Source of the DNA: Natrinema ejinorense | GTDB lineage: Archaea > Halobacteriota > Halobacteria > Halobacteriales > Natrialbaceae | Direction: 5' to 3' | Assembly (NCBI RefSeq): GCF_002494345.1 | Contig: NZ_NXNI01000001.1 | Location: forward strand, 1,612,001 to 1,676,000 | DNA: 64,000 bases | Shown here: positions 1 through 64,000 of the stretch, in pieces | Position numbering within the stretch: position 1 is the first letter of the stretch | How the letters are laid out: each line of letters begins with the position of its first letter | The notes under the pieces: generated by a model | What the model was told of the DNA's origin: nothing | Database searches by the model: none | Seen by the model: only the letters and a program-made list of their open reading frames with translations | Program-made: the position numbers and the translations under genes

Positions 1-788
1 GCATAGTACTCGTGAATCTCATCCTTCGGGACTCGGCCAGTCACGGTCACGCTGTCGGCGATGCCGAGATCGGTCGCCAGCTGCTTCAGATCTTCCTCTA
101 ATGGTCCCCAGCCGACGATCAGCAGGTGGCTATCCGAGAACTGGTCGACTCCCGCCGCCATCGCGCGGATCGCGTCTTTCTGTGATTTCACGGGCACGTA
201 GCGACCGACGTTTAGAAATATCAGCTCATCCTCAAGACCGAGTTCGGATCGCAACTGATCTGGATCGGCAGCCGCCACGTTTTCGGCGAACTTGGGGATG
301 TCAGTCCCGTTATAAATCGTGTACCAATCTGTTCGAACGGGGGACTCGCGAAACGCCTGTGTGATCGCTTCAGTAATACCAACAGTTGCATCGTCCAACC
401 ATCGCGTGTGTCGCTCTAAGAACCGCGTGATCGGATGATAATTATCGGGAAAACTCTGTTGGGTACTTACGATCGTGTCTACGTTTCCGGCTCGGCCAAT
501 CGTTCGCGCGAGTGTCTGTGAGTACGGGAGATGGGCATGGAGTATATCGAACTCATTCTGACGGAAGAACGAAATCATCCGTGCGATCGCTCGAGGGTCG
601 AATTTGAAATCCGCCCCGAAGTTGACGACCTCCGCTCCGGCTTCGGTCAACTTCTCAGTCAAATCCGTATCGCCCTCGATCTGGCAAACGGTAACAGAAA
701 CGCCCTCGTCCATATTCCGGGCGATATCGAGTAGTAAGGTGGGTGCCCCACCCGGAGCAAGTTGGTTGATGAGATAACAGACCTTCAT
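1..788 (-). CDS. Glycosyltransferase family 4, N-terminal ~262 residues (runs off left edge)
   Basis: I read this frame directly on the minus strand from an ATG at 788; it is open to the window edge, so the C-terminus is missing. The start MKVCYLINQLAPGGAP is the glycine-rich donor-fold loop typical of GT-B, GT4-type retaining glycosyltransferases. A later NVGRYVPVKSQKDAI stretch followed by LLIVGWGPLEEDL matches the nucleotide-sugar-binding Rossmann half of the family. It probably adds a sugar from a nucleotide donor to a lipid-linked or surface polysaccharide at the inner membrane face. The neighbouring glycosyltransferase, methyltransferase and flippase genes support this. The donor and acceptor sugars cannot be told from sequence. 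Confidence 0.88.
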   Translation of the reverse strand, partial: MKVCYLINQLAPGGAPTLLLDIARNMDEGVSVTVCQIEGDTDLTEKLTEAGAEVVNFGADFKFDPRAIARMISFFRQNEFDILHAHLPYSQTLARTIGRAGNVDTIVSTQQSFPDNYHPITRFLERHTRWLDDATVGITEAITQAFRESPVRTDWYTIYNGTDIPKFAENVAAADPDQLRSELGLEDELIFLNVGRYVPVKSQKDAIRAMAAGVDQFSDSHLLIVGWGPLEEDLKQLATDLGIADSVTVTGRVPKDEIHEYY

Positions 789-1119
789 TCTCTATGGGTA
801 GGAGTAGTTGCCAGTGATTAAAGAACGTCGGTTAAAGACATGTTGATATGATTGGACAACAACTACAAAAAATATATGCGTAATGGTGAACATGCCAGAT
901 AACTTGGCTTGTTCTAACATCTCAAAACCACCTATGGATCGTTGAAATATTATTGAAGTAGCCAACAACAGATCTCTTCCACAAGAATATGCACTAGTAA
1001 TATCCCACTCATAATTTATTAACTGGCAATAATACATAATCATCCTGCTTTTGTCTGCGGTAAAAAGGTTAATCTAAATAGATAAAGTATTATGTCTCCC
1101 AATACTTGCCTAAGCAAAT
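789..1119. other. AT-rich intergenic stretch
   Basis: This is a 331-base gap between the divergent GT4 and membrane-protein genes. It is markedly AT-rich compared with the backbone and should hold both promoters. Several short AT tracts could be TATA elements, but none is placed clearly enough to assign. I see no convincing gene. Confidence 0.5.
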
Positions 1120-2232
1120 ATGGCGAGTTCTAAATGGAGTGCTCCTCTTATAACCCTTTGTCTGGCTTTACTTTTCCGGTTGATTATGATACCTGCCTCA
1201 CTTCTTCAGATCCATCCTTACGCATCCGATGACGCAATTGGTTTTGCTAAAACTGCTGCTCTAATCGCTACTGAATTCTCACTCTCAACGCCTAGAAGTT
1301 CCACATACGAAATTTGGGGTATATTCCTTGCACCCTTCTGGATTCTTCCCGGTCCAAGTAGTATATATGCTCATATTTTCGTTGCGATACTTGGTGCAAT
1401 CGCAGTTTATAATATCGCTGTTATTGGACAAACGCTCTATTCTCCACATGCTGGTGTTTTGGCAGCTCTCCCGGTTGCAGTTTATCCTAGTATTGTCTTA
1501 ACTCACAGTACTCTCTTACGTGAGGCGGCGATTCTGTTCGGTTTAACAACTGCCGCAAGGCTTCTTATTGCCCGTCCGCCTCAACTTTCACGTCACTGGG
1601 CAGCTATTGGTGCAGTAATAGCAATCATATTCACAACTATACATCGACAAGAAAACCTCCCTGTGTATGGATTAGCAATTCTTAGCGCAGTTACTATGAA
1701 TTACTGGAACCATCGATTCACAAAGACTACCATAGTTTCTTTTTCCATTAGTAGTCTTACCGCTATTCCTTTTCTTGGCCCCATAATCAAACAGATAAAT
1801 AACTTGCGTAGCCATCGTGTTGGTGGTCGAACAAAGTATCTTGGAAGCGTACAATTTGATGGAATTAGCGAGATAATCGTATTCACTTGGATCGGCATCG
1901 GATATTTTCTATTCACCCCATTTCCGTGGATGGTAGAGACTCTCTCGGATGTACCGATAATGTTTGAGTCTTTGCTGTCTTTTTTCTATCTGCTCTTCGC
2001 AATTATTGGGTTTCGGATATTAATAAATCGATCCCCATCAATTACTGTTGGGTTGGCAGTTGGTTTTCTATTTGGAGTATCTCTCTACGGACTAGGAACG
2101 GTAAATTATGGTACAGCGGTTCGCCATCGACCCATGTTTTTATGGGTCATATTCGTATTTGGAGCCGTAGCAATTACATCAATGTTTGACTCAAAATCCC
2201 TTCCATTCTGGTTCACAAAGAGAAACGAATGA
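1120..2232 (+). CDS. Polytopic membrane protein, GT-C/GT39-like glycosyltransferase candidate
   Basis: The 370-residue protein has about nine or ten hydrophobic segments. An acidic pair sits in the first extracytoplasmic loop (HPYASDDAIGFAK, about residues 33-44). The TLLREAAILFGLTTAARLL segment (about 130-150) resembles membrane glycosyltransferases of the GT-C superfamily that use lipid-phosphate sugars. It lies between GT4 and GT2 genes, which suits a role in surface glycan assembly. Base composition is AT-rich and codon use is unlike the backbone, suggesting horizontal transfer. A polymerase-like (Wzy) role is the main alternative. The ATG at 1120 is the only good start. Confidence 0.6.
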   Translation: MASSKWSAPLITLCLALLFRLIMIPASLLQIHPYASDDAIGFAKTAALIATEFSLSTPRSSTYEIWGIFLAPFWILPGPSSIYAHIFVAILGAIAVYNIAVIGQTLYSPHAGVLAALPVAVYPSIVLTHSTLLREAAILFGLTTAARLLIARPPQLSRHWAAIGAVIAIIFTTIHRQENLPVYGLAILSAVTMNYWNHRFTKTTIVSFSISSLTAIPFLGPIIKQINNLRSHRVGGRTKYLGSVQFDGISEIIVFTWIGIGYFLFTPFPWMVETLSDVPIMFESLLSFFYLLFAIIGFRILINRSPSITVGLAVGFLFGVSLYGLGTVNYGTAVRHRPMFLWVIFVFGAVAITSMFDSKSLPFWFTKRNE

Positions 2233-2356
2233 GGATAGTACTGAGATAATATCATATAGGACATGAATTTATTATTATTGGTATGAATGTTATGCTCTTC
2301 CGGGCATTTTGGACCAAATGATTTTATGATAATAGACAACAATTGCAAGATCACAG

Positions 2357-3352
2357 ATGTATAAACATGGATCTCCTATAGTCTCTGTAGTTGTTGGAGC
2401 ATATAATGAAGAAGAGACAATAGCAGATACAATACAAAGTATATTAGGACAGACGTTTTCTGATTTTGAGATACTGGTTGTGGATGATGGGTCGACGGAT
2501 GATACTCAGCGTATTGTTAGAAGTTTTGATGACCAGAGGGTTAATCTGATAGTTAACGAAACTAATATTGGGCTTCCACGATCACTCAATCGAGGAATCT
2601 CCCAAGCCAAAGGAACGTATATCGCACGTATTGACGCAGATGAGCGGTCGCTCCCAACTCGGTTAGAACGACAGGTCAACGTTCTTGAAGTGCGAGAAGA
2701 CGTTCAAGTCGTCGGTTGCTGGTATCAAGTAATTGGCCGAGACGGTGAACGGATCGTCGATATCGAAATTCCAGCGGAACGACCGTTTGACATCGATGAC
2801 TTGTTGAAAGAGGGTCCAGGGATCGCCCACGGTTCTGTAATGATGCGAAAAGAGGCAGTTGACACTGTCGGGAAATATCGAGAACAATTTACGCTAGCTC
2901 AGGACTACGACCTCTGGTTTCGGATGGCAGAAGAGTTTGGCCCGGGCTTTGTCCATGTTGTTCCAGAAGTTCTCTATGAACGTCGGCTATCAGCGGACCA
3001 AATGGCGAAGCGATCGAAGCAGCGGTTATTCACGTCGTTTGCTAAAAGAGGTGCGAGACGTCGCCGTAACGGGAAGAACGAGGACCTAGCAGAATTGGAA
3101 AGGAAAGCACAACAAATGTCGACTCGGAACTTTACCGAGAACGAGCGTGAGTCGATGTATCACTATCTCGCTGGAGTACAATTACTCAGCGGGGGCGATA
3201 ATTCGGCGGCACGACGGCGGTTTTTACTCGCTGTAAAAGCAGCACCGACGAACGTCCGACCTTGGTATCGGCTGTTCTTATCATGTCTCTCCGACGATCG
3301 CCGTAATAAGGTGAAAAACACCGTCCAGACAGTACTAGACCGAAAGGTATAA
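2357..3352 (+). CDS. Glycosyltransferase family 2
   Basis: The 331-residue protein has a GT-A fold. SVVVGAYNEEETI opens the domain, VDDGSTDDTQ (about residues 41-50) is the nucleotide-binding acidic loop, and ARIDADE (about 90-96) is the DxD-type metal site. The acceptor-binding region has HGSVMMRKEAV and QDYDLWFRM, both typical of GT2 enzymes of polysaccharide loci. The C-terminal ~80 residues are basic and helical, with a TPR-like stretch. The first third of the gene is AT-rich like its upstream neighbour; the rest is closer to backbone composition. It most likely extends a lipid-linked glycan on the cytoplasmic side. Confidence 0.88.
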   Translation: MYKHGSPIVSVVVGAYNEEETIADTIQSILGQTFSDFEILVVDDGSTDDTQRIVRSFDDQRVNLIVNETNIGLPRSLNRGISQAKGTYIARIDADERSLPTRLERQVNVLEVREDVQVVGCWYQVIGRDGERIVDIEIPAERPFDIDDLLKEGPGIAHGSVMMRKEAVDTVGKYREQFTLAQDYDLWFRMAEEFGPGFVHVVPEVLYERRLSADQMAKRSKQRLFTSFAKRGARRRRNGKNEDLAELERKAQQMSTRNFTENERESMYHYLAGVQLLSGGDNSAARRRFLLAVKAAPTNVRPWYRLFLSCLSDDRRNKVKNTVQTVLDRKV

Positions 3353-3401
3353 TCGGTGATATATCGACCGTTTCTACGTTGGCGGGTGAAACCTGCTGTG
3401 G

Positions 3402-4118
3402 CTAATTTCTGAACACCATAATATTCTCTACCGGCCACGTCTTCTGTGAAAGACGGGTATTTAGTGAATTGATTATTGCCTTCGAGTCTTCCGGGCAATA
3501 GGTGACTCCACGCTTTTCGAACTTCTCGATCCAATATCGCCGTGGTTTGAGGTTAATATGGTGAGTCCCATATTGGCCCGGCGGTGCAGCAGTGAAGACG
3601 ATCGTACCGTTTTCTCCCGTGGCGGAAACAATGGTATTCACGATGTTGTCGGCGTATATCGGGTGGAGATGTTCGGCCACTTCGATACACGTTACTAGGT
3701 TGTGATCCGATTCGACAGTGATTCCATCCCGTAAGTCTGCCTGCTGTACCGTATCGACCAGTGCGTTATTCACCGCTCGTTGCGACCCCTCAAAGCCTGT
3801 TGTTTCGATCCCTCGATCCTGGAATTTCAGGAGATAATGTCCGATCGCACAACCGATATCCGCGACAGTATCAGGGTCGTACCGTTCGACAAGTTCGTCG
3901 ATTACTGTCTCAGCAACGGTATCGTGAGGCGGACGTGTCCTTTGCAGGAAATACTCTTCTGTATAGATATCGTCTAAATCGTTCAGACGAAATCGATCTA
4001 ACAGTCGGGCATAGGGAAGGCGAGCATAGAATCGAGCCCATCGTTGTCCCATATATAACTGCTTGGCAACCGGTTGCAATGAAGATGGCAAACGGCGGTA
4101 GATCGCAGTGAGCGACAT
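3402..4118 (-). CDS. Class I SAM-dependent methyltransferase
   Basis: The 238-residue protein has a SAM-binding motif I, VADIGCAIGHYLLKF (about residues 80-95), followed by an acidic motif II region (TGFEGSQRAV) and DLVTCIEVAEHL-type motif IV (CIEVAEHLHP). This matches Methyltransf_11/23-type enzymes. In a glycan locus such enzymes often cap or modify a sugar, which is my inference here; the substrate cannot be read. It is followed downstream by the convergent GT2 gene. The ATG at 4118 is preceded by an AT-rich leader. Confidence 0.8.
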   Translation of the reverse strand: MSLTAIYRRLPSSLQPVAKQLYMGQRWARFYARLPYARLLDRFRLNDLDDIYTEEYFLQRTRPPHDTVAETVIDELVERYDPDTVADIGCAIGHYLLKFQDRGIETTGFEGSQRAVNNALVDTVQQADLRDGITVESDHNLVTCIEVAEHLHPIYADNIVNTIVSATGENGTIVFTAAPPGQYGTHHINLKPRRYWIEKFEKRGVTYCPEDSKAIINSLNTRLSQKTWPVENIMVFRN

Positions 4119-4179
4119 ACGGAGTAATATAAGAAAGAAGGTTATACCGTTGTTGGTTAGATGAGTATAGAGAACATCT

Positions 4180-5679
4180 TTAGTCTAGATCGTTCGAATC
4201 AGCCGATTCTGTCAGTAGCCCTATTTCCTGTCGCGATCGGCTGATAATTTGCTCGAACTCGTTCACTCTCAATACTAGCAGTAGAACCGCGTATAAAACG
4301 ATTCCTGAAGGTAGTGCAACAGTAAGAAAGATAAGACCTCTGAAATGAACAGACAGGTACGAAACAGAGAGCCATACTATCATCGATGCGAGAAGGCACT
4401 TGATGGATAGATAATACGGATATTCCCATACCATTATTTTGTTACTTATGAATGTAGTGAGTATGAAATACAGGAGGTAGGAAATCAAGGTTGCGATAGC
4501 CGCTCCCGCAATTCCGTGATAGGGTATCAACAGGACATTCAATAAAAGGTTAGAGACCGCAGCAACGGAGAGAATTATTGGCAACCATCTCGTTTTCTCC
4601 ATTAATTGAATTGGATATGTCGATAATTGGCCAAGGCCATAGAAGAAAGTTCCAAGTACCACCCACGGGATTATGACGGTCGATCCAGAGTATTCGCTAT
4701 CGAGTACAGTCTGAACGAGCTCTGGACCGATAGCTATGAGGCCAAAAGCGGCGGGAAATGCAATTAGAAGATACGCTCTAACTGTCACAGAGATAGATTC
4801 ACTTGCAGCCTCTGATCCATTATTTTCGAAGGTCTTTACGACTTCTGGATACGCTGCAAGAGAGAGTAGCGAAAATATAAAGAAAATAATTCGATAGAAT
4901 ATACTATACCCTGCCGCATACTTTCCGACGGTGACTGAACCAAGAAAAAAGAAAATCAAATAATTATCTGCCAATTCGAGCACTTTCCCACTAAGTTGTG
5001 ATCCAATAAATGGCACGCCGAACTCATACGATTGTTTGAGCTTTTTGAATGAAAAATACTTGGGGGAGTAGTTACCTAATTTGTATAAATGTCTAAGTTC
5101 GATGGCTGACAATAATCCAGTCACCAATATCATTCCGATGAGAGCACCGACAACATCAAACGGGGTGTAGTAAATGAGTGCTGCACCCACTAACAGTTGT
5201 AATACCGTATTTAGACATGTGAAAGTGCTGTATCTAATAATATTATTCTCCACACGCCTAATAGCGGTGAGCAACATGAACAGTCCATTTCCCCCGACTA
5301 TGAATACTCCCAGAAAAAGGGGCAACACCAAACGGGTAGTAAAGTGTCTATCTAGAACCAAGAGGCCCCCAACCCAGATGACAAATAAAACTATATAAAT
5401 GAGGAAGTAGGCGTTAAGTAGCGTCGATAAAAGTGGTCTAATACTATTTTCATTAGATGATTGCTCAAAATATCTGAGTATCGACTGCCTGAGCCACGAA
5501 CTCAGGAATATTATAACGAAGCTTACCGTCGTGAGGACGACTGTATAATCTCCATATTGAGACGGGGTAAGGAGTGTCGTGAACACGAGGACAGTAGCGA
5601 ACTGCGTAACGGCTGGGATAACCTTTGCAGGAAGGTAGCCGAGAACGTCTTTACTGAGTTTCTCTGTAAACGTCGTCAT
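4180..5679 (-). CDS. Polysaccharide/oligosaccharide flippase (Wzx, MATE-like)
   Basis: This 499-residue integral membrane protein has about 14 hydrophobic segments. The opening LGYLPAKVIPAVTQFATVLVFTTLL and the repeated PYGDY-like loop (PSQYGDYTVV) are typical of the polysaccharide biosynthesis (MOP superfamily) flippases. It would move lipid-linked oligosaccharides across the membrane, the role AglR plays in haloarchaeal N-glycosylation. The start overlaps the stop of the upstream alkaline-phosphatase-superfamily gene by one base (TGATG), so the two are translationally coupled. Confidence 0.87.
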   Translation of the reverse strand: MTTFTEKLSKDVLGYLPAKVIPAVTQFATVLVFTTLLTPSQYGDYTVVLTTVSFVIIFLSSWLRQSILRYFEQSSNENSIRPLLSTLLNAYFLIYIVLFVIWVGGLLVLDRHFTTRLVLPLFLGVFIVGGNGLFMLLTAIRRVENNIIRYSTFTCLNTVLQLLVGAALIYYTPFDVVGALIGMILVTGLLSAIELRHLYKLGNYSPKYFSFKKLKQSYEFGVPFIGSQLSGKVLELADNYLIFFFLGSVTVGKYAAGYSIFYRIIFFIFSLLSLAAYPEVVKTFENNGSEAASESISVTVRAYLLIAFPAAFGLIAIGPELVQTVLDSEYSGSTVIIPWVVLGTFFYGLGQLSTYPIQLMEKTRWLPIILSVAAVSNLLLNVLLIPYHGIAGAAIATLISYLLYFILTTFISNKIMVWEYPYYLSIKCLLASMIVWLSVSYLSVHFRGLIFLTVALPSGIVLYAVLLLVLRVNEFEQIISRSRQEIGLLTESADSNDLD

Positions 5680-7193
5680 CAGATGTAGCCGAGATCACGA
5701 AGTGTGTCTTCGACGCCCTCATCGTAGTGCGTCACAGTGCCTATTTTCCCGAACGATTCGACGGTTTCAAACAACTCTTCCTCTAATTTGTCTGAAATAT
5801 CGTTAGCACCGTCCTCGATTGGTTCTTCACCGTCGATATCGACTGTTGCGAGTCTTCGTTCACCAGTCGATTTCACCGTCAATTTCATCCCATCGTTGTC
5901 GTATATCGTTTTGATCTCAAAATCGTATTGATCGTAGTCCGTCTCCGGGTACTTTTGCATAATTCGTTTGATTCCGTCGAATGGTGATCCGAGATATTCT
6001 GCAATAGCGTACTCTCGACCGGGATCATCACTATGACGAGGAAGCAGTGTGGAATCCTGACCAAGAAGGCTATCTAACTCAATAGAAACCCCACTCGTCT
6101 CTAGAATCGTTGGGAATAGGTCGTGGGTTTGAACCAAGCTATCCACAGTAACGAAATCAGTCGACTTCGGATAGGAAATTAGGAGGGGAACACGGACCAC
6201 CGCATCGTTAAGTGCGAGCGAATGGCCCATTTGACCAAAATCACCGAGGTTTTCGCCATGATCTCCGACGACGATGAACATCGTGTTCTCTAGCAGGTCC
6301 CGTTCCGAAAGTTCGCGATAGAGTTTACCGATCAAGTAATCAGTATGGCGAATCGTCCCATCGTAAAATGACTGGAGGAGCGCGAAGTCCTCTTCGGACA
6401 TCTCGACGGCCTTCGCATAATTATAGAGGCGCGGGTCTTGATTAACATCCGAATAGTCGACATCACTGTGTTTTGTTGGGGCAACAGACAAGAAATGTTC
6501 CTTCGGTGGGAGATATTTGAGATGAGTTTCCATGAAATTTAGATATGTGAAAAATGGCTCATTTCCGCTCTCCATGATGTCAACTAACTTTTTAACGTTT
6601 CCCTCACTTCCTTTGGGAGTTCGTCGTCGTTCGCCGACGATATCCCCGTTCGTCTGACTCACGGCAAACTTGTAACCTAAATTAGCGACATCTCGGAAAG
6701 AGCCTTCGTTGCGAACGAATTCGATGATATCAGAGAGAAACGTCGTGCTGAATCCATTTTCCGCGAACGAACTCTTCACTGATCCATACTTCGTATTGGT
6801 CGGGAACAGGCGGGTTGTAATATACGTTTCGTCAAACCCGTCATTTAACCCATTATTCGATGCGAGTAGGTGATTTGCAGTGATGCAGTATGTCTTATAT
6901 CCTTCTCGCTGGAGTAATTCAGGTAGCGTATTCAGATCGGAGCGAATTGAGGGAGAACTCCGAGTAGCGTGATGCTTTGACGTATATACTCCGGTGAACA
7001 TAGATGCATGCGAGGGTACCGTCCACGGCGCTGTGGCTATCGCATTCGTATAGAGCGTTGATTCCGAAGCAATTTGCTCGAGGTTTGGTGACGTTGGCCT
7101 GTCGTACCCATAAGCAGAAAAGTTTCGAGCTCGAGCAGCATCAGAGACGAGAAATATCACGTTAGGTGATTGACTCTCGGAATCAGTCGGCAT
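5679..7193 (-). CDS. 'Sulfatase'-type alkaline phosphatase superfamily enzyme with Thr at the nucleophile position
   Basis: The protein has about 504 residues from the ATG at 7193; a GTG at 7235 would add 14. It opens with PNVIFLVSDAARARNFS, the metal-binding N-terminus of the superfamily, and has VVGDHGENLGDFG (about residue 300), the second metal site. At the nucleophile position, canonical sulfatases have C/S-x-P-S-R, but here the motif reads TVPSHASMFTG. Thr there is typical of phosphoglycerol or phosphoethanolamine transferases and some uncharacterised hydrolases. It may therefore modify or cleave a phospho- or sulfo-group on the surface glycan. It is translationally coupled to the flippase downstream. 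Confidence 0.82.
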   Translation of the reverse strand: MPTDSESQSPNVIFLVSDAARARNFSAYGYDRPTSPNLEQIASESTLYTNAIATAPWTVPSHASMFTGVYTSKHHATRSSPSIRSDLNTLPELLQREGYKTYCITANHLLASNNGLNDGFDETYITTRLFPTNTKYGSVKSSFAENGFSTTFLSDIIEFVRNEGSFRDVANLGYKFAVSQTNGDIVGERRRTPKGSEGNVKKLVDIMESGNEPFFTYLNFMETHLKYLPPKEHFLSVAPTKHSDVDYSDVNQDPRLYNYAKAVEMSEEDFALLQSFYDGTIRHTDYLIGKLYRELSERDLLENTMFIVVGDHGENLGDFGQMGHSLALNDAVVRVPLLISYPKSTDFVTVDSLVQTHDLFPTILETSGVSIELDSLLGQDSTLLPRHSDDPGREYAIAEYLGSPFDGIKRIMQKYPETDYDQYDFEIKTIYDNDGMKLTVKSTGERRLATVDIDGEEPIEDGANDISDKLEEELFETVESFGKIGTVTHYDEGVEDTLRDLGYI

Positions 7194-7262
7194 AGACGGT
7201 ATCTGGCACAAACGTCGTATTATTCTTTCGTTCACGAATAGGGCGTACGACGAATCCGCAGG

Positions 7263-7274
7263 GGTATATAAACC
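7263..7274 (-). promoter_or_regulatory. TATA box of the sulfatase-flippase operon
   Basis: On the minus strand the sequence reads TTTATATA at 7272-7265, the haloarchaeal TATA consensus. The usual ~27-base distance puts transcription start near 7242. That would give a near-leaderless transcript for the GTG at 7235 and a ~49-base leader for the ATG at 7193, so the promoter does not decide the start. Confidence 0.5.
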
Positions 7275-7358
7275 TATTATACTTACTCTAAGTTCGTTCT
7301 AATAACTTCTAGTTTAATTTCATGGAGTTAACTATCGAGGTGGGTTTTCAGAATTCGA

Positions 7359-7640
7359 TCAAGAGTCGGTCCGCTCGAGATCACTCGTATCAAGTTTTCC
7401 CTCGAGATACGCTCTTCCTTTCGAACTCACCTGATAGTATCCCGCCTCGTCGACTTTCTCGATTAGCCCATTAGCTTCGAGCACTCGAAGTCGCTGTCGA
7501 ACCGTCGAATACCCGATCTCGTGGCCGTGTCGATTCAGATTTCGGTAGAGAGGTTTCGCAGGGAGCTCGAGGTCGTGCTCCTCGAGAAACTCGAGAACGA
7601 GACCGTCTTTCAGAGACATCCACTCCGGACGGGGTCGCAT
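7359..7640 (-). CDS. Small winged-helix DNA-binding protein (PhiH1-repressor/MarR-like)
   Basis: The 93-residue protein opens with RPRPEWMSLKDGLVLEFLEEH, the hallmark N-terminus of a large family of small haloarchaeal winged-helix regulators. The recognition helix lies in IGYSTVRQRLRVLEANGLIEK, and the wing in AGYYQVSSKGRAYLEG. It should bind DNA as a local repressor; the target is unknown. It stands alone between the glycan locus and the next backbone genes. Confidence 0.82.
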   Translation of the reverse strand: MRPRPEWMSLKDGLVLEFLEEHDLELPAKPLYRNLNRHGHEIGYSTVRQRLRVLEANGLIEKVDEAGYYQVSSKGRAYLEGKLDTSDLERTDS

Positions 7641-7869
7641 TCGACGCTGTTGTCCCGCTGACGAGCATTAACTTGGGTTGGTTTCTGCATTGAGTAGTCC
7701 ACTCAGTGTCCAAATGTAGCGGAAATACGCTAATCTATAAGTGTGCGGAATTTGTTGGTGAAATATACGGAAGCAAAAGTACGAATTCGCCGCTCACGAG
7801 TTCGGAAGTAGCGGACCGGTGTTAGCCCACCAGTCCGCGAGAAGCTCCCGTAACATCCCTACGGAAGCC

Positions 7870-8256
7870 ATGTCCAACGACGAGATACGGGGTAAAGAAA
7901 GCCCCGACCGGCAGGATGAATCGGCCCACTCGAGCAGCTATCGGTCCCTTCTCGAGTCGATCGACACCGATACCACCACGTTGCTCGAGGCGATCACCGA
8001 CGACGAGACGCTCGAGTCGGACGCTCGACTGGCGGCGAAGCGCCACTGTCGGGAGCTTCGGGCGGAACTCGAGTGTCTGCACCGGTACCTCCCCGAGACC
8101 GGGAGCGCATACGCGGACGACGGTCGGGCGAACGCGATCACGACGGTCAGCGGGCCGTTCGAGGCAGCCCGCGAGGCGTTCCGTCGACGCGAGGGCGACA
8201 GCCCGAAACGCGACGACGACCGAACCGACGAGACGGGCGGCGAAAGCAAAAACTGA
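7870..8256 (+). CDS. Haloarchaeal hypothetical protein, acidic helical
   Basis: From the ATG at 7870 the protein has 128 residues. Strong G/C bias in the third codon positions supports a real gene; an upstream in-frame ATG/GTG would add low-quality residues. It is very acidic and mostly helical (SYRSLLESIDTDTTTLLEAITDDETLESDARLAAKRHCREL), with a disordered charged tail. I recognise no domain. It may be an intracellular helical-bundle protein, but no function can be given. Confidence 0.65.
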   Translation: MSNDEIRGKESPDRQDESAHSSSYRSLLESIDTDTTTLLEAITDDETLESDARLAAKRHCRELRAELECLHRYLPETGSAYADDGRANAITTVSGPFEAAREAFRRREGDSPKRDDDRTDETGGESKN

Positions 8257-8487
8257 GCAGTTCGGGGCGGACCCCTGCCTCGCGACTGCCGAGTCCGACG
8301 AACCCCACATCCCTCGAGAGTACCCTGCTCGAGACGCTCCTCGCGGAAGTCAGAGCCCGCCGTGTCGAAACCGATCGGCTCACGACCCGCCTCGACGATC
8401 CCTTCGAGAAAGAGAGGATGCGAACCAGCCCTCGAAGGAGTGAGTCCCCTCGGACAGCGATACACCGTCACGAGACGAACGGGCCGT

Positions 8488-10926
8488 TCACTCCTCGAGC
8501 GCGACCGACTTCCCGTTTAGCACGTCCGCTTCGGTAACGGTCGCCGTCCGATTGCCGACCGTATACTCGCCGGCGTAGGGCACCCTCACCGTCGCCTGAC
8601 CGTTCTCGTCGACCGCCACTGTCCGCTCGTACGTGAACGACTCCCCGGAGACGGAGACGTCCGTCTCGACTGTTACGTTCGACCCCGGCTCACCGGACGC
8701 TGCGAGCCTCGCTCCGGGAACGACTGCGAAGGCCGTGGCGTCGTCGTCGACGGCGATCGCCTGGTAGTGGGCCAGCCCGTCGGAGCCGTTTCCGCCTGCC
8801 CCACGATCCTCGAGCAGGCGCGCTTGTGCGGTGTCGGACGAGACGTTGCCGTCGACGGGGGTCACGACGACGTAGCCGACCCGGCCGCTGAACTGGTCGT
8901 ACCAGCCGTCGGGATCGGAATCCGCACGGAACTCCTCGTAATTACTCTGGGCGTAGCCGTACCCCCGTGATTCGCCGTTGACGAAGTGGTTGTACATCCG
9001 GTTGTCGCCCCACTTGCTCAGCACGAAGGTCTCGGGATAGGTTCGGTTCGCCGCGTCGGCGTGGTCGTTGATCGCGTCGACCGCTTCGATCTGTGCCCCG
9101 CTGTAGGTCACGTCGGCCGTCAAGGTGGGGACGTAGATGAGGCTCAGCCCGAACAGGAGCAGACCGATCCCGAGCAGATAGACGAGTCGTCGCCTATCGG
9201 GAATCGAAATGGAGGGCTCGAGTCCGCCGTCGGCGGCGACGGTCGCTCCCTCCCGCAGGTCATCCCCAGCAGTGGCGTCTCGATTCCGAAACGGGACCGG
9301 CGGACGCGCCAGCTCGATGGCCGAGAGCAGTCGGACGACGCCCATCCCGGTGGGGATGGCCAGCAGAATCGCCAACTGCCCGGCGAAGCGGACCTGAATC
9401 CCTGCCAGGACGAGCAGGTAGCCCGCGTAGGTGCCAAGGAGCAACCAGCCGGGTTCGTACCGACGGACGACGAGCCAGGCGATCCAGCCCAGGACCGCGA
9501 GTGCGATGTAAAATCCCATGCCAAGCTGATAGAGCGGCCCGAAGATGACGAAGTACTCCGTGGAAAACAGCGAGGCCGCCTCGGTCGCGCTCTCCCGGAA
9601 GAGCAGATCGTCGACGCGCGCCATCGCTTCGGCCCAGTCGTCGGGTTGCAGGTGCCGAAAGGCGAGAAGTACCCCTGTGGCGACGGCCGTCTCGAGTGCG
9701 AGCAAGCCGCCGAGGTGGACATCGAGCCGCCGCCATAGTTCGCCGAGTGCGATTACGGCGATCGAGCCGCCAAGCACCAGTGCCGGCGTTGTCGCAACGA
9801 ACTCCGGCTGCCAGCCCCAGCGGTGGTGCAGTGCCAGCGAGAGCCAGCTTCCAAATGAGAGGCCAACGAGCAACGGCAGGCTCGCGAGTGCAGGCGAGAC
9901 ATCTGCTCGAGCGTCCATCACGACTCGCAACGCGACGTAGCCGGCGAGCGGGAGCAGTAACAGCGGCGAGCCGCCCCAGGCGTGGATCCCTGCTGCGACT
10001 GAGAGGCCGAAGACGACGGCGACGACCCACGTCATCGGCGTTCGAAGCTGTGCCAGAACGCCCGTACGCGGCTCCGCCCTGGCCTCGAGCCGTCGCTGGA
10101 GATCAACTGCGAGCCACGTCAGCGTCAGTAGCGTAATTCCGAGCCAAAAGTACTGGTGGAGCTGGTGATCGATGAACCCCAGTCCCGTGTAGACCGCGTG
10201 GATCGGCGTCACTGCAAAGACCAGAACGGACGCGACCCCGACGCGAACGTCTCGAGTCAGCAAGACGGCCACTTTGTAAATCACGAGCCCGAGCGCGACA
10301 GACGCGACGACGGGGAGCCATGCTGCGACGGTGTCGGCCGCTCCCTGTCCGCCGCCAAGTAACTCGGCAACAAACCAGTTCGTCGCGTGGGCCAGTGGTC
10401 TCCGGAGCGCGACGCTGTGATGGGGATCAACCAGTACTCCATACTCCGTCGGTCCCGATGCCTCCGCCACGAGCGCTTCCATCCAGTAGCGGAAGTAGTA
10501 GGGATCGTTCGCGGGCGAGACGACTCGGCCGTTTTGAAAGACCGACCGAAACGCCGTCATTCTGGCACCGGCCACGACGACGAGCGCCCCGACCAACGCG
10601 ACCATCGCTCGAGGATCGATGGCCGTCCAGAACCGCTCGAGATCGAACCCGCGGTCGTCAGCTGCTGAATCCAACTCCTCTTCGAACTCCTCACCTGCTA
10701 TCACTGCTTCGACGACTTCGGGGTCGGCAACTCGATACGCGCCATCGACCTTCTCGACGATTCCGCTCGAAACGAGTTCTCCGAACGTTCCCGAATCCAG
10801 ATCGATATCGTCGAACGTCCATGTGTCGTATTCGGCGTCGGCCGTGAGGACGGTCTCGAGTACCTGGTCGCCGTCGTCGCGATCCTCGAGAAACTTCTGT
10901 ACCGTCTCGCGGGCGTCGGCGGTCAT
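8488..10926 (-). CDS. AglB/STT3-like membrane protein with N-terminal winged-helix-like domain and degenerate catalytic motif
   Basis: The 812-residue protein begins with about 80 soluble residues that look like a small winged helix (TFGELVSSGIVEKVDGAYRV). About 12 membrane segments follow. STT3 features are visible: NDPYYFRYW in the first external loop (the first D-x-D-like metal site) and GLGFIDHQLHQYFW (the DHH-like loop). After the last membrane segment, the WWDYG peptide-binding motif of true oligosaccharyltransferases is replaced by SKWGDNRMYN. A beta-sandwich-like domain ends the protein. It is probably an STT3 paralogue with a different acceptor or a non-catalytic role rather than the main N-glycosylation enzyme. 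It lies close to the glycan locus. Confidence 0.75.
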   Translation of the reverse strand: MTADARETVQKFLEDRDDGDQVLETVLTADAEYDTWTFDDIDLDSGTFGELVSSGIVEKVDGAYRVADPEVVEAVIAGEEFEEELDSAADDRGFDLERFWTAIDPRAMVALVGALVVVAGARMTAFRSVFQNGRVVSPANDPYYFRYWMEALVAEASGPTEYGVLVDPHHSVALRRPLAHATNWFVAELLGGGQGAADTVAAWLPVVASVALGLVIYKVAVLLTRDVRVGVASVLVFAVTPIHAVYTGLGFIDHQLHQYFWLGITLLTLTWLAVDLQRRLEARAEPRTGVLAQLRTPMTWVVAVVFGLSVAAGIHAWGGSPLLLLPLAGYVALRVVMDARADVSPALASLPLLVGLSFGSWLSLALHHRWGWQPEFVATTPALVLGGSIAVIALGELWRRLDVHLGGLLALETAVATGVLLAFRHLQPDDWAEAMARVDDLLFRESATEAASLFSTEYFVIFGPLYQLGMGFYIALAVLGWIAWLVVRRYEPGWLLLGTYAGYLLVLAGIQVRFAGQLAILLAIPTGMGVVRLLSAIELARPPVPFRNRDATAGDDLREGATVAADGGLEPSISIPDRRRLVYLLGIGLLLFGLSLIYVPTLTADVTYSGAQIEAVDAINDHADAANRTYPETFVLSKWGDNRMYNHFVNGESRGYGYAQSNYEEFRADSDPDGWYDQFSGRVGYVVVTPVDGNVSSDTAQARLLEDRGAGGNGSDGLAHYQAIAVDDDATAFAVVPGARLAASGEPGSNVTVETDVSVSGESFTYERTVAVDENGQATVRVPYAGEYTVGNRTATVTEADVLNGKSVALEE

Positions 10927-11142
10927 TCAACGAAGGTGTGACAGTCGCTGCACATGGTCCTTTCGTTCTGAGTACTCAAGAAACGGAGACCAACGGACCA
11001 ATATGCTGTCAGCGCTTATGTCCGTCTATTCCTTCTATAGCAGAAGATGTTGGTAGATATTAAGAATTCGGTGTGAGAACATACAGAATGAGCAATACAC
11101 AGGGAGGGAAAGTAAGAATCCACACCAATATTCCCATATCGG

Positions 11143-11418
11143 TCACGAATCTACGTCTTTTCGTGGGTCATCGATGAGTTCATAAAGCCCTTCGTACACT
11201 TTGCGTGCGTTTCCATGTTCTACAAGCCGGCCAAGACGGTCACGGACATATTGCAGACTATATCCTGTTTCTTCAGCGACGTACGGTGCAGTTACACGCC
11301 CCTCATTCAGCATATCAAGTAACTTCTCGTCGGCCGGCCCGAGATCTTCTTTTTCAAGCATCGAATCTCGGTTAGTAGTTGTTACGCTCACGTCTAAATG
11401 GACAATGGCTTCGGACAT
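11143..11418 (-). CDS. Winged-helix regulator at the left edge of the element
   Basis: From the ATG at 11418 the protein has 91 residues; an ATG at 11439 adds seven but lies inside a palindrome, so I prefer the shorter form. LGPADEKLLDMLNEGRVTAPYVAEETGYSLQYVRDRLGRLVEHGNARKV is a clear helix-turn-helix plus wing. It is divergent from the small operon starting at 11549, with a 19-bp palindrome between them, so it probably represses itself and that operon. It marks the start of the accessory region. Confidence 0.8.
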   Translation of the reverse strand: MSEAIVHLDVSVTTTNRDSMLEKEDLGPADEKLLDMLNEGRVTAPYVAEETGYSLQYVRDRLGRLVEHGNARKVYEGLYELIDDPRKDVDS

Positions 11419-11433
11419 AATCCTTATCCCCTT

Positions 11434-11452
11434 ACCCATAGGTCCTAAGGGT
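11434..11452. promoter_or_regulatory. 19-bp palindromic operator between divergent genes
   Basis: The sequence ACCCATAGGTCCTAAGGGT is a dyad (ACCC-n-TAGG-n-CCTA-n-GGGT). It lies between the winged-helix gene and the divergent small operon, a usual place for an autoregulatory operator. Binding by the 11143-11418 product is inference. Confidence 0.5.
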
Positions 11453-11548
11453 TATGTAGTCGTAGCACATCCTGTAGAATGAGCACGGAATGCCTTAGAT
11501 GATCTGAGGCCGGTGTTAGAGCACCGACCCGTGCTGGAGCAACCAGCA

Positions 11549-11923
11549 ATGTCAACTACGACTACTGCACACGAAACAATTTCGGATGGACAGCAGGGCG
11601 ACATCGTCCTCGAGCAATCAGGGAGCTACTACGGCTATCTGGGAAAGGACGGTGAGGGATTCCATCATCACGTCGATGAAGCCACGAATACCGTCTACGT
11701 GACGTTAAGCCGCGCTGAGCGGTTCCTCCCAGCTAACGCAGGAGTGTACTGGTTTCGCGTCCGTGGTGAACTAAACCACAGAGAAGAACTCGAGCGAGAC
11801 GAAGACCGTGACAGGTGGGTTGCGTATGTCGACTCGGTCAGAGGCTGGATAGATCGTCCGGTCCCCATCGATGTCAAGGAAATCTTCGCCGAGATGCACT
11901 CCACGCAGGGGGATCAACGATGA
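11549..11923 (+). CDS. Hypothetical protein of element operon
   Basis: From the ATG at 11549 the protein has 124 residues. It has short beta-rich segments (GDIVLEQSGSYYGYLG, TVYVTLSRAERFLP, YWFRVRG) and a charged C-terminal half. No family is recognised. It is the first gene of a tightly overlapping four-gene plus-strand operon; the next gene starts within its stop (ATGA). Its position suggests a role in maintenance or replication control of the element, but that is inference. Confidence 0.6.
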   Translation: MSTTTTAHETISDGQQGDIVLEQSGSYYGYLGKDGEGFHHHVDEATNTVYVTLSRAERFLPANAGVYWFRVRGELNHREELERDEDRDRWVAYVDSVRGWIDRPVPIDVKEIFAEMHSTQGDQR

Positions 11924-12033
11924 CCGACGAGAATCGAGTCACTATCACACTTGAACTCGAGTACCCAATCACCCCAGGAGATCTCGAACGCGCCTATTGC
12001 GAGATCCTCGAGCAGGCTGAGGAGGGTCGATAA
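11920..12033 (+). CDS. 37-residue hypothetical protein
   Basis: This short gene overlaps its upstream neighbour by ATGA and its downstream neighbour by TAATG, so it is almost certainly translated within the operon. The protein (MTDENRVTITLELEYPI followed by a short acidic helix) looks like a small strand-helix fold. No function can be assigned. Confidence 0.55.
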   Translation: MTDENRVTITLELEYPITPGDLERAYCEILEQAEEGR

Positions 12034-12272
12034 TGGACGAACTTTCCCTACAGTGGACGCCCGTCCATGGCCCAATGCGAAAGCTCGTCTTCGAGCCACA
12101 ACCCGAAGGTGAGTACGCGTGGACTCGCACCGAGTTCGAACTCTGTGAATCCCAGTGGCGAGAGGTCGGTATCGAGTATCTCGAAGAGGTTTCGTTCGTC
12201 AGTAGCGACGAAGAGGAAACAACTCCATTCCACATTCAAACCCACCTCGAGGGCGGTGATGGTGATGAGTAG
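12033..12272 (+). CDS. 79-residue acidic hypothetical protein
   Basis: The start overlaps the preceding stop (TAATG), and the 3' end overlaps the start of the next gene by several bases. The protein is acidic with aromatic beta segments (LVFEPQPEGEYAWTRTEFEL). I recognise no domain. Tight coupling to the coiled-coil gene suggests that the two products act together. Confidence 0.58.
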   Translation: MDELSLQWTPVHGPMRKLVFEPQPEGEYAWTRTEFELCESQWREVGIEYLEEVSFVSSDEEETTPFHIQTHLEGGDGDE

Positions 12273-13179
12273 TCCCTCTGAACTCGGTAAGGTCGATATC
12301 ACCACGCTCACAGAAGCGGTTACCAATCTATATGAACAGAACAGACAGCTTATCGAGCGCGTCGATGGTCTCGAGTGCGACCTCGAACAGGCCAACGCCA
12401 AACTCGAGAGACTCGAAACTGAGAAAGCGGACCTTCAGGAGACGAACGAACGACTTCACGACCGGCTTGATGACTGTGAGCAAGCGACCACTCGGCTTGA
12501 CGCGCTCACGGATGCTACGTGCAAGCGAGCAGGGGCGAACAAACAGCGTATCGAAGAACTCCAAGCGCGCGAACTCGAAAAAGGTGCTCACCTCCTCACA
12601 GAGACTGTAGACAACTACGAGATCGATGTCGACGGAGACCGACTCGAGCGGATCTCCAAAGACGACGGCCAAACCTACTATCGACTACCGCGATCCGAAG
12701 ATCCACTCGAACGCGGCAGCGTCGCACTCTCTCACGGGGATTTACTTCCGGTCCAACAACTCGCCCGAATGGACGAAGAAATGCTTCGCTCGACGGCTAA
12801 CTCCCTTCCGACACGGCTCGCCGCGAAACTCTGGAGAGCGAGAACTGACTCGAGCGTCGGCGACAATCCTTGGGAATCAGGCTGTAAGACCATCGCCGAG
12901 TACGTCAAAGCGAGTGACCTGAAACACTGGATCCGCAGGCAAGAGCCTGGGACGAGCGAGACGTATGCGAAGAAACTCGTCTCTCGGATGATCGACGCTG
13001 TACTCGATCTCTCGAAGCATCGCGTTGCGGTTCGCAAACGAACCGAGCGAAAGAACGGTCTCGAGTATACCGAACGGCGGCTCGTACTTCCAACCGATGC
13101 AGAGATCCCCGGTGAGTCGCCGGAGTGGGACAGGACGGAACAGGACCTGGAGACAGCTGGCGTCCACGGATCCCCATAG
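12265..13179 (+). CDS. Coiled-coil protein of the element operon, possible DNA-binding/maintenance role
   Basis: The protein has 304 residues from the ATG at 12265, or 306 from 12259. The first ~110 residues form a long heptad-rich coiled coil (NLYEQNRQLIERVDGL through LETEKADLQETNERL). A globular part follows, with DGQTYYRLPR and LPVQQLARMDEEML and then a basic C-terminal region (KKLVSRMIDAVLDLSKHRVAVRKRTERK). Similar proteins occur next to replication genes on haloarchaeal plasmids and integrated elements, as far as I recall. I infer a partition, replication or DNA-binding role without a recognised domain. Confidence 0.62.
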   Translation: MSSPSELGKVDITTLTEAVTNLYEQNRQLIERVDGLECDLEQANAKLERLETEKADLQETNERLHDRLDDCEQATTRLDALTDATCKRAGANKQRIEELQARELEKGAHLLTETVDNYEIDVDGDRLERISKDDGQTYYRLPRSEDPLERGSVALSHGDLLPVQQLARMDEEMLRSTANSLPTRLAAKLWRARTDSSVGDNPWESGCKTIAEYVKASDLKHWIRRQEPGTSETYAKKLVSRMIDAVLDLSKHRVAVRKRTERKNGLEYTERRLVLPTDAEIPGESPEWDRTEQDLETAGVHGSP

Positions 13180-13377
13180 ACAGCAGGAAGAATCCACCCT
13201 CGAGAGAGCCAGACACCTCTCTCCGACATACCAAAGATAACGCTAGCGGTTGTCTATCCGGCCTGGGTAGCTGTGGCTGTCCCTGCTCGAGCAGTCTCGC
13301 AGTCAGACAGTAGTGACGGCCTCGAGTCAGTGTCTGGAGACGACAGCTGTCCATGGACGGTGACTGATTCGTCGAGT

Positions 13378-13608
13378 CTACTCCGATCCTTCTTCGACGC
13401 GCTTGCGTCCACGTTCGTTGATTTTATCGGCGATTTCCTGCACGTCGCGCTCGGTGAGTTCGCTTTCGCTGGTGAGTTCGTCCATCATTTCGAGCGCCTC
13501 GATCTTCTCTTGGATGGCCTGTCGCGTGACCTCGCTCCAGTTGATCTCCGGGTGCTTTTCCATTTGCTCTTTGAGCTCGTCGTCCACGTTGACCGTGATA
13601 CTAGGCAT
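13378..13608 (-). CDS. Ribbon-helix-helix (VapB/CopG-like) antitoxin, apparently without toxin
   Basis: The 76-residue protein begins MPSITVNVDDELKEQMEKHP, the beta strand and first helix of an RHH fold. INWSEVTRQAIQEKIEALE is the second helix. The acidic C-terminal half would normally bind a VapC toxin. No PIN-domain gene follows in the 198 bases to the convergent coiled-coil gene, so it is an orphan antitoxin or a transcription factor. The ATG at 13608 is a good start. Confidence 0.8.
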   Translation of the reverse strand: MPSITVNVDDELKEQMEKHPEINWSEVTRQAIQEKIEALEMMDELTSESELTERDVQEIADKINERGRKRVEEGSE

Positions 13609-13859
13609 ACAGGAATCTATGCAAGCACAGAATTCTGTGTCTTTCGATGCACCTCATATTGAACGACATCGAGTTCATCAAACTAGATGGGACAATGCCA
13701 AATCCGGCACTGTCTATAGTACTCTCCAGAAGCGTCTACTCTCACTTCTCATCAGATCTTCGAGAGACAATGAGATACGCTAATCTTCAGCGGGTGCCAC
13801 TGCAAAGACTTCCAGATTCTACTATAGACCATATTATAGTCTCAGTGAAGCTAGAGACT

Positions 13860-13949
13860 TCACGGGTCGGCGGTCGCCGTGTCGCCAGCCTCTGGATCGA
13901 ACAGAAGGTTGATCACGAGTTCGTCGAACCAGGACTCAACGTTCTCTAG
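13860..13949 (-). pseudogene. C-terminal scrap of an HTH regulator like that at 26054
   Basis: Reading the minus strand gives SWFDELVINLLFDPEAGD and then TATADP and a stop. This matches the C-terminus of the TumA-type regulator at 26054-26503 (VWFDELVITLPFDPETGG, then TATTAP). Only about 25 residues remain and there is no start, so it is a decayed duplicate. It lies directly downstream of the primase gene. Confidence 0.6.
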
Positions 13950-15111
13950 GAAACACACAACGAATGATTCTCCAGAGGCGACCCCAAATCGATCGTGGCT
14001 GAGTCACTCTCGAGTGGTCAGACGGCTGCTCTCGAGTCGCAGGTCGTCCCTCATATGTCTCGAGCCGTCGCTCCAACTGTTCGATACGTGCTGTCTTCTC
14101 TTCCAGTCGCGTCTCGAGAGTCGAAGTCTGCTTTCGAAGGAGGGAAAGCTTCTCATTGAGATAAGTGTGTTCACGATCCGTCGGCGACTCGAACTCCTGC
14201 GTCTGTGTTTCGTTCGACCTTGTCTCGGACGGCTCGTAGAATTCAGAGGTGTGCTCGATTGCGCGAGCAATAGTTTTCTCACCATACGTGGAGCCGTCTG
14301 CGTAGTGGACGTGATACCACTTCGGGCGGTCTAATTTGGATCGTCGAAACAATCGGTCCATCTGGACGGCATGGCCACCGGTCCAGAACGCGAGGAGACA
14401 ACAGAGGGCCATGTCTGCCTCCGACTGACTCGCGTATCCGGTGGTCGTTCCGTTCCAGAGACGTTCGAATTTGTCTCCGTTCGATGCGTTTCGCGCCTTT
14501 TCGAGGAGTTCGTCGTCCGAGAGGGGAGGATTCGAATCCGATTCTGGTGAAAGCGTCTCGTGACGGTCGTCATCGGGCTCGCGAACGTATGTCTCGTGGA
14601 CCTCCGTGAGTTCGGTTTGTCGAGGTTCGACTCGCGTCGGCGTTCCCGAAACGTGATCGCCGGTGACCGTGAAGTATCGGGCGTGGTCGTACATCTCGAC
14701 GTGACCGCATCGATTGCGACCGTCGGGCAGTTCGCCGGTAACCAGAATATGGTAGCCGGTTCCTGACGGTGAGCACTCGGTATACGAGTCGAATCGATTG
14801 ATGATGCGCTTTGCTCGCTCGGTTGGTCGCCCAGTTTCCGGGTCGCGACAGTCATCGAGATCGACGCCGACGACCGGATCCGCACTCGTGAACACGAATC
14901 CGAGACCATCGACTGCCGTCGAATTCGACTCCCAATACTCGAGAGCGGTCTCGAGAGTACACCAGGTGTGGTCATTCGTCGTCGATGCGAAGTTCCCTGT
15001 CTGCGGGTCAATCGGAATCTTCGTCGTCTCTCCGTTACGTTCGGCTTGCTCCCAGCAGATCCACTGGTCTCGAGCACACAGCGTTTCCGGAATTGTATTT
15101 TCGTCGATCAT
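13936..15111 (-). CDS. Primase-polymerase, NrS-1/bifunctional DNA primase-like
   Basis: The 391-residue protein opens with PETLCARDQWICWEQ, typical of NrS-1-type phage primase-polymerases. GVDLDDC (Asp84, Asp86, Asp87) is the catalytic acidic motif and SPSGTGYHI (His121) the nucleotide-binding motif. The middle part (ADMALCCLLAFWTGG, about residues 225-245, and MDRLFRRSKL) matches the helicase-binding/PriCT-like region of this family. The C-terminus is a coiled coil plus a basic tail. No helicase domain is fused. It should prime replication of the element. It lies five bases after the virB4-like gene and is probably co-transcribed with the transfer operon. Confidence 0.82.
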   Translation of the reverse strand: MIDENTIPETLCARDQWICWEQAERNGETTKIPIDPQTGNFASTTNDHTWCTLETALEYWESNSTAVDGLGFVFTSADPVVGVDLDDCRDPETGRPTERAKRIINRFDSYTECSPSGTGYHILVTGELPDGRNRCGHVEMYDHARYFTVTGDHVSGTPTRVEPRQTELTEVHETYVREPDDDRHETLSPESDSNPPLSDDELLEKARNASNGDKFERLWNGTTTGYASQSEADMALCCLLAFWTGGHAVQMDRLFRRSKLDRPKWYHVHYADGSTYGEKTIARAIEHTSEFYEPSETRSNETQTQEFESPTDREHTYLNEKLSLLRKQTSTLETRLEEKTARIEQLERRLETYEGRPATREQPSDHSRVTQPRSIWGRLWRIIRCVFPRER

Positions 15112-15116
15112 ATCTT

Positions 15117-17237
15117 TCAGTCAGAGTATCCTCGAGAACTCTGACCGCCACCCTTGGTGCGGTCAAAAACATCGTCGGCGGTATCGCTAGAGTGGCCCGG
15201 TAACTGGGGCTGGGACTGTGACTTCGGATCGAAGTCGATGACTTCTTTTTCGTTATCCAGTGCCCGAACTTCGATACCGCGCCACTCGCCGTCGACGCCG
15301 ACGAGGGCCTCCGAGTAGCCCGCCAGATCGTTTCCGGGGACGGCGTCCTGGATGAACCGCATCTGTGCGAAATTGAGGCCGAATTCGTCGGCCCACTCGC
15401 GGTCCATTCCGTCGAGGTGGTGGAACTGCTTGATTGCACACTGGTCGATGATCGCCTCTGACTCGGGATGCTGAAAGAACTCGTCGACGGTCTGTGTGAC
15501 GAGGCGGATCGAGAGGTCGTGATGGCGGTGATGTCGAAAGACGATTTCGAGATACTCGAGACTCGCTGCGTCTTGCATGATGTAGCGGGCTTCGTCAATA
15601 ACGAAGACGACCTCTTTGTCCGTCTCTTTCGCTCGCTCGTAGACCGCCGAGATCAGCAGTTGCATGATGAGGCTCGTACTGCCGCCGAGACTCCCCTCCT
15701 GTTGGGCGAGATCGAGATAGATCACCTTCTCGTCACGGATATCGAACTCCGTTTCCCGTCCGAGATTTTCGTACCGGCCGCCCTCGTCAAAGGAACGTAA
15801 CTGGTCGATGAGCCACGTCGCGTCCTCGCGGATCTTGGTCGCCTCCTCGTGAGTGCGGACGACGTGTTCGTCAGGGTCGTCGATCATCCCCTCGAGAATA
15901 TCGAGGGCGTCACGCATCGTCGGACTCTCGTTGTGGTGCGTCGCGATATCGTCGGTGATTCCCTTATGGTCGTAGGCGCTCTCGATCGCCGTCTCGAGCG
16001 TCGTTCGTCGATCGCCGAGTCGAATCCCGCGGAGGGCAAAATAGTTCGAGAGAAAACTCATGACGCTATCGAGCTTTTCTCGGTAGGGGCTGGCGTCCTC
16101 ACCCATCGCTCGCTGTACCCGTTCGGGCGTCGGCTTGATTTCGAGTGGGTTCAGGCCCATGTTCCCACCGATCGTAATGCGCTCACCGCCGAGAGCTTCG
16201 GCGACGCCTGCCCAGTTGTTCAGCGGTTCTAAGATTATCCCGATGCGATCCTCGCTGTGTTCGATCGATCGGATGAAGTTCTGCTTCGCGCCGAACGATT
16301 TGCCAGAGCCGGGATCGCCGATCGTGAACATCGCATAGCCGTTTTCTCGAGCGAACGGGTCGATCACGACGGGGCTCTGATTCCGCCAGTGATCGCCGAA
16401 TTCGACGCCACCGTCCTCGAGGATCGTCGCATTGTGTGGTGACGCTAACAGCGCACCGATGGCCCCGCCGAGCGCGGTCGCCTCTCGGCCGAAGGGATTG
16501 GGGCCGATCGGTGCCGCCGCCTGAATCGCGAGATCTTGCTTGCAGATGGCCGTCTTCGGTGAGAGCCCTGCTGGTTCCTCGCGGAGGCGACTCTTGACGG
16601 TGCGGACGGCATCCCGAAGCTGATCACGGGTTGCCGCACGGATCGTGATGAACGTTCCCTGATCGAACACGCGACTGCCGTTCTCAACGCTCTTGTAGGT
16701 CGAGACCGCCTCGACCGCTCGCTCCTGAAGGTACGCACCACGCACGCTCTGCTCGAGGTCTGCATCGGCTCGGAGATCGTCTGCGACCCGTTGGAGTTCG
16801 TCACGTGCTTGTTGTTGATCCTTCGGCGTGATGTGTACCGTCAGGTCGAACTCGACGTCAGTGAGTTCGAACAGTTCGTTGAAATACCCGTCTTTCGGGT
16901 AATCTGGATAGTCGGCAATATACAGCGTGGACGTCCATTGGTTGCCGACACGCGCGGTACGAGTATCCCACTCGATCGCGGCCGGTGCGATCGCGTGCGT
17001 GTGCCGTTCCGCAACCTCATCGAGCAGTTTGCCTTCATCGCGTCCGTCTTCGATAACCTCGTCCTCGAGCAACTCACTGAGGTCGATCTCTTTGATCTCC
17101 GCGGCATTCCGGTGATCCCATGCGATTTTCGCGAGGAGTGTGAGCGCAGCGGTGATCCCCAGATAGAGAGCGAGACCGGTCTGCGTTCCGGGATCGGGAA
17201 CCACGACCCCGTTCACGATCGAGAGACGGACAGTCAT
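15117..17237 (-). CDS. VirB4/TraC-like conjugation ATPase
   Basis: The 706-residue protein has an N-terminal membrane segment (about residues 18-38). The VirB4 N-terminal domain follows (IADYPDYPKDGYFNELFEL, about 100-125), then an ATPase domain with Walker A GDPGSGKS (from residue 307) and Walker B VVFVIDEARY (about 545). HHDLSIRLVTQTVDEFF is the sensor-like motif that follows. VirB4 powers pilus biogenesis and substrate transfer at the inner face of the membrane. It starts within the stop of the preceding gene (ATGA overlap), in a minus-strand transfer operon. Confidence 0.87.
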   Translation of the reverse strand: MTVRLSIVNGVVVPDPGTQTGLALYLGITAALTLLAKIAWDHRNAAEIKEIDLSELLEDEVIEDGRDEGKLLDEVAERHTHAIAPAAIEWDTRTARVGNQWTSTLYIADYPDYPKDGYFNELFELTDVEFDLTVHITPKDQQQARDELQRVADDLRADADLEQSVRGAYLQERAVEAVSTYKSVENGSRVFDQGTFITIRAATRDQLRDAVRTVKSRLREEPAGLSPKTAICKQDLAIQAAAPIGPNPFGREATALGGAIGALLASPHNATILEDGGVEFGDHWRNQSPVVIDPFARENGYAMFTIGDPGSGKSFGAKQNFIRSIEHSEDRIGIILEPLNNWAGVAEALGGERITIGGNMGLNPLEIKPTPERVQRAMGEDASPYREKLDSVMSFLSNYFALRGIRLGDRRTTLETAIESAYDHKGITDDIATHHNESPTMRDALDILEGMIDDPDEHVVRTHEEATKIREDATWLIDQLRSFDEGGRYENLGRETEFDIRDEKVIYLDLAQQEGSLGGSTSLIMQLLISAVYERAKETDKEVVFVIDEARYIMQDAASLEYLEIVFRHHRHHDLSIRLVTQTVDEFFQHPESEAIIDQCAIKQFHHLDGMDREWADEFGLNFAQMRFIQDAVPGNDLAGYSEALVGVDGEWRGIEVRALDNEKEVIDFDPKSQSQPQLPGHSSDTADDVFDRTKGGGQSSRGYSD

Positions 17238-18328
17238 CGATCGGTCCTCCGTTCGTGACCAATAACAGGTTGCTCGCGAATCGTAGCTTCGCCGTCGGTG
17301 TGTTCCTCACCGTTCCAGAAGTCCATCGAGAGGACGAATAGTTCGACCGTCGTCAGTCGACGGGCGGACCAGCCCGGCGTCTTCTGGACGAACTCCGTTT
17401 GGATGGCCCGGCAGCGATCGTCCAGCTTATCGAACATTGCCGTCCTGATCTCGGCGTCGGCCATACTCTTTCGTCGGGTCACGAACGGATTGAACAGGAA
17501 TCCGATTCCAGGAAACGTGGTGAGCTTCTCAGCGGGCGAGCGCTCGTCCTGATAGCGGTTGTAGACCTCGAGTGGGGCGACCGAAACGCCGAGGAAGTAC
17601 CGAAGCTGCTGGGTCGCCTCGAGCTCGGTCGGGCGTCGCTCGCGATACTCCTCGAGGAGTACCCTGAAGATCGGATTTCGCTTCACGTCCTCGTCAGTAA
17701 GTCGGTCGTCAATCCGATTGACCAATCGTTCGACTGGGAAAGAACGCGTCGTCGCGTGGAACGTGAGTTTGAAGTCGAGTTCGCGGTTCGCGAACTCCTC
17801 ACCGAGACGCTGTATCTGTGCCCAGTCACCGGACATCGCGAAATCCATGTTCCCGGGATCGATCTCGAGGAGCGCTTCCATCGCGCCATCGGTTCGTTCG
17901 ATGGCACCGGCACCCGGCCACGCACGGCAGACGTTGGTGAGGTCCTGTGTCCGTTCGTCAGGCTGGAACGGCGTGTAATTCACGAGACCGCCGTCTGTAC
18001 TCGCTTCGTCGGGACCCGAGTTCGGTGCAGTACTGTAGGTGAATCTGGGGCGTTTGCAGTAGTATCGATAGAGATCGCCTAGCCACGTCGATGCCGGAAG
18101 ATGACTCGGTGACGAATAGACGACTGCACCGCCTGCGATGACTCCCAAGAGGACGAACGGGAAGATCGCACCCTCGAGTCCGATGAGGCCACCGACGAGG
18201 AGGCCACCGATCGGAAATCCGAGCAAGATGTAGACGTCACCTTCCTCGATATTGAAGAGTGGAACTCGATTCGCTTCGCCCAGTTCATCCATGATTCGAC
18301 GGCCGGCCGCATCTCGTTCTTGCGTCAT
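17234..18328 (-). CDS. VirB3-like membrane segment plus VirB4 N-domain-like protein, no ATPase
   Basis: The 364-residue protein has two hydrophobic segments near residues 33-70, as in PrgI/VirB3/TrbD proteins. A soluble region follows (VCRAWPGAGAIERTDGAMEALLEIDP through MSGDWAQIQRL and TFHATTRSFPVERL) that resembles the N-terminal domain of VirB4. There is no Walker motif. It probably anchors VirB4 and joins it to the channel. Overlaps of a few bases on both sides couple it to VirB4 and VirB6. Confidence 0.7.
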   Translation of the reverse strand: MTQERDAAGRRIMDELGEANRVPLFNIEEGDVYILLGFPIGGLLVGGLIGLEGAIFPFVLLGVIAGGAVVYSSPSHLPASTWLGDLYRYYCKRPRFTYSTAPNSGPDEASTDGGLVNYTPFQPDERTQDLTNVCRAWPGAGAIERTDGAMEALLEIDPGNMDFAMSGDWAQIQRLGEEFANRELDFKLTFHATTRSFPVERLVNRIDDRLTDEDVKRNPIFRVLLEEYRERRPTELEATQQLRYFLGVSVAPLEVYNRYQDERSPAEKLTTFPGIGFLFNPFVTRRKSMADAEIRTAMFDKLDDRCRAIQTEFVQKTPGWSARRLTTVELFVLSMDFWNGEEHTDGEATIREQPVIGHERRTDR

Positions 18329-19461
18329 CAGTAGTATCCCGGGTCGTTCTCAGTTCGACGGTACGCCGGGACACCGTCCTGACCGTACGCGTCTGTCGCA
18401 ACGTTATCGTGATCGGTTCGTCCGTCGGTACTACTGCTCGCTTGAGATGAGCCGCCCTGTTGGCGCATCTTCGAGACGGCAGAATAGCCGACGGCCGCTT
18501 TCGGTCCCCACGTTGCTGTCGTCGCTGCGGCCGCAGGGCCGGCAACGACACCAGCGCCGATCGCCGCACCTGCGGTTACGCCTACCTTCGTCGTCGTGCC
18601 GATGATCCCCGTCGCCATTGGGCTGGCGTACTTGAACAGTTTCCAGACGATGACGATCGAGAGAAGTGGGAGCGTGACCGCGATGAGGTTGCTCAGAAAA
18701 GCGCTAGCGGGGACGAGTACAGCGTCTGTGCCTTCTCTGAAGAGGATCTCGTATCCCTTGAACAGTAGCGCCACTGGAATCGGCATGATCGCGAGCGGCA
18801 CGAACTTCAGACAGACCGTTCTCGCGATGTGTGAGACCACGGGGAGATTGCCGTACGCCAGAGCGATCCCGATCGGCATCGCGTAAATCAGGATGTACAA
18901 CATGATTTCGCGGAGGAAAAATAGCGCCTGAAGTATCCACATCGCTGTGGCACCGATTCCCATCAGAAAGAGGGCGAGGAGCGGGTTTGAAACGCCGGTC
19001 AGGAGTATACCAGCCATCGCATCAGTAACGGTTGCAATGTCTGGAAGGAGTGCGATCGTGAAGCCATCGACGAGGTAGAGGACCAAGACGGCGAGCCAGT
19101 ACCAGGTTACAATCAAAAAGGCACCCATCCACGCGCTGCGTTTCGCCTTTCGAGTTTCATACGCACTGCCGATATTGAAGATTCGAATCGTATGTCGGCC
19201 TTGGACACACGTTACGAGTAGTAACAAGGCGACGAGCATGATCTCGCCGGCGACGAGACTGCTATAGATTTCGACCCACGGTGCGTTCGATGGCTGTCCG
19301 AATACGAACGCACCATCCGTTTCTGGGGTTGGCGTCCCAAAGATCTGGGCCGTGATTGCATCATAGCCATCCGTCAGTCCCTCTTGGAACCAGTCTATGA
19401 TTTTGTCAACTGCATCTTCGAACCATTTGATCCCGACATCCGAAAGCGACCACGACGGCAT
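18328..19461 (-). CDS. VirB6/TrbL-like polytopic channel protein
   Basis: The 377-residue protein has an amphipathic N-terminus (WFEDAVDKIIDWFQEGL), about six membrane segments between residues 65 and 320, and an Ala/Gly-rich then Ser/Asp-rich cytoplasmic tail. This layout and its place between the VirB3/VirB4 genes and surface-protein genes match VirB6/TrbL, the inner-membrane channel component. Overlaps of one base with both neighbours show tight operon coupling. Direct sequence identity to VirB6 is low, so the assignment rests on topology and context. Confidence 0.75.
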   Translation of the reverse strand: MPSWSLSDVGIKWFEDAVDKIIDWFQEGLTDGYDAITAQIFGTPTPETDGAFVFGQPSNAPWVEIYSSLVAGEIMLVALLLLVTCVQGRHTIRIFNIGSAYETRKAKRSAWMGAFLIVTWYWLAVLVLYLVDGFTIALLPDIATVTDAMAGILLTGVSNPLLALFLMGIGATAMWILQALFFLREIMLYILIYAMPIGIALAYGNLPVVSHIARTVCLKFVPLAIMPIPVALLFKGYEILFREGTDAVLVPASAFLSNLIAVTLPLLSIVIVWKLFKYASPMATGIIGTTTKVGVTAGAAIGAGVVAGPAAAATTATWGPKAAVGYSAVSKMRQQGGSSQASSSTDGRTDHDNVATDAYGQDGVPAYRRTENDPGYY

Positions 19462-20303
19462 TACGGTGCCTCCTCGATTTCGATATCACAATCATCAGAA
19501 TCTCTGCTGAGATAGTGGATGATATAATCAAGGGCGAGATTCTCTTCTTTGTGGGTTGCGAAGAGACGGACAGTGAACCGGCCGTCTCGTCCGACCGAGT
19601 CGCACTTTGATCGTGTACGTACTGGTGAAAATGGTCGCGTATTGCTGTAGAGAAGAACCGTCTCACCGGCAGGGATCGGTATCGACTCGGCATTTGCTCC
19701 AAAGTCGACCTCTGGATCGTAGATACCGCTCTTACCGACCTCGTCGTAGCTCTCGTGCGTCGGAAGCGGAACATCTCCGTCAAACCGTATCGCAGTCGCT
19801 GCAGTTGGGCCCGTTCCTCGGTTCGCCACCGAAAGTATTGCTTCTGTTTCCGTCTCATACTCAGCTGCTCCATCATACATCGCTTCAGGGGAGTCCCGCC
19901 CCACCCTGAGTTCCGTTACCTCAAGGTCTGGCTCGAGCGTAATCGACGTCGTCTCGACCGTCTTTCCGTCTGCGAGTCCGATGAGTTCGTACTCGCCAGG
20001 TGGATAGTCTGTTCCGACCTCGACCGTCGTACGAGACACCCCCGACTCGATCATTCGGCGAGCGAACAGTTCGCCGGAAGGGGCAACTACGTTTAGCTGA
20101 TCGACCGCGTCTCGCTCGAGTTCGATCATTAGATCGAGCTCGACAACCTCGACGCTCTGTATGACATCTCCACCGGAGTCAGCTGTTGGGTCGGTCTTTC
20201 TGGAAGTACTCACCGTCGAACAACCGGCGAGGGCTGTGCTGATTCCAGTGAAAAGGCTTCCGAGAACGATGCGTCTGTGTGGGGTGTGCCGCTTGTCTGT
20301 CAT
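19461..20303 (-). CDS. Secreted lipoprotein of the transfer operon
   Basis: I choose the ATG at 20303, which gives 280 residues and a clean signal: MTDKRHTPHRRIVLGSLFTG followed by the lipobox ALAGCS. The extracellular part is beta-rich (LDLMIELERDAVDQLNVVAP, YELIGLADGKTVETTSITLE) and ends with a CDIEIEE tail. It overlaps the upstream surface-protein gene (ATGA). It may stabilise the pilus or the mating contact, but this is inferred from position only. Confidence 0.72.
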   Translation of the reverse strand: MTDKRHTPHRRIVLGSLFTGISTALAGCSTVSTSRKTDPTADSGGDVIQSVEVVELDLMIELERDAVDQLNVVAPSGELFARRMIESGVSRTTVEVGTDYPPGEYELIGLADGKTVETTSITLEPDLEVTELRVGRDSPEAMYDGAAEYETETEAILSVANRGTGPTAATAIRFDGDVPLPTHESYDEVGKSGIYDPEVDFGANAESIPIPAGETVLLYSNTRPFSPVRTRSKCDSVGRDGRFTVRLFATHKEENLALDYIIHYLSRDSDDCDIEIEEAP

Positions 20304-21991
20304 GGTGTTTCTCTGATTTTCAAGAAGGATCCGATCCGCTTTGCAGCGTACAGCGCGACTGCAAAGGGGATGGCATATCGAACGAAGTCGACCAGAAGTG
20401 CGAACCAGCCCGTCGGTGTCGCGAGCGGGTGCCACGTTTCGGTCGCCGTATCACCGATGTATGCCGGACTGTGCGATCGCCACGAGCCCGGATGATATTC
20501 TGCTGTGTAAATCCCCGGCTGGGTGATCACGATCTCCGCAACGCCTGCTGCGTTCGTTCGGACCTGTTGATCGCCGATCGAGATGGTGCCCTCGCGGGAA
20601 TCGTGACCGATCAGTGAGAATCGAGGATCAGCGACCGAACGCTCGAGCGAGATCGGGGATCCCGTCTCCGCATCGCGAAGTTCGATTTGCAACGTTATCG
20701 CAGTCGCGTTCGATTCGACGATCTCGACGGAGAGGTCGCTCTTGCGAATCTCTCGCTCTGAACCGCCGTCGGGCTCGACGATGTCTGCGGAGACACCGCG
20801 AACGATCCCGTCGACGGTGATGGCATCCGAATCGATGCGATCGTGACGGAGCGCGAGCCCGTACGATCGCGTGTAGGTCTCGGAGACCACGTCGATCTCG
20901 ACGTTCTCGTGAATCGACGGCTCCGGAGAGGAACTCTCAGTTCCCCATACCTCGAGGATTTCGGGGCCCTCGCGGACCGGTTCTGTCCGCGGACCTAATT
21001 CGGAGGGATAGGCGTGAACATATACCGGGAGTGCGTCGGATTGGATCGTCTCCCGAGTCGCTCGAGTCGCCTTCGTAAGTTCGTCCCAGTTCGTGTCGCG
21101 AGCGGTGTAATATCGCCACACGCCACGGACCTTCGCTTCGCCGTCGTCCGAAAGCGTGTATCCGTGCCACGGTTGAGCGTGATAGATCGCGACGCCGCTA
21201 TCGCCGTTCGGATACGATGCGTGATAGATCGATGCGCGGGGGTCGTAGATCTCGACAGCGAGATCCTGAGAGACGGTCACGTCATCAGTGATCACCACCG
21301 TCTCGTTCTCTCCCTCCTGCTCGACTCGAGCGCTGATATCCGCCTCGAGCGTCAGCGTCGCTTCTCCACCTTGGTCGAACACATACTCGAAGATCGGTGT
21401 CTGTGTCCCGCCGATGGTCTCGACGAGATCGTCATCGCGTAGCAGCCGGACTTCCTCGATCCCGTGAGTTTGGATTGACGAGTTGTTCTCGAGACGGACG
21501 CGATAATCGACGAGTCCACGGAGGTCGCCTTCCGGTGCGATGTAGTGAACCGTCTCATTCGCGTCCAAATGCGTTCTCGTCGACGGATGGATCGCAAACG
21601 CCGTTATGTGGGCGTCGGCGATGAGTGCAGAGTCCGTGAGTGTTGCGTGCGTGGGATAAATCGAGGTTTCCGTATCGCCTCCCTCGAGTGATTCGTAGTC
21701 AGAGACGGTCCAGCGCTCGGCCGTGTCGGGCGGTGTTTTGAACGTGATATCCGTACAGTTGCCGAGTTCCCGCATCAGGGTCCGCTCTTCGCCGTATCGC
21801 TCCTCGTACTCCGCGTTGCTTGTGCACGCGTTCGGTGTTTTCGACCACAGCGTTGCCGTCTCGTTCTCATCCAATCCGAGTTCGGCGGTATTCGTCTGGA
21901 ACGCAGCGTCAGCGCTGACGAGACCGGTTCCACTGAAAGCGATAGCAATTCCGACGGCTGCGAGGAGGAGTTGCCGTCCCTCGAATCGCAT
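20300..21991 (-). CDS. Large surface protein with signal peptide and C-terminal membrane anchor
   Basis: The 563-residue protein has a signal peptide (LLLAAVGIAIAFSGTGLVSADA), a long acidic beta-rich exterior, and a C-terminal transmembrane helix near residues 528-555 followed by basic residues. The exterior resembles tandem Ig-like or adhesin-like repeats (VRGVSADIVEPDGGS, TNAAGVAEIVITQPGIYTAEY). It lies between the pilin-like gene and the lipoprotein gene. In the transfer operon it is a good candidate for a cell-contact or VirB-like outer component. No named family is recognised. Confidence 0.7.
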   Translation of the reverse strand: MRFEGRQLLLAAVGIAIAFSGTGLVSADAAFQTNTAELGLDENETATLWSKTPNACTSNAEYEERYGEERTLMRELGNCTDITFKTPPDTAERWTVSDYESLEGGDTETSIYPTHATLTDSALIADAHITAFAIHPSTRTHLDANETVHYIAPEGDLRGLVDYRVRLENNSSIQTHGIEEVRLLRDDDLVETIGGTQTPIFEYVFDQGGEATLTLEADISARVEQEGENETVVITDDVTVSQDLAVEIYDPRASIYHASYPNGDSGVAIYHAQPWHGYTLSDDGEAKVRGVWRYYTARDTNWDELTKATRATRETIQSDALPVYVHAYPSELGPRTEPVREGPEILEVWGTESSSPEPSIHENVEIDVVSETYTRSYGLALRHDRIDSDAITVDGIVRGVSADIVEPDGGSEREIRKSDLSVEIVESNATAITLQIELRDAETGSPISLERSVADPRFSLIGHDSREGTISIGDQQVRTNAAGVAEIVITQPGIYTAEYHPGSWRSHSPAYIGDTATETWHPLATPTGWFALLVDFVRYAIPFAVALYAAKRIGSFLKIRETP

Positions 21992-22031
21992 CAGAGCCTC
22001 CGACTCGAGTAGAACTGCTCACAGGTCAGCA

Positions 22032-22451
22032 TTACCACGGCACGAGATTGACACACTCGGCTAACGGAAGCCCCATCGTAGCGCCGGCAACCGTATACAG
22101 CGGCCCGAGGATCATCAGAATGACCGCGGATTTCAGCGCCGTTCGCTTGTGCATCTTCAGGTTCTTCTTCTGTTCGAGGTTCATCGTGAACATCTCGACG
22201 AGCGAGTCGACTTGCCAGACGACCACCAGGCCCATGAGGCCGAGCGCGGTTGTGATCTGAAAGAACCCGGATATCATTCCGGGTAGCCCTTCAGCGTCGC
22301 AAACGACGTTGTCCTGTGCGAGGACCGGATCAACGGCGATAATCAGTAACAGCGTGAGCGTTCCAAGACCAGAACGTATGACTCGATGAGACACGTCCGA
22401 TGGTTCGTCTGTCTCTACGGATTGATGCAAAAACGGGATTTTCGAATACAT
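22032..22451 (-). CDS. VirB2/TrbC-like pilin candidate
   Basis: From the ATG at 22451 the protein has 139 residues; a TTG at 22484 would add 11. It has a hydrophobic signal-like segment ending VDPVLAQDN, and two further hydrophobic segments (GFFQITTALGLMGLVVVWQV and SAVILMILGPLYTVAGATMG) joined by a basic loop (NLEQKKNLKMHKRT). Signal plus two membrane helices with a short basic loop is the usual pilin layout in type IV secretion. It is the first gene of the transfer block. Confidence 0.68.
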   Translation of the reverse strand: MYSKIPFLHQSVETDEPSDVSHRVIRSGLGTLTLLLIIAVDPVLAQDNVVCDAEGLPGMISGFFQITTALGLMGLVVVWQVDSLVEMFTMNLEQKKNLKMHKRTALKSAVILMILGPLYTVAGATMGLPLAECVNLVPW

Positions 22452-22646
22452 TGGTAGGTACTTCGATCCAGTGAAATCTCTCAAGGAATCCAGCGTATAG
22501 ATTCAGACGACTTCTTCTTGGATCGTCAAACCCATTCAGCCGGTGCTGATAATATAGTTTACGTATATATTAGACTAGTAATTACCTATTGATAGTGAAA
22601 AACCATATATGGATTATACCTGGTACCAGTAACAGAATGGAGAGAA
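22452..22646. promoter_or_regulatory. AT-rich promoter region of the transfer operon
   Basis: This gap before the pilin-like gene contains several AT-rich TATA-like stretches on the minus strand near 22555-22610 (for example TAATATATACG). It is the most likely promoter region for the transfer block. I cannot pick one TATA box with confidence. Confidence 0.35.
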
Positions 22647-22796
22647 CTAACCCAGGTCCAGAGTAACGACATCGTTGATCCGACAATACGGACAACGATC
22701 TCGGTCGGTTTTGAGCGTCGTCCCACAATTCCGACACTCGACGATCGTTGTCGGAGTTCGTTTCGAGTGGTCCTGAAACCATTCGAAAATGCTCAT
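22647..22796 (-). CDS. 49-residue zinc-ribbon protein
   Basis: I read this short gene directly from an ATG at 22796 to TAG at 22647. The protein has two CxxC pairs, CRNCGTTL and CPYCRIND, forming a single zinc ribbon after an amphipathic N-terminus (MSIFEWFQDHSKR). Such ribbons bind nucleic acid or a partner protein. It starts two bases after the SWIM gene on the same strand, so the two are likely co-expressed. Confidence 0.68.
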   Translation of the reverse strand: MSIFEWFQDHSKRTPTTIVECRNCGTTLKTDRDRCPYCRINDVVTLDLG

Positions 22797-22798
22797 TT

Positions 22799-23248
22799 TC
22801 ACTCCTCGAGCGTTCGGCGACCAGTGCGAACACAGTTCCAGCAGGGAAACGAATCTCCGGTCTCAGGACAGTCACACTCTTCTGTCGACGCCGCGTTTTC
22901 GGAGTTCGCTTGCGGGCCGGAGTGATCCGTTCTTTCGTGGGATCCGAGTGGCCTTCCACCGTCGGTGGTGAGCTGCTGCTGAGTGACTGCCTGGATGATT
23001 GGCCGACGGATCGCAACCGCTACTCGGTGTTTGCATGCCCCCTCGTAGTGGTCGTCTGCGGGGCACTCACAGGCGATCGGGAGTCCGTTCGTGACGGTGA
23101 CGACGTACTCGTGTTCTTCTGGCTTTGCGTGACTACCGTTTCTGACGCGGACGCCCGCCGGCGTGAGCGTGTATTCGAATGCTTCGTACTGGGCTCGTTT
23201 CGCCGTCCGACCTGTAAACTCGAGTTTGGAGAGTGGATTCGTCGACAT
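22799..23248 (-). CDS. SWIM zinc-finger protein
   Basis: From the ATG at 23248 the protein has 149 residues; an upstream in-frame ATG adds a low-quality tail. The SWIM motif is CECPADDHYEGACKHRVAVAI (C-x-C-xn-C-x-H) at about residues 61-80. A second Cys cluster, CDCPETGDSFPCWNC, lies near the end. SWIM domains bind DNA or proteins and are common on haloarchaeal plasmids and near element TFB genes. It is followed by the zinc-ribbon gene. Confidence 0.82.
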   Translation of the reverse strand: MSTNPLSKLEFTGRTAKRAQYEAFEYTLTPAGVRVRNGSHAKPEEHEYVVTVTNGLPIACECPADDHYEGACKHRVAVAIRRPIIQAVTQQQLTTDGGRPLGSHERTDHSGPQANSENAASTEECDCPETGDSFPCWNCVRTGRRTLEE

Positions 23249-23380
23249 GCGATTTTTCATGCGAGGCTTCATTGAGCTGCCCCGCACCCTGACGGGGCAA
23301 ATAAAAACTGGCGCTCGCTGGAGAACGGAGACGGACCTGTGAAGCTGTTCTACGAGGAATTTAGCTCCTCGGTTCGACAA

Positions 23381-24325
23381 TCAGAACCTCACTTCGGAGC
23401 CGCAGATCACCTCCCGAAGGCGATTTCGATGACTTCGAAGCGTTGTCGTGGATGTCCCCGCTGCATCAGCGATCGCTTGCTGAGTGAGCCGATGACCGGT
23501 TTCTTGCGTTGCACTGTAGAGACACGCTGCGGCGAATCCATGCGGGTGTCTGCCGATCGTCATCCCTGCTTCCTCTGCCCGATCGGCTAACTCGAGCGCT
23601 CGGTATCGCACCTCGCATGGAATGTCGAGCTCAGTCGCGAGTCGGGGAAGGACGTCCTGCGGTCGCGAGGTGGGGATCGGCAAATCCAGTTCAGTATTTA
23701 TCGCAGTGTATGCACACTCCAATTGCGCTCGAGAACATTGCGCCCCAGCGGCGATCTCGTCGCGTGTTCGTCCGAGTCTGTTGCATCGACAGACGACATA
23801 GACGCTCGCAGCTGCGATTCCCTCGAGGGATCGTCCCGAACAGAGCTTCCGATCCTGGGCACGCCGAAACAGCGTACACGCCTGATCTCGCAGCGACGTC
23901 GATAGCTCGAGAACGCTCGCGAGTCGGCGTACTTCGCCGAGGCCGTCTGCCAGATTTCGCTCGCGTTTCGAACGCCATTGACTACGGCGGTGTTGCCGAC
24001 GGAGCCGACTGAGTTGACGACGCTTTCGGCCGGGAATCGGATTCCCTCGTGCATCGATTCGCCAGCCGATCTCGGTCGAAAGGCCGCGATCGTGGCGACC
24101 CGCAGTGAGCGGTGCACCCGTTCGTCGTTGGCTCGTCCCGTCTGCAGATGGAAACCACTCGGGACCGTAATCAAGCAGGTCTTCCTCAACGATCAGACCG
24201 CATTCCTGACATTGCGTTTCGTGCGTTATCGTAATGAGGGATCCACTGCACTCCGGGCAAGATCTCGTCCGTTCTGTACTCGTCTCTCGATCAAATCGAC
24301 CGCTATCCGAATCTGCTCTCGTCAT
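23381..24325 (-). CDS. tfb: Transcription initiation factor IIB (TFB) encoded on the element
   Basis: The 314-residue protein has an N-terminal zinc ribbon (Cys23, Cys26, Cys39, Cys42) and two cyclin-like repeats. The first carries LEGIAAASVYVVCRCNRLGRT and the second HGFAAACLYSATQETGHRLTQ. A B-finger-like region (GWRIDARGNPIPG) and a basic linker lie between. TFB recruits RNA polymerase to the TATA-box/TBP complex. Haloarchaea have many TFBs, and this one lies inside the transfer element. It could redirect host polymerase to element promoters, which is inference. The ATG at 24325 follows a plausible leader. Confidence 0.9.
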   Translation of the reverse strand: MTRADSDSGRFDRETSTERTRSCPECSGSLITITHETQCQECGLIVEEDLLDYGPEWFPSADGTSQRRTGAPLTAGRHDRGLSTEIGWRIDARGNPIPGRKRRQLSRLRRQHRRSQWRSKRERNLADGLGEVRRLASVLELSTSLRDQACTLFRRAQDRKLCSGRSLEGIAAASVYVVCRCNRLGRTRDEIAAGAQCSRAQLECAYTAINTELDLPIPTSRPQDVLPRLATELDIPCEVRYRALELADRAEEAGMTIGRHPHGFAAACLYSATQETGHRLTQQAIADAAGTSTTTLRSHRNRLREVICGSEVRF

Positions 24326-24463
24326 AAGTCACTCTGACGGGACGCCTCTCTGCTTGCCCCGTCACCCCTCTGGGGGCTATAAACTGGCTCGAGACCATGA
24401 GTGGGGAGGGAGTATATCGAACTGGAACTTTCGGAGTGGGTGGCGATTAGTGAACGGACGGTA

Positions 24464-24637
24464 TTATTCGGTTGAGTCAAAAACATACAGAAACAGGGCT
24501 CCAACGACACCGAGGAGCCCTATACCTAGCATACCGGATTCCGGAACCATCTGGCCGTAAATAAATACCCCAATCAATGCAATCACTATCAGGAGAAATT
24601 CGATCAACAGCAAATGCTTGCGTAGATCAGAATCCAT
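24464..24637 (-). CDS. 57-residue two-helix membrane protein
   Basis: I read this short gene directly on the minus strand from an ATG at 24637 to TAA at 24464. The protein has a charged start (MDSDLRKH) and two hydrophobic helices (LLIEFLLIVIALIGVFIYG and GMLGIGLLGVVGALFLYVF). It stands alone before the TFB gene. No family is recognised. Confidence 0.5.
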   Translation of the reverse strand: MDSDLRKHLLLIEFLLIVIALIGVFIYGQMVPESGMLGIGLLGVVGALFLYVFDSTE

Positions 24638-24835
24638 CAATTATCTACGTAAGAATAATACTGTTATAAATTTAGCGTTCGGTCTGTAATATGAGGTTGT
24701 TAAGAGCAAAGACAATTCCGTCGGAACTGACGGACTTTTCATTTCTCTCGAGTTATCGTATTGCACCACGCAAGCAAAGCAGTAGGAGAAAACGTGCTCT
24801 ATTTTCCACCTTCACCGCTAATCGTAGTGGTTGTT

Positions 24836-25048
24836 CTACGATCGAGCAATAACACGTACCTCGGTTCGCATGACGAGGACGCAAAACTCTCCGACTGCGA
24901 ATCTGATCTCGAACTCATCGCTCGCCGAGTCGACGAGTTGCTCGAGCGCTTCGATATCGATTACTCGATGCAGTTGGTACGCGTTACGATCGAGTCCCTG
25001 TTCTTCGAGTACGTCGACGATTTCGAGGAGGAGGTTTCGATCACTCAT
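24836..25048 (-). CDS. HalOD1-like small protein
   Basis: The 70-residue protein contains YQLHRVIDIEALEQLVDS followed by FEIRFAVGEFCVLV. This is the helix-and-strand pattern of the haloarchaeal HalOD1 output domain. It starts within the end of the ardC-like gene (8-base overlap), so the two are coupled. HalOD1 proteins usually act in signalling or regulation; here the role is unknown. Confidence 0.6.
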   Translation of the reverse strand: MSDRNLLLEIVDVLEEQGLDRNAYQLHRVIDIEALEQLVDSASDEFEIRFAVGEFCVLVMRTEVRVIARS

Positions 25049-25979
25049 CCTTGCTCACCTCGTCGACGACGCCGATAATCCTCTCAGCCGTCGAACTGAT
25101 CCGATCGAGACGTTCGAAGATGGCCTCTGGCTCGTCGCCTCGCCATGCAGCGAGATAGAACGCAGAGCCGCTCGTATCGAGTCCGAAGTACCGTCCAACG
25201 ATGTAGCCGACTGCTTCGGCCTCAAGCTCTCGTTCCGAACGATTGGTCTCGTCTTCAGCGTCACCGTGCAACAGTGTGTGGGCGTACTCGTGGATGAGCG
25301 TCACAGCGAGATCGGCGCTGTTCTCCCGGTCGCGAACCTTCACTAGCGGTCGTTCCGCAGGGGCTCGATACTGACAGACGCCCCTGGCATTGCCGTGAGG
25401 CCACTCCGAGAGAGGAACGACCACGACGTCCACCGAGAGCGATGGCGCTCCCTCGAGGAGGTGTGATGCCACCTCGTCGCCCTCTCCGATCGCTTCGGTC
25501 TCGAGTTCGGGTAGTGGCTCGCCTTCCGTCTGCGAGATATCGAACACGGGCGCTGGCCGAAAGCCGACGAGTCCGTTTTTCCATTCGCTCGGGTCGGTCT
25601 CGTCGTACTCACACTCGCTTCGGTCGTGGTACGACGACGAGTTACCGCACTCGGGGCATTTGCTCGCGATGATCGGAGCCCAGATCCAGATCGCTTTCTC
25701 GCCTTCCGTCACGTGCCGATCGAACTCGTTGTGCCACGTTCGGTAGCCGGCGATATGAGTCGCGTGCGGACACTGGAGTTTAATCAACAGCGTGTTCCGA
25801 GGGGAGTAGTCGTGGAACTCGCTCTGGACGTCGAGCCACTCTCTGAACTGCTCGCTCGAGACGGCGTCGTCGACCTCTCCGACGAGTTCCTCGAGCCACG
25901 TTTCGATCGTACTGTGCATCTCGTCGTTCCGGGTGCTCGAATCGTCGAACGTTTCCCGGGGGCAACTACTCGTACTCAT
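25041..25979 (-). CDS. ArdC-like antirestriction protein with zinc metallopeptidase motif
   Basis: The 312-residue protein has an ArdC-type N-terminal ssDNA-binding region (FHDYSPRNTLLIKLQ, then GYRTWHNEFDRHVTEGEKAIWIWAP). A zinc-finger-like insert follows (CPECGNSSSYHDRSEC). The C-terminal ImmA/IrrE-like part has the HEYAH motif (His230, His234) and a downstream Glu in ELEAEAVGYIV. ArdC proteins protect incoming single-stranded DNA from restriction after conjugation. This fits a conjugative element. Confidence 0.85.
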   Translation of the reverse strand: MSTSSCPRETFDDSSTRNDEMHSTIETWLEELVGEVDDAVSSEQFREWLDVQSEFHDYSPRNTLLIKLQCPHATHIAGYRTWHNEFDRHVTEGEKAIWIWAPIIASKCPECGNSSSYHDRSECEYDETDPSEWKNGLVGFRPAPVFDISQTEGEPLPELETEAIGEGDEVASHLLEGAPSLSVDVVVVPLSEWPHGNARGVCQYRAPAERPLVKVRDRENSADLAVTLIHEYAHTLLHGDAEDETNRSERELEAEAVGYIVGRYFGLDTSGSAFYLAAWRGDEPEAIFERLDRISSTAERIIGVVDEVSKDE

Positions 25980-26053
25980 GGGTAAACGGCCGTCTCGAAC
26001 CGAACTCGAGAAGACCGCTGCCCGTCAGCGGGTCTCAAAAAACCGGCGTATGG

Positions 26054-26503
26054 TTAGGGCGCGGTAGTGGCCGTGCCACCAGTCTCTGGATCGAATGGGA
26101 GGGTAATCACGAGCTCATCGAACCAGACAACCGGGCGCTTACTCTGGCCGTCTTCCTCGAAGAAGATGATACCCAGCTGGGCAAGGCAACTGAGTTCCTC
26201 GTGGACGTTCTTCACGTCTCGGTCAACGATCCGTGCAGCCTCGTTGATGCTGGATGGCTCTTCTCGACGAATGGCCTTGATGAGATCGAGGACGCGCGGT
26301 GTTAACGTCTCCATCAAATCGTCGTAACTCGTGAACGAGAGTGTCGGCGTGGAATCCTCTGCTTCGCCCCGTTCGAGCGCCTCGATACTGTCGGTGATAT
26401 CCCCGTGGAACTCACCGGATGACTTTACAGTCACGACGAGGGTTGATTCGGCCCGAAGCTGTTCGCGCTCCATTGGGTGTAGCGGCGGCGTAGTATCGTT
26501 CAT
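26054..26503 (-). CDS. HTH regulator/antitoxin of TumA (HVO_A0114) type
   Basis: From the ATG at 26503 the protein has 149 residues, with a GGTGA-like ribosome-binding site just upstream. It has SYDDLMETLTPRVLDLIKAIRREEPSSINEAARIVDRDVKNVHEEL, a MarR-like winged helix, and a C-terminal wing with VWFDELVITLPFD. This is the haloarchaeal HVO_A0114-type regulator that pairs with DUF6516/TumE toxins. It follows the toxin gene at a gap of about 24 bases and should bind the palindromic operators upstream. A decayed copy of its C-terminus is at 13860. Confidence 0.8.
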   Translation of the reverse strand: MNDTTPPLHPMEREQLRAESTLVVTVKSSGEFHGDITDSIEALERGEAEDSTPTLSFTSYDDLMETLTPRVLDLIKAIRREEPSSINEAARIVDRDVKNVHEELSCLAQLGIIFFEEDGQSKRPVVWFDELVITLPFDPETGGTATTAP

Positions 26504-26527
26504 GGGTATCACCGTGGTGTGATGTCC

Positions 26528-26782
26528 TCACTTGACCTCGAACTCGGATTTCGGGGTCTCGCCCCAGAACCGTTCCCAGAGTTCGACTATCCCGGGGAAC
26601 GTGATTATGTCTGGGTCGGGATCCGGTGCGACGTGTAGTTCGTGCCCTTTGGTGTCCTCGTGCGAGTTGTCGTACCGACGAATCGTCCCATCGTCAAGCG
26701 TGCGGGGTGGGTCTGGCTCCGTCGCGCCGTAGTGGAACTTGTAGGCCCACCCAGACGGGTACGCGTCACGATCGGTTCGCAT
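26528..26782 (-). CDS. TumE (DUF6516)-type toxin
   Basis: From the ATG at 26782 the protein has 84 residues; a GTG at 26791 is in frame. SGWAYKFHYG and then TIRRYDNSHEDTKGHELHV and PGIVELWERFWGE are typical of DUF6516 (TumE-family) proteins. These are encoded just before an HTH antitoxin. The N-terminus is short for the family. An in-frame TAG immediately upstream separates it from another 24-codon open frame, so either the toxin starts here or its 5' end is broken. Confidence 0.72.
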   Translation of the reverse strand: MRTDRDAYPSGWAYKFHYGATEPDPPRTLDDGTIRRYDNSHEDTKGHELHVAPDPDPDIITFPGIVELWERFWGETPKSEFEVK

Positions 26783-26791
26783 GCAAAACAC

Positions 26792-26866
26792 CTAGACGAC
26801 GGTCTCATCAGGGAACTTCCTCCCCTCGCTCACGCCATCAAGATCATCGTCGGTCAGTGAGGCCAT
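26792..26866 (-). other. 24-codon leader ORF in frame with the toxin, ending in TAG
   Basis: An ATG at 26866 opens an acidic 24-residue frame (MASLTDDDLDGVSEGRKF and six more residues). It ends in TAG at 26792-26794, immediately followed in the same frame by GTG and then the toxin ATG. It lies close to a likely transcription start below the operators. It may be a leader peptide or the severed N-terminus of the toxin. Confidence 0.4.
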
Positions 26867-26874
26867 CCCCATCC

Positions 26875-26942
26875 ATTGGTCCACAGACCAATACAATAAG
26901 ACTATTGGTCTATGAACCAATATAATTGGTGGAATGACCAAT
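26875..26942. promoter_or_regulatory. Three ATTGGT-N6-ACCAAT operators
   Basis: Perfect dyads occur at 26875-26892, 26904-26921 and 26925-26942, each ATTGGT, six variable bases, ACCAAT. Starts are 29 and 21 bases apart. AT-rich TATA-like sequences lie between and within them. The cluster is upstream of the toxin-antitoxin genes on the minus strand and is the expected site for autoregulation by the HTH protein. Confidence 0.75.
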
Positions 26943-26943
26943 A

Positions 26944-27148
26944 TTAATGCGTTCCGCTTCTCCAGTCCATTTCACCACGTCGTGTCCTCCATTTTCCCAC
27001 CTTCTCGTATCCTCCATCACTATCTTCGTCGGAAAGGGTAAGATATACCGAATAGTGGCCACCCTTGTAGATCACATGCTGTGAAATGTCGATCAAATAG
27101 AATAATTGTGTGTCATCGTGCTCGGGTACAGTCTCTCAGTTCCAACAT
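26944..27148 (-). pseudogene. Degenerate small gene (frameshifted)
   Basis: On the minus strand an open frame ends at 26944 and reads DDTQLFYLIDISQ, YKGGHYSVYLTLSDED and GYEKVGKWRTRRGEMDW, which looks like real protein. It has no start codon in frame. An ATG at 27148 followed by MLELRDCT joins it after a one-base shift near 27123. I therefore read it as a decayed gene. No family is recognised. Confidence 0.42.
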
Positions 27149-27329
27149 CAACGAAGCAGTGGTCCCGTTAACCAACAGAGTGCCATGTTCTTCATCGGGC
27201 GTTGGTTAAGGTTGTTGAAGTGGATAGTGAGACTCACCTTCCAGAGCGGTACTGTTCGAAGTCACATTTCTCGATGAAGTCACTTGATCAACTCATTTGA
27301 GGTCGTTCTTGCTATCTGATAGAAAGTGC

Positions 27330-27357
27330 GATTTCGGAAATCATGATTTCCGAAATC
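27330..27357. promoter_or_regulatory. 28-bp perfect palindrome upstream of an ATPase gene
   Basis: Two 13-base arms, GATTTCGGAAATC and GATTTCCGAAATC, flank a central AT dinucleotide and make a perfect 28-base dyad. It lies 35 bases before the ATG at 27393, with a strong AAGGAG ribosome-binding site in between. An operator is the likeliest role. Its right half shares CCGAAATCGG with the tandem repeats at 50213. Confidence 0.55.
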
Positions 27358-27392
27358 GGGAGTTCTATTTGTAAGGAGATGCGACTAGGTGC

Positions 27393-28778
27393 ATGGAGCA
27401 ATTCGTTGATCGGGAAGTCGAACTCGACCAACTCACGGACTGCTACGAGTCCGAGACGGCAGACTTCGTTGTGATCTACGGACGACGTCGTCTGGGGAAA
27501 AGCGAGCTGGTTCGTCAGTCCATTTCTGATCGGGATGACGCCCTCTACTATCAAGCAGTCGAGTCCACCGCACAAAACCAGCTCGAGCAGTTCGTAGACA
27601 TAGCGACTGCACAGTTCCCCTCGCTGCGAAACGTTCGTCGGGACTGGGAAGCACTCCTTGAAGCACTCGGTGACCAAGATGCTGTTGTCGTCATTGATGA
27701 GTTCCCGTTCCTCATCGAAGAGGATGAGTCGCTCCCCTCCCGGGTACAACGGGTCTGGGATATGGAGTTACAGGAGACTGGAATGACGCTCGTGCTCGTC
27801 GGGTCCTCAATTAGCGTCATGGAAGAGAAGGTGCTCTCGGGGAGTGCGCCGTTGTATGGGCGACGGACGGCAACGATCGATCTCAAACCACTCTCCGTCG
27901 CTAACGCACGCCAGTTCTTCCCGGAATACGACCCTGAAACCGCTATCGCTGCGTGGTCGATCTACGGCGGGACACCGTACTATCTCCAGACAATCGACCC
28001 TGACAAGGAGTTAGGGAAGAACGTTCAGCAGTCAACCCTCTCGGAACGTGGGCTTTTGTACTCCGAGCCAGAGTTCCTGCTGCGAACCGAACTCCGCCAG
28101 CCGAACACGTACTTCAGTATCCTCCGCGCACTCGCTCACGGCCGCCGGACGCCAAACGAAATTGCAGGTATGGCCGGCGTCGAGTCGGCCTCACTCAGTA
28201 CGTACTTACAGAAGCTTCGCCGCCTTCGTCTTATCGAGCGCCACATTCCCGTGACTGAATCGTCGACCTCGTCGAAACGCGGCCGGTATCGGATCGCTGC
28301 TCCGCTGTTCCGGTTCTGGTTCCGATTCGTCTACGGCAGTCAGGATCAGCTTCGGATGCTCGGCGAGAATGCGTACGAAGAACTTGTCGCGCCAGAACTC
28401 GCGGATTACGTGAGTCCGCTGTTCGAACGGCTCTGCCAGCGAGCACTCCCAACTCTCGTTGATCGACAGTTCCGGGACGTCGGACAGTGGTGGTTCAAGG
28501 AATACGAACTGGATGTCCTCGGTCTGACAGAGGACGGGCTTGTCGCTGGGGAGTGTAAGTTCACCTCCAACCCCGTCAGTGAGGGCATCTTGTCCGATCT
28601 CGAACGGACAGCGGACGAAGTACGATGGTCAAAGCGACCCACCGGCGGAGAGCCGCTGTACGTGCTGTTCAGCCGGTCAGGGTATACTGATGATCTCGAA
28701 CACGCCACCGAAACGCGGGATGACGTCCGTCTTTTCGACCTGTCTGACCTAGTCACCACTGAGCACGACCAGAGCTGA
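27393..28778 (+). CDS. Archaeal AAA+ ATPase with C-terminal DUF234 nuclease-like domain
   Basis: The 461-residue protein has Walker A YGRRRLGKSELV (about residues 29-40) and Walker B VVVIDEFPFL (about 98-107). LVLVGSSISVMEE follows, all typical of the archaeal ATPase/DUF234 family. A winged helix (NEIAGMAGVESASLSTYLQKLRRL) precedes a C-terminal domain with ELDVLGLTEDG and GECKF, the D...E-x-K pattern of PD-(D/E)xK nucleases. Function is not established for this family; defence or mobile-element maintenance is often suspected. A paralogue is at 44311. An AAGGAG site precedes the ATG. Confidence 0.85.
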   Translation: MEQFVDREVELDQLTDCYESETADFVVIYGRRRLGKSELVRQSISDRDDALYYQAVESTAQNQLEQFVDIATAQFPSLRNVRRDWEALLEALGDQDAVVVIDEFPFLIEEDESLPSRVQRVWDMELQETGMTLVLVGSSISVMEEKVLSGSAPLYGRRTATIDLKPLSVANARQFFPEYDPETAIAAWSIYGGTPYYLQTIDPDKELGKNVQQSTLSERGLLYSEPEFLLRTELRQPNTYFSILRALAHGRRTPNEIAGMAGVESASLSTYLQKLRRLRLIERHIPVTESSTSSKRGRYRIAAPLFRFWFRFVYGSQDQLRMLGENAYEELVAPELADYVSPLFERLCQRALPTLVDRQFRDVGQWWFKEYELDVLGLTEDGLVAGECKFTSNPVSEGILSDLERTADEVRWSKRPTGGEPLYVLFSRSGYTDDLEHATETRDDVRLFDLSDLVTTEHDQS

Positions 28779-28789
28779 CGTTATGGAGT

Positions 28790-29415
28790 GACATCCTCCT
28801 CCGCGTTCATGCGGAGGAATCTCGAGCGGTGGGAGTTTCAGGTCTGCAACCACGGATGCCGCTACTTTACGGGAGTTCGCATCTAACCCTGTCGTCGTGG
28901 TCGGTGGCTGTCTGGCGTTCACGAGAACAGCGTTCTCGTGCAGCCCATCAGAAATCTTCGATTTCTGAGGACGGTGCCAAATCGCCGTTACTCCTATCCT
29001 CGGCGCCGGAAACACCCATCTGTTGTTTTTGCCAGCAGGGAGTCGCCGCCGCGTCGACAGACTCGGAGGTATCGGTGGGCTTGCTTAGGCCAACAGGTAC
29101 GAGACGAACCCTTCGAGGGTTCGCGTTCGCCATATCGGCGTTTCGGATACTGTCTCATTGGATGGCGGACAGGGCGTGGTTCGAAAATCGGAGATTTCCG
29201 TCATCACGAGAGAGCAAAGCTCTCTCGAACGACCTCCGAAGGTCAGTCGGAATCCGCTTCGTTCCAACCGGACCTTGCCACTCAGTAGGAGAATCATCTA
29301 CTTGGAAGCACAGATTGAGAAACTCAAGTCGTGCTATGGTCGGTGGGTTGCGTCACCTATCGACGGCGCGTATCCACGGCGTGAACGCCGTGGTATTGCG
29401 CCTACTCCGCATATA
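28790..29415. mobile_element. PATE-like remnant of an IS200/IS605-type element
   Basis: The segment ends in two palindromes: TCCTCCGC..GCGGAGGA at 28797-28818 and CCACGGCGT-GA-ACGCCGTGG at 29374-29393. On the minus strand its end (CTCCCACCGCTCGAGATTCC followed by the hairpin and a CTCC-like tail) is the form I know from haloarchaeal TnpB-type elements. No tnpB or tnpA frame survives. The length of ~620 bases and terminal palindromes fit a non-autonomous PATE. Several internal short hairpins are described separately. Exact ends are uncertain. Confidence 0.55.
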
Positions 29416-29422
29416 ATCTGAC

Positions 29423-31626
29423 TCAGACCGGGATAAAATCGGAATCAACGTCTCGACGGCGATCCGTATCTTCGAAGAATCGATTGAACCGAGTATAGAT
29501 GTCGGTGCATTTCCCACTACTCTCGTAACACAGGGTGTGGAAATCGGCGACAACTGCACAGTATCGTTTTGCCCGCGTCAGTGCCACGTTCAACCGCCTC
29601 GGACCGTCTTTTTCTCTTCCGAGGAAGCCAATCTTACCGTGACTATTGGACCGAACTAACGAGAGGATGATTGCCTCACGTTCGCTACCCTGAAACGAGT
29701 CGATCGTATCGACAGTTACCGCTTGGTCGTTCTGAATGTGATCTTGGAGTCGTTCTTCGATCGTTCTCACCTGTGCCGTGTAGGTCGTGATGACACCGAT
29801 TTCATCTGGCGACAGATCGTCAGTCAGCTTCTGGATGAGATACGTTACGAGACCGGCCCCAGTGTCGTTCGACCGTGAGTAATCGTCGATCTCGACTGAT
29901 CCACCGACATTGAACGCTTCCATCGGTTCATCTCTCGAGGGGAGTGGCTCGACAGTCCGTCCGTTCCGCAGTTCCCGATTGTAGAACACGCTATTCGAGA
30001 ACGCTGCAATGTCACGGTGCATCCGATACTGCGTCTTCAACTGCACGCCGACATCCTCGTAAACACCACCATCCGCATAGAGATGCTCAAACAGGGACAT
30101 CCCCAGACTCGATTCGGGAGGCTTTTCGATCGTACTGAACGGAGGGAGCTGCTTGTGGTCACCGGCGAGGACGACTCGGTCGGCTTTCACTAACGGGATA
30201 CACGATGACGCGCACGTTGCTTGCGTTGCCTCGTCAAGGACCAGGAGATCGAACTCACTCGGAAGCTGAGCGGTGCTGTTGTTCGTCCCGGCGACGACGT
30301 CTGGCGACTCGTTCGTGGTTCCATATTGCCGAACGAGATCGTTCGATCGCTTCGAGCCGTTGAGCCGTTTGAGCGTGAACTGGTCCTTCTCATACTGTGC
30401 ATAGGCATGAAGCGAACTGTCGTCTGGGTCGTTTTCTGTCGAGTCTCCCACGACGATATTGTCGACTGCCTGGTTCGAGTCAGTACAGACGAGCACACGT
30501 TCGCCAGCTTCGCCAGCTCGCCGGACGATCTCGATGAGCGTCCGTGTCTTTCCTGTTCCGGGTGGGCCGTGAATACAGAAGACGTCGTCGGCCAGTAGCG
30601 CCAGTTCCGAAGCCAACTGCTGTTCCTGATTGAAATCAGTGTCGGCTTGCGTGCTTTGGGCAGCCGCTCCGTTCGTGAATGTGATCGGTCGTTGGCCAGT
30701 CAGAACGTCTAGGAACGCATCGTCCTGCAGTTCAGTCACTGCCTCAAGTTCACGATCGGTTGGGACAGTGTTCAGCAAGAGGGAGATCCCGAGGTTAGCG
30801 TCGTTCGACAGATGGTGTCGGACGCTATTCGACGATTCGATGTTGCTCCAGTGGACGCTGGCGGTGAATCGAAGGCACGGATGGTTTCGACGGTCGCCGG
30901 TAGCGGGAAGACATCCCCATCACCGTGAAGTAGAATCTCGTTCCCTTGGTGAATTCCGAACGTGTTTGGAACGTAGTATGCCCAGTCGTCGCGATCATCC
31001 GACTCATCAGTTAGTGGTTGCGCTTCGAGTCTGCGTTGCTCGCCATCTTGGCCCCTGTACTCGACGGTCGGAGTCGCATTCCCTCCGTTGATGTAGATTT
31101 CACGAGCAGTGTTCGATTGCGCTCGCTCATAGTTTGCCTGGCGAGTTGCCTCTCGCTCGTTTCTGATGAACTCCTCGAGGTCACCACAGAAAGAATCCGG
31201 ATCGATTGTCTTCCGCGGTGGCCCGTTGTCGTCGACGGGCCGATCGTAGCTCTGTGGAAGGGTTGGTGGCTGATAGTCAGAGTGCCGGAATCGAACTCGC
31301 TGTGCCAGTCTGGCTTCTGCAAATTCAGAGAGGCTGATCGACCCGCGACCGTCCTCGTCGCGATACACGATGATTTCACCCCGGAGATCTGTGTTGGCGT
31401 ATCCGAGGTACTCCCCAGTCGGTGTGGCGTCGTCCATCCCATGGAGTGGGATAGGGATGTAATCATCGTCGCCCGAAAACTCGAGGTCGTGATGCTGAGC
31501 GAATTCGACGATCGGTTTGACGGGGACTCGCTCTCTAGTGGATTCAAGATCGCCTGCCTAGACCTCGTAATGGTGACCGGCCTCTGGAGAGAAGTTGGAA
31601 AGAGCGTGGTCGAAGAGGAGGGACAT
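29423..31626 (-). pseudogene. UPF1-like SF1 helicase, broken by an amber codon and a frameshift
   Basis: The C-terminal 451 residues keep all SF1 motifs: HGPPGTGKTRT (I), LLVLDEATQAT (II), VVLAGDHKQLPPF (III), TQYRMHRDIAAF (IV), TIDSFQGSEREAIIL (V) and RRLNVALTRAKRY (VI). Upstream, coding sequence continues in another frame from 30879 to 31557. Deleting one base near 30879 restores ...IRCLRFTASVHWSN... into SLLLNTVPTDREL. Further upstream MSLLFDHALSNFSPEAGHHY from ATG 31626 runs in frame into a TAG at 31558-31560. Restored, it has about 734 residues. It is divergent from an SF2 helicase. Confidence 0.8.
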
Positions 31627-31765
31627 ACCTGTTACAGTTGTTGAGTTACTCGATATTCTTGTGGCTTATCCTAGGTATGTTGTCCGGAATCACAATCGAC
31701 TATTGCATACCCAATATACTTTTGATAACAGACTGAGAAGTCCGGAAATAGAACGAGACCCCACA
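31627..31765. promoter_or_regulatory. Bidirectional promoter region between the two helicases
   Basis: This 139-base gap separates the divergent helicase genes. It has AT-rich TATA-like sequence (CCAATATACTTTTG at about 31710) suitably placed for the plus-strand helicase at 31766. The motif GTCCGGAA occurs twice (about 31682 and 31740), which may be a shared regulator site. Confidence 0.4.
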
Positions 31766-34174
31766 ATGGCGGAGCTTCCAGACTCATTGTCAGCAACAGA
31801 AACCTACTGTATCGAAGCCCTCCTCGAGGCAAAACAGTTCGACGAGATCAACGGAACCCAACGTGCCTTTTTCGAACAGGGCGGCCTTGAGGAGTCGAAT
31901 ACACTCTTGGTCGCTGAGACTGGCAACGGCAAAACGTTCTGTGCTGAGGCTGTCGTCAAACGGGCGCTCGAGCGAGGACAGACCGTCGGCTATCTCGTCC
32001 CGAGCGTTCAGCTGACGAACGGAAAGTACAGTAGTCTCAACAAGTGGATCGATACAGACCGATATACGCTGACAAACGCGACGTGGGGCGATGAAGCCGG
32101 CTACCAGTATGCCGATGTGATCGTCGCGACGTTTGATTCGCACTTCGAAGCTGCAATCCGTGGTGTTGATTCACGGATCGACGTCCTCGTCTATGACGAT
32201 TTCCACGAATTGTACTCGGGCTTTCGGGGGCCAACCATCGAGAAAAGTCTCGCGATGGCCATGGATCGGGATATCGAAATCTGTGCGATGTCGGCGACGA
32301 TCGGCAACCCCGACGAAATCGCCCAATGGCTGGATGCCGAGTTAATCATCAGCCCCGAAGACCGTGGTGTGCCCATCGTCGAGCGACCACTCGAGAAGAG
32401 TGGGAACAAAACCTACGGCGAATTCATCGCCGACCACATGGCCAAGCGGGCCGATGAAGCGCCGTTTATGATCTTTAACTTCACAACGGATCACACTCGC
32501 TCGCGAGCGGTCCAGATTGCCTCTCATTCAGATTTCAAACGGCCGGAGACCGACTACCGGGAGAAGATCGAGAATGCGATCGACACGACACTGACGGACA
32601 CACATCAGGATCTGATCAAGTGTCTGGAACAGGGCGTCGGGTTTCACTATTCGGCACTCGAGGACGACATCAAACAGATCGTGGAAAAGGGTGTCAAAAA
32701 CGGTGAAATCCAGGCAATTTCGTGTACCACGACGCTCGCCTACGGCTTTGACAGTCCCGTCCAGGCAGTGATCGTTGCCGATCTCACCCGGTTTGGGAAC
32801 TTCGTTGGGCGGTGGGAGTACATCCAGTGGATCGGGCGTGCTGGGCGTGACTCTGAGATGGAGGAAGCCTACGCCTACCCGATTTACAGTCGCGAAGACG
32901 CTGCTGATGTCTTCCAGTTCGATACCCCGGTTGAGGAAAAGTCACTCGAGTCGATCGGCTCGCATTTCGGCCATCCGAAAGGCTTGGACTCGAACGCTGA
33001 CTATACGACGAATCTCGAGAGTGCAAAGACGAACCTCGAATGGCTTCTGATCGAGTTAGTCCAGAACGGGTGGGACTCCGTCGACGCTCTGGTCGAGTTT
33101 GTCTCGTCGACCTTGTACGGCCACTACGCGCTCCGGGACCGACTTACGCTTGGAGAGAACCCGATGATCGGCGGCGAAGCACAGGGCGGTCGTGACGAAA
33201 TCGCCGACCGGGTTCGTGACGTGCTCACCGAACTCGTCGAGAATGGCTTCATCGAGATGGTCTCAAATTCGATGCTTGCAACGACCGATCTTGGGACGGC
33301 TGCGTTCGAGTACGATCACGCAACACGAATTGACTGTCCGCCCGTTGCCATCAAATCGTTGGTCGAAACACTGGAAGCGACTGCCCCAACTGATCCAGAG
33401 ACAATCGTCGCTGAATTGGCCGAGATGTTCTACCAGTGTAATCTCGGCGAGACGGTCACTGACGATGAGAGTCCAGAGTTTCTCGAACTCCTCGAGCGCC
33501 ATGACCTGGGAACCGATGAGGGCGGCGTCACAGCAGGTGTGATGTGTTGGCTCTGGGCCGAAGGAATCGATGTCGAACTAATCCAATTAACACTCGATAT
33601 CGATGTTTCACACGTCTCGCGGACCGGGAGCCAATTGGCAGAGGCGATTCGACCGCTTGCTGAACTGTACACAGCAACGTCGCATACGCCACCACAGTGG
33701 CTAGAGACGATGGCCCGACAGATGGATGCCGGCGTCACTGCTGAAGACCTCCATCTGACGAGTTACCAAGGCATTGCTCGTGGGCGAGTAATAATCCTCG
33801 ACGATCGAATCCGAAACGCCTGGCAAAAATTTGGTGAGGGGACCGATACCATCGATTTGTCGCATCCGACGATCAAGAAGTTAGCGGTTCAGTATGAAAA
33901 CTCAGTTCGCTTCGAACAACGGCTTGTCAGCAACGCCGAGGGTATCGGTTCACAAACCGCTCCAACAGTCGTCCAAGCAATCGAAGACTGGATCGGTGGC
34001 GACACAACGGTGCCAGCCCGGCCGCCGTTCACCGCATCTGGACGGGAGTTCCTCGAAGCGTTCGGCGGCAAAAAACAAACACGTACAGATGGAAGTGACT
34101 CAACGACAGCTATCGAACGAGGACAAACCTCGATTGGCTCGGAACCACGACCGACGTCACTTGACGATTTCTGA
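31766..34174 (+). CDS. DEAD/DEAH-box SF2 helicase (Ski2/Hel308-like)
   Basis: From the ATG at 31766 the protein has 802 residues. The helicase core is intact: LVAETGNGKTFCAEAV (motif I, about residues 45-60), VLVYDDFHELY (motif II variant), CAMSATIGNP (motif III), SCTTTLAYGFDSPV (motif IVa/V) and QWIGRAGRD (motif VI). The C-terminal half has winged-helix-like and helical domains as in Ski2/Hel308 enzymes. Motif II reads YDDFHE instead of DExH, which is unusual but common in some divergent members. It probably unwinds DNA or RNA in recombination or defence; its partner is the broken SF1 helicase. Confidence 0.85.
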   Translation: MAELPDSLSATETYCIEALLEAKQFDEINGTQRAFFEQGGLEESNTLLVAETGNGKTFCAEAVVKRALERGQTVGYLVPSVQLTNGKYSSLNKWIDTDRYTLTNATWGDEAGYQYADVIVATFDSHFEAAIRGVDSRIDVLVYDDFHELYSGFRGPTIEKSLAMAMDRDIEICAMSATIGNPDEIAQWLDAELIISPEDRGVPIVERPLEKSGNKTYGEFIADHMAKRADEAPFMIFNFTTDHTRSRAVQIASHSDFKRPETDYREKIENAIDTTLTDTHQDLIKCLEQGVGFHYSALEDDIKQIVEKGVKNGEIQAISCTTTLAYGFDSPVQAVIVADLTRFGNFVGRWEYIQWIGRAGRDSEMEEAYAYPIYSREDAADVFQFDTPVEEKSLESIGSHFGHPKGLDSNADYTTNLESAKTNLEWLLIELVQNGWDSVDALVEFVSSTLYGHYALRDRLTLGENPMIGGEAQGGRDEIADRVRDVLTELVENGFIEMVSNSMLATTDLGTAAFEYDHATRIDCPPVAIKSLVETLEATAPTDPETIVAELAEMFYQCNLGETVTDDESPEFLELLERHDLGTDEGGVTAGVMCWLWAEGIDVELIQLTLDIDVSHVSRTGSQLAEAIRPLAELYTATSHTPPQWLETMARQMDAGVTAEDLHLTSYQGIARGRVIILDDRIRNAWQKFGEGTDTIDLSHPTIKKLAVQYENSVRFEQRLVSNAEGIGSQTAPTVVQAIEDWIGGDTTVPARPPFTASGREFLEAFGGKKQTRTDGSDSTTAIERGQTSIGSEPRPTSLDDF

Positions 34175-34364
34175 GGCGTCTCTTATCCTGCTGTCACCAC
34201 CAAGCCTTACCTGGTTTCTTCAGAGAACGTGATTGGCTGGAGGGAGGATTTTCAACCAGTACTCGTTGACGATCTATTGGTCTGTAGCTGATACTGTCAG
34301 ACAAAAATATTTCAAAGAAGGGTACGCTACTCCGATATGACCTCTCTCGACAACGTCTTTCACG
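34175..34364. other. Short intergenic stretch
   Basis: This gap of 190 bases follows the SF2 helicase. I see no gene; it joins into an IS630 transposase remnant. Confidence 0.4.
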
Positions 34365-34583
34365 GCGAACAGAGTCCAAGAATTCGTTGAAGATACTCCG
34401 ATCGAACTGTGTTACCTTCCGTGGGGTTCACCAGAGTTGAACCCCGCGGAAGAGTGCTGGCGACAACTCGATCAATCACTCGGCAACCGCTTATTCGAAA
34501 CGCTTGACGAACTTCATGATGCTGCTCTCTGTACACTGGACGACGTCAATATACCAGATGTATTCACATACTTATGTCCGTGA
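34365..34583 (+). pseudogene. C-terminal fragment of an IS630-type transposase
   Basis: The open frame reads ANRVQEFVEDTPIELCYL, then PWGSPELNPAEECWRQLDQ and a C-terminal helix-rich tail. PELNPAEECWRQL is the last DDE region (catalytic Glu) of IS630/Tc1-like transposases. Only about 72 residues remain with no start, so the element is dead. Confidence 0.7.
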
Positions 34584-34625
34584 GTGTCAGCACGTTTCCA
34601 CGAACCCTACTCGTGACTAATTACC

Positions 34626-34641
34626 CAACCAGCACCGCGCG
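34626..34641. repeat. 16-nt sequence shared with 43890-43905
   Basis: CAACCAGCACCGCGCG is identical at both sites. Each precedes one copy of the structured repeat (34698 and 44088), at distances of about 57 and 183 bases. It may be part of the same composite non-coding element. Confidence 0.55.
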
Positions 34642-34697
34642 GCGGGCCGAATACCAAGAGCGGACAACCAACGCAACAGCAACCCAATCAGTCCACG

Positions 34698-34862
34698 TGG
34701 GTGGGGATGAAAGGGGCTGGCGCGCTCGAGGAACCCCGCCGACGCAAGCACCGCAACCTGTGAGGAGCGCAGAGAGGTCTTTGCGAGTGAAACGAGCGAC
34801 GGGCAGCGAGACGCGTGCGTCTCGCCAGGCGCGGGACTCGAGCGTGCCAGGGGCTTTCACCC
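34698..34862 (+). repeat. Structured non-coding repeat, copy A (long form)
   Basis: The element starts TGGGTGGGG. It has a 5' arm at 34708-34730 and a 3' arm at 34837-34859. The arms pair as TGAAAG/CTTTCA, a GGG/GGG internal loop, and a seven-pair helix ending in CTCGAG. The core GAACCCCGCCGACGCAAGC.. (34731-34757) is nearly identical to copy B at 44120. Copy A has about 50 extra bases in the middle, which form an additional hairpin (ACGCG/CGCGT-like). Strand is arbitrary. It may be an RNA or a DNA-level element. Confidence 0.6.
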
Positions 34863-35039
34863 TATTATCGAAAGCGGTGATTGCAAGTTGCTCAGTGAGA
34901 TCCACTCCATCACAGCTGATTCAGTGACTCCTCCACACACTACACCTGCGGACAGACCATCTATTCGTTCACCCGTATCATTACACCTCCCTTTTTTCTT
35001 TGGAACGACGCATTTAACTACCCAAGCAGTAGGGAAGCC

Positions 35040-35354
35040 ATGACCAATGTAGATGAAATATTTGACACACTTGCTGATGCGCAACGACGACGGTTGTTAG
35101 TACACATGCTTGAACACAATCCTGAAGACGATACAAAAGTCTATATCGGAGACATGAACGTCGAAGACGTCGATTTAGAGGAACTGCTCATACATATGAC
35201 TCACGTCCACCTTCCCAAATTAGAAGCGGATGGATTCATAAACTGGGATAAAGAGGATCATGTAGTTACAAAAGGGCCGAATTTTGAAGAAATCAGACCA
35301 CTCATAGAACTAATGAACAATCATCAGGACGAATTACCTAACGAATGGTTGTAA
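35040..35354 (+). CDS. DUF7344-like winged-helix protein
   Basis: The 104-residue protein opens with DEIFDTLADAQRRRLLVHMLEHN, the N-terminus of a very large haloarchaeal winged-helix family (DUF7344-like). LLIHMTHVHLPKLEADGFINWDKED is the DNA-recognition and wing region. It should be a transcription regulator of unknown target. The gene is AT-richer than its neighbours and stands alone, which suggests transfer. Confidence 0.78.
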   Translation: MTNVDEIFDTLADAQRRRLLVHMLEHNPEDDTKVYIGDMNVEDVDLEELLIHMTHVHLPKLEADGFINWDKEDHVVTKGPNFEEIRPLIELMNNHQDELPNEWL

Positions 35355-35439
35355 CTGTACAGTTTCTACAGTAACTCATTGCCTATACTTACCGATTCAA
35401 GAGAACAAAGCAAGAATTCAGACCACTTCTGATATCGGT

Positions 35440-35610
35440 TCAGTCGACGTACTGGGATTTCCACTCACGACGATCCTCGATTACTTGCTCTCCCTCGTCT
35501 GTAATCGCGTAGTAGTTTGTGCGCCTGTCGAGTTGTCCTTTCTCGACAAGGTCCTTATTCACCAAGTCCATCATTGACGTGCTCTGTCCTTCACCGAAAC
35601 TGAGCGATCA
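35440..35610 (-). pseudogene. C-terminal piece of a winged-helix regulator
   Basis: The minus strand reads SLSFGEGQSTSMMDLVNKDL, then VEKGQLDRRTNYYAITDEGE and ends EWKSQYVD. This is the recognition helix and wing of a small PadR/PhiH1-repressor-like protein. The upstream half is missing where IS4-type sequence begins near 35610, so I treat it as a gene truncated by insertion. Confidence 0.55.
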
Positions 35611-35649
35611 CCACCGTCGTAAATCGAGCCGGTCCGTGAGAGTTCATCT

Positions 35650-36228
35650 TGGGACGAGAATTTATCCAATCAGGTCTACCGTATTGTCCGGCGGTTAGTG
35701 CGGCGTGCGAAAGAACACGTCCTGTAGAGGCCGTGCTGTGTACCCCCGACTTCAATTCCCAGCGAGTCTACCATGCACTGGCAAATATTGGGGTGAACTA
35801 TCTCATCCCAAAGTGGGTCAACAGCACTGAGCGGGATGTCATCAAGACGATGGAGGCTGACGGACAAGCTGTCGCGGTGGAATCGGCTTCTGTTCACGTT
35901 GAGGGGGGATCCATCCGATGCGGTTTTTGTACGTGCCGTCGACGAAAGCGACGGAACGGCCGTATTCGCGACAAATCTCAGAGTCAGACTGGAGGAGGCC
36001 GAGTCGTTCTGCCGGCGCTACAGCCGGCGCTGGCACATAGAGAACGAGTACGAATCGATCAAGAACGATTTCCTTGCGAAGACATCCTCGAAGGACTACC
36101 GTGTCAGGCTGTTTTACTTCGGTGCTGTTGTACAACATCTGGCGGCTCACTGACTTCCTGCTGGAAGCGGGGGTCGACGGCGAAATCAACCACGCGCCGG
36201 TCCTGACCGCTGGTGAGTGTGCCAAATG
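35650..36228 (+). pseudogene. IS4-family DDE transposase remnant, frameshifted
   Basis: Three consecutive frames carry transposase sequence: EAVLCTPDFNSQRVYHALAN with YLIPKWVNS; then SDAVFVRAVDESDGTAVFATNL and RYSRRWHIENEYESIKNDF; then TDFLLEAGVDGEINHAPVLT. The Y-x2-R-x3-E-x6-K signature of IS4 transposases is exact in the second frame. Frameshifts lie near 35905-35930 and near 36150, and the start is missing. Confidence 0.75.
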
Positions 36229-36516
36229 ATCGTTTCGGTATTGATACCGCCTGACCGAGCGACGGATCCCCTACTGGGTTCGCCGATTGAGAGTGGCAAC
36301 GCTCTGTAGGAGCATCAAAATCCGCGGAATTTCCTATGCCCTCTCGATTGTCTCGTCCAGAATGGGCAGAAATCGAGCATCCAGTTTGGTGATTGACCTC
36401 GAATCGGCGGGGATTTAACCCGAGACTGCACTATTCTCCGAAACTGTGGGAACTACACAACCTCGGAAGATAGTTTTGATGCGTTCCTTCTATTCAGATA
36501 TTGTCTACTGAATAGA
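36229..36516. other. Intergenic stretch after the IS4 remnant
   Basis: About 290 bases with no convincing frame. It probably includes the right end of the dead IS4 element, but I could not identify terminal inverted repeats. Confidence 0.35.
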
Positions 36517-36774
36517 TTATATCTCTTCTACGTCTCGGAACGATTCAATCCCACCGAAGAGCCGCTGAATAGTATCCACTCCGGTGAATGGATTCAGTAG
36601 GACGACTCGCAACCTCCGGCTGGCACGATAAGCTGGTAACGACACGGAAATTTCGTGCTCAGAGAGTAACGCCTGCTGGAGCCGGTTGTTCAGGTCGTCC
36701 CGCCCTTGCGGCGGACACCACTCGGGCACCGCCTGAAAGCAAACGATATTCATCTCCGGCCCGTTAGTCAGTTC
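36517..36774 (-). pseudogene. C-terminal fragment of a pyridoxal-phosphate decarboxylase
   Basis: The frame reads GPEMNIVCFQAVPEWCPPQG, then LNNRLQQALLSEHEISVSLP and SRRLRVVLLNPFTGVDTIQR. It matches the C-terminal domain of group II PLP-dependent decarboxylases (aspartate/glutamate/2,4-diaminobutyrate type). The catalytic lysine domain is absent, cut where the next regulator gene ends. It is a dead remnant, though the ATG at 36753 could still give a 78-residue product. Confidence 0.6.
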
Positions 36775-36778
36775 AAGT

Positions 36779-37465
36779 CTATTCCGGCGTTCTATTCTGG
36801 CCCGATTTTGGAGTTGACCCTTCGACGAATTCCTGAATAATCCGACTTTCAGCCCGATGACGCAATCGACTCATTGCCGAGATATTGATATTGAACCTCT
36901 CTGTTAGATCGGTGAGCGTACAATCCCGAGGAATATCGTAGAAACCCTGCTCGATTGCTTCAGTTATGAATTCCCATTGGCGTTCCGTGAGCAACTCGTT
37001 CGAATCGTGCGATTGAGTTAACGACGTAATCTGATACGGAATGTCAGCGTTGTCTAACTCCTCCGTGTACTCCGCCAATCGTTCGTGTGAGGCCGTTATC
37101 TCCTTGGAGTACCATCCATCGTAAAGGAGAGTCGGATACCGTGGAGGGATCCCAGACGCACTTAGTGCTACATACGTCTCCGAGATCGGAATCACGAACT
37201 GAACCAGCAGCAAATGCTCGTCGGAATGAATCACCTCATATGATCGCACCTCGGGGGAGTTCTCGAGATGATGAACGAGGACATCTCCGTCCGGCGTCGT
37301 TACTTCGACGATTTCGAGCAAGTGTTCATCTATTGGTTGGGAAGCCAACAGTTTGAATTCAGCGGCCGGGAACTCGGAAGAGGTGTCGGCTAGCCAATCG
37401 TCTACTGGCATACCGTTGACCTGCAACTGGATGCGAGGCATATCGAACGTTGGCTGGCTGGTCAC
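36779..37465 (-). CDS. HTH-10 (bacterio-opsin-activator-like) regulator
   Basis: The 228-residue protein ends in LLTERQWEFITEAIEQGFYDIPRDCTLTDLTERFNINISAMSRLRHRAESRIIQEFV, the HTH-10 domain of Bat-type haloarchaeal regulators. The N-terminal ~150 residues form a sensor-like beta-rich region with no recognised ligand site. An internal ATG at residue 9 is a possible start. It is divergent from the nitroreductase-EamA pair and may control it, as such regulators often act on a neighbour. Confidence 0.85.
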   Translation of the reverse strand: MTSQPTFDMPRIQLQVNGMPVDDWLADTSSEFPAAEFKLLASQPIDEHLLEIVEVTTPDGDVLVHHLENSPEVRSYEVIHSDEHLLLVQFVIPISETYVALSASGIPPRYPTLLYDGWYSKEITASHERLAEYTEELDNADIPYQITSLTQSHDSNELLTERQWEFITEAIEQGFYDIPRDCTLTDLTERFNINISAMSRLRHRAESRIIQEFVEGSTPKSGQNRTPE

Positions 37466-37524
37466 TTAAACGCAGAAAGTTATTCACGTATGAAGCCAGG
37501 GTGACTTCTCATCTACTACCCACC

Positions 37525-38163
37525 ATGGTTACATGGAATTCAGAAGCGGAGATTCGTAGTGACGTACGTGACCACCGGATACCAAACTATGACATCGCAC
37601 CGGTATTCGTGAATCGCTGGTCGCCACGGGCGATGACTGGCAAATCACTAGATGAAGAGGAATTCATGCCGCTGTTTGAGGCGGCAAAATGGGCTCCATC
37701 GTCGTACAACAACCAGCCGTGGCGGTTCCTCTACGCGGCCAAGGGTGACGACCATTGGAATGTCTATCTCGATTTTCTCTCGAATGAAAACAAAACGTGG
37801 GCGAAACGAGCAGCCGTGCTCGTCGTCATACTTTCGAAAACGACATTCGACTACAGTGGCGAACTGTCACGAACGCACTCGTTTGATACGGGTGCCGCGT
37901 GGCAAAACCTCGCACTCGAGGGGGCCAGGCGCGGGTTGGTCGTCCACGGAATCGGTGGTTTTGATTACGAGCAGGCGGCAGCAGCCCTCTCTATTCCATC
38001 GGCCTACACGATCGAGGCGATGGCGGCAATCGGCATTCAAGGCCCTCCGGATTTACTCCCGGATACGCTCCGGGAGCGCGAAGAACCGAGCGACAGAAAG
38101 CTTCTGGATGATATCGTTATCGAAGGAGCGTTCGATGGTGCCGAGAAAGGGGGAGATGAGTAG
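37525..38163 (+). CDS. Nitroreductase-family protein
   Basis: From the ATG at 37525 the protein has 212 residues. It has a nitroreductase FMN-binding start (FVNRWSPRAMTGKSLDEEE), AKWAPSSYNNQPWRF in the flavin region, and the late GIGGFDYEQAAAAL and AIGIQGPPD segments. These enzymes reduce quinones or nitro compounds with NAD(P)H, and the substrate here is unknown. It ends in TAG whose G starts the GTG of the EamA gene, so the two are translationally coupled. Confidence 0.85.
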   Translation: MVTWNSEAEIRSDVRDHRIPNYDIAPVFVNRWSPRAMTGKSLDEEEFMPLFEAAKWAPSSYNNQPWRFLYAAKGDDHWNVYLDFLSNENKTWAKRAAVLVVILSKTTFDYSGELSRTHSFDTGAAWQNLALEGARRGLVVHGIGGFDYEQAAAALSIPSAYTIEAMAAIGIQGPPDLLPDTLREREEPSDRKLLDDIVIEGAFDGAEKGGDE

Positions 38164-39089
38164 TGACTACTCCAACCGAATCGAACTGGACAATCCCGCT
38201 CGCCTCTCTCCTCGGCACGGGTGTTTTCCTCGGCATCTCGACCAATCTCGCTAAGCTCGCCGCCGGCGCCGGCCTTAATCCCTTGGCCTTCCTCGCGTGG
38301 TCGCTCGTCGGGTCCACGGCCGTCCTCGCCGGGGTCGGGGCCGCCCGCCACCGGCTCCCTCCGCTTACTGCCCGCACGACCGAGTACTTCGTCGTCTCTG
38401 GCTTAGTCAGCGTTGCCGCACCGAACCTCCTGCTCTTCGCTGCCGTCCCCCGCGTCGGAGCCGGCTTCGTTGCGCTCGCAATCGCGTTCCCGCCTCTATT
38501 CACGTATCTTGGTGCACTTCTCCTCGGCATGGAGGAGTTCCAGACTCGCCGCGCGGCGGGCGTAGCGTTTTCACTGGGGGGCGCCGCCTTGCTCGCCGCC
38601 CTCAAGCTCTCCGAGCCTGATGTCGACGGGTTTTGGGTCGTCGCAACCCTCAGTGCACCGCTCATCCTCGCCGTCGGTAACATCTACCGGACAATCCGCT
38701 GGCCAGAAGGGGCCACCCCCGACGAGCTCGCGCCCGGTATGCTCGCTGCATCCGGACTCATGCTACTGGCCGTCGGCGCACTCACGGGGACTCTCCTGAG
38801 AGATGTGGCACGATTCTCTCTCGTGGTGCCCACGGATAACGCCGCGCCGGTCCTCCTCATTCTCGCACAGATGGCGGCATTCTCGTTCCAGTATCTCTTG
38901 TTCTTCGTCCTTCAGAAGCACGGCGGGCCGGTCTATCTCAGCCTTCTCGGCTCGGTCGGTGCCGTCGTCGGTGTCCCTATCGCTGTTTTACTCCTCGGGG
39001 AAGCTCCGCCACAGGGGCTCGCCATCGGTGGTATCCTCATCGCACTTGGCGTTGGCCTCCTCACGTTCGGTGACCCCCAAGCGATGTAG
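38163..39089 (+). CDS. EamA/DMT-family transporter
   Basis: The protein has 308 residues starting at a GTG overlapping the nitroreductase stop. It has ten hydrophobic segments arranged as two EamA repeats (WSLVGSTAVLAGVGAARHRL early; SLLGSVGAVVGVPIAVLLLGEAPPQGLAIGGILIALGVGLL at the end). DMT exporters move amino acids, drugs or metabolites out of the cell. With the coupled nitroreductase and the divergent HTH-10 gene it may form a toxic-compound response unit. Confidence 0.84.
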   Translation: MTTPTESNWTIPLASLLGTGVFLGISTNLAKLAAGAGLNPLAFLAWSLVGSTAVLAGVGAARHRLPPLTARTTEYFVVSGLVSVAAPNLLLFAAVPRVGAGFVALAIAFPPLFTYLGALLLGMEEFQTRRAAGVAFSLGGAALLAALKLSEPDVDGFWVVATLSAPLILAVGNIYRTIRWPEGATPDELAPGMLAASGLMLLAVGALTGTLLRDVARFSLVVPTDNAAPVLLILAQMAAFSFQYLLFFVLQKHGGPVYLSLLGSVGAVVGVPIAVLLLGEAPPQGLAIGGILIALGVGLLTFGDPQAM

Positions 39090-39444
39090 AGCATTGCTCT
39101 TATAGCGCTCGACCATTGCATTGGCCAGACCACCCCTACCGAGGCCTACAACGAGTAGGGCGAACAAGTCCGGCGATGATCCCATCGTTCGCGAGCCAGC
39201 CGGCTATTTCGGCGAATGTACCGGTTACCGCGGTGCCTAGCGGCTGACGATCGGTCTGACCGTCCGAACGAGAAGCTAGATACCGAGAGTAATATTGGAT
39301 AATTAGCCAATCCATCATAACTGAGCCCAGTCCGAGCAAATGTCTCCCAACGAAAACTGTAAAACGCGATACCTATGTGAGTCGTATCAGTTTGGCATTG
39401 ATATTCGAAATGAGTTGTATACCACTGACATAGTCACTGCCTTC
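39090..39444. other. Intergenic stretch, probably decayed
   Basis: About 355 bases without a convincing gene. A minus-strand frame near 39150-39240 (TFAEIAGWLANDGIIAGLV) has a protein-like look, but I recognise nothing and the rest is noisy. Confidence 0.35.
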
Positions 39445-39889
39445 TGGATACGAAGACCTGCCGAACGTGCGCGACGCCTCGCAGTTGATCGAAGTCGACC
39501 TGCAGAACGACGAGATCGTCGCTCGCCTCACTGACGAGGGTGAAGAGTTAGTCCGGCCCAAGACGGGCACTGGCGGCTCGGCTGGTGGAACTAGCCACGA
39601 TGAAGTGCTTCTGGATACTGAGATAGCGCTCACTGAACGCGGATTCAGTGTCGAGATCCTCGAGCAGGATGGGAGCGAGCAACCTGACGCAGTTGCGACG
39701 CATCCAGACCATGATGTGGTGTTTAACATCGAGGCAGCGACAACAACGCCAGACCGGCCGGCGAAGGTTCTGTAATCAGACCGTCTGGACGCGCGACAAC
39801 GGCGAGCACGTCCTTTCCGATGGGAACACAGAGTTCGCTCGTGTCCCTGATGACGGAGTACTCTCGAAGGACAGCGTTCCTTTCATCAC
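39445..39889 (+). pseudogene. Fragment of a haloarchaeal plasmid/ICE-type protein
   Basis: The frame from about 39450 reads GYEDLPNVRDASQLIEVDLQ, then DEIVARLTDEGEELVRPKTG and SEQPDAVATHPDHDVVFNIE, ending at 39775. A neighbouring frame (VWTRDNGEHVLSDGNTEFAR) seems to continue it. The QPDAVA...FNIEA pattern resembles the nuclease-like C-terminal region found in element-encoded ATPases such as the 46017 protein. There is no start. I treat it as a decayed cousin. Confidence 0.45.
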
Positions 39890-40064
39890 TTGTCCACGCA
39901 GATCGGCTATCCACGGAAACTGCATGGACACCTCTGTCCACGAAGAATCGCATGACTGGAACGCTGTCCACGCAAAAATACCACTCAAAACCAACTAGTA
40001 TACACCGGGTTCCATCCGCAGAACGATGCGGGGACAGGGAGCTTAGACACTACACATTGCCCAT

Positions 40065-40415
40065 CTACTGGCTTTCGCACCCCCCGCCCGTATACGTGAG
40101 CAGTACGTGCGTCTCGTTTTGGTAGGTGACGTTGTAGACGGTCGTTGTGTCCCAATACCGGAATTCCGTCGATTCGAGGCTTTGATTCGTAGTTGAATAG
40201 CTTCCTTTGGTGACGACCTCTTCAACCACCCGCTGTGCGTCACTGCTCAGGGTTTCATATCTGTACGTATCAACTGGCTCACCGTAGTCTTCTGGTGATT
40301 CGACGATTTCGTGCATCAAGTGGCACTCTGGTTCTGTGGGCTTATCCGAGGAGCAACCAGCGATGAGGCTGGAGACGGTAAGACTGGCGACAGCGAGATA
40401 CGAACGGCGGTTCAT
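40065..40415 (-). CDS. Small haloarchaeal lipoprotein (DUF7979-like)
   Basis: The 116-residue protein has a short signal with lipobox: MNRRSYLAVASLTVSSLIAG then CSS. The rest carries YRYETLSSDAQRVVEEVVTKGS and EFRYWDTTTVYNVTYQNETHVLLT, the pattern of small lipoproteins common in haloarchaea (DUF7979-like). It would sit at the outer face of the membrane. No function is known. Confidence 0.78.
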   Translation of the reverse strand: MNRRSYLAVASLTVSSLIAGCSSDKPTEPECHLMHEIVESPEDYGEPVDTYRYETLSSDAQRVVEEVVTKGSYSTTNQSLESTEFRYWDTTTVYNVTYQNETHVLLTYTGGGCESQ

Positions 40416-40661
40416 AGCGATCCATTTAGCAGTTATACGGAAATGCCCTCCCTAAGGTCAAGCGTTGATTTGACCCACTCAGGTTGGTAAGTGTGCACAT
40501 CTACGTAACAGCTGTTCCAGTCAAAAATATATCTGAAGAATAGGGTTCACTCTCGAACTTGAAAAACTCTCCTCTCTTTCGACGTTGTGTAAGGCGTTCG
40601 ACCGGCTCGATATGGCTGTCTGGGGGCGTCCTTCTCAACCTCTTTCAACGGAGTCGATGAT
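40416..40661. other. Intergenic region between the two minus-strand genes
   Basis: This 246-base gap should carry the promoter for the lipoprotein gene. No gene is evident. Confidence 0.35.
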
Positions 40662-41255
40662 TCAATTCTCCTGAATTGCGTCTATCACAACTGCTCCTGC
40701 CAATACTGGATCTACTGGAACCGAACTTCTATCGCGAATCGTGATCTCGTACTGGTCAAAAACTGCGAAACCGCTCTCAATGGTTCCAACGGAGTTGCCT
40801 TCGGGATCAGTTACCTTGAACCTGTGTCCGATCCACTGGCCCACTGGCAGGATCTTCCGACCCACGGTGAAGAGTGCACCACGCGAGTTGATTTCGGCGA
40901 TGAGAGACTCGTCCTCAGCGTCGCGGATTCGCCAAGTGTCTTGGAAGAGCGAAAAGTCGTTGTCTAGAACGACGATGTCTTCTCCAGTCTGGCTATCTGT
41001 AAGCAGATAGTCGCCGGCGATGTCCCAGGTTTCGCTCGCCTTGACGGTAAACAGTTCGTCTCCGTCGGCATCGACGAAGGGGAGTTCGTCTTTCTCCTCG
41101 TACATGTTATAGGTGCAGCGGAATATCGTGTCGCCAGTGACGTCTCTGGCTTCGTACTCGGGTCGAAAGTTCTTGTCCGTTCCCGTTTGTTCGACGGTAT
41201 ACTGGGTGCCCGAGAGGCCGAGACCAGTGATTTCGTATTGTTTTGGTTCTTTCAT
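40662..41255 (-). CDS. LURP-one/Tubby-like (DUF567) protein
   Basis: The 197-residue protein has repeating beta hairpins such as DTIFRCTYNMYEEKDELPFVDADGDELFTV, DTWRIRDAEDESLIAEINSR and HRFKVTDPEGNSVGTIESG. This is the LURP-one-related beta-barrel with a central helix, related to scramblases and Tubby proteins. It probably binds the membrane surface or a lipid. The ATG at 41255 is a good start. Confidence 0.78.
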   Translation of the reverse strand: MKEPKQYEITGLGLSGTQYTVEQTGTDKNFRPEYEARDVTGDTIFRCTYNMYEEKDELPFVDADGDELFTVKASETWDIAGDYLLTDSQTGEDIVVLDNDFSLFQDTWRIRDAEDESLIAEINSRGALFTVGRKILPVGQWIGHRFKVTDPEGNSVGTIESGFAVFDQYEITIRDRSSVPVDPVLAGAVVIDAIQEN

Positions 41256-41913
41256 CCTTTGAGGGAGATTTTCTGGGGGGCTATTACTTAAACTCTGGAC
41301 ATGTAGAGCGTGTGTCTTTCAGTGCCGACTGTCGTGAACCGTCGAACGTAGTGTTCCCTACCGATCTTCGACCGACGAACAGCGATGAAAGAAGGAAGTC
41401 TGGTGAATGACTGAGCCACCACGACGGACGAGGTGTGGAGGCGTTCCGCTGTATTCTGAACATGGTATTATTCGTTGGGGTCGTTCTCAGATGGCCAATA
41501 CATTCATGCGATACGACAACCTTTGGTCAAATGGCGGGGAAAGGTTCAGACATTCAGCTAACCTACCTGTCCACCACGACAGGCCAATCCTGCCTTCGAG
41601 ATTGTCCCAACAAGGGGTCAATAGCCATATTGTCACACACGGTCTCGGACCCACCCAGATCGGACACCCACCATCAGGGTTGGGGAGCTTCTACGCTAGC
41701 CTCTGGCTGGCGTTTTCTCTCGAGTAAACTTCGCTGTGACAAGCCTGACGATCTCGCGAGCCTTACTAATTTCAACAGTGACCTTGCGAGACCGCTAACG
41801 CATCTGTGGATACCTTCGAAATGGTAAGTGGGGGGATGTGAGCAGTCTCCGGATAGGGAGGAAGGGGAGCCGGAGACAAACTATTGTTTCAACCATTACC
41901 ATTAATCCTTCCG
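41256..41913. other. Long intergenic stretch before IS6
   Basis: About 650 bases without a gene I can defend. Overlapping plus-strand frames at 41407-41827 exist, but their composition and residues (Cys, Trp and Ser rich, no domain) look non-coding. Base composition is near 50% GC, lower than the backbone. Confidence 0.4.
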
Positions 41914-42655
41914 GGCACTGTCTAGTTGAGTCAGTTTGAGAAATGAGCAGGTCGTTGAGTGAATTGGCTAAGATGCTCGCAGACCTGCTCAGCGAGAGCT
42001 ACGCAGCGGAATTTGATGAATGTTGGGAGCGTGAGCGGACGGCAACGCCCGTCAGGGCGTTCGCCGTCCGACTCCATACGACCGGTTGTTCGCTTCGAGA
42101 GACACAAGCGATTCTTCGCTCACTCGGCGTTGAACGCTCTCATCAAGCAATCTGGTACTGGGTGCATCGGCTGGCTGACAGCGTGCCAGATCCGCCGACG
42201 GCTTCGCCGTCGCGGGTCGCGGTTGACGAAACCGCTGTCAGGATTAACGGCGACCGATCTTGGATGTACGCTGCAATAGACCTCGACACGAAACTCATTC
42301 TCGATGTCGCGCTCTTCGGACGGCGAGGCACCGATCCAGCTGCTGCGTTTCTGCATGGACTCGCCGAGAAACACGATCTCTCCGACGCTAAGTTTCTCGT
42401 CGATGGTGCTGGCTATCTAACTGCCTTCTCTCGATTAGGGTTGAGCGGTCACCTCGACTACGTTGATCGAAACCACATCGAAAAGTGGTTTCATACCCTC
42501 AACATGCGGATCGACCGCTTCCATAGCTCATGGGTTGGCAGTCGGGCCAGCACAAGAGAATTACTTGAACAGTTTGTCCACTACTATAACACACAGCGAC
42601 CGTACCAGTCACTCAATAAGCAACCGCCAGCGGAGGTGCTAAACTAGACAGTGCC
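41914..42655 (+). mobile_element. Complete IS6-family element, 742 bp
   Basis: Terminal inverted repeats are GGCACTGTCTAGTTGAG at 41914 and its near-perfect complement (from CTAAACTAGACAGTGCC) ending at 42655, with one mismatch in 17. The flanking octamers (TCCTTCCG and GTAGAAAC) do not match, so there is no visible target duplication. That suggests deletion or recombination after insertion. Confidence 0.85.
41943..42647 (+). CDS. IS6-family transposase
   Basis: The 234-residue protein is full length. It has a helix-turn-helix (TGCSLRETQAILRSLGVERSHQAIWYWV) and a DDE domain: VAVDETAVRI (first Asp), AKFLVDGAGYL (second Asp) and YVDRNHIEKWFHTLN (Glu). A C-terminal QFVHYYNTQRPYQSL is typical of IS6. 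It looks active, and the ATG is 29 bases inside the left end. Confidence 0.9.
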   Translation: MSRSLSELAKMLADLLSESYAAEFDECWERERTATPVRAFAVRLHTTGCSLRETQAILRSLGVERSHQAIWYWVHRLADSVPDPPTASPSRVAVDETAVRINGDRSWMYAAIDLDTKLILDVALFGRRGTDPAAAFLHGLAEKHDLSDAKFLVDGAGYLTAFSRLGLSGHLDYVDRNHIEKWFHTLNMRIDRFHSSWVGSRASTRELLEQFVHYYNTQRPYQSLNKQPPAEVLN

Positions 42656-42884
42656 GTAGAAACAGAAAGTCCAACCTCAAGGAGCGAACGGCGTCAACCG
42701 TGAGCGAGTAGGGTGGAGAAGATGTCACCGAATGATCTGATTGCGTTCCAACCGCTTTCTAAATAAACAGTAGAGCGAAAGCCCGGCAGCGAACGGCCTT
42801 CGGCCGTGAGCAGCCCGGAACGTGGAGGTGGGTGGGGAGGCGGGTAGTGGGTGATCGGGATCCAACAAAAAGGAGACTACAGCG
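42656..42884. repeat. GC-rich hairpins and G-quadruplex motif between IS6 and an OB-fold gene
   Basis: Two similar hairpin-bearing stretches occur: GGAGCGAACGGC...CCGTGAGC (about 42680-42706) and GCAGCGAACGGCC..GGCCGTGAGC (about 42787-42812). A G-rich tract at 42830-42851 has four runs of three or more G (GGG, GGGG, GGG, GGG) with short loops, a canonical quadruplex pattern. No gene is seen. Confidence 0.5.
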
Positions 42885-43733
42885 CTACTCCCACCACTGA
42901 CCGCGCTCTGGGAACACGATTTCCGACCATCGAGTCAGCGCGATCGAACATCGTCCATTGTACCAGTTCTTCGCAGCCGCCCTGAACCGCACCCGCTCGC
43001 CCTTGCAGACCATCGTCTGCCGGCTCTTCGACCAGATAGTGAACTTCGTTCGTCCCGTTTCGTCTTCGATCAACCCCACCTGTTGGATACTCGTACTCGA
43101 GGGTTCCCACAGGTCGATCACGCGACCGTCCACACTGACCTCTCCCCGCCTAATCTCCTCGAGCCTCCCGATCGGCACGATCGTCCCTGCTTCATGTAGC
43201 ATCTCTTCTTTCGTCGCCATCACCGCCTCGAACAGCTCTACGCCCTCGAGAACTCGACTCGCGATTCGCTTCGCGATGACCGCTCGGGTGTAGCCACCGG
43301 CGACGTCCTCGGCCAACCGCTGTGCCTGTCGATTGATTTCTCCCACTACCGCTCGCTCGAGTTTTTCACGAGGATCATCTCGCACATTCGTCCGCCGGTT
43401 TTGACACGCCTCCTCGACCGCTGCTCTCGTTCGTTCCGCCCGTCCCTCCTGTCGACCGACTACCGCCTGTTCACTGATTCGCTCGAGCTCTTCTTCTCTG
43501 GCTCGAATGCGTTCTTCCTGGGCCAGAGTCGCGCCGTAGATCCGATCGTCGCTCGTATCGACGATTCCGTCCGGGTGGTTCGCATCTACTTTCGCCTGAA
43601 TCTCCATCTCCACCGTGGCCCGGAACTCCGGCGTCTCATCGACGATATCCGGATGCCCTTCTCGAGCGCCATCTTGTTTGTACGCTTGTTCATCGACCGA
43701 AACGACCTTGCTAATCGACTTCCTACTAGACAT
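42885..43733 (-). CDS. RPA-like OB-fold DNA-binding protein with helical N-terminus
   Basis: The 282-residue protein has a long charged helical first half (LAQEERIRAREEELERISEQ and similar). The C-terminal ~90 residues form an RPA-type OB fold: VSVDGRVIDLWEPSSTSIQQ, VGLIEDETGRTKFTIWSKS and ERVRFRAAAKNWYNGRCSIAL. No zinc finger is present. It likely binds single-stranded DNA during element replication or transfer. GC-rich hairpins lie on both sides. Confidence 0.78.
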   Translation of the reverse strand: MSSRKSISKVVSVDEQAYKQDGAREGHPDIVDETPEFRATVEMEIQAKVDANHPDGIVDTSDDRIYGATLAQEERIRAREEELERISEQAVVGRQEGRAERTRAAVEEACQNRRTNVRDDPREKLERAVVGEINRQAQRLAEDVAGGYTRAVIAKRIASRVLEGVELFEAVMATKEEMLHEAGTIVPIGRLEEIRRGEVSVDGRVIDLWEPSSTSIQQVGLIEDETGRTKFTIWSKSRQTMVCKGERVRFRAAAKNWYNGRCSIALTRWSEIVFPERGQWWE

Positions 43734-43825
43734 TGGACTTCAGTCCGAAGGCGCTCACTCGGCGTCTTTTCCGACACCACGACTCTCCAGCCCTGGCTCT
43801 CGTCGCTCTCCAACGCTCCATCACA

Positions 43826-43877
43826 CGCGTCTCGCTCGCGCCTTCGCAGGCGCCCGTCAGGGCGCGAGCGAGACGCG
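43826..43877. repeat. Perfect 17-bp hairpin
   Basis: CGCGTCTCGCTCGCGCC at 43826-43842 is the exact complement of 43861-43877, with an 18-base loop between. It lies about 93 bases upstream of the OB-fold gene on its 5' side. It could be a terminator-like, protein-binding or RNA structure; no T-run follows. Confidence 0.65.
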
Positions 43878-43889
43878 CCGATGCCCGAG

Positions 43890-43905
43890 CAACCAGCACC
43901 GCGCG
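43890..43905. repeat. 16-nt sequence shared with 34626-34641
   Basis: This is the second copy of CAACCAGCACCGCGCG, upstream of structured-repeat copy B. It strengthens the view that both loci derive from one composite element. Confidence 0.55.
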
Positions 43906-44087
43906 TCGCTTCCACCGGAGCGAGCGTCCAGTTTTAAGCCGTTTTCGCGTCTGAGCGCGAGCGAAGACCGAAAGCGCGCTTAATACTGGTGTCCGAAGAG
44001 TGGGAGCGAGCGGAGGGCAGAAGCGGCGAGTTGTGTGCGCGGTTCTCGATCGAGAAACAGAGACGATAACTGGCTAAACACCCGGCA

Positions 44088-44200
44088 TGGGTGGGGTCCA
44101 ACGGGCGAGTGCAGTCGACGAACCCCGACGACGAAAGCACCGCAACGAAGCGAGGAGCGCAGCGAGTCGCGGGAGTCGACTGTGCGAGGGGGTTGGGACG
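44088..44200 (+). repeat. Structured non-coding repeat, copy B (short form)
   Basis: It starts TGGGTGGGG. The 5' arm (44097-44119) and 3' arm (44175-44198) pair as CCAAC/GTTGG, the GGG/GGG internal loop, and a lower helix ending in GTCGAC. The core from 44120 (GAACCCCGACGACGAAAGC..) matches copy A in 25 of 27 positions. Closing-helix bases differ from copy A but still pair, which indicates selection on structure. Strand is arbitrary. Confidence 0.6.
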
Positions 44201-44310
44201 TTCGTCAGATGGTCGATCACTCGTCCCTACGCTCCTACTCGTATATCATCCAAGTTCTTCCTGAGGGACGACTGCTTCGAATACGCCTGAATCAAGTCGC
44301 TCGCCTAATC

Positions 44311-45693
44311 TCAGATAATCTGATTGAGATCATCGAGATCGAACAGTGACCAATTGTCGTCGAGGTCGTCAGCGAGACCGTCGACGAATCCGCTTTTCGA
44401 AAAGAGGGTGAACTGCTCAGTGCGATCGTTCGGACCCCATCGGACGCTGTCCGCCTTTGCTCGAAGGTCTGCAGCGAGTCCGTGGTCGATCGGGTCACTG
44501 GTCCATTTGCATTCGGCGAGGAGGATACGGTCATCAGTGGGGGCGAGACCGACGATGTCGATCTCTTCTTCACCGTACCACCAACGTCCGACGTCGGAGT
44601 ACGGCGCAAGGTTGCCACGTCTGATCAACTCCCAGACGGCTTCTTCACAGATGTCTTCGAACGTCGTTGCGACGTGCATCGGTAGATCTGGCTCGATGGT
44701 GCCGTCGAAAACGACCGACGGTGCTTCTTCAATGCTAGAGCGGTTCGGCTCGACGTAGCGGAACCAGAATCGGAGAAACTCGTCAGCAACGCGGTATCGA
44801 GAACGTTTGGACTTCTTCCCGGATGCTGTGACTGGGACACTGCGGTCGAGGAGTCGGAGTTGGCGAAGCGTTTGGAGATACTTCGACAGTGGCCCCGAAT
44901 CGATTCCAGTCGCGCCCGAAATCTCGTTCGGCGTCGTATGGCCCAGCGCCACTGCTTCGAGGATACTCAGGTACCGGGCGGGACTTCGTAATTCCGTCCG
45001 AAGCAGGAATTCCGGTTCGTTGTAGAGTATTGCTGTCGGCGAGAGGACGTGTGTCTGGATGTTCTTGGCGAGCGATTGCCCGTAGTCGAAGAGAGTCAAG
45101 TACATCGGCGTCCCGCCAGTGACCGAGTACGACCGGATCGCGTCTGCAATATCATAGGAAATAACAGCTCGAGCCTCTTGAAACGAAAACGGTTGGAGAT
45201 CGATCTGCCCGGTACGGCGGCCGTACAGCGGACTCTCGTGACCGAGCACCTCGGATTCCATCGTACTCACACTCGATCCGCAGAGGACGAGCATCGAGTC
45301 AGTGTCTCTGAGTTGTTCGTCGACGAACGCCTGGATGTAGGATGGAAGCGAGTCATTCTCCTCGATTAAATATGGAAATTCGTCAATGACGACGATTCTG
45401 TCTTCTACTGTGAGCTTGTCACTAAGATAATCAAACGCATCGTCCCATCCATCGATTTGGGGCACGCGGTCGTCGAACGAATCGGCTACCTGTTCGACGA
45501 ATTTCTCACGCTGACGGTGCTCTGCTTCTTGAGCGGAGAGATAGTAGAGATGCGGTCGGTCGACGCAGAATTCCTTGAGAAGTGCTGTCTTTCCGACGCG
45601 CCGGCGTCCATAGACGACGTAGAACGCGTGACCAGGTGCGCTAAAAGCGGTTTGTAACGATTCCAACTCATCGCTCCGGTCATAGAAGGTCAT
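44311..45693 (-). CDS. Archaeal AAA+ ATPase with C-terminal DUF234 domain (paralogue of 27393)
   Basis: The 460-residue protein has Walker A YGRRRVGKTALLKEF (about residues 29-43) and Walker B VVIDEFPYLIEEND. LVLCGSSVSTMESE follows, then a winged helix (NEISGATGIDSGPLSKYLQTLRQL). The C-terminus has WWYGEEEIDIVGLAPTDDRI and LLAECKW, the D...E-x-K nuclease-like pattern. Sequence follows the 27393 protein along its length, so both come from one family. Role is unknown. It is divergent from the TraD-like gene. Confidence 0.85.
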   Translation of the reverse strand: MTFYDRSDELESLQTAFSAPGHAFYVVYGRRRVGKTALLKEFCVDRPHLYYLSAQEAEHRQREKFVEQVADSFDDRVPQIDGWDDAFDYLSDKLTVEDRIVVIDEFPYLIEENDSLPSYIQAFVDEQLRDTDSMLVLCGSSVSTMESEVLGHESPLYGRRTGQIDLQPFSFQEARAVISYDIADAIRSYSVTGGTPMYLTLFDYGQSLAKNIQTHVLSPTAILYNEPEFLLRTELRSPARYLSILEAVALGHTTPNEISGATGIDSGPLSKYLQTLRQLRLLDRSVPVTASGKKSKRSRYRVADEFLRFWFRYVEPNRSSIEEAPSVVFDGTIEPDLPMHVATTFEDICEEAVWELIRRGNLAPYSDVGRWWYGEEEIDIVGLAPTDDRILLAECKWTSDPIDHGLAADLRAKADSVRWGPNDRTEQFTLFSKSGFVDGLADDLDDNWSLFDLDDLNQII

Positions 45694-46016
45694 ACTTTGT
45701 CTAATGATTAGTGCAATAATGACTTGTGTGTTTTGGTGCGCTCAGAAACAGGCCTCCATGAGACGTTTAGGCAGGTTTAGAATCTCAATGGATGAGGTGG
45801 ACGGACGCGAATTCGATGAGAGACACCAGTGAACAACGTCACCGCGACCGCTCGTCACAGAGCAACTCTGGTAGTCGACCGGAACAATCGATCATCCGTG
45901 CTCGACATCTATTTATTAGATTTGCTACTATAGTACACGTATTGAAAGTCGTAGTCTCAGAAGCGCTCATACTACGGTCCGCGTAAGCGCTGTCTGTGCC
46001 AGACTTCCCGTAACTA
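45694..46016. promoter_or_regulatory. Divergent promoter region
   Basis: This 323-base gap separates the DUF234 ATPase gene from the TraD-like gene. It includes AT-rich stretches (TATTTATTAG at about 45908) that may be the TATA region of the plus-strand gene. No gene is evident. Confidence 0.4.
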
Positions 46017-49000
46017 ATGCCGACAGAGAAAGACGCGACGCCGATACCTGAGGAACAGACGACTATCTCTCTCGAGAACTCGAGTTCGACCACTCTTAAA
46101 AATGACACCAGCAGTGACTCGAGTCCAGAGATCTGCGACGAAACAACCGGGGTTCACACGGAGTCACCATCTTACAAGCCACGAGCGTATATCGAAATTC
46201 GACCATCGACGAAGCCACTCAACGCGACGGCCGTTTCACAGGCGACGTCGCTTTTGTACGAGAGCCTACGAGAACTCTCTCACTCGAGTGTCTGGTCGGC
46301 GCTGCGGAACGGAACTCAACAGCCGATCGTCGAGTGGCTGCTCGTCGCTGACGGGCAGTCGGATACCAGCATTCGGTATCTCGTCGGCACGACACACGAT
46401 TCGTTTCTCGATGAACTCGAGGCGATTCTTCGGACGTGGTTTCCGGACACGTACGAATTGACACGGGTCGAATGGCATCCGCGCCAAATCGAAGCCTCGT
46501 GTTCGGTCTCTATAGGGAACGAGCGTTCGACGCCGTCGATTGCTGGTGATAGCAAGGTCCCTGAGATCCAAACACAACCGTACGTCGCTGGTGTGGAATA
46601 TCGCGCTACTACCGACATCCGCCAGGACTGGCAAACCTCGCTCGCAACGTTCGACGAGATCACCGACCGTTCCTCACAGCCACGATCGACCGAAGACGAG
46701 TCGAAATCGCGGCGCGTCCCACTGGCGATGCTCGTCGAAACGCTCTGTGATTCGGCGGTTCCCATCGTCTATCAGGTCGTCTGTCGCCCGATCGGCGATC
46801 AGCGGGCGACCGCAGACCAGTACCGGTACGATCTCGAGCGCAGCCTTGTCACACCCGCAGATCGCGTCTTCGGATTTATCTTCCCGAACGCGGACGAAAA
46901 ACTCGAGACGACGGACCTCTCACCCGCATACCGAGACCGCCTCGCCGATCTCGAGACGCGAGACCTCCAACGGATGTTTTGCCTCTCCGCTCGAGCGGTG
47001 GCGTTCGCAGACGAGTCTCGGAATCCGGAGCAAGCCGACGCGATCGTTCGCAGTCTGGCGAGCGTGTTCGGACACCTGAGCGGACCGTACCATACCATCC
47101 GGGGACACGTCATTACGGACAGCGACCTCCATACGGGCATATGTCCGCCTGCGAGCCGGCTTTTCGAAGAGATCCGTGATCGGACCTGTCCCGAACCGAC
47201 GTACGAAACCGTCGGGAGCCGTCTTCCGTGGAAGACTCCCGAGAGCGCTGGAATCGTCGTCTCGCTGGACGAACTGCCCGGATTCTGCTTGATCGACGGC
47301 GTCGGTCTCACGCCGACCGGGCAGCGAGCACTCGGCGCTCGACAATCCGAACGAACCGGACTTCCCCTGCCATCGCCGGCCGATCTCGAGCGATATACGG
47401 GGGTCGGTCAAGCGCTCTGTATGCCTCTCACTGACGACCGCCAACCATACAAGAACCCGTTCGTCCTCCCACCATCGCTCCAGGACAGACATCTCTTCGT
47501 CGTCGGCGATACGGGCTCGGGGAAATCCGTCCTCACCGCCGGCGCGATGCTTTCGAACGTCGGAGCAACAGACGGTCCGGAAATTCTCTTCGATTACAAG
47601 GGAGGGGGAACGGCCGAGGAGTATCTTCGAGCACACTACGTGGCACACGGCAGCCTCGAGAACGTCCGTTACTTCGACCTCACCAAACTATTGCCCGCGC
47701 TGTCGATCTTCGATATCAGGTCACTGCTCGATGCAGGCCTCTCACGCGAGGAGGCGCGATCGAGAATCGCGGGCCACTACGAGGAGATCCTCGCGGGATT
47801 GATGGGCGAAGAACAGTACTACGGGGCGACAGAGTCGACAAAGGCGATTCGAAACCACCTTCGAGCATTGTTCGATCCGATTCACGGCTCGGATATCGTC
47901 TCGCACAAAGACCTCTATCGAGCGCTTCAACGCACGCTCGGCGATCGAACGCCACCGCCGACCTCGGATGACCGACTCACCGAATACTTCGCCGGATTGC
48001 TAGAGCGCGACCGAGACGTCTTCAACATGGTCCTCGGCGGTGCCGTGGCTCGAGTCGAGATGATCGCGACTGACGATCGACTCGCACCGTTGTTCGATCA
48101 CGTCCCCGCTGTTCACGACGCGGAAGACGAGACTGGTGGGGAGAGAGCGAGTTCGCGGGATGAGACAGCTGATGACCAGACGAGCCCACACTTCGATTTC
48201 ATCGATGTTATCAACGATGATGTGGTCATCATCTTCGACTTTGGCGGAATGGAAGAGCGGATCAAACGCGCCCTCACGCTCGTCTTCCTCTCAAACCTGT
48301 GGACGGCACTGAAAGCTCGGTCCGAAAGCCCGGAGCGGTCCGAAACTCCACTCTTGGTCAATCTGTATCTCGAGGAAGCGAAAGATGTCGTCGCGACGCA
48401 ACTGGTCGATACGCTCCTCTCACAGGGGCGGTCGTTCGGCCTCTCCCTCATGCTCGGCGTTCAGTTTCCGAGCCAACTCGATTCCCCGGATCCATCGAAT
48501 CACACGTACGAGGAAGCGCTCAACGAGATCGGGACGTTCGTCGTCGGTAACGTCAGTATCGAAGACGATCTCGCGAAGGCGCTCGCGACCGACGACGTTC
48601 CGCCGAAAAAAGTCGCCAGACGACTTGCGGCAATTCGCCACGGCGAGTGGCTCATCCGCCCGGCAGCCGCGTTCGGTTCGCCCGTCCCACGGCCGTTTCT
48701 CGGCCGGTCACTGCCCGCCCCTGACGGGCACCCGGTGAGCGACGCTCCTCTCGACGACGAGAGCGCACAGACCTTCGAGGCCGCGTTCGAACTCACCGAG
48801 TTGGAGACGTGGAATGAATCGGGACTCGATTACGAGACCACTCCGTCGGGGAGGGGCCAAACGGGTAACGAAAACGGTCCCGGGGAGGGGGACGAAACCG
48901 GAGAAGAGTCACTCTATGTCGGGTCGTTACTCCCACATACGAAGCGGCTTCCCGATTGCGTGAGCTACGACGAATCGATACACGCCCTCTGTTGTGACTC

Positions 49001-49886
49001 GTGTGCAAACCGCTACGACCCGACTATCGATGGAATGAAGCGGGCGATCGACTGCTGTCACACGCTTACGGACGTCGATTCGGACGATATCCCCGTCTGC
49101 GAGATCAATCTCAAACTCACGCCCGAGGAGCGTGCTGCCACCGAGTGGAGCGATCGCCAACTGCTCTTTCTACAGACGGTATACAACGCTCAGCAACTCC
49201 GCTATGATCCCCTCGAGTACGATCTCCTGTACGACTCCATGCTCAGACTGCAGGAGTACGTCGGCATCGAACCCGACGAAATCTCCCCGCTGCTCGAGGC
49301 CGACCTCCTCCGACACGATACGGATCACCCACATCGCCTCTACACCGTCTCTTCGGACGGCAGATCCGTAATTGGGGAGAGCTATCGCAAAGGCGTCGAC
49401 TATGGCCACGGGATCGGCGATCTCGACGAGTCCAGTGAACACGTCTTCGGAATCGAAGTCACTCGTCACTATCTCGAGGAAGCATATGCGGAGAACCCAG
49501 ACTCGAGCGTCTCTGAAATCATCCCATATTACGAACTCGACGACCAACATCGACTCGATCTCGCAGGTGTGACCTCCGACGGCGAAATCATCGTCACGGC
49601 AGAGGTCGAACGCATCAACCACGACACGCGACGTGCAGTGCCCGAAGATTTCGATAAGATGGCCGCCTGCGAACCCGAGGCCGCGATCTGGGTCGTCATG
49701 AAACAAGCCGACGGACACAAAATACTCTCCGCACTCAACGCTCCTCTCGAGGGCACACCCCGCGTCGAGAAAACGTATGCAGAAACCACGCCGCCCCAAC
49801 AGTTCCGGATCGACACGCCAGGGATGACGGCAGTCTACCCCGCAGAGTGGCTTCGAGATCACTCACCGGAACCGGATACAGTATAG
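46017..49886 (+). CDS. TraD/VirD4/HerA-like DNA-pump ATPase with C-terminal zinc cluster and nuclease-like domain
   Basis: The 1289-residue protein has an N-terminal domain of unknown type (to about 480). The motor domain has Walker A VVGDTGSGKSVL (about residues 495-506) and Walker B LLVNLYLEEAKDVV (about 780). LSQGRSFGLSLMLGVQFPSQL follows, typical of VirD4/HerA pumps. A zinc-like cluster (CCDSCANRYDPTID..AIDCCH, about 990-1020) comes next. The last ~130 residues (LDLAGVTSDGEIIVTAEVER) resemble a PD-(D/E)xK-type fold. It likely couples single-stranded or double-stranded DNA to the transfer channel. It is far from the VirB4 block but in the same element. Confidence 0.78.
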   Translation: MPTEKDATPIPEEQTTISLENSSSTTLKNDTSSDSSPEICDETTGVHTESPSYKPRAYIEIRPSTKPLNATAVSQATSLLYESLRELSHSSVWSALRNGTQQPIVEWLLVADGQSDTSIRYLVGTTHDSFLDELEAILRTWFPDTYELTRVEWHPRQIEASCSVSIGNERSTPSIAGDSKVPEIQTQPYVAGVEYRATTDIRQDWQTSLATFDEITDRSSQPRSTEDESKSRRVPLAMLVETLCDSAVPIVYQVVCRPIGDQRATADQYRYDLERSLVTPADRVFGFIFPNADEKLETTDLSPAYRDRLADLETRDLQRMFCLSARAVAFADESRNPEQADAIVRSLASVFGHLSGPYHTIRGHVITDSDLHTGICPPASRLFEEIRDRTCPEPTYETVGSRLPWKTPESAGIVVSLDELPGFCLIDGVGLTPTGQRALGARQSERTGLPLPSPADLERYTGVGQALCMPLTDDRQPYKNPFVLPPSLQDRHLFVVGDTGSGKSVLTAGAMLSNVGATDGPEILFDYKGGGTAEEYLRAHYVAHGSLENVRYFDLTKLLPALSIFDIRSLLDAGLSREEARSRIAGHYEEILAGLMGEEQYYGATESTKAIRNHLRALFDPIHGSDIVSHKDLYRALQRTLGDRTPPPTSDDRLTEYFAGLLERDRDVFNMVLGGAVARVEMIATDDRLAPLFDHVPAVHDAEDETGGERASSRDETADDQTSPHFDFIDVINDDVVIIFDFGGMEERIKRALTLVFLSNLWTALKARSESPERSETPLLVNLYLEEAKDVVATQLVDTLLSQGRSFGLSLMLGVQFPSQLDSPDPSNHTYEEALNEIGTFVVGNVSIEDDLAKALATDDVPPKKVARRLAAIRHGEWLIRPAAAFGSPVPRPFLGRSLPAPDGHPVSDAPLDDESAQTFEAAFELTELETWNESGLDYETTPSGRGQTGNENGPGEGDETGEESLYVGSLLPHTKRLPDCVSYDESIHALCCDSCANRYDPTIDGMKRAIDCCHTLTDVDSDDIPVCEINLKLTPEERAATEWSDRQLLFLQTVYNAQQLRYDPLEYDLLYDSMLRLQEYVGIEPDEISPLLEADLLRHDTDHPHRLYTVSSDGRSVIGESYRKGVDYGHGIGDLDESSEHVFGIEVTRHYLEEAYAENPDSSVSEIIPYYELDDQHRLDLAGVTSDGEIIVTAEVERINHDTRRAVPEDFDKMAACEPEAAIWVVMKQADGHKILSALNAPLEGTPRVEKTYAETTPPQQFRIDTPGMTAVYPAEWLRDHSPEPDTV

Positions 49887-50212
49887 TTCGAAGCGGTACG
49901 GGATTCCCAACGACGATTCGTCTCTGTTCTCACCTCGAGACGTCGTGTACCCATCACAGAAACGGCCATTTCCCGTTCATAATCGGCTCAATCCACCGCA
50001 AGGCTGCCGTGGCTGGGTTCTCGAGGGGCGTAACTAGGTGGGCTGATCGATCGGATACTGCATGCCTTGCTCTGTCGAACCGATCCATTTCGCTCGAGCT
50101 ATAGTCCGGAATCAACTCCTGCTATAGATTCTCAGATGCGCCTCGAGCGGAGGAAATCGAGGAGGAGACCCTCTCTTTGCACCCGCTGATTCGAACTTTC
50201 ACAGAGCAGATC

Positions 50213-50248
50213 CGAAATCGGTCACCGAAATCGGTCTCCGAAATCGAA
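50213..50248. repeat. Three tandem 13-nt units, CCGAAATCGGTCN
   Basis: Units begin at 50213, 50226 and 50239 (the third is partial: CCGAAATCGA). They look like short iterons or regulator sites. The core CCGAAATCGG also occurs at the right half of the 27330 palindrome. They may be sites for an element-encoded DNA-binding protein or a replication origin. Confidence 0.55.
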
Positions 50249-50550
50249 TTCCCCGACTGCTCGAGCGTATCGAAGACCGCAAAGAACCAAAACCAGCAGA
50301 CGAAGGCCGATTATGAGATTCGAATTGTCCCACCTCTAATTACTCCTGTTGGCATGCTCAACTCGTCTCTGACGCCCCCTCGCCGTCTCGGACTCGTTTC
50401 AGCGCCTCTGCTCGAGTCGATGGCCGATTTTGAATATCACTTCCTCTCTTCATAGGATCTCCCTTTCGTACCCCTCAGCAACACCTTGCGGGGGCAGAGA
50501 CGGTTATGGATATTTGGATCGACATGAGAGACAATAGGGGAGAGCTGTGA

Positions 50551-50636
50551 CTATCGTAGCCACTGAAAGTCACTGCACACCTCATCGCACGACAACGTTG
50601 CGGTGAGTGTGTAAATCGTTTCAGTGGCTACTATAG
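50551..50636. repeat. 86-nt long hairpin, dispersed haloarchaeal repeat
   Basis: The outer arms TAGCCACTGAAA (50557-50568) and TTTCAGTGGCTA (50619-50630) pair perfectly. CTAT and ATAG extend the stem beyond a small loop. An inner 15-pair helix with one bulge is formed by TGCACACCTCATCGCA and TGCGGTGAGTGTGTA. A related 5'-half copy lies at 60533. I recall similar hairpins in other haloarchaeal genomes, so this may be a MITE-like or structured RNA element. Confidence 0.65.
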
Positions 50637-50797
50637 CTGTTCGGAGCAAGATTCCCATTATGACCGACTGTACACGGGGAATTGCAGTCTGTCGACGGAA
50701 ATCACGCGCCTGATCGTGTTCGGTTCGTCAACAATGGCTCCGCCTCACAGTCGCCGGCAACATCCGCAGCGACGCATCGTGTCGAGAACAGATCCGA

Positions 50798-51625
50798 TTA
50801 TACGACGACGGAGACGACGCCCCCGCCGGCGATCGCGAGTGCGCCGAGACCGAAACAGACGACCCAGAACGGAACCCGATCGACGACTCGCATGAGGGCA
50901 TCGATCGTGAGGTAGCCGACGACGGCGCTGATCCCGAGTGCGGCCAGTGCGGGCCCGAGCGCGATGCCGGGGAGTCCGCCGGCACCCGCGACGGTGAGCG
51001 CGGCCGCACCGAGGCTCGCGGGGATCGACAACAGAAAGGAGAGCCGGAACGCGGCCGGCGGGTCGTAGCTGCGAAACAGTAGCGTACTCGTCGTCACGCC
51101 CGACCGAGAGATACCGGGGAGGATCGCGACGCCCTGGACGGCCCCGACGAGCACCGAATCGAGCAGCGTCGGCGCGTCGCGAATCCCCATCGACACCGAC
51201 TCCGAGGCGAGCTGGAGGACGCCGGTCAGTATCAACAGGACGCCGATCGCCGCGATGAAGACGCCGCCGGTAAGCCGGCCGGCGAGATCGACCGCGTACA
51301 CGTACAGCGGAATCCCCACGAGACCAGTCATGAGCGAGGCAACGACGATGTACGATGCGATCGCGTTCTCACTGGCGTACGCCCGATGGGGTCGCCATCC
51401 GGGCACCGAACGAACGGTCGTCGCGATGTCCCTACGATAGTAGGTCGCCGCCGACAGCGTCGTCCCGAGTTGCAAAAACAGCGCCAGTTGCAACGCCACG
51501 CTGGGATCCGTTCCGACGGCAGTCAAGAACAGTGCGAGGTTCCCCTGGCTCGAGACGGGCAACCATTCGACGACCCCCTGAACGATCCCGGCGAGTATCG
51601 CAACGACGAGTTCGGCGCGGTTCAC
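50798..51625 (-). CDS. uppP: Undecaprenyl-diphosphatase (UppP/BacA)
   Basis: I choose the GTG at 51625 (275 residues, MNRAELVVAILAGIVQGVVE); a GTG at 51643 adds six residues. The E-W-L-P-V-S-S-Q-G-N motif near the N-terminus and LPGISRSGVTT in the middle are the active-site signatures of UppP. It removes phosphate from polyprenyl diphosphate to recycle the lipid carrier used in glycan assembly. In haloarchaea it would serve N-glycosylation or polysaccharide synthesis. Confidence 0.88.
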   Translation of the reverse strand: MNRAELVVAILAGIVQGVVEWLPVSSQGNLALFLTAVGTDPSVALQLALFLQLGTTLSAATYYRRDIATTVRSVPGWRPHRAYASENAIASYIVVASLMTGLVGIPLYVYAVDLAGRLTGGVFIAAIGVLLILTGVLQLASESVSMGIRDAPTLLDSVLVGAVQGVAILPGISRSGVTTSTLLFRSYDPPAAFRLSFLLSIPASLGAAALTVAGAGGLPGIALGPALAALGISAVVGYLTIDALMRVVDRVPFWVVCFGLGALAIAGGGVVSVVV

Positions 51626-51643
51626 TGGTGCTAGTCGACGCAC

Positions 51644-52036
51644 ACGGCCACTTAAATCGGCCCGATTCGAGCCGCCGTCGAAGCGTCCCGGTCCGCGTCG
51701 AACGGGCCAGTACTCGAGCCGCGGGACCCCTTCGACCGGCGAGCATCACAGAGTGGCCGCGGTCGTGTCGTCGACGCGGCCGGTCGTCACGAGAGTGAAA
51801 CGGACAGGCGGCACAGCGGCGTGCTTGAAAACGAATCATAGAAGAGACGGTGAGATCGTCGAACAGAGTCTGGGGTGCCGGATGGGGGATCGGCTCGATG
51901 TGTTCGAACAGCGGCTCGGCGACAGCACGGGCTGGCTGGAGATGCACTCCGCGATCCACCATCGATCTGTGCTTCCCAGTTATCGATCCGATATCCTCCT
52001 CTGTAATTTAATATGGGATAATTCCAACAGTAATTC
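51644..52036. other. Intergenic stretch
   Basis: About 390 bases between uppP and the small membrane protein gene, which are divergent. It holds their promoters. No gene or clear repeat is seen. Confidence 0.4.
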
Positions 52037-52498
52037 ATGTATCAGCATCAACCCGCCAAAATCGGCGCAGGTATCGGTGTATTCAGCGCGTTGTTCCTTC
52101 TTCTGACTACGACGCTGCTCTTTATCGTTCCCCAGGAACTGCTGTCCTCGGCGGCAAGCACTACATACATCGAAACGTGGTCGCAACCGATCACGACTGT
52201 CGGTGGCTTCGTGTTTTCAGTTGGGATCCCCCTCGCCTGTGCTATAATCGCATGTCACCTGACGAGAACGGAACACACTCCGGGCAGCGTCGGCACGGGG
52301 TTCCTCGTCGCCGGGGTCGTCTTTCTCATCGGGAATGCAATTCTTGGGGTAACGGTGACTCACTTCTTCGTGTCTGGTAGCGGAGTAGAGCAGTCGTTGC
52401 TCGGCCACATGCGAAATAGCCTGCCTCGTGGTATGCGGTTGTTCGTGGGAGGACTCCTCGGGATCGCTGGTGCTCTCGTCGTCGATGAATACGTCTAG
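52037..52498 (+). CDS. Small four-helix membrane protein
   Basis: The 153-residue protein has about four hydrophobic segments: IGAGIGVFSALFLLLTTTLLFIV, TVGGFVFSVGIPLACAIIAC, VGTGFLVAGVVFLIGNAILG and LFVGGLLGIAGALVV. Similar small haloarchaeal membrane proteins have no known role. The ATG at 52037 has AT-rich sequence upstream. It lies alone between uppP and glmS. Confidence 0.65.
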   Translation: MYQHQPAKIGAGIGVFSALFLLLTTTLLFIVPQELLSSAASTTYIETWSQPITTVGGFVFSVGIPLACAIIACHLTRTEHTPGSVGTGFLVAGVVFLIGNAILGVTVTHFFVSGSGVEQSLLGHMRNSLPRGMRLFVGGLLGIAGALVVDEYV

Positions 52499-52832
52499 AC
52501 GTTTCTCAAAAGCAGAACTACCAGTATCAACACTACAACGCCCGGCCATCGAGTGGTTGAGGTGGCCATGAATTCCCTGGCATAATGGGTTACATACTGC
52601 AGCGGACTGTCCCGTTCTACTGCATTTTGCATCCAAACGGGGTCAAACCGCTGTATTCAGCAGACCGTTTCTGATCGTTATCAAACCGGTCGATACCGGG
52701 ACGGAGGGCTGTGTCACCTGAACTGCTCAGACCAGTCGATCGGACAGGACTGGTGTGGGACCCGACCGATGATACGCAGAGCCACCGTGACCGTGCGCTA
52801 ACTTCAAGATCGATAACAGTAGATTGACGGTA
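52499..52832. other. Intergenic stretch
   Basis: About 330 bases between the convergent membrane-protein and glmS genes. It should contain terminators, but no clear hairpin-T-run is visible. Confidence 0.35.
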
Positions 52833-54635
52833 TCACTCCACTGTCACGCTCTTGGCCAGATTGCGCGGCTTGTCGATCGAGCGTCCCAGCAGGTTGGCAA
52901 CCCAGTAGGCGACCAGTTGCAACTGGACGTTCGCGAGCACTGACGCACTGATGTCGTCGACGGCGGGAATCTCGAGGACGTGGTCGGCGTAGCGCGTCAC
53001 GTCGGACTCCCCGTCGGTGATCGCCACGACGGGTGCGTCGCGGGCTTCGACTTCTTTGACGTTTCCGATCGTCTTCCGAGCGGTTTCGCCGTCGCCGGTG
53101 ACGATCGCGAACACGGGCGTGGTTTCGGTCACGAGGGCCAGCGGGCCGTGTTTCAACTCGCCGGATGCGAATCCCTCCGCGTGACGGTAGGTGATCTCCT
53201 TCATTTTCAGCGCGCCCTCGAGCGCGACCGGGTAGTGGTAGCCCCGTCCCACGAAGAAGTACGCGTCGGCATCGACGAACGCCTCGGCGACCGCTCTGGC
53301 GGTCGTCGTTTCGAGGACCGTCTGGATCTGCCCGGGGATGTCTCGGAGTGCCTCGAGTTCCCCGCGAGTCGGGCCGTCGCCGAGTTCGAACGCCAGCAGT
53401 GCGAGCGCGAGTTGCTGGCTCGCGAACGTCTTCGTCGCGGCGACGCCGATCTCGGGACCCGCTCTGATGTAGAGGGCGTGATCGCACTCTCGAGCGGCGG
53501 AGCTGCCGACCGTGTTGGTCACGGCGAGCGTCGTCGCCCCGGCGCGGTCGGCCTCACGGAGGGCGCGTAACGTGTCGGCGGTCTCGCCGCTCTGGGTGAC
53601 GCCGACGACGAGCGTCCCCTCGTCGACGGGAACGCGATCGCTCCCGTATTCGCTGGCGAGAAACGCCTGTGCCCTCACGCCGCCCGACCGGAGCCGCTCC
53701 GCACCGAACATCGCCGCGTGATACGACGTTCCGCAGGCGACGAACTGGACCGGACCGCCGTGGTCGATGGCGGCGAGTTCCGCCAGATCGACCGTTCCCT
53801 CGAGTTCGTCGATCCGGCCCCGGAGACACTGTCGTAGGGCCGTCGGCTGCTCGTGGATCTCCTTGAGCATATAGTGGTCGTAGCCGCTTTTCTCCGCGTC
53901 TTCGGAGTCCCACGCGATCGTTTCCGTCGGCCGGTCGACGGGTTCTCCCGCTCCGTCAGTGATGACCGCGCCGTCCGCGGAGAGTCGAGCGAAATCGCCG
54001 TTCTCGAGGTAGCAGACGCGGTCGGTGTACTCGATGAACGCGGGGACGTCGCTCGCGAGGTACGTCCCGGTCTCGCCGAGGCCGACGACGAGCGGGGAAT
54101 CCTGGCGAGCCGCGTACACCGTCTCCGAGCCGTCGAAAACGGCGGCGATCGCGTAACTGCCCTCGAGCTGGTCGATCGCCAGCCGGAACGCAGCCTCGGG
54201 GTCGGCACCGCGGTCGAGGTAGCGCCCGATCAGGTGAGGAACGACTTCGGTGTCCGTCTCGCTCTGGAAGGCGACGCCCGCATCGACGAGATCATCGCGC
54301 AGCCGCTGGTAGTTCTCGATGATCCCGTTGTGGACGACGGCGACCCGTCCCGCCGCATCGCCGTGTGGGTGGGCGTTGGCGTCGGACGGTTTGCCGTGTG
54401 TACTCCAGCGCGTGTGACCGATTCCGACCGGTTCGCCCGCGAGGGCAGGGCGAGAAACCACGTCCTCGAGTGCCGACAGCTCGCCGGCGGCCTTCGAGAC
54501 CCGCATCGAGGGGGTCGGTACGGCCAGTCCGGCGGAATCGTAGCCACGATACTCGAGTTGCGAGAGCCCGTCGAGAACGACGTCGACTGCATCGCTACCG
54601 TCGGTAGAGCCGACGTACCCCACGATACCACACAT
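52833..54635 (-). CDS. glmS: Glutamine-fructose-6-phosphate aminotransferase (isomerizing)
   Basis: The 600-residue protein is full length. MCGIVGYVG holds the N-terminal Cys nucleophile of the glutaminase domain. HTRWSTHGKPSDANAHPH and VAVVHNGIIENY follow. The two SIS domains carry FVACGTSYHAAMFG, VGVTQSGETADTL and the C-terminal NLAKSVTVE. It makes glucosamine-6-phosphate from fructose-6-phosphate and glutamine in the cytoplasm, the first step to UDP-GlcNAc. It lies two bases after the glmU-like gene, so they form an operon. Confidence 0.95.
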   Translation of the reverse strand: MCGIVGYVGSTDGSDAVDVVLDGLSQLEYRGYDSAGLAVPTPSMRVSKAAGELSALEDVVSRPALAGEPVGIGHTRWSTHGKPSDANAHPHGDAAGRVAVVHNGIIENYQRLRDDLVDAGVAFQSETDTEVVPHLIGRYLDRGADPEAAFRLAIDQLEGSYAIAAVFDGSETVYAARQDSPLVVGLGETGTYLASDVPAFIEYTDRVCYLENGDFARLSADGAVITDGAGEPVDRPTETIAWDSEDAEKSGYDHYMLKEIHEQPTALRQCLRGRIDELEGTVDLAELAAIDHGGPVQFVACGTSYHAAMFGAERLRSGGVRAQAFLASEYGSDRVPVDEGTLVVGVTQSGETADTLRALREADRAGATTLAVTNTVGSSAARECDHALYIRAGPEIGVAATKTFASQQLALALLAFELGDGPTRGELEALRDIPGQIQTVLETTTARAVAEAFVDADAYFFVGRGYHYPVALEGALKMKEITYRHAEGFASGELKHGPLALVTETTPVFAIVTGDGETARKTIGNVKEVEARDAPVVAITDGESDVTRYADHVLEIPAVDDISASVLANVQLQLVAYWVANLLGRSIDKPRNLAKSVTVE

Positions 54636-54637
54636 CG

Positions 54638-55819
54638 TTACTGGACCTCCGTTCCGGTCTCGATCGTCCCGCGAACGGTCGTTCCCGCGTTGATGACGGC
54701 ATCGGAGCCGACGATCGTTCCCGGCGCGTAGGTCACGCCGCCACCGTCGTGAACGCGATCCGCGAGCAACGCGCCCAGTCGTTCGGCTTCGTGGACGCGG
54801 TCGCCGACGCGGACGTCGCCTGGCCCCCCGACGACGGTCGAACCTGTGCCGATCCGGACGTTCCGCCCAGTGACGCAGTCGACGAGCGTCGCCCCCGAAC
54901 CGACGCGCGTGTCGGCGTCGATGACGCTGGTCTCGACGACGGCGTTCGCTCCGATCGTCGCGTTCTTGCCGAGTGCGACGTTCGGGCCGACGACGGCGCC
55001 CGGGCCGACGACGCAGTCGGCGGAAATCACGACCGGCTCGACGATCGTTGCCGAGTCGTGAACGCGAGCATCGGCCGAAATCTCGCTTTCGACACCGTCG
55101 ACGCTCTCGAAGAGGGTCTCGGTTACCTCGAGGAGATCCCAGGGATACGTCGCGTCGATCCAGATACCCTCGGACGTGACGCCCCGGACGGTCTCCGTCG
55201 ACTCGATCGCGTTCGCGATCCCGTCGACGAGCGAGTACTCGTTCAGTTGTGGTTCCGGCCCCCGGAGATATTCGAACAGCTCCGGATCGAAGGCGTAGAC
55301 GCCCGCGTTGAGCTGGTACGTCCGGTCGTCGCGGGGACGTTCGACGATTTCCAGAACGCTGCCGTTGTCCTCGAGGATCACGCCGCCGTAGTTGTCGACG
55401 GCCGCGTCGCGAACGAGTCCGAGCGTCGCGATCGCGTCGTCGTCATCGTCGTAAGCAGCGAGGACGTCCTCGACGATCCGCTGGGCCACGAGTTGATCGC
55501 CGTTGAGGACGAGTTGGGGCTCGGAAACCTCGGGTTCGGCAGCCAACAGGGCGTGCCCACTGCCGAGTTGCTTGTCCTGGACGACGTACTCGAGAGAGGC
55601 GTCGCGGTACGTCGAGCCGAAATACGACTGGACGTGCGTCCGCCCGTATCCGACGACGACGGTGAGCTCCGTAATGCCGGCGTCGACGAGCGCATCGAAG
55701 ACGTGCTCGAGAATCGGCTTGGTCGCCGCGGGAAGCATCGGCTTTGGCCGATGTTTCGTCAGGGGACGGAGACGGGCTCCCTCCCCCGCTGCGAGAACAA
55801 CCGCAGAATGAATCGTCAT
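54638..55819 (-). CDS. glmU: GlmU-like sugar-1-phosphate nucleotidyltransferase/acetyltransferase
   Basis: The 393-residue protein has an N-terminal nucleotidyltransferase domain (VVLAAGEGARLRPLTKHRPK, about residues 7-26), metal/substrate residues in LVLNGDQLV, and a C-terminal left-handed beta-helix of hexapeptide repeats (for example VVGPGAVVGPNVALGKNATI). This fits archaeal GlmU: glucosamine-1-phosphate acetylation plus UDP-GlcNAc formation. It is upstream of and coupled with glmS. A glucose-1-phosphate thymidylyltransferase-like enzyme is the alternative. Confidence 0.88.
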   Translation of the reverse strand: MTIHSAVVLAAGEGARLRPLTKHRPKPMLPAATKPILEHVFDALVDAGITELTVVVGYGRTHVQSYFGSTYRDASLEYVVQDKQLGSGHALLAAEPEVSEPQLVLNGDQLVAQRIVEDVLAAYDDDDDAIATLGLVRDAAVDNYGGVILEDNGSVLEIVERPRDDRTYQLNAGVYAFDPELFEYLRGPEPQLNEYSLVDGIANAIESTETVRGVTSEGIWIDATYPWDLLEVTETLFESVDGVESEISADARVHDSATIVEPVVISADCVVGPGAVVGPNVALGKNATIGANAVVETSVIDADTRVGSGATLVDCVTGRNVRIGTGSTVVGGPGDVRVGDRVHEAERLGALLADRVHDGGGVTYAPGTIVGSDAVINAGTTVRGTIETGTEVQ

Positions 55820-55962
55820 TGGCAGAGTGAGAGTAATCCGCAGATATTATTCTTGTGGCTCGAACTGTCGCTCTCGACGAGAACTCAACAACGGACGGTG
55901 GCGTGATACCGAGTTCGATTCGGGACTACCGATCCCGGACGGGGCGGCGACCGGGACGTGAT

Positions 55963-56370
55963 TCAGGAACCGAGACCTCGCCAGCCGGGCTCGTAACAGA
56001 CGACCGCAGCCAGGGGGACGAAGACGACCACCAGCGGACCCGCATACAGCAGCTGGGTGAACGGGTCCGGCGGCGAGACGAGTGCCGAGACGACGAACGC
56101 GGTCGTGGCGCCGATTCCGAACGCGCCGAGGCGGCGTTCGGTCGATCCGGGCGGTTCGTCTCGGGCTGGGAGTCGCGTTCTGTACGCCCCGTATGCCGGG
56201 ACGGCGATCGGCAAGAACAGTATCGCGAACATCGCCCAGGCAATCCCGTTTGCACCGCGAGCGTTCGCGTCCGTTCCGATCGCATAGCAGAGACAGACCG
56301 TCGACGACAGCAAGACGAGTCCGATTACTAACGCAAGCGCAGCCCACGGCCAGAGAGTGAGCGAACTCAT
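55963..56370 (-). CDS. Small haloarchaeal four-helix membrane protein
   Basis: The 135-residue protein has hydrophobic segments LALVIGLVLLSSTVCLCYAIG, IAWAMFAILFLPIAVPAYG, IGATTAFVVSALV and LVVVFVPLAAVVCYEPG. A short loop with RLPARDEPPGS lies in the middle. No family is recognised. The gene stands alone between glmU and the nitronate monooxygenase operon. Confidence 0.6.
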   Translation of the reverse strand: MSSLTLWPWAALALVIGLVLLSSTVCLCYAIGTDANARGANGIAWAMFAILFLPIAVPAYGAYRTRLPARDEPPGSTERRLGAFGIGATTAFVVSALVSPPDPFTQLLYAGPLVVVFVPLAAVVCYEPGWRGLGS

Positions 56371-56526
56371 TCGTACCGGTCGAATACGTTCCGACGTTGC
56401 AAATAGTTAATTATACTGAATGCACTGTCTCTGAACAAACGTGAACAGCGCGATACTCCCTCACTCGAGTCGGTCACGAAGGGGATGGCCTCCCAGTCTG
56501 CCGTCGTCTCGAACCCGCGAGGGAGA
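56371..56526. other. Short intergenic stretch
   Basis: This 156-base gap lies between the nitronate monooxygenase gene and the small membrane protein gene. No gene is seen. Confidence 0.3.
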
Positions 56527-57555
56527 TTACCCGTCGGCATTCTGGCGACCCGGTAACCCCGAAATCGCCGTGTGGGTTTCCGAGACGAGGTCCGCGAGGA
56601 CGGCTCCGGCGGGCCGAATTTCGGCCACCTGTCCGACGCTCTGGCCGGCGAACAGTGCCAGTTCCTCGATCGCACCGTCGACGTCCGGGGTCGCGAGGGC
56701 CTCGTCGTAGCGCTCGATCGGCTCGCCGTCACCGGTGGTCGCGACGGTATCGGTTTCGCCCGGCCGTTCCCCGGCAGGGGGACTGCCCGCGCGTTCCCAC
56801 CGCTCGAGCGTCTCGTTTCGCAATACGCGGTGTGGCGTTCCCGGCCAGCCCTTCTCGAAGAGGGTCGTGTACTCGGTGTCGGTTTCGTCGCTCTCGCGGA
56901 GCCGTCGCTGGTAGGCCTCGTGGACCCGGGCTTCCTCGCTCGCGACGAACCGCGTTCCCAGCCACGCGCCGTCGGCACCGAGCGCGAGCGCGGCCGCGAT
57001 CCCTCGGCCGTCGCCGATTCCGCCGGCCGCGACGATCGGAACGTCCGCACCGACGGCGTCCGCGACCCTCGGGACGAGCGCCGTCGTCGCCACGTCGCTC
57101 TGGACGTGACCGCCCGCCTCGAGTCCCTGCGTGACGACGATATCGACGCCGGCGTCGACGGCGTCGCGGGCTTCCTCGGCGCTCCCGACCGTCTGCGCGA
57201 CGATCGCGCCCGCGTCGTGAATCCGACCAACGTGGGGGTCGGCGTCCCCGAACGAGAGCGTGACGATCTCGGCCCCGGCGTCGAGGACCGCCTCGAGGTG
57301 GTCGGCCGTGGCCACGCTCGTCGTCGCGTCGTCGACCACGAGGTTGACCGCGAACGGCTCGTCGGTTAGCCCGCGTGTCTCGTCGATCACTCGCCGCGTC
57401 TCCGCGAGATCGCGCCACGTGACCGCGAGGTGACCGAGGCCGCCGGCGTTCGAGACGGCGGCCGCGAGTGCAGGGCAGGTCGCGCTCCCGATCGGCGCCT
57501 GGACGATCGGGTACTCGATCTCGAGCAGGTCACAGAGCGTCGTTCGTAGTGTCAT
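56527..57555 (-). CDS. Nitronate monooxygenase (2-nitropropane dioxygenase family)
   Basis: The 342-residue protein starts with LRTTLCDLLEIEYPIVQAPIGSATCPALAAAVSNAGGLGHL, the classic NMO TIM barrel opening. VTQGLEAGGHV and VPIVAAGGIGDGRGIAAALALGADGAWLGTRF are the FMN-phosphate-binding motifs. It oxidises nitroalkane nitronates or related toxic compounds using FMN and oxygen. It is the last gene of the nnr-moaC-NMO operon, 12 bases after moaC. Confidence 0.88.
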   Translation of the reverse strand: MTLRTTLCDLLEIEYPIVQAPIGSATCPALAAAVSNAGGLGHLAVTWRDLAETRRVIDETRGLTDEPFAVNLVVDDATTSVATADHLEAVLDAGAEIVTLSFGDADPHVGRIHDAGAIVAQTVGSAEEARDAVDAGVDIVVTQGLEAGGHVQSDVATTALVPRVADAVGADVPIVAAGGIGDGRGIAAALALGADGAWLGTRFVASEEARVHEAYQRRLRESDETDTEYTTLFEKGWPGTPHRVLRNETLERWERAGSPPAGERPGETDTVATTGDGEPIERYDEALATPDVDGAIEELALFAGQSVGQVAEIRPAGAVLADLVSETHTAISGLPGRQNADG

Positions 57556-57567
57556 CCTTCGTGCCCG

Positions 57568-58065
57568 CTACGGTCGCTGCTTTTCCTTCGTGAGCACGCC
57601 CACGTTCTCGATCCCGGTGTCGGGATACTGGCCGTCCTCGTCTTTCTCGACGGCCTTGACCATATCCCAGACGACGTTGAGACCGGTCGTCACGCCCTCG
57701 AGCGCCTCCATCTCACAGCCGGTCTTCCCGGTGGTCTCGACGGCGACCTGCAGTTCGATCCGATCCTCGGCGAGCGAAAAGTCGGTCTCGACGTTCGTAA
57801 TCGGGATCTGGTGACACATCGGGATCGTCTCCCAGGTGTGTTTGACGGCCTGGACCGCGCCGACGCGGGCGGTCGCGAGGACATCGCCCTTGCCGACCTC
57901 GTCGTCCCGGATCGCCTCGATCGTCGACGGCTGGAGGCGGATCTCACCGGCCGCGACCGCTCGGCGTTCGCTGTCGGGTTTGTCGCCGACGTCGACCATC
58001 TGGACGTCACCCTCGTCGGTCGTGTGGGTAAGCTCGTCGGCGGCCGCGTCGTCGTTCTCACTCAT
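57568..58065 (-). CDS. moaC: Cyclic pyranopterin monophosphate synthase MoaC
   Basis: From the ATG at 58065 the protein has 165 residues; an earlier GTG/ATG adds three. It contains VQMVDVGDKPDSERRAVAAGEI, MCHQIPITNV and TGCEMEALEGVTTGLNVVWDMVKAVEKD, the conserved MoaC regions with the catalytic Lys in DMVKAVEK. MoaC makes cPMP from the MoaA product, the first committed intermediate in molybdenum cofactor biosynthesis. It overlaps nnr by eight bases. Confidence 0.93.
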   Translation of the reverse strand: MSENDDAAADELTHTTDEGDVQMVDVGDKPDSERRAVAAGEIRLQPSTIEAIRDDEVGKGDVLATARVGAVQAVKHTWETIPMCHQIPITNVETDFSLAEDRIELQVAVETTGKTGCEMEALEGVTTGLNVVWDMVKAVEKDEDGQYPDTGIENVGVLTKEKQRP

Positions 58066-59506
58066 CCGAACCACCCCACAGGACCGCGGGAAGTTCGTTC
58101 ACGACCTCGGACGCGACGAACCCGTGGCCGTCTCGCTGGGCCAGTCGTTCCCCGGCAAGCCCGTTGACGTGTGCCGCCGCGGCAGCCGCCTCGAGTGGCT
58201 CGGTCCCCTCGAGCAGTGCCGCGACGAGACCGGCGAGCGTGTCGCCGGTCCCGCCGACTTTCATCCCGACGGTCCCGGAGCGGCTGATCCGGGTCCGTTC
58301 CCCGTCGGTGATAACGTCGTTCGCGCCCTTCGCGAGGACGACGTGCCCCAGTTCGGCCGCGAACGCCTCGATTTCGTCGGCCGTCGCGGCCAAATCGTCC
58401 GTATCCGGCCCCCCCATCCGCGCGAGTTCGCCACGATTCGGCGTACAGACCAGCGTCGCGTCCGTCTCGAGGTCGGGGACGACCGCGAGCGCGTCCGCGT
58501 CGACGACGACCCGCCCGGTCGAGGACTCGAGGAACTCCCGGGTGGCCGCGAGGGTCTCCTCGGCGTCCCCGAGCCCGGGGCCGATGACGACGACGTTGTC
58601 GTAGCGCTCGGCCGTCTCGAGCAGGTCGTCGGCCACCTCGGGCCTGAGAACGTCGTGTTCGTAGGGCTGGACGATGAGATCCTCGGTGTAGCCCTGGATC
58701 TCGCCGGCGACGGAGTCGGGTGCAGCGACGAACGAAAGGTCCGCGCCGCCCCGCAACGCGGCCTGGGCGGCCAGCGCCGGCGCACCGGTGTAGGGGCCGC
58801 CGCCGATGATGAACGGGCGTCCCTCACGGCCGTCGGGTCGAGCGAGGTCGACATCCCCGGGGCCGACGAACCGTTCTGCGGCCGCCGGGATGCCGATATC
58901 TGCGACGGTGACGGTCGCCTCGAGGTCCTCGAGGCCCGGTTTCGAATCGTGGAAGGTGACGACGCGATCGGCCTCGACCCCGTTGTCCGCGTGGTCGCCG
59001 CCATCCGCGTCGAACCCGGAGGGCACGTCGACCGCGACGACGGTGGCGTCGGTTTCGTTGATCGCCCCGGCGGCGGTCGCCGCGGGCTCCCGAAGGTCGC
59101 CGCTGATCCCCGTTCCGAGCATCGCGTCGACGATCACGTCCGCGTCGGCGAGCCCGAATCCCTCGGCGTCGCGATCGAACTCGCTCGAGTCGGTCACCGC
59201 CCGCGTCTCGTACTCGGCTTGCTCGAGAGCCGCCCAGTTCTCGCGAGCGATGTCGGTCCCGATCAGTTCCGCGCGACCGAGCAACACCGTCGTGACGTCG
59301 TAGTCGTCCAGAAAGCGGGCCGCGACGAACGCGTCGCCGCCGTTGTTCCCGCGGCCGGCGACGACGACGACTCGAGCGCCGGGATCGGCGATCGTCCGAA
59401 TCTCGCGGGCGACCGCGTGCCCGCTCGACTCCATCAACTGCTTTCGTGGCACGCCCAGCGCTGCGGCGTTTGCGTCGACGGCGGCCATTCGCTCGCCTGT
59501 AATCAT
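58058..59506 (-). CDS. nnr: Bifunctional NAD(P)HX epimerase/dehydratase (Nnr)
   Basis: I choose the ATG at 59506, giving 482 residues and the usual start MITGERMAAVDANAAALG. The N-terminal YjeF-type epimerase domain has VVVAGRGNNGGDAFVAAR, and the C-terminal dehydratase domain (CARKD) has VVVIGPGLGDAEETLAA and GTVGMKVGGTGDTLAGLVAAL. It repairs damaged NADHX/NADPHX. The upstream extended frame is non-coding on composition and should not be included. It overlaps moaC downstream. Confidence 0.9.
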   Translation of the reverse strand: MITGERMAAVDANAAALGVPRKQLMESSGHAVAREIRTIADPGARVVVVAGRGNNGGDAFVAARFLDDYDVTTVLLGRAELIGTDIARENWAALEQAEYETRAVTDSSEFDRDAEGFGLADADVIVDAMLGTGISGDLREPAATAAGAINETDATVVAVDVPSGFDADGGDHADNGVEADRVVTFHDSKPGLEDLEATVTVADIGIPAAAERFVGPGDVDLARPDGREGRPFIIGGGPYTGAPALAAQAALRGGADLSFVAAPDSVAGEIQGYTEDLIVQPYEHDVLRPEVADDLLETAERYDNVVVIGPGLGDAEETLAATREFLESSTGRVVVDADALAVVPDLETDATLVCTPNRGELARMGGPDTDDLAATADEIEAFAAELGHVVLAKGANDVITDGERTRISRSGTVGMKVGGTGDTLAGLVAALLEGTEPLEAAAAAAHVNGLAGERLAQRDGHGFVASEVVNELPAVLWGGSDE

Positions 59507-59626
59507 GACTGAGGGTTCGACCGGCCGGCCGTTGAAGATTGCGGACGGCGTGGACCGCTCGCCGAGACGGGTCGTCCGAGCCACGGTGACCAGCATGTTC
59601 AAGCCAGCACAGCCCTGAGCCCCGCT

Positions 59627-60124
59627 GTGAACGTCTTCTGGCTCGACGAGGACCCGCGGCTGGCTGCCCGCTATCACTGCGACCAGCACGTGAACAAACT
59701 GCTGCTCGAGGCCGCGCAAGTACTGTGCACCGCGGCTCGCGAGAACGGCTCCGAGGGGGACGGTCTCTATCGGTCGACCCACGTCGCCCATCCCGTAACG
59801 AGATGGGCAACGGAGTCGCGAGCCAATTGGCTTCGCCTTCGGGATCAGGCCGAAGCGCTCAACGCGGAGTTCGTCGAGCGCTACGACAAGGACGACGATC
59901 ACGCGAGTTGGGGCGTCATCGAGCGGATCGATCCCGACGACATCGCGTTCCCCGCCGACGAGCCGACGCCGCGTCCGCAGGCGATGCCCGACGAGTACAA
60001 ACGCCCCGACGATCCGGTCGCCGCGTATCGGGCGTACTACGCCGGCGAGAAAGCCGACTGGGCCGAGTGGCAGTATACGGCAGAGCCGCCGTGGCTCGAG
60101 GCGTCTCTGTCCGAGCGCGAGTGA
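59627..60124 (+). CDS. Conserved protein of the DNA-glycosylase-like 'DEDP' type
   Basis: The 165-residue protein starts at a GTG (59627) and opens with MNVFWLDEDPRLAARYHCDQHVNKLLLEAAQVLCTA. This resembles small proteins sometimes labelled pyrimidine dimer DNA glycosylase-like, with conserved HCDQHV and HPVTRWATESRANWLRL. The activity is not established, and I call it only by this resemblance. It is divergent from nnr. Confidence 0.65.
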   Translation: MNVFWLDEDPRLAARYHCDQHVNKLLLEAAQVLCTAARENGSEGDGLYRSTHVAHPVTRWATESRANWLRLRDQAEALNAEFVERYDKDDDHASWGVIERIDPDDIAFPADEPTPRPQAMPDEYKRPDDPVAAYRAYYAGEKADWAEWQYTAEPPWLEASLSERE

Positions 60125-60164
60125 TCATCTTTATTAGTTTATCGCTTGTCATTACTCGCTGGTC

Positions 60165-60479
60165 ATGTTTCCACCGCCGTTCTCGCGGGAATCGATTCTC
60201 TCGGACGACGTGAATCCCCTGACGCAGGCCTACCGTGACGTCGTCGTTTACGACGAGCGAGAGGCGGATGTGCCCCTTTATCAGGGCCCGATCGTCGTCC
60301 ACGCGAACGGGTGGATCGAACTCGAGGGAGACCGACTCCTCTCGCCGAACGCGGTCCATCACATCGACATCTACGACGGAGACGCCGGACTCGACGACCA
60401 GCAGGATACCACTGGGAGAGCCGACACCAGAACCGGGGACGATAGCGACGATCACCGGACCGGCCGGTTCAGCCGTTGA
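60165..60479 (+). CDS. Conserved haloarchaeal hypothetical protein
   Basis: The 104-residue protein begins MFPPPFSRESILSDDVNPLT and contains VPLYQGPIVVHANGWIELEGDRLLSPNAVHHIDIY, a beta-rich conserved stretch. The last ~25 residues are disordered and charged. No domain is recognised. It may share a transcript with the gene upstream, 40 bases away, although an AT-rich stretch lies between. Confidence 0.62.
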   Translation: MFPPPFSRESILSDDVNPLTQAYRDVVVYDEREADVPLYQGPIVVHANGWIELEGDRLLSPNAVHHIDIYDGDAGLDDQQDTTGRADTRTGDDSDDHRTGRFSR

Positions 60480-60532
60480 TATCGGCAGAGGTCGCCCCCT
60501 CCCACACGAGGCCGACGTTCGGACCGACCGCC

Positions 60533-60578
60533 GACTATCCGTAGCCACCGACAGTCACCGCACACCCGATCGCACGAC
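60533..60578. repeat. 5'-half copy of the 50.55-kb hairpin repeat
   Basis: This sequence matches 50549-50593 over 46 positions with about five substitutions and one inserted base. The 3' half of the hairpin is missing. It lies between the hypothetical gene and acylphosphatase, outside the accessory element. Confidence 0.6.
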
Positions 60579-60645
60579 GGGAGCGCTGGTCGGAGCGAGA
60601 CCCGCGGAGGATGCGATCGGTGTACGAATCGCGTCAGTTGATACT

Positions 60646-60924
60646 CTAGTACCGAATCTCGAATCCGTCTTCGCCCTGTGGTTCCTCGTACTCCGCTTCG
60701 ACGTCCTCGACGTTTGCCGCCGGACTGCCGGTCTGACACCACTCGACCATCGACTCGACGGCGTCGGCCGGCCCCTCGAAGACCGCCTCGACGCGGCCGT
60801 CCTCGAGGTTTCGAACCCAGCCGTCGATACCCCTCTCGTGGGCGGTATCGCGAGTGTTCGCGCGATAGTAGACGCCCTGTACCGTTCCCGAGACGAAGAC
60901 GCGTGCGCGGGTTCGATCGCTCAT
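60646..60924 (-). CDS. acyP: Acylphosphatase
   Basis: The 92-residue protein from the ATG at 60924 has ARVFVSGTVQGVYYRANTRDTA (phosphate-binding loop with the catalytic Arg) and GWVRNLEDGRVEAVFEG (catalytic Asn). It hydrolyses acyl phosphates. A long upstream in-frame extension is a shadow of the PAC2 gene and is rejected. Confidence 0.92.
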   Translation of the reverse strand: MSDRTRARVFVSGTVQGVYYRANTRDTAHERGIDGWVRNLEDGRVEAVFEGPADAVESMVEWCQTGSPAANVEDVEAEYEEPQGEDGFEIRY

Positions 60925-60983
60925 ATGCGGATACTCGATCGCGACCGTCAAAAAATCCGCCGCCGGGACCCCCTCGCGGATCG

Positions 60984-61730
60984 TTACTGATACATTCGCA
61001 GCGGCTGGGCCTGGGAACTTTCCTCCTGGCTGATCGCCTGCATCTGCCGGGCCAGCTGTTCGCGTTTCGCGCGGATCTCCTCGGCGCGGTCGATGAGTTC
61101 CTGTACGTCGACCTCGAGGTCGGCGACCGGCCCGATGCCGTCCTCGAGCAGGACGCTCGCGGCCTCGGGATCGGGGAACTGCGGGTTGCACTCGACGACG
61201 AGGCCGAGACTCCCGTAGTCTTCCTGTGCAGCGCGGTTGATGAGCGCCCCCGTCGGCCCCGTGATGACGCCGTCCTCCGGCGGAACCGGGATGTCGGTCG
61301 CCTCGAGTCGGTCGCCGCCGTCGCCGGTCGCGATGCCGTAGAGGTCGGGACGGTCCTCGTCGTCGCGCTCGGCGGGCAGACCGCTGAGGTAGATCGGCGT
61401 GACGCCATGCTCGACGATCCACCCGGTCAGGCAGTCGGCGACGCTCTCGACGGCCTTGGTGGTGATCGGGGCGTCGCTCTGGAGCGCGAGCAGGTCGTGT
61501 GCTTCGCTGACGTAGAGTCGGACCGGCGGCCGCGCCGTCCGATCGCCGCCGCGGTAGACGCCGATCCGGGGGAGCCCCTCGCAGTGGACGCTCGCGTAGT
61601 AGCGCATCTCGAGTTCCTCGACGAGGTGGTCGGTCGCGATCTTGCCGACCAGACCGACACCTGGAAACCCTTCGACGAGCGTCGGCGCTTCGAGTTCCGG
61701 TTCCGGTCCCTGAACGCGGATTCCTGCCAT
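60984..61730 (-). CDS. PAC2-family protein (proteasome-assembly-chaperone-like)
   Basis: From the ATG at 61730 the protein has 248 residues. LVEGFPGVGLVGKIATDHLVEELEM is the PAC2 N-terminal motif. GVTPIYLSGLPAERDDEDRP and ALINRAAQEDYGSLGLVVE follow in the middle. The C-terminus is helical (EELIDRAEEIRAKREQL-like). Archaeal PAC2 proteins are ATP-grasp-associated or proteasome-chaperone relatives. It is 59 bases upstream of acylphosphatase. Confidence 0.85.
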   Translation of the reverse strand: MAGIRVQGPEPELEAPTLVEGFPGVGLVGKIATDHLVEELEMRYYASVHCEGLPRIGVYRGGDRTARPPVRLYVSEAHDLLALQSDAPITTKAVESVADCLTGWIVEHGVTPIYLSGLPAERDDEDRPDLYGIATGDGGDRLEATDIPVPPEDGVITGPTGALINRAAQEDYGSLGLVVECNPQFPDPEAASVLLEDGIGPVADLEVDVQELIDRAEEIRAKREQLARQMQAISQEESSQAQPLRMYQ

Positions 61731-61853
61731 GATCGGACCGATGGCCGTCAGCGACATAAAATCGAGGGCAGCGGGTGCCAAACGAATCACACGGGCGGCC
61801 ACACGCTGCCCGCTTCGAAACCCACAAGCACCGGCCACCCGAACCTGCGGCCA

Positions 61854-62762
61854 ATGGAGCCACTCGAGCGGTATCGACCGATCGTCGACGATTTCGACGC
61901 CTTCCTCGCGGCCTGCGAGCGGCCGCTGGGCAACGCCGTGCGCGTGAACACGATCAAGGTCTCGGTCGAGCGGACGCTCGAGGCCCTCGCCGAAGAGGGC
62001 GTCGGCTACGAGCAAGCCGACTGGAACCCCCGCGTGTTGGACCTCGAGACCGATTCGCCGGGATCGACGTGGACCTCCTTCCACGGCTTTACCCACGGCC
62101 AGGAGGAGGTATCGGCGGTGCCGCCGGTCGTCCTCGATCCCGAGCCCGGCGAACGGGTCTGGGACTGCTGTGCCGCGCCCGGCGGGAAGGCGACCCAGAT
62201 CGCCGCGCTGATGGACGACCGCGGAACCGTCGTCGCGAACGACAACAACCTCGGCCGGATCTCGGCGCTGCGGTTCAACGCCGAACGACTCGGCGCGACC
62301 AGCCTCGCGGTGACGAACGCCGACGCGCGCAACTACTCGCTCGAGCGCTTCGACTTCGACGCGTTCGACCGGACGCTCGTCGACGCGCCCTGTTCCTGCG
62401 AGGGGACGATCCGGAAGAACCCCGACGCGCTGGACAACTGGTCGGAGGGCCACATCTCCTCCGTCGCGGGCATCCAAAAGGGGATCATCCGGCGGGCGAT
62501 CCAGGCCACTCGCGAGGGCGGGACCGTCGTCTACTCGACGTGTACCTTCGCCCCCGAGGAGAACGAGGCCGTCGTCCAGCACGCGCTCGAGGAGGAGGAC
62601 TGCCGCGTCGTCGACTTCGATCTCGGGCTCGAGCACTCGCCGGGAGTGACCGAGTGGGAGGGCGAGCGCTTCGACTCGAGTCTCGAGCAGGCGGCCCGGA
62701 TCTATCCCCACCAGAACGATACCGGCGGCTTCTTCGTGGCGAAACTGGAGGTGACCGCGTGA
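61854..62762 (+). CDS. RsmB/NOP2-type m5C RNA methyltransferase
   Basis: From the ATG at 61854 the protein has 302 residues. Motif I is VWDCCAAPGGKATQI, motif IV DAPCSCEGTIRKNPD, and motif VI STCTFAPEENE. The two cysteines (PC and TC) are those used for C5 methylation of cytosine. The substrate could be rRNA or tRNA. It lacks a PUA domain but is coupled to the next gene. Confidence 0.9.
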   Translation: MEPLERYRPIVDDFDAFLAACERPLGNAVRVNTIKVSVERTLEALAEEGVGYEQADWNPRVLDLETDSPGSTWTSFHGFTHGQEEVSAVPPVVLDPEPGERVWDCCAAPGGKATQIAALMDDRGTVVANDNNLGRISALRFNAERLGATSLAVTNADARNYSLERFDFDAFDRTLVDAPCSCEGTIRKNPDALDNWSEGHISSVAGIQKGIIRRAIQATREGGTVVYSTCTFAPEENEAVVQHALEEEDCRVVDFDLGLEHSPGVTEWEGERFDSSLEQAARIYPHQNDTGGFFVAKLEVTA

Positions 62763-63304
62763 TGAGCGAGGGCACCGACGCCACCGATCTCGCGGCAAAC
62801 GACGGCCAGCGGTTCGACCGACTGCCGGCCACGGAGTCCGAACGAACCGTCGCGGGACGGGCCACGCGCGAGGCGGTCGTCGACCTCTTTGCGGATCGGT
62901 TCGGGATTCCGCCCGCGACGTTCGACGAGTACACGTTCTGGGAGAAAGGCGCGGGCAAGATCTGGATCTACGGCGGCGAGGCCTCGACGCCGCTCGAGAT
63001 CGAAGCGATCGGCATGACCTGTCTGCGCACCCGCCAGGAACACTGGAAGCCCACGACGGACTTCGCCCAGCGGTTTGGCCGTCACGCGACCGAGTGCGTG
63101 ATCGACCTCGACCGCGAGGCGGCCCGGCGGTTCGCGAGCGGCGAGGACCAGGAACTCGCGTGGGACGGTGACTGGGGGTATCTCATCGCCGCGCAGACGG
63201 TCGCTGGCCGACTCGAGCCCCTCGGGGTCGGCCTCTACGTTCACGGCGAACTGCGCTCGATGGTCCCGAAGGGGCGACAGCGCGACCTCACGTCGTCCCG
63301 ATAA
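62762..63304 (+). CDS. DUF7122/PUA-like partner of the RNA methyltransferase
   Basis: The start overlaps the methyltransferase stop (TGATG). The 180-residue protein has FADRFGIPPATFDEYTFWEKGAGKIWIYGG, then AQRFGRHATECVIDLDREAA and GVGLYVHGELRSMVPKGRQRDL. It resembles the C-terminal RNA-binding half of NSUN/RsmF-like enzymes. I infer that it binds the RNA substrate for the neighbouring enzyme. Confidence 0.72.
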   Translation: MSEGTDATDLAANDGQRFDRLPATESERTVAGRATREAVVDLFADRFGIPPATFDEYTFWEKGAGKIWIYGGEASTPLEIEAIGMTCLRTRQEHWKPTTDFAQRFGRHATECVIDLDREAARRFASGEDQELAWDGDWGYLIAAQTVAGRLEPLGVGLYVHGELRSMVPKGRQRDLTSSR

Positions 63305-63501
63305 GCGCGTTCGATGCGGGTCGCATTCGTTGCCGTCGGCTCGTTCAACTAGTCGTCGCCCGGCTGCGATGGGGCAGCGAGGGGATCGCTTTATAACACC
63401 GGCAGACGTCCCAATGTCGCTCGAGGGGCCGCTATCGAACGGGCTGGCGGCTGCCTGACACGAGTCCGCCGGTATCGTGTGACCGGCGGGTGAACGACGA
63501 G
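63305..63501. other. Intergenic stretch
   Basis: About 200 bases between convergent genes. No gene is convincing; it should hold the two terminators. Confidence 0.3.
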
Positions 63502-64000
63502 TTAGCCTCGGCCGCCGGCCAACTGCTTTGCTTCCGGTCGCGTTCGCAATCTGAGCATCGCGACCGTCCCGATCAACGGGCCGATCGCCAGCGGGACGAA
63601 CGCCCACTGCCAGCCGACGGCGCGCTGGACGACGGGGAGCAACTGGATCGATCCGATGGTGATGCAGAAGCCGACTGCGGTCTGGAGCGTGAGCGCGGAG
63701 CCGACGTAGCTGTCGTCCGCGAGTTCGGAGACCGCCGCGGAGAACTGCGCGGAATCCGCGACGATGAAAAACCCCCAGACGAGCACGAAGGGCGTGATCA
63801 CGGCCAGCGACGAGCCGTAGACGACGCCCGCGAGCAGGCACGCGGTGCCCGAGAGGATCATCGACGCGCTGGTAACGAGCGATCGGCCCACCCGATCCGC
63901 GACCGAGCCGGCGAGCCACGCTCCGACGCCGCCGATCGCGATCGTCCCGAACGCCAGCAGTGCCGCTCGCCGCGCCGGGTCCGGCGTCCCGCTTGCCTCG
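63502..64000 (-). CDS. MFS transporter, C-terminal part (runs off right edge)
   Basis: The frame is open to the right edge and lacks its N-terminus. GAWLAGSVADRVGRSLVTSA is the MFS loop motif (G-x-x-x-D-R-x-G-R) between two helices. SLAVITPFVLVWGFFIVADSAQFSAAVSEL and AVGWQWAFVPLAIGPLIGTVAML are later membrane segments. The tail RTRPEAKQLAGGRG is cytoplasmic. Substrate is unknown. Confidence 0.85.
   Translation of the reverse strand, partial: EASGTPDPARRAALLAFGTIAIGGVGAWLAGSVADRVGRSLVTSASMILSGTACLLAGVVYGSSLAVITPFVLVWGFFIVADSAQFSAAVSELADDSYVGSALTLQTAVGFCITIGSIQLLPVVQRAVGWQWAFVPLAIGPLIGTVAMLRLRTRPEAKQLAGGRG

Follow-up and report, generated by a model that had tools for sequence, protein, structure and literature searches.

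To our knowledge, the textbook view is that N-glycosylation is sequon-dependent and that the WWDYG motif is the hallmark of every oligosaccharyltransferase (OST). The Glu of the TIXE motif and the Asp of the GND motif in these enzymes act in activation of the acceptor amide. The closest described system is AglB. In the A. fulgidus enzyme D47, D161 and H163 hold the metal and E360 of TIXE contacts it via water, and WWDYG together with the DK/MI motif makes up the pocket for the Ser/Thr(+2) of the sequon (PMC8342417, PMC3703281); the DK/MI motif is recognisable only by superposition of structures (PMC3703281). One activity has stood apart from this picture. The S-layer glycoprotein (SLG) of Halobacterium salinarum carries at Asn-2 a GalNAc-linked repeating-unit glycan that comes from a pyrophosphate (DolPP) carrier, and this is the only one of its glycans that is blocked by bacitracin (PMC2952790, PMC8674786). 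When Ser-4 was replaced by Val, Leu or Asn in work from 1998, glycosylation of Asn-2 persisted (PMC2952790). This Ser-independent glycosylation was left unexplained in reviews because only a single OST gene was recognised (PMC2952790), and the role of AglB in the Asn-2 glycan has been called "still not clear" (PMC6591318). A second OST gene is not mentioned in the open-access papers searched, which run to 2026.

The window analysed here, a stretch of 64,000 nucleotides from Natrinema ejinorense, contains on its minus strand an open reading frame with an ATG start (8488..10926) for a protein of 812 amino acids, which by its sequence is a divergent paralog of STT3/AglB and a candidate second OST. 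It matches A. fulgidus AglB-L (3WAJ/5GMY) at E=1.3e-25 in a profile comparison, and a search of the whole PDB with the profile of this STT3-like family returned the same protein and, weakly, STT3B, with no others. Profile-profile alignment (hhalign) of the family with 31 haloarchaeal AglBs, including that of the same genome, gave 99.8% at E=8e-28; in it D141 falls opposite the first DXD Asp and E449 opposite the TIXE Glu, F-I-D-H has its counterpart in L-D-H of AglB, and the QVRF motifs of the two coincide. The paralog therefore has the multi-TM catalytic core of the STT3/AglB/PglB oligosaccharyltransferases, a 13-TM-like core with GND, D-H, TIXE Glu and Q-x-RF as in A. fulgidus AglB (3WAJ/5GMY/7E9S; TIGR04154), and shares with AglB its C-terminal AglB_L1 domain and a place in a glycan gene cluster. 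AglB_L1 (PF18079; aa 738-789, 8560..8715 on the minus strand; Pfam E=5e-9, hhalign E=5e-11) was the sole domain found in a Pfam scan, at 36.6 bits against a gathering score of 23.6. The AglB model TIGR04154 (archaeo_STT3) gave 99.8 bits against a curated cut-off of 450. A normal AglB with WWDYG, scoring 869 bits on that model, is encoded elsewhere in the same genome (G000:C1:2825736-2828375). Unlike AglB, the STT3-like protein has no WWDYG, has an extra N-terminal domain, has lost the third metal-ligand His in many members, and is found in PHPT/DolPP-type clusters apart from aglB. The first-pass annotation had described an STT3/AglB relative without WWDYG and proposed structure prediction and comparison with AglB as a check; the AlphaFold2 model (pLDDT 90, many TM-length helices), the significant profile homology and the absence of WWD from 60 homologs all bear this description out. 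Full-length homologs with 35-76% identity are present in about 75/149 related genomes and, together with the residues invariant in 60 members, exclude a chance origin. A viral origin of the gene was considered and dropped, as no relatives were found among 2.9 million viral contigs.

Conservation within the family is concentrated on the catalytic residues, with N140, D141, H254, E449, R513, R643 and N646 unchanged in all 60 aligned members, the most distant of which have 35% identity. The first DXD-type loop, A139-N-D141-P-Y-Y-F145 (10492..10512, minus strand), aligns with the GND of A. fulgidus AglB, D141 taking the place of D47, and N140, D141 and Y143 are invariant in it (n=60; the first DXD Asp, D141, in 60/60). 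E449, also found in 60/60, lies in a TIXE-like loop, T448-E449-A-A-S-L-F454 (9565..9585, minus strand), and is aligned with E360 in the TIAE of A. fulgidus AglB and with the TIQE Glu of the genome's own AglB, the position of the EL5 TIXE/SVSE motif. The transmembrane motif Q511-V-R513-F514 (9385..9396, minus strand) is common to AglB, aligning with its QVRF, and R513 and F514 are invariant. The second DXD-type loop, F251-I-D253-H-Q255 (10162..10176, minus strand), is more variable: G250, F251 and H254 are invariant, position 253 is D or E, and position 255 is H in 27, R in 24, Q in 5 and N in 2 of the 60. The third ligand His of the A. fulgidus enzyme (H163 in D161-H-H163) is thus Q in the 812-aa protein and N in two members. 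The earlier statement that the metal-site loops are present stands for N140-D-P-Y-Y-F145 and is only partly right for F251-I-D-H-Q255, which is found at these residues but is not fully canonical, having Q for H163. D-H-H has become E-H-R in 24/60 members, mostly other Natrialbaceae, and D-H-Q in Natrinema; in the E-H-R members (L095, L085-L101 and other Natrialbaceae) the change of Asp to Glu is always coupled with that of His to Arg. It is possible that the E-H-R loop marks an altered or metal-free catalytic site.

At the position of SWWDYG the protein has S637-K-W-G-D-N-R-M-Y-N646 (8989..9018, minus strand), the register being taken from the YP..V.S.W context. A sequence-only hhalign comparison of the central segment containing S-x-W-G-x-N-R with AglB was not significant (E=0.41), so the register depends on context, namely that the segment follows the last TM helix, precedes the C-terminal domain and shares the surroundings Y-P...V-x-S-x-W. 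The KWGDN that had been noted in place of WWDYG is indeed there (K638-W-G-D-N642), although across the family its Asp is not conserved (D in 32/60) and the motif is better written S-x-W-G-x-N-R-M-Y-N, with W639 in 59/60 and R643 and N646 in 60/60 members. WWD does not occur in any part of the 60 homologs (0/60) and WWDYG is found in 29/31 canonical haloarchaeal AglBs, so the escape that a canonical motif has been shifted elsewhere in the protein fails. It could be supposed instead that the enzyme is an OST paralog which uses ordinary N-X-S/T sequons by means of a restructured pocket, its donor (DolPP) being the only difference from AglB and the N-terminal Asn of the SLG one of several sites. 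The catalytic residues and glycan clusters would fit such an enzyme, and W639 is retained, as is a nearby polar helix; the S-anchored register, however, has no counterpart of the Asp of WWD, and in the other register this Asp is not conserved. We consider this explanation unlikely, and the SLG termini discussed below also bear on it. Our preferred reading, which we hold to be probable, is that the protein is a second OST beside AglB that transfers a DolPP-linked glycan to the N-terminal Asn of the SLG with no need of Ser/Thr.

The first 80 residues (10687..10926, minus strand) form a cytosolic winged-helix-like domain that is common to the Ylp1/EMC3-type insertase (hhalign 98%, E=2e-13). Its winged-helix-like topology, suspected in the first-pass annotation, is seen in a confident part of the AlphaFold2 model (helices 19-32 and 45-53, strands 57-60/63-66, pLDDT over 90). 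In 61 genomes the domain is essentially confined to the STT3-like family and Ylp1, an EMC3/TMCO1-type insertase of the Oxa1 superfamily (EMC3_TMCO1). It stands directly before a TM segment in both and should face the cytosol in both, whereas the remainder of Ylp1 is unrelated to the STT3-like protein. The haloarchaeal Ylp1 proteins (L054:4074-4979, L055:3877-4833, L202) have the 80-aa domain and an extra TM segment. One role of the domain may be to anchor the enzyme at the machinery for translation or insertion. A membrane regulator with a DNA-binding domain had also been proposed, and this we reject: the Pfam/NCBIfam profiles gave no match of the protein to a DNA-binding HTH family, and a winged-helix-like domain shared, in 61 genomes, only with the N-termini of an insertase makes a DNA regulator unlikely. 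Separately, two small winged-helix proteins flank the STT3-like gene at 7359-7640 and 11143-11439 (RNase R-type HTH_12; HTH_24-like). The broader proposal of a catalytically dead STT3 relative, whose role would be that of a regulator, scaffold or chaperone and whose effector would be the winged-helix domain, could appeal to this N-terminus, to the missing WWDYG and to the second DXD loop that is changed in many members. It is hard to reconcile with a catalytic Asp and Glu invariant down to 35% identity, with an N-terminal domain that is shared with a membrane insertase and has no HTH family match, and with the conserved pathway neighbourhood, and we regard it as very improbable.

The paralog is present in 70/146 haloarchaeal genomes, normally alongside canonical AglB, which itself occurs in 285/293 members of the order. 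One Natrinema-type genome that is listed as 100% complete (G022) has the paralog only and no canonical AglB above the cut-off (best E 1.3e-22); the paralog may be its sole OST, or aglB may be absent from the assembly. A Halobacterium-type genome has fragments of a second STT3-like gene (G176:C1:214019-214499 and 215379) that adjoin an S-layer glycoprotein gene 52 kb from the intact copy, and another genome has a broken copy with three stop codons of different kinds (G064:C1:2937867-2940293; L024) 27 kb off an intact one. No copy was found in a genus of 15 species, probably Haloferax. The low-salt tetrasaccharide of Hfx. volcanii is attached at the sequon Asn-498 and is carried on DolP. The OST of that pathway (Agl5-Agl15) resembles the enzyme proposed here in that both would serve an AglB-independent N-glycosylation of an S-layer glycoprotein, and identity with it was considered; in view of the missing copy and of that site and carrier it is probably another enzyme, and the identification was dropped.

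Glycan genes accompany the paralog at 69/72 loci, only loci >12 kb being counted, with a PHPT-type hexose-1-P transferase at 42, an epimerase at 34, a nucleotidyltransferase at 27, GT4 at 27, GlmS at 13, an SLG gene at 8 and UppP at 7; some clusters also contain Wzy_C and flippase genes. In the window itself there are a GT2 glycosyltransferase (2357..3352, plus strand; PF00535 E=4e-35), a MurJ/Polysacc_synt-type lipid-linked glycan flippase (4180..5679, minus strand; PF01943/PF13440) and a sulfatase/phosphotransferase-superfamily enzyme (5679..7235, minus strand; PF00884 E=2e-46), and a PHPT gene lies 5.4-6.8 kb ahead of the window start. In Natrinema altunense (L075) nucleotidyltransferase, GlmS, UppP and paralog follow each other without gaps, UppP directly before the STT3-like gene. 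In the window the counterparts are at 50.8-55.8 kb, all on the minus strand: UppP/BacA polyprenyl-pyrophosphate phosphatase, the displaced upstream neighbour (50798..51643; tblastn 78% to the L102 family member, Pfam BacA), GlmS, the glucosamine-6-phosphate synthase (52833..54635; 63% identity to a cluster member), and the sugar-1-phosphate nucleotidylyltransferase (54638..55819; 85% identity to a cluster member). Some 40 kb (11000-50800) lies between them and the paralog and includes, at 15117-17237 and around, a VirB4-like ATPase with further genes of the conjugation type. The operon here seems to have been interrupted by an integrative element, and no clear direct repeats were found at the ends of the 40-kb insertion. 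PHPT enzymes make pyrophosphate-linked carriers and UppP recycles such carriers, so the glycan donor is probably linked to dolichyl pyrophosphate.

A relationship with the N-terminus of the SLG can be seen when genomes are compared. A profile ending before the mature protein served to locate SLG-type signal peptides, the best match per genome was taken in 90 genomes, and the ends of the signal peptides were set by a simple rule, not by SignalP. An Asn within four residues past the signal peptide occurs in 45/55 genomes with the paralog and in 9/35 without it (Fisher p=1.6e-7), in a test set that includes one (G148) of the few loci on which the hypothesis was formed. The difference lies in Asn residues that are not part of a sequon (35/55 carriers vs 5/35 non-carriers, p=3.6e-6), sequon Asn being alike in the two groups (p=0.55), and at residues 5-24 of the SLG there is no significant difference in Asn. 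The result survived shuffling within families (p=1e-5) as well as shuffling confined to genera (p=8e-5), and it is visible in single genera, with 5/5 carriers vs 0/3 non-carriers in g33 and 4/4 vs 0/2 in g1, the genus of the window. There are exceptions, as about 18% of carriers have no Asn among the first four residues and such an Asn is present in 26% of non-carriers. The rule was revised over several runs, and the other versions in which the orientation was right and the ends were plausible were also significant (p=4e-9, 3e-6); one earlier version, in which signal-peptide ends were misplaced upstream, showed no significant difference for these four residues. The N-terminal Asn in carriers is a sequon in 10/45, as a sequon-using paralog would have it, but the 35/45 that are not sequons count against such an enzyme, as does the fact that replacement of Ser-4 in H. 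salinarum did not halt glycosylation (PMC2952790).

The genome G148 is that of H. salinarum, since its bacteriorhodopsin is identical to the PDB protein and it has four rhodopsins. In it the SLG gene csg (926446-928986), the paralog (932302-934620, 3.3 kb from csg), GlmS, two nucleotidyltransferases and PHPT (938960-940375) all lie within 14 kb, and the paralog has G-N-D, D-H-H, the Glu, Q-V-R-F and S-R-W-S-R-N-R-L-Y-N. The mature product of this csg begins A-N-A-D, where the published start is A-N-A-S, so the sequon is naturally absent. The OST for the repeating-unit glycan has been described as an activity, the paralog as a gene sequence. The two agree in that the paralog is located beside csg, PHPT and GlmS, in that its lost Ser/Thr pocket predicts Ser independence, and in that the STT3-like family is linked with the N-terminal Asn of the SLG.

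The suggestion of an enzyme with another acceptor, made in the first-pass annotation, is thus favoured by AglB homology, conserved catalytic residues, glycan clusters and covariation with the SLG Asn. Since the core is kept, the sequon reader is lost and the gene occurs mainly with N-terminal-Asn SLGs, the paralog is a strong candidate for the OST behind the signal-independent N-glycosylation known in Halobacterium since the 1990s; it would work like an OST and yet not be filed as AglB, as it lacks WWDYG and falls below the AglB cut-off. What we infer for it concerns catalysis, donor, acceptor and a relaxed sequon. A cytoplasmic PHPT-type enzyme would start the glycan as dolichyl-pyrophosphate-HexNAc, with supply from GlmS and the nucleotidylyltransferase, and the glycan would then be flipped outward. 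The STT3-like protein, through D141, E449 and the metal centre, would pass it on to the side-chain amide of the mature N-terminal Asn of the SLG (about position 2), and UppP would recycle the released dolichyl pyrophosphate. With the Trp-Trp-Asp pocket for Ser/Thr(+2) replaced by S-x-W-G-x-N-R-M-Y-N, the acceptor would be picked for its place at the N-terminus or for its S-layer context and not for a sequon. That this is the first sequon-free N-glycosylating OST, one that reads the mature N-terminal Asn of the SLG and explains Asn-2 in Halobacterium, we put at about an even chance. The family offers a gene in H. salinarum and a prediction that covers dozens of genera, and the loss of its Ser/Thr pocket provides a structural reason. 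The old question of Asn-2 can now be tested, and the work could yield an OST that tags an N-terminal Asn without a sequon.
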